Assembly: GCA_016929795.1 (NCBI GenBank)
Contig: JAFGIA010000224.1
Coordinates: 1-13,108, forward strand
Source of the DNA: Anaerolineae bacterium
Lineage (GTDB): Bacteria; Chloroflexota; Anaerolineae; JAAYZQ01
Length of the DNA stretch: 13,108 nt
Reading direction: 5' to 3'
Below the pieces are notes generated by a model. It saw only the letters and a list, made by a program, of their open reading frames with translations, did not search any database and was not told the origin of the DNA. The translations under genes were made by a program, and so were the position numbers. Shown here piece by piece: positions 1 to 13,108 of this stretch. The stretch's first letter is position 1; the number at the start of each line of letters is the position of its first letter.

Positions 1-1674
1 ATCGTCTTTGCCCGGGCGCGACTGACGACGGAGGTGCTGCTGACCTACCTGCGCGACGCCGTGGCGCGGTCAGAGGCCGGCCACGACATGGGGGTGGAGC
101 AGGTACAGGGTTACCGAGGCGGCTACCTGCCGCTGGAGCGGCGGCGGATCGAGCGCGGGCTGAGGGCACGCGAGGTGTTGGCCGTGGTGGCGACGAACGC
201 GCTCGAGCTGGGGATCAACATCGGCCACCTCGATGCGTGCATCATGACCGGCTATCCGGGCACGATTGCCAGCACGTGGCAGCAGGCAGGGCGGGCAGGG
301 CGCCGGGCCGATACGTCGGCGGCGATCCTGGTCGCGGGCGCGTCGCCGCTCGATCAATACATCATCTCCCACCCCGACTATTTCTTTGAGCGCTCGCCCG
401 AGAGGGCGCTGCTCAATCCCGACAACCTGGTGATCGCCGCCAACCACATCCGCTGCGCCGCCTTTGAGCTGCCGTTTGAGGCAGGCGAATCCTTTGGTCG
501 CTTTCCGTACACAGAAGAGATGCTGACCTTCCTCGAAAAAGAGGGCATGGTGCGCCAGAGTGGAGGACGGTGGCACTGGACCGACCAGGTGTACCCCGCC
601 GAAGCGGTGAGCCTGCGCACGGCCGAGATGGACAACTTTGCCGTCGTCAGCGCGACGGAGGGCGAAGGCACGGTCATTGGCCTGGTCGACCTGCAGAGCG
701 CCCCACTCATGATCCACGAGGGCGCCGTGTACCTCCACGGCGGCGATGCCTACCTCGTGCGCGAGCTCGACTGGGAAGCCCGCATCGCTCGCGTGGAGCC
801 GGCAGACGTGGGGTACTACACCCAGGCGAGCGCATCGGTAAAGGTGGACGTGCTCGAGACGTACGAGGAAGAGGAAAGCGTGACGACGTGCAAGGCCCAC
901 GGCCTGGTGCTGATCACGTCACACGCCACGTCGTACAAGAAGGTGCGGCTCTACACACACGAGATCCTGGGCTGGGGCGACATCTCGCCGGAGCAGGTGC
1001 CCGAGCAGGAGATGGAGACGACAGCCTACTGGTTCCACGTGACGGCGGGCATGGCAGCAGCGTTGGAGGAGGAAGGGCTGCTGAACATGGCACGCGAGGA
1101 TCGCGGGCCAAACTGGGAAGCCCAGCGCCACCGTGCGCGCGCACGCGACGGCTACCGGTGCCGGCACTGCGGCGCACCCGAGCGGCCCGACCGCGCGCAC
1201 GACGTGCACCACGTCGAGCCGTTCCGCACCTTTGGCTACGTGCGCGACCAGAACGACCGCTACCTGGAGGCGAACCGCCTGGGGAATCTGGTCACGCTGT
1301 GCCGGTCGTGCCACCGGCGCGTGGAGGTGGATCGCATGGTGATGGGCACGCTCAGCGCGGTGGCCTACGCGGTACAGCACATCGCCCCGCTCTACCTGAT
1401 GTGCGACCCACGCGACATGGGCGTGGTGAGCGAGGTCAAATCGCCTGTGACGCGGCTGCCCACCATTACGATTTACGACCATGCGCCCGGCGGGCTGGGG
1501 TTCAGCGAAGGGCTGTACGCGCTGCACGACACGCTGCTGCGCGGTGCGCGTGAGCTGGTGGCCAACTGTCGCTGCAAACATGGCTGCCCGTCATGTGTCG
1601 GGCCCGTGCTTGAAGTGGGGACCGACGCAAAGGACAACTGCCTGCGCCTGCTCGAGCGATTGCTGGAGCCATAA
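1..1674 (+). CDS. DEAD/DEAH-box helicase, DUF1998 type with HNH insertion (5' truncated by window)
   Basis: The reading frame is open from base 1, so the N-terminal RecA lobe with Walker A and B lies outside the window; the GTG at 34 is internal. The visible part begins with the second RecA lobe: a motif IV-like IVFAR, then ATNALELGINIG (motif V) and QQAGRAGRR (motif VI with arginine fingers). The C-terminal region reads APLYLMCDPRDMG, then IYDHAPGGLGFSE and a cysteine cluster CRCKHGCPSC near 1567-1600. These are the hallmarks of DUF1998 SF2 helicases such as Bacillus MrfA/YprA, DNA-repair helicases that translocate 3'-5'. Between the two parts, about 1132-1335, lies a complete HNH-like module: CRHC, HDVHHVEPF, GNLVTLCRSCH. 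The helicase family is confident; the repair role is inferred from the family. DISARM DrmA also carries DUF1998, but no other DISARM gene is visible here. Confidence 0.9.
   Translation: MVFARARLTTEVLLTYLRDAVARSEAGHDMGVEQVQGYRGGYLPLERRRIERGLRAREVLAVVATNALELGINIGHLDACIMTGYPGTIASTWQQAGRAGRRADTSAAILVAGASPLDQYIISHPDYFFERSPERALLNPDNLVIAANHIRCAAFELPFEAGESFGRFPYTEEMLTFLEKEGMVRQSGGRWHWTDQVYPAEAVSLRTAEMDNFAVVSATEGEGTVIGLVDLQSAPLMIHEGAVYLHGGDAYLVRELDWEARIARVEPADVGYYTQASASVKVDVLETYEEEESVTTCKAHGLVLITSHATSYKKVRLYTHEILGWGDISPEQVPEQEMETTAYWFHVTAGMAAALEEEGLLNMAREDRGPNWEAQRHRARARDGYRCRHCGAPERPDRAHDVHHVEPFRTFGYVRDQNDRYLEANRLGNLVTLCRSCHRRVEVDRMVMGTLSAVAYAVQHIAPLYLMCDPRDMGVVSEVKSPVTRLPTITIYDHAPGGLGFSEGLYALHDTLLRGARELVANCRCKHGCPSCVGPVLEVGTDAKDNCLRLLERLLEP
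1132..1335 (+). other. HNH nuclease-like domain inside the helicase gene
   Basis: Within the helicase frame, two CxxC zinc knuckles (codons at 1159/1168 and 1300/1309) flank an HDVHH motif and a GNLVTLC stretch followed by CH. This matches the zinc-stabilised beta-beta-alpha HNH fold, with the His-His, Asn and terminal His catalytic positions all retained. It sits just upstream of the DUF1998 core rather than at a terminus, so it is an insertion or an interdomain module. Nuclease activity is predicted, not shown. Confidence 0.8.
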
Positions 1675-1730
1675 CGTCACCCGACCGCTCCAGACGTCCA
1701 TGCTCGAACACACCGGGTAAAAGGCCGAAA

Positions 1731-1753
1731 GGTCAAAAGGTTCCCGCCGAACC
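1731..1753 (-). terminator. Possible weak terminator for the glycosyltransferase gene
   Basis: Read on the minus strand, a 5-bp stem GGTTC/GAACC with a 5-base loop (1753-1739) is followed by TTTTGACC, about 40 bases after the glycosyltransferase stop codon. The stem is short and the T tract is interrupted, so this is a tentative call. The 119-base gap between the two convergent genes holds nothing else recognisable. Confidence 0.3.
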
Positions 1754-1793
1754 CCAAGGCCCGATGCCATTTCCACGCGGGCCGAGTCGCTCC

Positions 1794-2534
1794 CTAGACG
1801 GCCTGGGGTGGAAGGAAAGTCTCATATTCCTCCGGATTGCGCAGTTCCCGGCTCAACCGCAGCCGGAAGCGGGCCAGGTCGCGGAAGGCGCGGGCAATGA
1901 CCTTCAGGTTTGCGCCCGTGGCAGCGCCGGCTGTGCGCGGCAGGTGGGTCACCGGCACCTCGACGATGCGAAACCCGCGCGCTTTGGCCCCGGCGAGAAA
2001 CTCGGTGTCGATCATGGCCCCATTTGACACCAGCGACACATGGGCCAGCACCTCGCGACGGAACAACTTGAAGCCACAATCGATGTCGCGGCACAGGCGT
2101 CCAAAGAGGAGGCGCACGAGCGAGTTCCAGCCCAAGGCATTGAGCTTGCGCATCGCCGGGTCCTGGCGATCGGCCCGGTAGCCGCAGATGATGTCGGCCT
2201 TGTCGACGTGGACCAGGAACCGCTCGATCTCGCCAAAGACGAACTGCTTGTCGGCGGGGGTAAAGGCGATCCACTCTTTCGTCGCCGCCGCGAACCCCGC
2301 TTTCAAGGCCCCGCCATAGCCACGGTTGGGATGGTGCTCCACCAGGCGAAAGCGAGGGATGCGCTGTTCAAGCTCGCGCCCGATTTCGCCGGTGCGGTCG
2401 GCGCTGCCGTCGTTGACCAGGATGATCTCATAGTCGATGCCCAGACCCTGGGCAACCGCCGACACCTCTTTGACCGCCGCTGCCGCGTTTTCCTCTTCGT
2501 TATACGCCGGAAGGACGATAGACAAACTCTGCAC
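1794..2534 (-). CDS. Family 2 glycosyltransferase (dolichyl-/polyprenyl-phosphate hexose synthase-like)
   Basis: This is a 246-residue GT-A fold enzyme of the DPM1/DPG-synthase-like branch of GT2. It opens with SIVLPAYNEEEN (residues 5-16) and has the nucleotide-sugar binding VNDGSADRT (40-48). FTPADKQF (91-98) sits where this family has its metal-binding aspartate (D95), and DIDCGFKLFRREVL begins near 150. Such enzymes usually move a hexose from a nucleotide sugar to a polyprenyl phosphate at the inner face of the membrane. No C-terminal membrane segments or GtrA domain follow, so it is likely a soluble or peripherally bound form. The start is a GTG with a perfect AGGAGG seven bases upstream. 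It stands alone, converging with the helicase and diverging from the six-gene operon. The family is certain; donor and acceptor are unknown. Confidence 0.92.
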   Translation of the reverse strand: MQSLSIVLPAYNEEENAAAAVKEVSAVAQGLGIDYEIILVNDGSADRTGEIGRELEQRIPRFRLVEHHPNRGYGGALKAGFAAATKEWIAFTPADKQFVFGEIERFLVHVDKADIICGYRADRQDPAMRKLNALGWNSLVRLLFGRLCRDIDCGFKLFRREVLAHVSLVSNGAMIDTEFLAGAKARGFRIVEVPVTHLPRTAGAATGANLKVIARAFRDLARFRLRLSRELRNPEEYETFLPPQAV

Positions 2535-2541
2535 GCTGGTG

Positions 2542-2547
2542 CCTCCT
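2542..2547 (-). promoter_or_regulatory. Ribosome binding site fixing the GTG start of the glycosyltransferase
   Basis: AGGAGG on the minus strand lies seven bases upstream of a GTG codon (2534-2532). The conserved N-terminal beta strand begins within four residues of this start, so no later start is plausible. Confidence 0.75.
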
Positions 2548-2553
2548 GAAGGT

Positions 2554-2568
2554 TCTCATTGTATGAGA
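2554..2568. promoter_or_regulatory. Palindrome upstream of the glycosyltransferase, possible operator
   Basis: TCTCAT-TGT-ATGAGA is a perfect 6+6 inverted repeat about 20 bases before the GTG start. It contains a TACAAT resembling a -10 element on the minus strand (2563-2558), though no convincing -35 lies at the right distance. It could be a repressor site or a small 5'-leader hairpin. This is read from symmetry alone. Confidence 0.25.
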
Positions 2569-2661
2569 TGATCCGGGATACAAAATATTACGGGGCAGGC
2601 GCCGGAAAACCGATCTCCCTCGCCCCTATGGCGCGGTGTGCCCAGCCTGGTCTTGGCCAGC

Positions 2662-2690
2662 TTGCGTTGCTTTTCGTCTAGTGGTATAAT
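2662..2690 (+). promoter_or_regulatory. Extended -10 promoter of the six-gene operon
   Basis: A consensus TATAAT at 2685-2690 is preceded directly by TGG, giving the extended -10 form TGnTATAAT. A weak -35, TTGCGT, lies at 2662-2667 with a 17-base spacer. Transcription would start near 2697, leaving a leader of about 115 bases before the ATG at 2812. The position suits the lipoprotein gene and those after it. Confidence 0.5.
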
Positions 2691-2800
2691 GCCCCAAGCT
2701 GTCAATCTGGTTCATTTCAAACGTGGGACCAGGCATCCTCCCTTGCGGAGGCAAAAAAGCCTAACACAACCCCACTGTTTCGCCTGCGGTGCACGACATG

Positions 2801-2805
2801 GGAGG
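2801..2805 (+). promoter_or_regulatory. Ribosome binding site deciding the lipoprotein gene start
   Basis: GGAGG lies six bases before the ATG at 2812. It favours this start over an in-frame GTG at 2638, which would put 58 unrelated residues ahead of the signal peptide and lie upstream of the predicted promoter. Confidence 0.65.
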
Positions 2806-2811
2806 CCCAAG

Positions 2812-5010
2812 ATGATGGCCAACAGACGCACGACAGCCTGGACAATTCTGTTGATGGCGACGCTGGCGGGGGCCATCGTTGGCTGCAACGGAATAGACGC
2901 TGCAGTTGCAGTCGACTTTTACCGCAACGAAGAATGGCGCGCTGTTCTTCACTTTTCGACCCCCGTGGATCCGTCTCAGCGGAGCGTAACAGAAGAAGAG
3001 ATCGAGTCGTACTTGAATGACCTGGTGGCTGGGGCTGTGGCACAGGGTGTCGATACGCACCTGACTGAGTACGTCGACGAAGGCTTTTTGATCTATAGCG
3101 TAGAGATGGAAGGAACAGGGCTGGACACGCTATCGCGTGCAGCCTTTCAGGGAGAGGCCGAAATTACCATCGACAACAACAACGGCGGGCGATCTCTGGT
3201 CCAGTTTCGTTACAACGCGAACGCAGGGCCGACCTTCGACTCGCTGGAACTGGTGCTGCGCGCAGGCGAGATCCTCGACGGGAATGGTACCCGGCTGGAC
3301 AATCGAACCATGCAATGGCGCAATCCGTACGGCGTGGTCGAAGCCACGCTGATGGAGCACTCCAGCCTCAGCCAGGCAGATGCGGACATTGCCGTGAGTT
3401 TTTACCGGGATGAGGATTGGCAGGCGGTCATGACCTTCTCGATCCCTGCAGACGTGATGAGCCAGCCTGGAACCGCGACGCAAGTTGCAGGCGAGCTGGA
3501 AGAGATGCGCGCGGCCGCCGAGGTGTACGGTGTATCGGCTGAATGGCACCAGGCGGCCAGTGCGGAGCACGAGGTGTATACCATCCAGATGCAAGGCAAC
3601 GGGCTGGATGTACTCTCCTGGCTCGTTTTCAGCGGGCAGGCTGCCATCTCGGTCGATCAATACGGCAGGCAGCAGTGGATCCACTTTCAAGACAAATCGG
3701 GCATTGGTTTGCAATACCGGTCATCACAGATTACGCTCCATGGTGGCACCGTGATGGACACCAACGGCGAGTGGATCGACAACCACACGGTGTCCTGGGA
3801 CAATGCCTACGGGCCGGTACAGGCCACGCTGCTCCCATCCTCGCTTCTATCCGACGCCGACGCGTATCTGACGCTCGACTTTTACCGCGGAGAACGCTGG
3901 CGAGCGATTTTGGAGCCAAGTCTGCCGGCAGAAAGCCTCTTCGCGGTCGATAACAAGGCCGAGATCGAACGTGAGCTGAACGAGCTGGTGGCACAAGCTG
4001 CCTTGGCCAACGTGACAGCTCAGTGGCGAGAGGCTCGAGGTCTTGACTCTGGGGCTTATGTGATCGAGATGGAGGGCACAGGGCTCGACCTCCTCTCCAC
4101 TGTCGTCTTGAACAATGTGGCGATGTTCGAAGTAGAGCAGACAGGCCGCGAGCCGCTGGTGCACTTTGCCCAGGAACGAAATGGGGGATGGGAATTTCAC
4201 TCGCTGGCGCTCGAGGTCAGAGGGCGCAAGATCGTCTCAGGGGACGGTGTGGGAGAGGGCACGCGGCGGATGACGTGGATGGATGCATCCGGCTGGACCA
4301 GTGCAACGATCATCGCCAGCCCTCGCTCGCTGGCCGATTTTGCGGCGGTGTACGGTCCAACGGTGGGCATTGGCGCCGCGGCCTTGATTGGAATGGGCCT
4401 GGTGGCAATAGGCGCGCGCAAGGCGTGGAAAAAGCATCAGGCGCGCCCCCCACGCTGCCCGCAGTGTGGTTTCAGATTCCCAGAAGATGCGCGCCACTGT
4501 CCCAGGTGCGGCCACGATCTGAGGTTCCGAGTTTGCCGCCGCTGTCGATTCCAGATGCCTGCCGATGCCGTCTTTTGCCCTCAATGCCGACTGGATCAGA
4601 GAGGGCTCGTCGAGAGGCTCGGCCACAGATGGGACCGGTGGCGAACCTCGATCCAGGCAGCCAGGCCTCGTAGCAAAGGAGATGCGGCACGTGAGCCCGG
4701 TCAAGACGAGCCCGAGCCTGCCGCGACATCTCTTTTCCCCATCCCCATTGGAAAAGAACTCCTCGTCGGCAGCGGTCCCGGCAGCGACCTGCAACTCGCC
4801 GCGCCCGGTGTCGCCACTGAACACGCTGTTATTCGTGCTGCACGCCGCTGCTATTTTGTCCAGGATCTGGGCAGTGAAGGGGGGACCTGGGTGAATGGGC
4901 AACGCATTCCCGGGGCAAGGAAACTCGAAAAAGAGGATGTGATCCAGATCGGCTCTGTGTCTCTTGTCTTTGACGGCGAGTCACTCGTTCAAAGCCACTG
5001 GGAGCTGTAG
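2812..5010 (+). CDS. Lipoprotein-like membrane protein: three tandem repeats, TM, double zinc ribbon, FHA-like domain
   Basis: The 732-residue protein opens with a signal peptide (NRR, then a hydrophobic run) ending in a lipobox-like AIVGC with Cys25. Three related ~160-residue units follow, with the D/S-FYR motif at residues 35, 196 and 356 and a matching [MV]xW about 132 residues later in each. A membrane segment lies at about 511-533 (GIGAAALIGMGLVAIGA), followed by basic residues, so the repeats should face outward and the rest the cytoplasm. Then come two zinc ribbons (CPQC, CPRC, CRRC, CPQC; about 549-600), a charged linker and an FHA-like domain (about 648-728). The FHA domain keeps the glycines, His671 and TWVNG, but the usual pThr contacts are replaced: Ser654 for the GR arginine, Ala668 for the SRxH serine, Gly690 for the NGT asparagine. 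It looks like a scaffold or sensor linking outside to inside. The repeat family is not recognised with certainty; an LppM/DUF3153-like relationship is only a guess. It is the first gene of the operon. Confidence 0.85.
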   Translation: MMANRRTTAWTILLMATLAGAIVGCNGIDAAVAVDFYRNEEWRAVLHFSTPVDPSQRSVTEEEIESYLNDLVAGAVAQGVDTHLTEYVDEGFLIYSVEMEGTGLDTLSRAAFQGEAEITIDNNNGGRSLVQFRYNANAGPTFDSLELVLRAGEILDGNGTRLDNRTMQWRNPYGVVEATLMEHSSLSQADADIAVSFYRDEDWQAVMTFSIPADVMSQPGTATQVAGELEEMRAAAEVYGVSAEWHQAASAEHEVYTIQMQGNGLDVLSWLVFSGQAAISVDQYGRQQWIHFQDKSGIGLQYRSSQITLHGGTVMDTNGEWIDNHTVSWDNAYGPVQATLLPSSLLSDADAYLTLDFYRGERWRAILEPSLPAESLFAVDNKAEIERELNELVAQAALANVTAQWREARGLDSGAYVIEMEGTGLDLLSTVVLNNVAMFEVEQTGREPLVHFAQERNGGWEFHSLALEVRGRKIVSGDGVGEGTRRMTWMDASGWTSATIIASPRSLADFAAVYGPTVGIGAAALIGMGLVAIGARKAWKKHQARPPRCPQCGFRFPEDARHCPRCGHDLRFRVCRRCRFQMPADAVFCPQCRLDQRGLVERLGHRWDRWRTSIQAARPRSKGDAAREPGQDEPEPAATSLFPIPIGKELLVGSGPGSDLQLAAPGVATEHAVIRAARRCYFVQDLGSEGGTWVNGQRIPGARKLEKEDVIQIGSVSLVFDGESLVQSHWEL
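2899..4320 (+). repeat. Three diverged tandem coding repeats, ~160 codons each
   Basis: Units begin at about 2899, 3382 and 3862, with periods of 161 and 160 codons. Shared landmarks are FYR-x-E/D-x-W-R/Q-A near the start, the segment E/Q-M-x-G-x-G-L-D in the middle and G-T-R-x-x-x-x-x-[MV]-x-W near the end. The units are diverged at the DNA level, so this is an old domain triplication rather than recent slippage. Confidence 0.85.
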
Positions 5011-5034
5011 CACAGTTTCACAAGGGGGCAGGAG

Positions 5035-5964
5035 ATGAACACGCACCAATGCAGCCAATGCGGTACGGAAAACGAAGCGGGCTTTCGTTTCTGTAAAAGC
5101 TGTGGCGCCCCACTCGCCACAGCAGAGATGGGGAATGGTACAGGCGCGGCGGATGAGGCTCGACCGTCATCCGGCACCAGGGTCACCCGGACAGTGGGTG
5201 CGGCTGCCCGGTCAATAGGGCAGTTGGGCTCGGGTGGTATGTCTGCCGTCAACATCTGGGGGCCCTTTGCAGGATTCGGGGAACGAGGACGGCACGTTTC
5301 CTGGTTGCTCAACAACCTGGGGGATCGTGCCGAGCGGTTACGCGACGCAGTCATGGAACGCTTCAACGAACGCCAGATCCCCGGAGCTCACATTCACCCA
5401 CGAACGCTCCTCGGTCAGGGCGTGGTGGTGGAGCGCAGGCCCTATTACTTTGCCCAGCGGGGCATCGCGACAGCGGCCCTGTATATTGCCCGGTTTGGCT
5501 ACGACCTGTACGTGTCACAGGTAACCTACGTCCGAGGCGCCATCAGCCCGCTGCGCGCCATCCTTCTGATCTCGAGCGTGCTCTTTCAACTCGGCTACAT
5601 CCCTGCGGTCATTGCTGCGATTGCACCCCTCAACGCCACAGGCGTTGACCTGGCGCGCCTGTACGGTTACGAAAGCTATGACTGGAGTGCATTCGGGTTT
5701 CTGAGCTGCTGTGTCGGGCCGTTATGGGCGCTGAACTCGCTGGGACTGCTCCTGGTTGCCCTGCACATGTTTTACAAGTTTCTGACAATCAAGGATCCGC
5801 TGGCGATGTTGCGCCTGCCCCCGAACGAGTTCCAACAGGATGACATTATCGCGCTTGAAAAAGCAGTGGAAGAAACGGTCCGTCTTTCTCTGGATGCCGT
5901 AGGCATCGACGCGGGGCTGATGCCCCCTGCACCCGAGTACGGGTTCAGGCGGCGACTGATATAG
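5035..5964 (+). CDS. Zinc-ribbon protein with two membrane segments
   Basis: This is a 309-residue protein of no recognised family. An N-terminal zinc ribbon (CSQC ... CKSC, residues 6-24) resembles those in the preceding gene product. A flexible Gly/Ala/Thr-rich linker (about 28-75) and a mixed region containing RPYYFAQRGIA follow. Two hydrophobic segments lie at about 173-196 and 220-246, with a short loop between them (LARLYGYESYDW). The C-terminal ~60 residues are soluble, with an acidic helix (DDIIALEKAVEETVRL). Both the zinc ribbon and the C-terminus should lie on the same side, probably the cytoplasm. AAGGGGG lies about seven bases before the ATG, and the gene starts 24 bases after the lipoprotein gene. 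Its place between a membrane scaffold and an ATPase suggests a membrane anchor or adaptor for the ATPase; this is inference. Confidence 0.8.
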   Translation: MNTHQCSQCGTENEAGFRFCKSCGAPLATAEMGNGTGAADEARPSSGTRVTRTVGAAARSIGQLGSGGMSAVNIWGPFAGFGERGRHVSWLLNNLGDRAERLRDAVMERFNERQIPGAHIHPRTLLGQGVVVERRPYYFAQRGIATAALYIARFGYDLYVSQVTYVRGAISPLRAILLISSVLFQLGYIPAVIAAIAPLNATGVDLARLYGYESYDWSAFGFLSCCVGPLWALNSLGLLLVALHMFYKFLTIKDPLAMLRLPPNEFQQDDIIALEKAVEETVRLSLDAVGIDAGLMPPAPEYGFRRRLI

Positions 5965-5979
5965 CACCGGGAGCATATC

Positions 5980-8724
5980 ATGTCCAAGTCGATTCAATCC
6001 TTCCCTGATGATGTGACCGCCGCGTCGGCCAGGCCATACGTCCAGGTCCTCTTGCACCGCGGCAGCGACACGTACCACACCCTCTTTGGGTATCGCATTC
6101 CCTACCTGCCTGACTTTCTCGCAGACCACACGCTGCTGGGCCTCACAGACAACGAGCGAATCGCCGAGGTGCTGAGCCGATGGACACAATTCGTCGTTGG
6201 ACTGCGCAAGTGGCGGGGCACTGCCTTTGCGCTACGCTTCCTGGCGTCGCCGGCGGACGGCACCATCGAGGTGGTCTTGCTTGGACGCTTGACGGCCAAA
6301 GGAGATCACACGCGCCGAGTCGCAGGAGACATGGCGGTGCATCTGGCAGGCCAGTTGACAGCGTTTGGCTTCCCATCTGAGCCCCTCGACCAGCCCGGCT
6401 TGCAGCATGCGCTCTCCCCGTTCGGCGAGCCGGCGACGATCGTCGAAGTGCGACAGCACGAGGAGCTCGTGCCGCTGTTCACCGTCAACCAGGATGCCTA
6501 CGTCGTGCACCCATTCTGGGCACCTGCCGGCTCCTGGCTGTTGCCTTTTGAGACGATGCTGCGCCAGGGCGGGCCAGTGGCGCTGAGCCTCTATCTTGAG
6601 CCAACAGAGCTCGATCCACACGAACGCGACCAGATCATGCACGCCGCACATATTGCCCAAACGCTTGCCAGCCGCAACATCCAGACCTTTTCTGGCGCTA
6701 CGCCCGGGCAGTGGCGCGACCCGCAAGCAGAGTTGATCGGTAGGGTGTACGCAGCACTCGCCCATCGACTGGCAGAGCCCTACCTGCTGGCCATACAGGT
6801 TGCAGCGCTCGATCCTTACGCGGCATGGGCGGTGGCGCGTTCTGTTGGCGGCGCGGTGACTGCGGGACGCGAGGCATTGGCCGTCGTGGCCGGAGAGCAG
6901 GAACTGCCCACAGGCTTTGACGTCCGTGCGCCCCGTGACGACGTCGAGAAGAAAGCGGCGAGAGAGTGTTTTGCGCGACTCATCCTTTCGCGCTGGGGAG
7001 AGCATCTGGCGACTCCTGGCAAGGAACGATTGGTGCGCCTGGTGGGCGCGAAAGGCGCTGCGGCTGCTTTTCGCTTTCCAATCAGCGTGCGCGGGGGTGT
7101 GCCCGGCATTGCGGTGCGACAGCCAGCGCCAGACTTTGAACCCGGCCCACGCCCCAAGGCGGCGGCAGCCGACGAATTGCACCTGGGCAGTTTTCGCCTG
7201 GGCGGCGCAGCCACCGTCAAGCTCGAAAGCCTGACCAGGCACACGTTGATCACCGGATTCACGGGCGCGGGCAAGACAAACACGGTGTTGTACCTTCTCA
7301 GCCAGTTATGGTGTGGGCGCAAGCTTCAAGGCGAGCCGCCGATTCCGTTCCTGGTGATCGAAGCCGCCAAAAAAGAGTACCGGGGTCTGCAATACCAACC
7401 CGGATTCGAAGAATTGCTGGTGTTCACCTTGGGTGACGAGACCACCTCACCCTTTCGACTGAACCCCTTCGAGCTGCTGTCCGGGGTCCGCGTGGAAGCA
7501 CACGTCGCCCGGCTGCAGACCTGCTTTGACGCGGCTTTGCCGCAGTTTGGGATCTTGCCCTCGATCATTGCCGAGGGCCTCGAGTCGATCTACAGAGACA
7601 AGGGGTGGAAGCTCGCCGACAAAGGTGAGGACGGACCGAACCGGATTCTGCCCACGATGCGCGACATGTATGTCAAGGTGATTCAGGTTGCAGAGCAGCG
7701 AGGCTATGCAGGAGAGACGCTACAGAACATCCGCGCGGCCGTGGGCGGGCGCATCGGCAGCCTGCTGCAGGGCAGCAGGGGCCAGATGTTTGCCTGCCAG
7801 CGCTCGATTCCGATCCACGTCCTGATGACCAGGCCGGTGGTGCTCGAACTGAACGACTTGAACGCGCAGGACAAGGCGCTGACGATGATGTTCTTGCTGA
7901 TGCTGCTTCGAGAATATCGTGAACTGAACAAAGGGCGCTCTCTGCAGCACGTAACAGTGGTTGAAGAAGCCCACAACGTCATGGAAAATGTCCGCTCGGT
8001 GGGGGCATCCGAGATTGCAGCCGACACGCGCGCAAAAGCAGTCGAAGCGTTCGCTGCGATGCTGGCAGAGGTGCGGGCCTATGGTGAAGGCATGATCATC
8101 TCGGATCAAAGCCCTGAGAAGCTTGCACCCGACGCCGTGCGCAATACAAACCTGCAAATCGCGCACCAACTGCGCCACCGAACCGACCGCGAGGCGATTG
8201 CTGCAGCGATGATTATGGACAAGGCGCAGGAAGAATATCTGGGCAAGCTCCAGGCCGGAGAGGCCGCCGTCTTTTTCAGTGGCTACGACAGGGCGACCTT
8301 TATCAGGGTCCCCAACTATAAGGACGAAGTCGATTTCCGGGAGCCAGGAGACGACCAGGTTGTGGAGCACATGGCAGCTTTCCGCCAGAAGCACTCGACC
8401 AGCTATTTGCCATTCGACGGTTGCCGCTACTGCGAGCGGGCGTGTGTGTACCGGGAAAAGATCGAGCCGCAGACGTTAAACAAGGAGCTGGTGCACGAGT
8501 TTCAAGCCGCTTTGAGGCAGTTCGACGAGCGACCGGAACGCACCCACTGGCCGGAGAATTGGCTCGGAGTCGCGGCGGTATGCGTGCGTGCTGCCCAGTT
8601 GGCCGGTCATCCCGCAGCGCTGGATGCGGCGTGGTGTTATCTCGCTCACGAGATCGATTTCCCATTTACAGCGCACATGCGCCGAGAGTTTAGCAGCGCG
8701 TTCGAACGCGTGACACAGCCGTAG
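5980..8724 (+). CDS. HerA/FtsK-superfamily ATPase (DUF87-like)
   Basis: The 914-residue protein has a ~400-residue N-terminal region of unknown fold and then a HerA-type P-loop ATPase. Walker A is GFTGAGKT (residues 426-433, Lys432). Walker B is HVTVVEEAH with Glu662-Glu663. Further family signatures are IEAAKKEYRGL, SPFRLNPFELL, GMIISDQSPEKLAP and HQLRHRTDRE, the last a likely arginine-finger segment. Near the C-terminus, Cys815, Cys818 and Cys822 (CRYCERAC) may hold metal. No membrane segment is visible. Relatives form hexameric rings that move DNA or protein: HerA-NurA, the VirB4/TraC ATPases of conjugation, and FtsK/EssC. GGGAG lies six bases before the ATG, 15 bases after the previous gene. 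The superfamily is confident; the substrate is unknown. With no nuclease next to it, the HerA-NurA type is unlikely, and a translocation or assembly motor fits the membrane-protein neighbours. Confidence 0.9.
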   Translation: MSKSIQSFPDDVTAASARPYVQVLLHRGSDTYHTLFGYRIPYLPDFLADHTLLGLTDNERIAEVLSRWTQFVVGLRKWRGTAFALRFLASPADGTIEVVLLGRLTAKGDHTRRVAGDMAVHLAGQLTAFGFPSEPLDQPGLQHALSPFGEPATIVEVRQHEELVPLFTVNQDAYVVHPFWAPAGSWLLPFETMLRQGGPVALSLYLEPTELDPHERDQIMHAAHIAQTLASRNIQTFSGATPGQWRDPQAELIGRVYAALAHRLAEPYLLAIQVAALDPYAAWAVARSVGGAVTAGREALAVVAGEQELPTGFDVRAPRDDVEKKAARECFARLILSRWGEHLATPGKERLVRLVGAKGAAAAFRFPISVRGGVPGIAVRQPAPDFEPGPRPKAAAADELHLGSFRLGGAATVKLESLTRHTLITGFTGAGKTNTVLYLLSQLWCGRKLQGEPPIPFLVIEAAKKEYRGLQYQPGFEELLVFTLGDETTSPFRLNPFELLSGVRVEAHVARLQTCFDAALPQFGILPSIIAEGLESIYRDKGWKLADKGEDGPNRILPTMRDMYVKVIQVAEQRGYAGETLQNIRAAVGGRIGSLLQGSRGQMFACQRSIPIHVLMTRPVVLELNDLNAQDKALTMMFLLMLLREYRELNKGRSLQHVTVVEEAHNVMENVRSVGASEIAADTRAKAVEAFAAMLAEVRAYGEGMIISDQSPEKLAPDAVRNTNLQIAHQLRHRTDREAIAAAMIMDKAQEEYLGKLQAGEAAVFFSGYDRATFIRVPNYKDEVDFREPGDDQVVEHMAAFRQKHSTSYLPFDGCRYCERACVYREKIEPQTLNKELVHEFQAALRQFDERPERTHWPENWLGVAAVCVRAAQLAGHPAALDAAWCYLAHEIDFPFTAHMRREFSSAFERVTQP

Positions 8725-8743
8725 CTACGCAGCCAAGCGGATT

Positions 8744-8751
8744 GGGGGGGG
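8744..8751 (+). promoter_or_regulatory. G-rich ribosome binding site for the 57-residue small protein
   Basis: A run of eight G ends six bases before the GTG at 8758. An ATG at 8756 overlaps it but is followed at once by TGA, so GTG is the only usable start. Confidence 0.45.
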
Positions 8752-8757
8752 AATCAT

Positions 8758-8931
8758 GTGAAAGACAAACCAGACAGGACCGAAATCACCAGGGATACCT
8801 TGACCGCCGGAAAGGGATTGGAGATCTTGATCAAGGAGTTTTGGTCGATCCTGGAGGCGGCATCGGAAAAAAAGACACCCTCTCAGTATCTCGGCGAGAG
8901 GGCGATTCGTGCTATCCAGGGCAAGGGGTAG
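8758..8931 (+). CDS. Small 57-residue protein of unknown function
   Basis: A short frame starts at GTG after a G-rich ribosome binding site and ends with TAG five bases before the ATG of the next gene. The predicted protein is hydrophilic and mostly helical, with an amphipathic stretch GLEILIKEFWSILEAASEKK (residues 20-39) and a basic end. No cysteines, signal peptide or membrane segment are seen. It fills the only sizeable gap in the operon, and its codon use resembles that of its neighbours. It might be a small adaptor or helical partner of the ATPase or peptidase. It is too short for a family assignment, and a non-coding leader is the alternative. Confidence 0.6.
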   Translation: MKDKPDRTEITRDTLTAGKGLEILIKEFWSILEAASEKKTPSQYLGERAIRAIQGKG

Positions 8932-8936
8932 AAGAG

Positions 8937-10283
8937 ATGTCATCAGACTATGGCGACACACAAGAACAGGCTGACACCAGTGAGCATGAATCGATACCAG
9001 AGACGAGCTACTCTCTCAGCCCAACCGGTATCGAGTCGATGCAAGGCCCTCCCGACGTCGTGGAAAATGAGCCACCGGACAGAGGGGAAGAGGCAGAGGC
9101 GCACAAGGCAAGGGAGACAGAAAAGCCCGAGCCCATCGAAGAAACGGACGAGAGGGTGCCAGATCGGCCCACACCGGCTGAAGAAGAACCTGCGGAGAGG
9201 ATCAAAGAACCCACTGCCCGCGCCGAGGCTGAGCCGCCGGAGGAGCCTGAACCTGCCCCAGAGCGGCCAGAAGCAGCGATCGAGACCGCCGAGCCGATCG
9301 AGAGCGACGTAGCACAAGAGGCCGTGGCGCCTGAGGAGCAACAGGCTGAGGGGCAGGAGGCAGAGGAACCCACCCAGGCTGAGGGGCAGGAGGCAGAGGA
9401 ACCCACCCAGGCTGAGGGGCAGGAGGCAGAGGAACCCACCCAGGCCGCGCCGGAAACGACTGCGGAAGGGGAACAATCCCCTGGCGAGCCCGGCGAGGCC
9501 AGCCCAGAAGGCGCTCCACCGGTCGAGGAACCGCAGGATGAGCCGTGGAGGGAGCATGAGCACGCCGAGGCGCCGGCGGAGGCGGCACCGGAAGGAATCA
9601 GGTTCCAGGACGGGACCTCGGAAGTGCCTGGGCCAGCCGACTCTTCCGCCGAATCCCCCCCACTCGATGAAGAGCTTTCCGAGTCGAGCCTCGAGCCAGA
9701 GCCGCCCTCGGACGCGAGCGAGTACCGGATCGTGGGGGACCCGGAAGGGGACGCCCAATATTACTACTGGCAAGGGCCAGAGCCACATTGCGCGATCGTC
9801 GCGCAGGATGGCATTCTTCAGAAGATGACAGGAGAATCACCGGGCCAAGACGCCCTTCTCGCAGAAGCACGCGAGAAGGGATGGTACGACAACGGCACAC
9901 ATCAGGCAGACGTCGGCAAGCACCTCGACACGCGCGGCATCCCCACCAGGGAGTGGCCCAACAGCGACATGAACGCACTGCTGGCAGAAATAGAGCAAGG
10001 CCATCCCGTGATTGCCTGTGTGGATGCGGGTTGCCTCTGGGAGGACGGGGCGCACCTGGACGAAGGGCACGCCGTGTGGGTGACAGGTTTACAGGTCGAC
10101 CACGCGGGCAAGGTGGTCGGCGTATTTCTCAACGATAGTGGCAGGCCGGATGACGGCGGCGACCGCGTCGACGCCGCCGTGTTCGAGTCCGCCTGGTCGA
10201 AGCTAGATCATTCTTTGATCACGATCGAAGGAGCTGCACCGGCGCGCGCAGCGGCAGGAGGGTACCATGTCAACCCGAATTGA
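8937..10283 (+). CDS. Acidic disordered protein with C-terminal C39/papain-like cysteine peptidase domain
   Basis: The 448-residue protein has two parts. Residues ~1-265 are rich in Glu, Pro, Ala and Gln and almost surely disordered; they include three exact copies of QAEGQEAEEPT. Residues ~268-440 look like a papain-fold peptidase of the C39-like type: Gln279 six residues before Cys285 (QGPEPHC), then GHPVIACVDAG, His378 in EGHAVWVTG and Asn399-Asp400 in FLNDSG. Gln, Cys, His and Asx therefore sit in canonical order, so the domain is probably active. No signal peptide or membrane segment is present. C39 domains remove Gly-Gly leader peptides in ABC exporters, but here the domain is free-standing with no ABC transporter nearby. 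The ATG at 8937 was chosen because AAGGGG lies eight bases upstream; a longer in-frame reading back to 8742 would overlap the small protein. It may be an effector or processing enzyme of the operon. Confidence 0.8.
   Translation: MSSDYGDTQEQADTSEHESIPETSYSLSPTGIESMQGPPDVVENEPPDRGEEAEAHKARETEKPEPIEETDERVPDRPTPAEEEPAERIKEPTARAEAEPPEEPEPAPERPEAAIETAEPIESDVAQEAVAPEEQQAEGQEAEEPTQAEGQEAEEPTQAEGQEAEEPTQAAPETTAEGEQSPGEPGEASPEGAPPVEEPQDEPWREHEHAEAPAEAAPEGIRFQDGTSEVPGPADSSAESPPLDEELSESSLEPEPPSDASEYRIVGDPEGDAQYYYWQGPEPHCAIVAQDGILQKMTGESPGQDALLAEAREKGWYDNGTHQADVGKHLDTRGIPTREWPNSDMNALLAEIEQGHPVIACVDAGCLWEDGAHLDEGHAVWVTGLQVDHAGKVVGVFLNDSGRPDDGGDRVDAAVFESAWSKLDHSLITIEGAAPARAAAGGYHVNPN
9342..9440 (+). repeat. 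Three exact 33-bp tandem repeats in the acidic region
   Basis: A 33-base unit beginning CAGGCTGAGGGGCAGG occurs three times head to tail without a single mismatch, at 9342, 9375 and 9408, followed by a partial CAGGCC. Each unit adds 11 residues in frame. Exact identity points to recent slippage or unequal recombination, so the copy number probably varies between strains. Confidence 0.95.
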
Positions 10284-10803
10284 GGAGCTATACACACAGA
10301 CGCGCAACCATCCCGTTTGCCACCACCTGATCCCGTTGGAGGCCGTGCTCTCTTATCCGGTACCCTCGCGCAGGGGTGATCTCACCTACCTGAAGTTTCT
10401 CGTGTACCGGCGGGGCATCGCGCCACGCGGCGCCATGCGGCCGGTGTATCGCCCGCACGCCCGCTTGAGTGTCGAGTACCCAACCGGGCAACTGGTCGAG
10501 TATGTCGATTTGCGCTTCGCCGACGGCGCACCGGTCAGCCCACTTGCGGAACAGGTCGGCGAGTTCCCCCACCTACAGATCGCCAACCTGAGCTTTCAAG
10601 AAATGATCGCGGAGCGTTCTGCTTTCTTTGACGCCATCGAGGGAATCATCCCACTCGTCGGAAGGCGTGATCTGACCGAGGACGATCGACAAATCGTCGC
10701 CAGGTACCGGGCCTTGTTCGACATGCTGGTCGAGCCAGGACTGAAGCCTTTTTATCGAGCGCTCGACACCGAGTTCTTTGAATGGCTGGAGATGATGGCC
10801 TAG
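10267..10803 (+). CDS. Unrecognised 178-residue protein coupled to the peptidase gene
   Basis: The ATG lies inside the last codons of the peptidase gene (17-base overlap), with AGGAGG five bases upstream; translation is probably coupled. The protein looks cytoplasmic and globular. An N-terminal half with beta-strand character (LTYLKFLVYRRG, LSVEYPTGQLVEYVDLRF) is followed by a helical C-terminal half (about 105-178) ending in an acidic, aromatic FFEWLEMMA. No signal peptide, membrane segment or known catalytic motif was found. The tight coupling to a predicted cysteine peptidase suggests an inhibitor, immunity protein, chaperone or substrate adaptor. This is inferred from arrangement only. 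Confidence 0.8.
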   Translation: MSTRIEELYTQTRNHPVCHHLIPLEAVLSYPVPSRRGDLTYLKFLVYRRGIAPRGAMRPVYRPHARLSVEYPTGQLVEYVDLRFADGAPVSPLAEQVGEFPHLQIANLSFQEMIAERSAFFDAIEGIIPLVGRRDLTEDDRQIVARYRALFDMLVEPGLKPFYRALDTEFFEWLEMMA

Positions 10804-10872
10804 CGCAGGAAAGCAACCAAGCGGAGCAAGCATCTTGGCCTTGCTTCCCTCAACACACGAAGGAGAGATCGA

Positions 10873-12027
10873 ATGAATTATCGGAGATTCGGCAGGTTGG
10901 GCTGGCAGGTGTCGGCACTTGGCTTTGGGGCGATGCGCCTGCCGCGCATCGACAATGATCCGGGGCAGATCGACGAGGCGGAAGCGACACGCATGGTACG
11001 CTACGCCATCGACCATGGTGTCAACTATGTCGATACTGCCTATCCCTACCACCGTGGGACAAGCGAGACCTTTTTGGGGCGCGCGCTACAGGATGGCTAC
11101 CGCGAGCGGATCAAGCTCGCCACCAAGCTGCCCTGCTGGAAGGTGGAAGAGGCGGCGGATTTTGACCGCTTGCTGGACGAACAGCGGGCAAAGCTACAGA
11201 CAGAGCAGATCGACTTTTACCTGCTGCATGCGTTGAATGCCAAAGAGTGGCCCAAGGTGCGCGACCTGGGGGTGCTCGCCTGGGCGGAGCGGGCAATGGC
11301 CGATGGTCGCATCGGGCACCTCGGCTTTTCGTTCCACGACAAGTATGAAGTGTTCTGCGAGATCATAGACGCGACCGACTTGTGGACGCTGGCTCAGATC
11401 CAGTACAACTACATGGACATCGAGCACCAGGCCGGCACCAAGGGGCTCAAGTACGCCGCGGACAAGGGGCTGGCCGTGGTGATTATGGAAGGCCTGCGCG
11501 GCGGGATGCTCACCGGGCAGATCCCGCCGCCCGTGCAAGAAATCTGGGACGGCGCGCCTGTACAAAGGACTCCCGCCGAGTGGGCGCTCCAGTGGCTGTG
11601 GAACCAGCCCGAGGTGAGTGTCGTGCTGAGCGGCATGAGCACGATGGAGCAGGTCGTCGAGAACGTCGAGAGCGCGAGCCGGTCGGGTGTGGGCACCATG
11701 ACCCACGACGAGCTGGCGGTGGTCGACCGCGTCCGCGACCAGTACAACGCCCTGTGCGCCATCCCGTGCAGCCACTGCGAGTACTGCCTGCCGTGCCCCA
11801 ACAACGTCGCCATTCCCGACATATTCGAGATCTATAACGACCTTCAGATGTACGGCGACAACGGGCGGGCCAAGATGGTCTACAACTGGATCGAAGAAGA
11901 AAAACGCGCCGGGGCATGCATCGAGTGTGGGGAGTGCCTGGACAAGTGCCCGCAGCACATTGACATCCCGGAGTGGTTGAAGAAGGTGCACGCGGTGCTG
12001 TGCGAGGAAGAAGCGACAGTAGCCTGA
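10873..12027 (+). CDS. Aldo/keto reductase with C-terminal double [4Fe-4S] domain
   Basis: This is a 384-residue oxidoreductase. The N-terminal ~280 residues form the AKR TIM barrel: FGRLGWQVSALGFGAMRLP at the start and the tetrad positions D and Y in NYVDTAYPYH, K in LATKLP and H in YLLHAL. An NADPH-binding end reads VVLSGMSTMEQVVENV. The C-terminal ~90 residues add two ferredoxin-like cysteine motifs, CSHCEYCLPCP and CIECGECLDKCP, as in the AKR subfamily found mainly in anaerobes. The substrate is unknown; the iron-sulfur tail may pass electrons between the barrel and another donor. AGGAG lies seven bases before the ATG. The gene starts 69 bases after the six-gene operon with no clear terminator between, so read-through is possible, but its function looks unrelated. 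Confidence 0.93.
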   Translation: MNYRRFGRLGWQVSALGFGAMRLPRIDNDPGQIDEAEATRMVRYAIDHGVNYVDTAYPYHRGTSETFLGRALQDGYRERIKLATKLPCWKVEEAADFDRLLDEQRAKLQTEQIDFYLLHALNAKEWPKVRDLGVLAWAERAMADGRIGHLGFSFHDKYEVFCEIIDATDLWTLAQIQYNYMDIEHQAGTKGLKYAADKGLAVVIMEGLRGGMLTGQIPPPVQEIWDGAPVQRTPAEWALQWLWNQPEVSVVLSGMSTMEQVVENVESASRSGVGTMTHDELAVVDRVRDQYNALCAIPCSHCEYCLPCPNNVAIPDIFEIYNDLQMYGDNGRAKMVYNWIEEEKRAGACIECGECLDKCPQHIDIPEWLKKVHAVLCEEEATVA

Positions 12028-12058
12028 GAAGAAAGCCAGAACTACAGCCTGTTCAATT

Positions 12059-12085
12059 GAAACCGCCGCGGTTCGCGGCGGTTTC
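12059..12085 (+). terminator. Strong hairpin terminator after the aldo/keto reductase
   Basis: GAAACCGCCGC pairs perfectly with GCGGCGGTTTC around a GGTTC loop (11 bp, or 12 bp with one further G-C pair), 31 bases after the stop codon. The T run is short and forms part of the stem. The flanking A and T tracts let it work on both strands, which suits its place between convergent genes. Confidence 0.7.
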
Positions 12086-12145
12086 TGTGTGGGATGCTAT
12101 TGGATCTCTTCTGATACCAAGACAGAGGAACTGAAGCCGCTACCG

Positions 12146-12652
12146 TTAGTGACTGAGATCTCTCAAGTCGGTGATCGGCGATTGATAGCGACCGATAATC
12201 ATCTCCTGCAAAATGGCATTGCCCTGCTCAAGCGTGATCAGCGACTTGTCAATGGCCTGCATGAGTACCGCGAGGGTGCCTGCTTTCGAGACGCCAAGCT
12301 CGTCAGCCTTGCCGCGAGCAGCGCGGTCATCAGTGAGGAAACGCCAGCCGCGGCACTTGGCAATCGCAAGAGACATCGCCTCACCACGGTGCAGCTTTTG
12401 CGGCAGACTCTGGAACAACTCGAGTTCCTGTTCCCCCTCTATTGTGGTGAGGTGCAACCAACCATCTTTACGAAAAGGCTGGATCTCTTTCTCAAGCCCG
12501 GCATAAAAGGCATAGCCTTCGTCGAGGCCAGCCTGGACCTCTTCAAACACCGCCTGGGCCATGTACAAGGCTCCAAACAAAGAGCGAAGCAGATCAAGCC
12601 GACCAACTGCCGCAAAGTTGGACAGAACTGTGGTATTAACGAGGACGTTCAT
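12146..12652 (-). CDS. DUF3368 PIN-like toxin of a toxin-antitoxin pair
   Basis: This is a 168-residue protein of the DUF3368 group of PIN-domain nucleases (VapC-related). The start MNVLVNTTVLSNF has Asn6 where most PIN domains have Asp; asparagine at this place (SNTSPL-type) is usual in DUF3368 and is not evidence of decay. Other acidic positions are present: HRGEAMSLAIA (Glu91) and FLTDDRAAR (Asp108/109). PIN toxins cut RNA, often tRNA or rRNA, using Mg2+ held by these residues. The ATG overlaps the end of the antitoxin gene by 17 bases and has no good ribosome binding site of its own, so it is probably translated by coupling. This keeps toxin below antitoxin. Confidence 0.85.
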   Translation of the reverse strand: MNVLVNTTVLSNFAAVGRLDLLRSLFGALYMAQAVFEEVQAGLDEGYAFYAGLEKEIQPFRKDGWLHLTTIEGEQELELFQSLPQKLHRGEAMSLAIAKCRGWRFLTDDRAARGKADELGVSKAGTLAVLMQAIDKSLITLEQGNAILQEMIIGRYQSPITDLRDLSH

Positions 12653-12947
12653 CGAACCAGGACTTGATTTCGGCGATATCCGCTTGGGCTTCTTCGACGC
12701 TGCCAGGCCCGAGACGAAGAGGAATGCCTCGCTCTACGAGTATCTCTTTCATCTGATCAAAGCTCACGCCGGCAATACTGGCTGCCTTGGCCAGCGACAG
12801 ATCCTCTTCTGCTTCATAGCGGCGCACGGCCAGCTCCAGGCGCATTTCAGGCCGAGTGCGCAGCAGCGAACGCAGAGCGTCTCGAACAACACTCTCCTCA
12901 TCCGGATACAGATCCACGTCCACAAAGTCTCGAATGCTCACCAACAT
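12636..12947 (-). CDS. UPF0175-type antitoxin
   Basis: This 103-residue protein lies upstream of and overlaps the DUF3368 toxin. The central part, LAVRRYEAEEDLSLAKAASIAGVSFDQM and on to LVERGIPLRL, fits the UPF0175 pattern, in which a helix-turn-helix-like segment follows a conserved YEAEE-type helix. The N-terminal ~35 residues (ESVVRDALRSLLRTRPEM) resemble a ribbon-helix-helix DNA-binding element. It is expected to bind the toxin and repress the shared promoter. AAGGTGG lies six bases before the ATG. Confidence 0.85.
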   Translation of the reverse strand: MLVSIRDFVDVDLYPDEESVVRDALRSLLRTRPEMRLELAVRRYEAEEDLSLAKAASIAGVSFDQMKEILVERGIPLRLGPGSVEEAQADIAEIKSWFDERPR

Positions 12948-12989
12948 GCCGTACCACCTTTCATCTATTCACCAACGCTCCTGGTCGCT

Positions 12990-13018
12990 ATTATACTCCA
13001 CCCCATGGCAAAAGGCAA
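12990..13018 (-). promoter_or_regulatory. Promoter of the toxin-antitoxin operon
   Basis: On the minus strand, TTGCCT (13018-13013) and a perfect TATAAT (12995-12990) are separated by 17 bases, with the antitoxin ATG 42 bases further on. Autorepression by the antitoxin is typical of the family; no clear operator palindrome was seen. Confidence 0.6.
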
Positions 13019-13108
13019 GCGTCCTTGAGCGAGTTTAGGCCGTGTCCTGCTGCCTACCATGTCCTGCCGAAACCAGATTGCACTCTTGTTAACTGACTGC
13101 GCTGCTTC

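Follow-up and report, generated by a model that had tools for sequence, protein, structure and literature searches.

What does a locus do that combines a motor ATPase with membrane proteins and a peptidase? The question is raised by a stretch of 13,108 nucleotides from an Anaerolineae bacterium (contig JAFGIA010000224.1), referred to here in its entirety as the window. The original prediction saw in it a six-gene system, perhaps an export apparatus with an effector or a processing enzyme, with a defence or stress complex as the alternative.

A six-gene locus and its promoter

The predicted layout has been borne out. Six consecutive open reading frames (ORFs), P1 to P6, lie at 2812-5010, 5035-5964, 5980-8724, 8758-8931, 8937-10283 and 10267-10803. 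Their order and gaps (24, 15, 33, 5 and -17) are identical to those first given, and they are on the + strand, as are all window features described below. The good promoter that had been proposed can be seen by eye as a sigma-70-like sequence at 2662-2690 (TTGCGT-17 bp-TATAAT with a TGn extension). A promoter scan did not list it because the -35 box matches at three of six positions and the scan rule was four of six. GGAGG is found at 2801-2805, upstream of the P1 start (2812). It is plausible that the six ORFs are on a single transcript.

Rfam and tRNA searches of the window gave no match. Where does this DNA come from? A virus origin was rejected when the viral_contigs scan gave no close relative, and so was a plasmid or phage origin, plasmids and phages having yielded partial matches only, at <60% identity.

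A VirB4-like motor and its proposed membrane partners

P3 (914 aa, 5980-8724) had been read as a HerA-type ATPase and Pfam agrees (DUF87/HerA, 2.8e-5). The best NCBIfam match is CedD (5.9e-18, far below the CedD cut-off), and the PADLOC model mad8 matches at 9e-14 in a collection given without cut-offs. Structure comparison divides P3 into an N-domain (6037-7137) and a motor (about 7138-8337), and VirB4 structures, including TrwK, match each of these large domains of the P3 model. P3 has the VirB4-type architecture of N-domain plus motor, with a single motor domain and no transmembrane (TM) segment. Superposition of the whole-length model on VirB4 is poor (rmsd 15-19) and the single domains alone fit. 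VirB4 is the best fold match of the N-domain, with an ESX core subunit matching more weakly. HerA alignments of the whole model begin near residue 382. The fold matches listed for the N-domain (the best 50 in each of two lists) name no HerA protein, though a HerA-type N-terminal (HAS) barrel could escape such lists. Searching the sequences of solved structures with a whole-ATPase profile found one DUF87 protein (1.6e-5), and the N-domain profile reached E of about 0.2 at best. The C-terminal part of P3 has three conserved cysteines (C815, C818 and C822).

The VirB4 and ESX matches of the N-domain may point to structural kinship with type IV as well as type VII machinery. One T4SS protein is reportedly, from the title of a study (PMC13037476), a structural homologue of EssB of the T7SS. 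Plasmid-borne distant relatives of P3 lie near relaxase-type or replication-relaxation genes, which makes DNA transport a possible ancestral role.

P2 (309 aa, 5035-5964) fits the expected two-TM zinc-ribbon protein, with two hydrophobic regions and a zinc ribbon matched by DUF7577 (1.5e-9) and Zn_Ribbon_1 (3.9e-7) in the domain scan. It is found immediately 5' of P3 in 15 of the 19 assessable loci (the window, L002, L003, L004, L005, L006, L008, L010, L011, L013, L015, L082, L084, L085 and L089) and at a greater distance in L007 and L081. P2 was not seen in L014 or in L001, where 3 kb of upstream sequence is present. L009, L012 and L090 have no upstream sequence and are outside this count.

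P1 (732 aa, 2812-5010) had been described as a membrane-spanning repeat protein with zinc ribbons and an FHA-like domain, and every one of these features was recovered. Hydrophobic segments lie near residues 7-30 and 513-535. By eye, the start of the protein has an N-terminal signal with a lipobox-like AIVGC, and the second hydrophobic segment is the predicted TM (about 4360-4416). Three repeats of ~155 residues (2896-3366, 3376-3846 and 3859-4326) are followed by a double zinc ribbon (4456-4587, Pfam 3.1e-9) and the FHA domain (4762-4953, Pfam 1.1e-13). FHA domains usually have the signature GR, SxxH and NG, whereas the window has VGSG, VATEH and SEGGT. The L013 FHA protein has a canonical-looking signature, unlike that of the window. 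The FHA domains of EssC are also without phosphate-binding residues, according to the part of PMC10765036 compared.

A profile built from the window's own repeats finds the P1 repeat in nine loci including the window, which is the only one of the nine with three repeats within one protein. In L005 the repeat gene is on the opposite strand. The repeat is weakly LppM-like (four of 11 rows, best E 0.008), a likeness that is suggestive only, and no literature on an LppM link was found. Designed Pizza proteins, the sole solved-structure matches of the repeat profile, cover 32-36 positions and were judged chance.

How widespread is the motor? Of 7,993 candidates scored, 901 are P3 homologues at E up to 1e-10, and the few that bear a name among the matches listed (best 120 of 901) belong to Chloroflexota. 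A genome scan for P3 gave 42 loci, namely 14 close ones (Chloroflexota), one in the cyanobacterium Symploca and 27 distant ones; genes in related loci were called as greedy ORFs, not curated genes. Occurrence is patchy. With 1e-120 as the E limit, P3 turned up in 14 of the 396 genomes drawn from the class, in 3/56 from one order, in 3/20 from one family and, in two draws from another order, in 6/400 and 5/301. A phylum draw gave 21 of 400 at 1e-30, two of these below 1e-120. The order-level draws added no loci to those already found.

A proposed small helper and a shared tag

The 57-residue protein of the original prediction is P4 (8758-8931, GTG start). It has no Pfam match at E up to 1, and at the same limit neither P4 nor P5 matches WXG100 by sequence. 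The protein database holds 420 P4 homologues at E up to 0.001 (5,173 candidates). Fourteen of 25 sequences (22 distinct loci) encode P4, each at E below 1e-15 with a profile built from seven of those 14. P4 is 3' of the ATPase in all 14 contigs, at a distance of up to about 12 kb. In eight of them (the window, L001, L005, L009, L010, L012, L013 and L115) the next tagged or cargo-position gene overlaps P4 or follows within 12 bp.

P4 co-occurs with P3. Of 23 genomes selected because they have the ATPase, 15 also encode P4. Four of the eight that do not (G430, G389, G462 and G686) have the ATPase on short or edge contigs. In the other four (G578, G499, G764 and G768, corresponding to L089, L090, L008 and L014) P4 is missing genome-wide despite sequence 3' of the ATPase. 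Approached from the other side, nine of 366 genomes in a class draw have P4, and seven of the nine have an ATPase match below 1e-120 (P 2e-9, binomial with 14/396). In G494, frameshifted ATPase pieces lie beside a P4 fused to a zinc-ribbon protein. In G402, P4 is at most 530 bases from a contig end and no ATPase is above threshold. P4 is conserved and may be a small helper or co-substrate protein.

One feature links P4 with the genes downstream. The P4 alignment defines a C-terminal tag, PSQYLGERAIRAIQG (residues 41-55, 8878-8922), and the window P4 tail reads LGERAIRAIQG. Q54 and G55 are invariant in 13 rows. Beyond the tag, 12 of these rows continue for 1-10 residues and the remaining one for 16. 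P5 has LSPTGIESMQG near its N-terminus (residues 27-37, 9015-9047). Stretches of the same kind are found in downstream genes of L009 (LTPTGIRAIQG), L007 (LSPSGVAAIQG), L010 (LSPAGQHAMQG) and L082 (LSDKGRRAMQG). The consensus is about LSxxGxxA[IM]QG, and the residue following QG varies across tagged proteins. The tag is common to P4 and many cargos, and it may be an export signal.

A matrix was made from 12 P4 tails alone and run against the N-terminal 70 residues of 678 further proteins. Scores of at least 6 were reached by ten of 371 core-locus proteins and none of 307 others, in a test that was not blind because the motif had first been spotted by eye in the same loci. Shuffled N-termini reached this score in 8 of 6,780 cases. 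All ten scoring proteins are in cargo position, 3' of the ATPase, and P5 is third at 14.7. When proteins were scanned at full length, three control proteins scored 11.6-11.7 at interior positions. In the L001 C39 protein a GNAT domain comes first, and the tag is found only at residue 184 (score 13.4). The same tag accompanies differing enzyme domains in the window, L007, L008, L009, L010, L012 and L013.

The tag is not universal. Low scores were given by the second L009 cargo (4.1), a 108-aa L008 protein (3.8), L115 (3.3) and L142 (-0.5), and no scoring tag was found in the cargos of L003, L005, L085/L116 and L089. The closest P5 homologue, the C39-like protein of L010, has none either. By eye, SMQG (L005), RMQG (L010) and SIQG (L085) can be made out in non-scoring loci. 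The literature searched gave no description of the P4/P5 tag.

Exchangeable candidate cargos

P5 (448 aa, 8937-10283) consists of the tag, an acidic Pro-rich linker (9048-9722, 32% Asp+Glu, 17% Pro) and a domain that homologue alignment places at 9723-10280. This domain had been called a C39-like peptidase. Pfam matches Peptidase_C39_2 weakly (0.059, below cut-off), yet Cys285, His378 and Asn399-Asp400 align with three Streptomyces homologues annotated PF13529, which were further database proteins among the candidates scored. The Cys, His and Asp/Asn of P5 are in the papain-like order of C39 catalytic residues. Gln279 is a candidate oxyanion residue; it aligns with a Gln of L010 and not with the Streptomyces homologues.

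P6 (178 aa, 10267-10803) is the coupled protein of the original prediction, overlapping the P5 3' end by 17 bp and having no Pfam match at E up to 1. Besides the window, among the sequences searched, the P5/P6 pair is found in L010 and L013 only, with 42% identity in the C39-like domain and 35-36% in P6. P6 probably serves P5 as its cognate immunity protein or as a partner. P5 may be toxic and P6 would then neutralise it.

Elsewhere the pair is replaced, and computation shows the cargo domains to be diverse. C39_2 proteins are found in L001 (1.6e-13) and L007 (2.8e-13), and DUF6782 metallopeptidases in L005 (5.4e-8) and L089 (7.9e-6, below cut-off), the latter with a PsbP-like partner (5.9e-4, below cut-off). 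Other matches below cut-off are SprT-like in L008 (1.9e-4), ParB_N in L003 (0.002) and L009 (2.3e-4), PD-(D/E)XK in L010 (0.012) and GmrSD_C in L142 (0.0014). The HNH cargo of L116 (5.8e-5) precedes an Imm33-like protein (3e-4, below cut-off), and the HNH-like one of L012 (0.17) precedes a SUKH-1-like protein (1.4e-4, below cut-off). The domain scan assigned no family to the L082, L115 and L140 cargos, a 151-aa L001 protein or the second cargo of L009. Scanning ten cargos and partners against NCBIfam produced no convincing match, and several partners, P6 among them, have no immunity-family match.

Cassettes have been exchanged between relatives. In the ATPase tree the window falls in a 12-row clade (100/99) whose other members include L001, L003, L005, L007, L008, L009 and L012, all with cargos other than that of the window. 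The P5/P6 type crosses ATPase clades, L010 and L013 being in a clade separate from that of the window. Similarly, L005 and L089 are in different ATPase clades and have a metallopeptidase pair in common (34% and 23%). The L008 metallopeptidase and the next gene have counterparts close to a sister ATPase, that of L113 (45% and 31%), where the metallopeptidase has a long acidic N-terminus in place of the tag. Also beside sister ATPases are a CDI-toxin domain (L114, 5e-15), Imm49 (L119, 1.4e-47) and WXG100 (L118, 7.3e-11). Ten sister-locus proteins were scanned; two have toxin/immunity domains (the CDI toxin and Imm49), two belong to other families and six have no match.

What became of the six-gene system? 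In its fixed form it was rejected, since among the sequences searched only the related loci L010 and L013 have homologues of the P5 domain and of P6. Tabulating ATPase neighbours, the check that had been suggested, cut both ways: P2, P3 and P4 recur (and the P1 repeat in nine loci), while P5/P6 differ between relatives. The recurrent core is P2-P3-P4. The differing neighbours fit the pattern expected of polymorphic effectors. Taken as a whole, the original interpretation is partly supported.

What might the locus do?

The export apparatus with an effector, as originally predicted, is supported by the VirB4-matching domains, the diverse toxin-like cargos, the two immunity-like neighbours and the tag on helper and many cargos. 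The locus is probably a polymorphic effector-immunity system that brings its own export machine. P3 would act together with P2 at the membrane, joined in loci that have it by P1, whose FHA domain and zinc ribbons may form a cytoplasmic assembly or control platform. The motor would pump protein, presumably outward. P3 or P2 would recognise the short, probably helical tag. P4, tagged at its C-terminus, might be a co-substrate or targeting partner, like WXG100/Lap in type VII secretion. An effector would have the tag near its N-terminus, then a flexible linker (acidic in P5) and, at the C-terminus, an enzyme domain that is toxic. The effector of the window would be P5, a C39-like cysteine peptidase, and P6 its immunity protein, with related bacteria keeping the machine and exchanging the effector cassette. 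Cargos with no recognisable tag could ride with P4 or use another signal.

Is this a new class? A Chloroflexota secretion class with a VirB4-type motor, a zinc-ribbon membrane partner, an 11-residue sorting helix for toxins and a 57-residue co-substrate is a tentative proposal, with chances a little below even. That the closest P5 homologue (L010) has no scoring tag slightly lowers confidence both in this proposal and in the effector-immunity reading. If true, a trafficking route would be added to bacterial toxin-delivery systems, in a phylum with little-known competition biology. The short tag, being searchable by sequence, could lead to unknown effectors, and it would become possible to test directly how VirB4 motors, conjugation and type VII secretion are linked in evolution.

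What if the killing is internal? A HerA-type ATPase with a tag-docked nuclease or peptidase might sense invasion and kill its own cell. HerA-effector complexes are known in anti-phage defence (from structure-entry titles), P3 is matched by mad8 and HerA models, and the distribution is patchy (14/396). However, VirB4 is the best match of the P3 N-domain, P1 and P2 are membrane proteins, immunity-like genes adjoin two cargos, and sister loci have the CDI toxin domain, Imm49 and WXG100. With E up to 1 allowed, PADLOC is also silent on P1, P2, P4, P5 and P6. A role in intracellular conflict or against phage is unlikely.

The processing enzyme of the original prediction leads to another idea, that the tag is a leader cut by P5 before the ATPase exports the matured proteins. 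Double-glycine leaders have the consensus LSxxELxxIxGG, which the tag resembles in spacing and hydrophobic positions. C39-like proteins are present in the window (P5), L001, L007, L010 and L013, and a hydrophobic stretch seen by eye between tag and protease in L001 and L007 suggests membrane anchoring. Yet P5 itself bears the tag and most loci searched have no C39 homologue, which disfavours a processing role. Within the 25 contig sequences searched, P5-domain homologues are confined to the window, L010 and L013, and those of the L007 C39 domain to L007 and L001. The residue after QG varies, and only 1-10 residues remain past it in 12 of 13 P4 rows (16 in the other). No ABC transporter domain is found in P3 or its neighbours by domain scan (six proteins and five flanking ORFs). 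C39-type maturation is quite unlikely, though the hydrophobic stretch means that the L001 and L007 proteins may have a different role.

Very improbable is a DNA-transfer apparatus (conjugation or Ced-like uptake) sending cargos as entry or anti-defence factors with DNA, for although CedD is the best NCBIfam match (far below cut-off), VirB4 is a conjugation ATPase and distant plasmid homologues lie near relaxase or replication-relaxation genes, the window showed no recognisable gene for a relaxase, a coupling protein or a mobile element, viral, plasmid and phage searches gave no close relatives or partial matches only, and toxin-like cargos beside immunity-like genes are atypical of DNA transfer.

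Relation to known systems

The effector-immunity reading invites comparison with T7SSb, in which LXG toxins travel with WXG100/Lap helpers. The likeness is P4 as the proposed co-substrate or targeting partner; the difference is that P4 has 57 aa and no Pfam match. The LXG toxins have a helical domain where cargos here have a short tag, and the multi-domain EssC/EccC has several FtsK domains and TM helices of its own, unlike the single VirB4-like P3. No EssA, EssB or EsaA-like gene was recognised here, nor an outer pore or other T7 membrane gene. With T4SSs the likeness is that both large P3 domains match VirB4 (TrwK). VirB3, VirB6, VirB8, VirB10 and VirD4 were not recognised among the six proteins by Pfam or NCBIfam, which distant forms could escape. 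Effectors of the antibacterial Xanthomonas T4SS have a C-terminal XVIPCD domain, whereas scoring cargos have their tag towards the N-terminal end.

No description of this system was among the literature matches listed, in a search whose coverage leaves out bioRxiv and most subscription papers. Parts of six papers were compared (PMC3482391, PMC7159879, PMC8195603, PMC12136450, PMC11217815 and PMC10765036). There is a parallel with polymorphic toxins, which in the part of PMC3482391 (Zhang et al., 2012) compared have a constant trafficking region and a variable C-terminal enzyme, as here, and SUKH, Imm33 and Imm49 immunity proteins. The trafficking modes given there are Sec, T1, T3, T4, T5, T6, PVC, T7, TcdB/TcaC, PrsW and MuF, and that part has no stand-alone VirB4/HerA motor with this tag. 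A constant N-terminal region joined to variable toxin-like domains was found here too, except in the cargos of L003, L005, L085, L089 and the C39-like protein of L010.

Tag, P4 and cargo variants

The acidic linker of P5, the tagged C39-like cargo of the operon, contains a short tandem repeat with a period of 11 residues (unit EAEEPTQAEGQ; about 9357-9455 of the window, residues about 141-173), of which two copies are exact and a third is incomplete. Cargo architecture varies in related loci. The cargo of L001 (5960-7375) has a GNAT acetyltransferase domain ahead of the tag (the short stretch shared by the P4 C-terminus and many cargos) and C39_2 behind it, and in the cargo of L008 (3974-4699) the tag is found twice within the first 65 residues. 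In L140 a zinc-ribbon membrane protein carries the small protein P4 as a fusion at its end (9470-10096), and the fusion gene adjoins a frameshifted ATPase.

Neighbors of sister and divergent ATPases

Sister ATPases, relatives of P3, are about 1,080-1,150 residues long in L104, L105, L107-L110, and L120, all from large Chloroflexota genomes. Recurrent gene sets adjoin them, and our impression is that these are T4SS-like. In L117, three acidic proteins encoded in tandem (10141-14516) adjoin a sister ATPase. By eye their N-termini are similar and their later parts divergent; perhaps the similar N-termini represent a second type of tag. The protein adjoining the divergent ATPase of L112 (5769-7895) has a very long EPVVDEA heptad repeat, followed by a putative nuclease-like region, again judged by eye.

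Flanks of the window

The left end (1-1674) encodes the C-terminal portion of a helicase that resembles MrfA/HRQ1. It contains an MZB domain (3e-21), and an HNH endonuclease motif (5e-7) sits between the helicase and MZB parts. At the right end, on the minus strand (12146-12947), a gene for a UPF0175 protein (4e-9) overlaps a 168-residue ORF. This ORF has no Pfam match and resembles a PIN-type toxin. It is possible that the two form a toxin-antitoxin pair.
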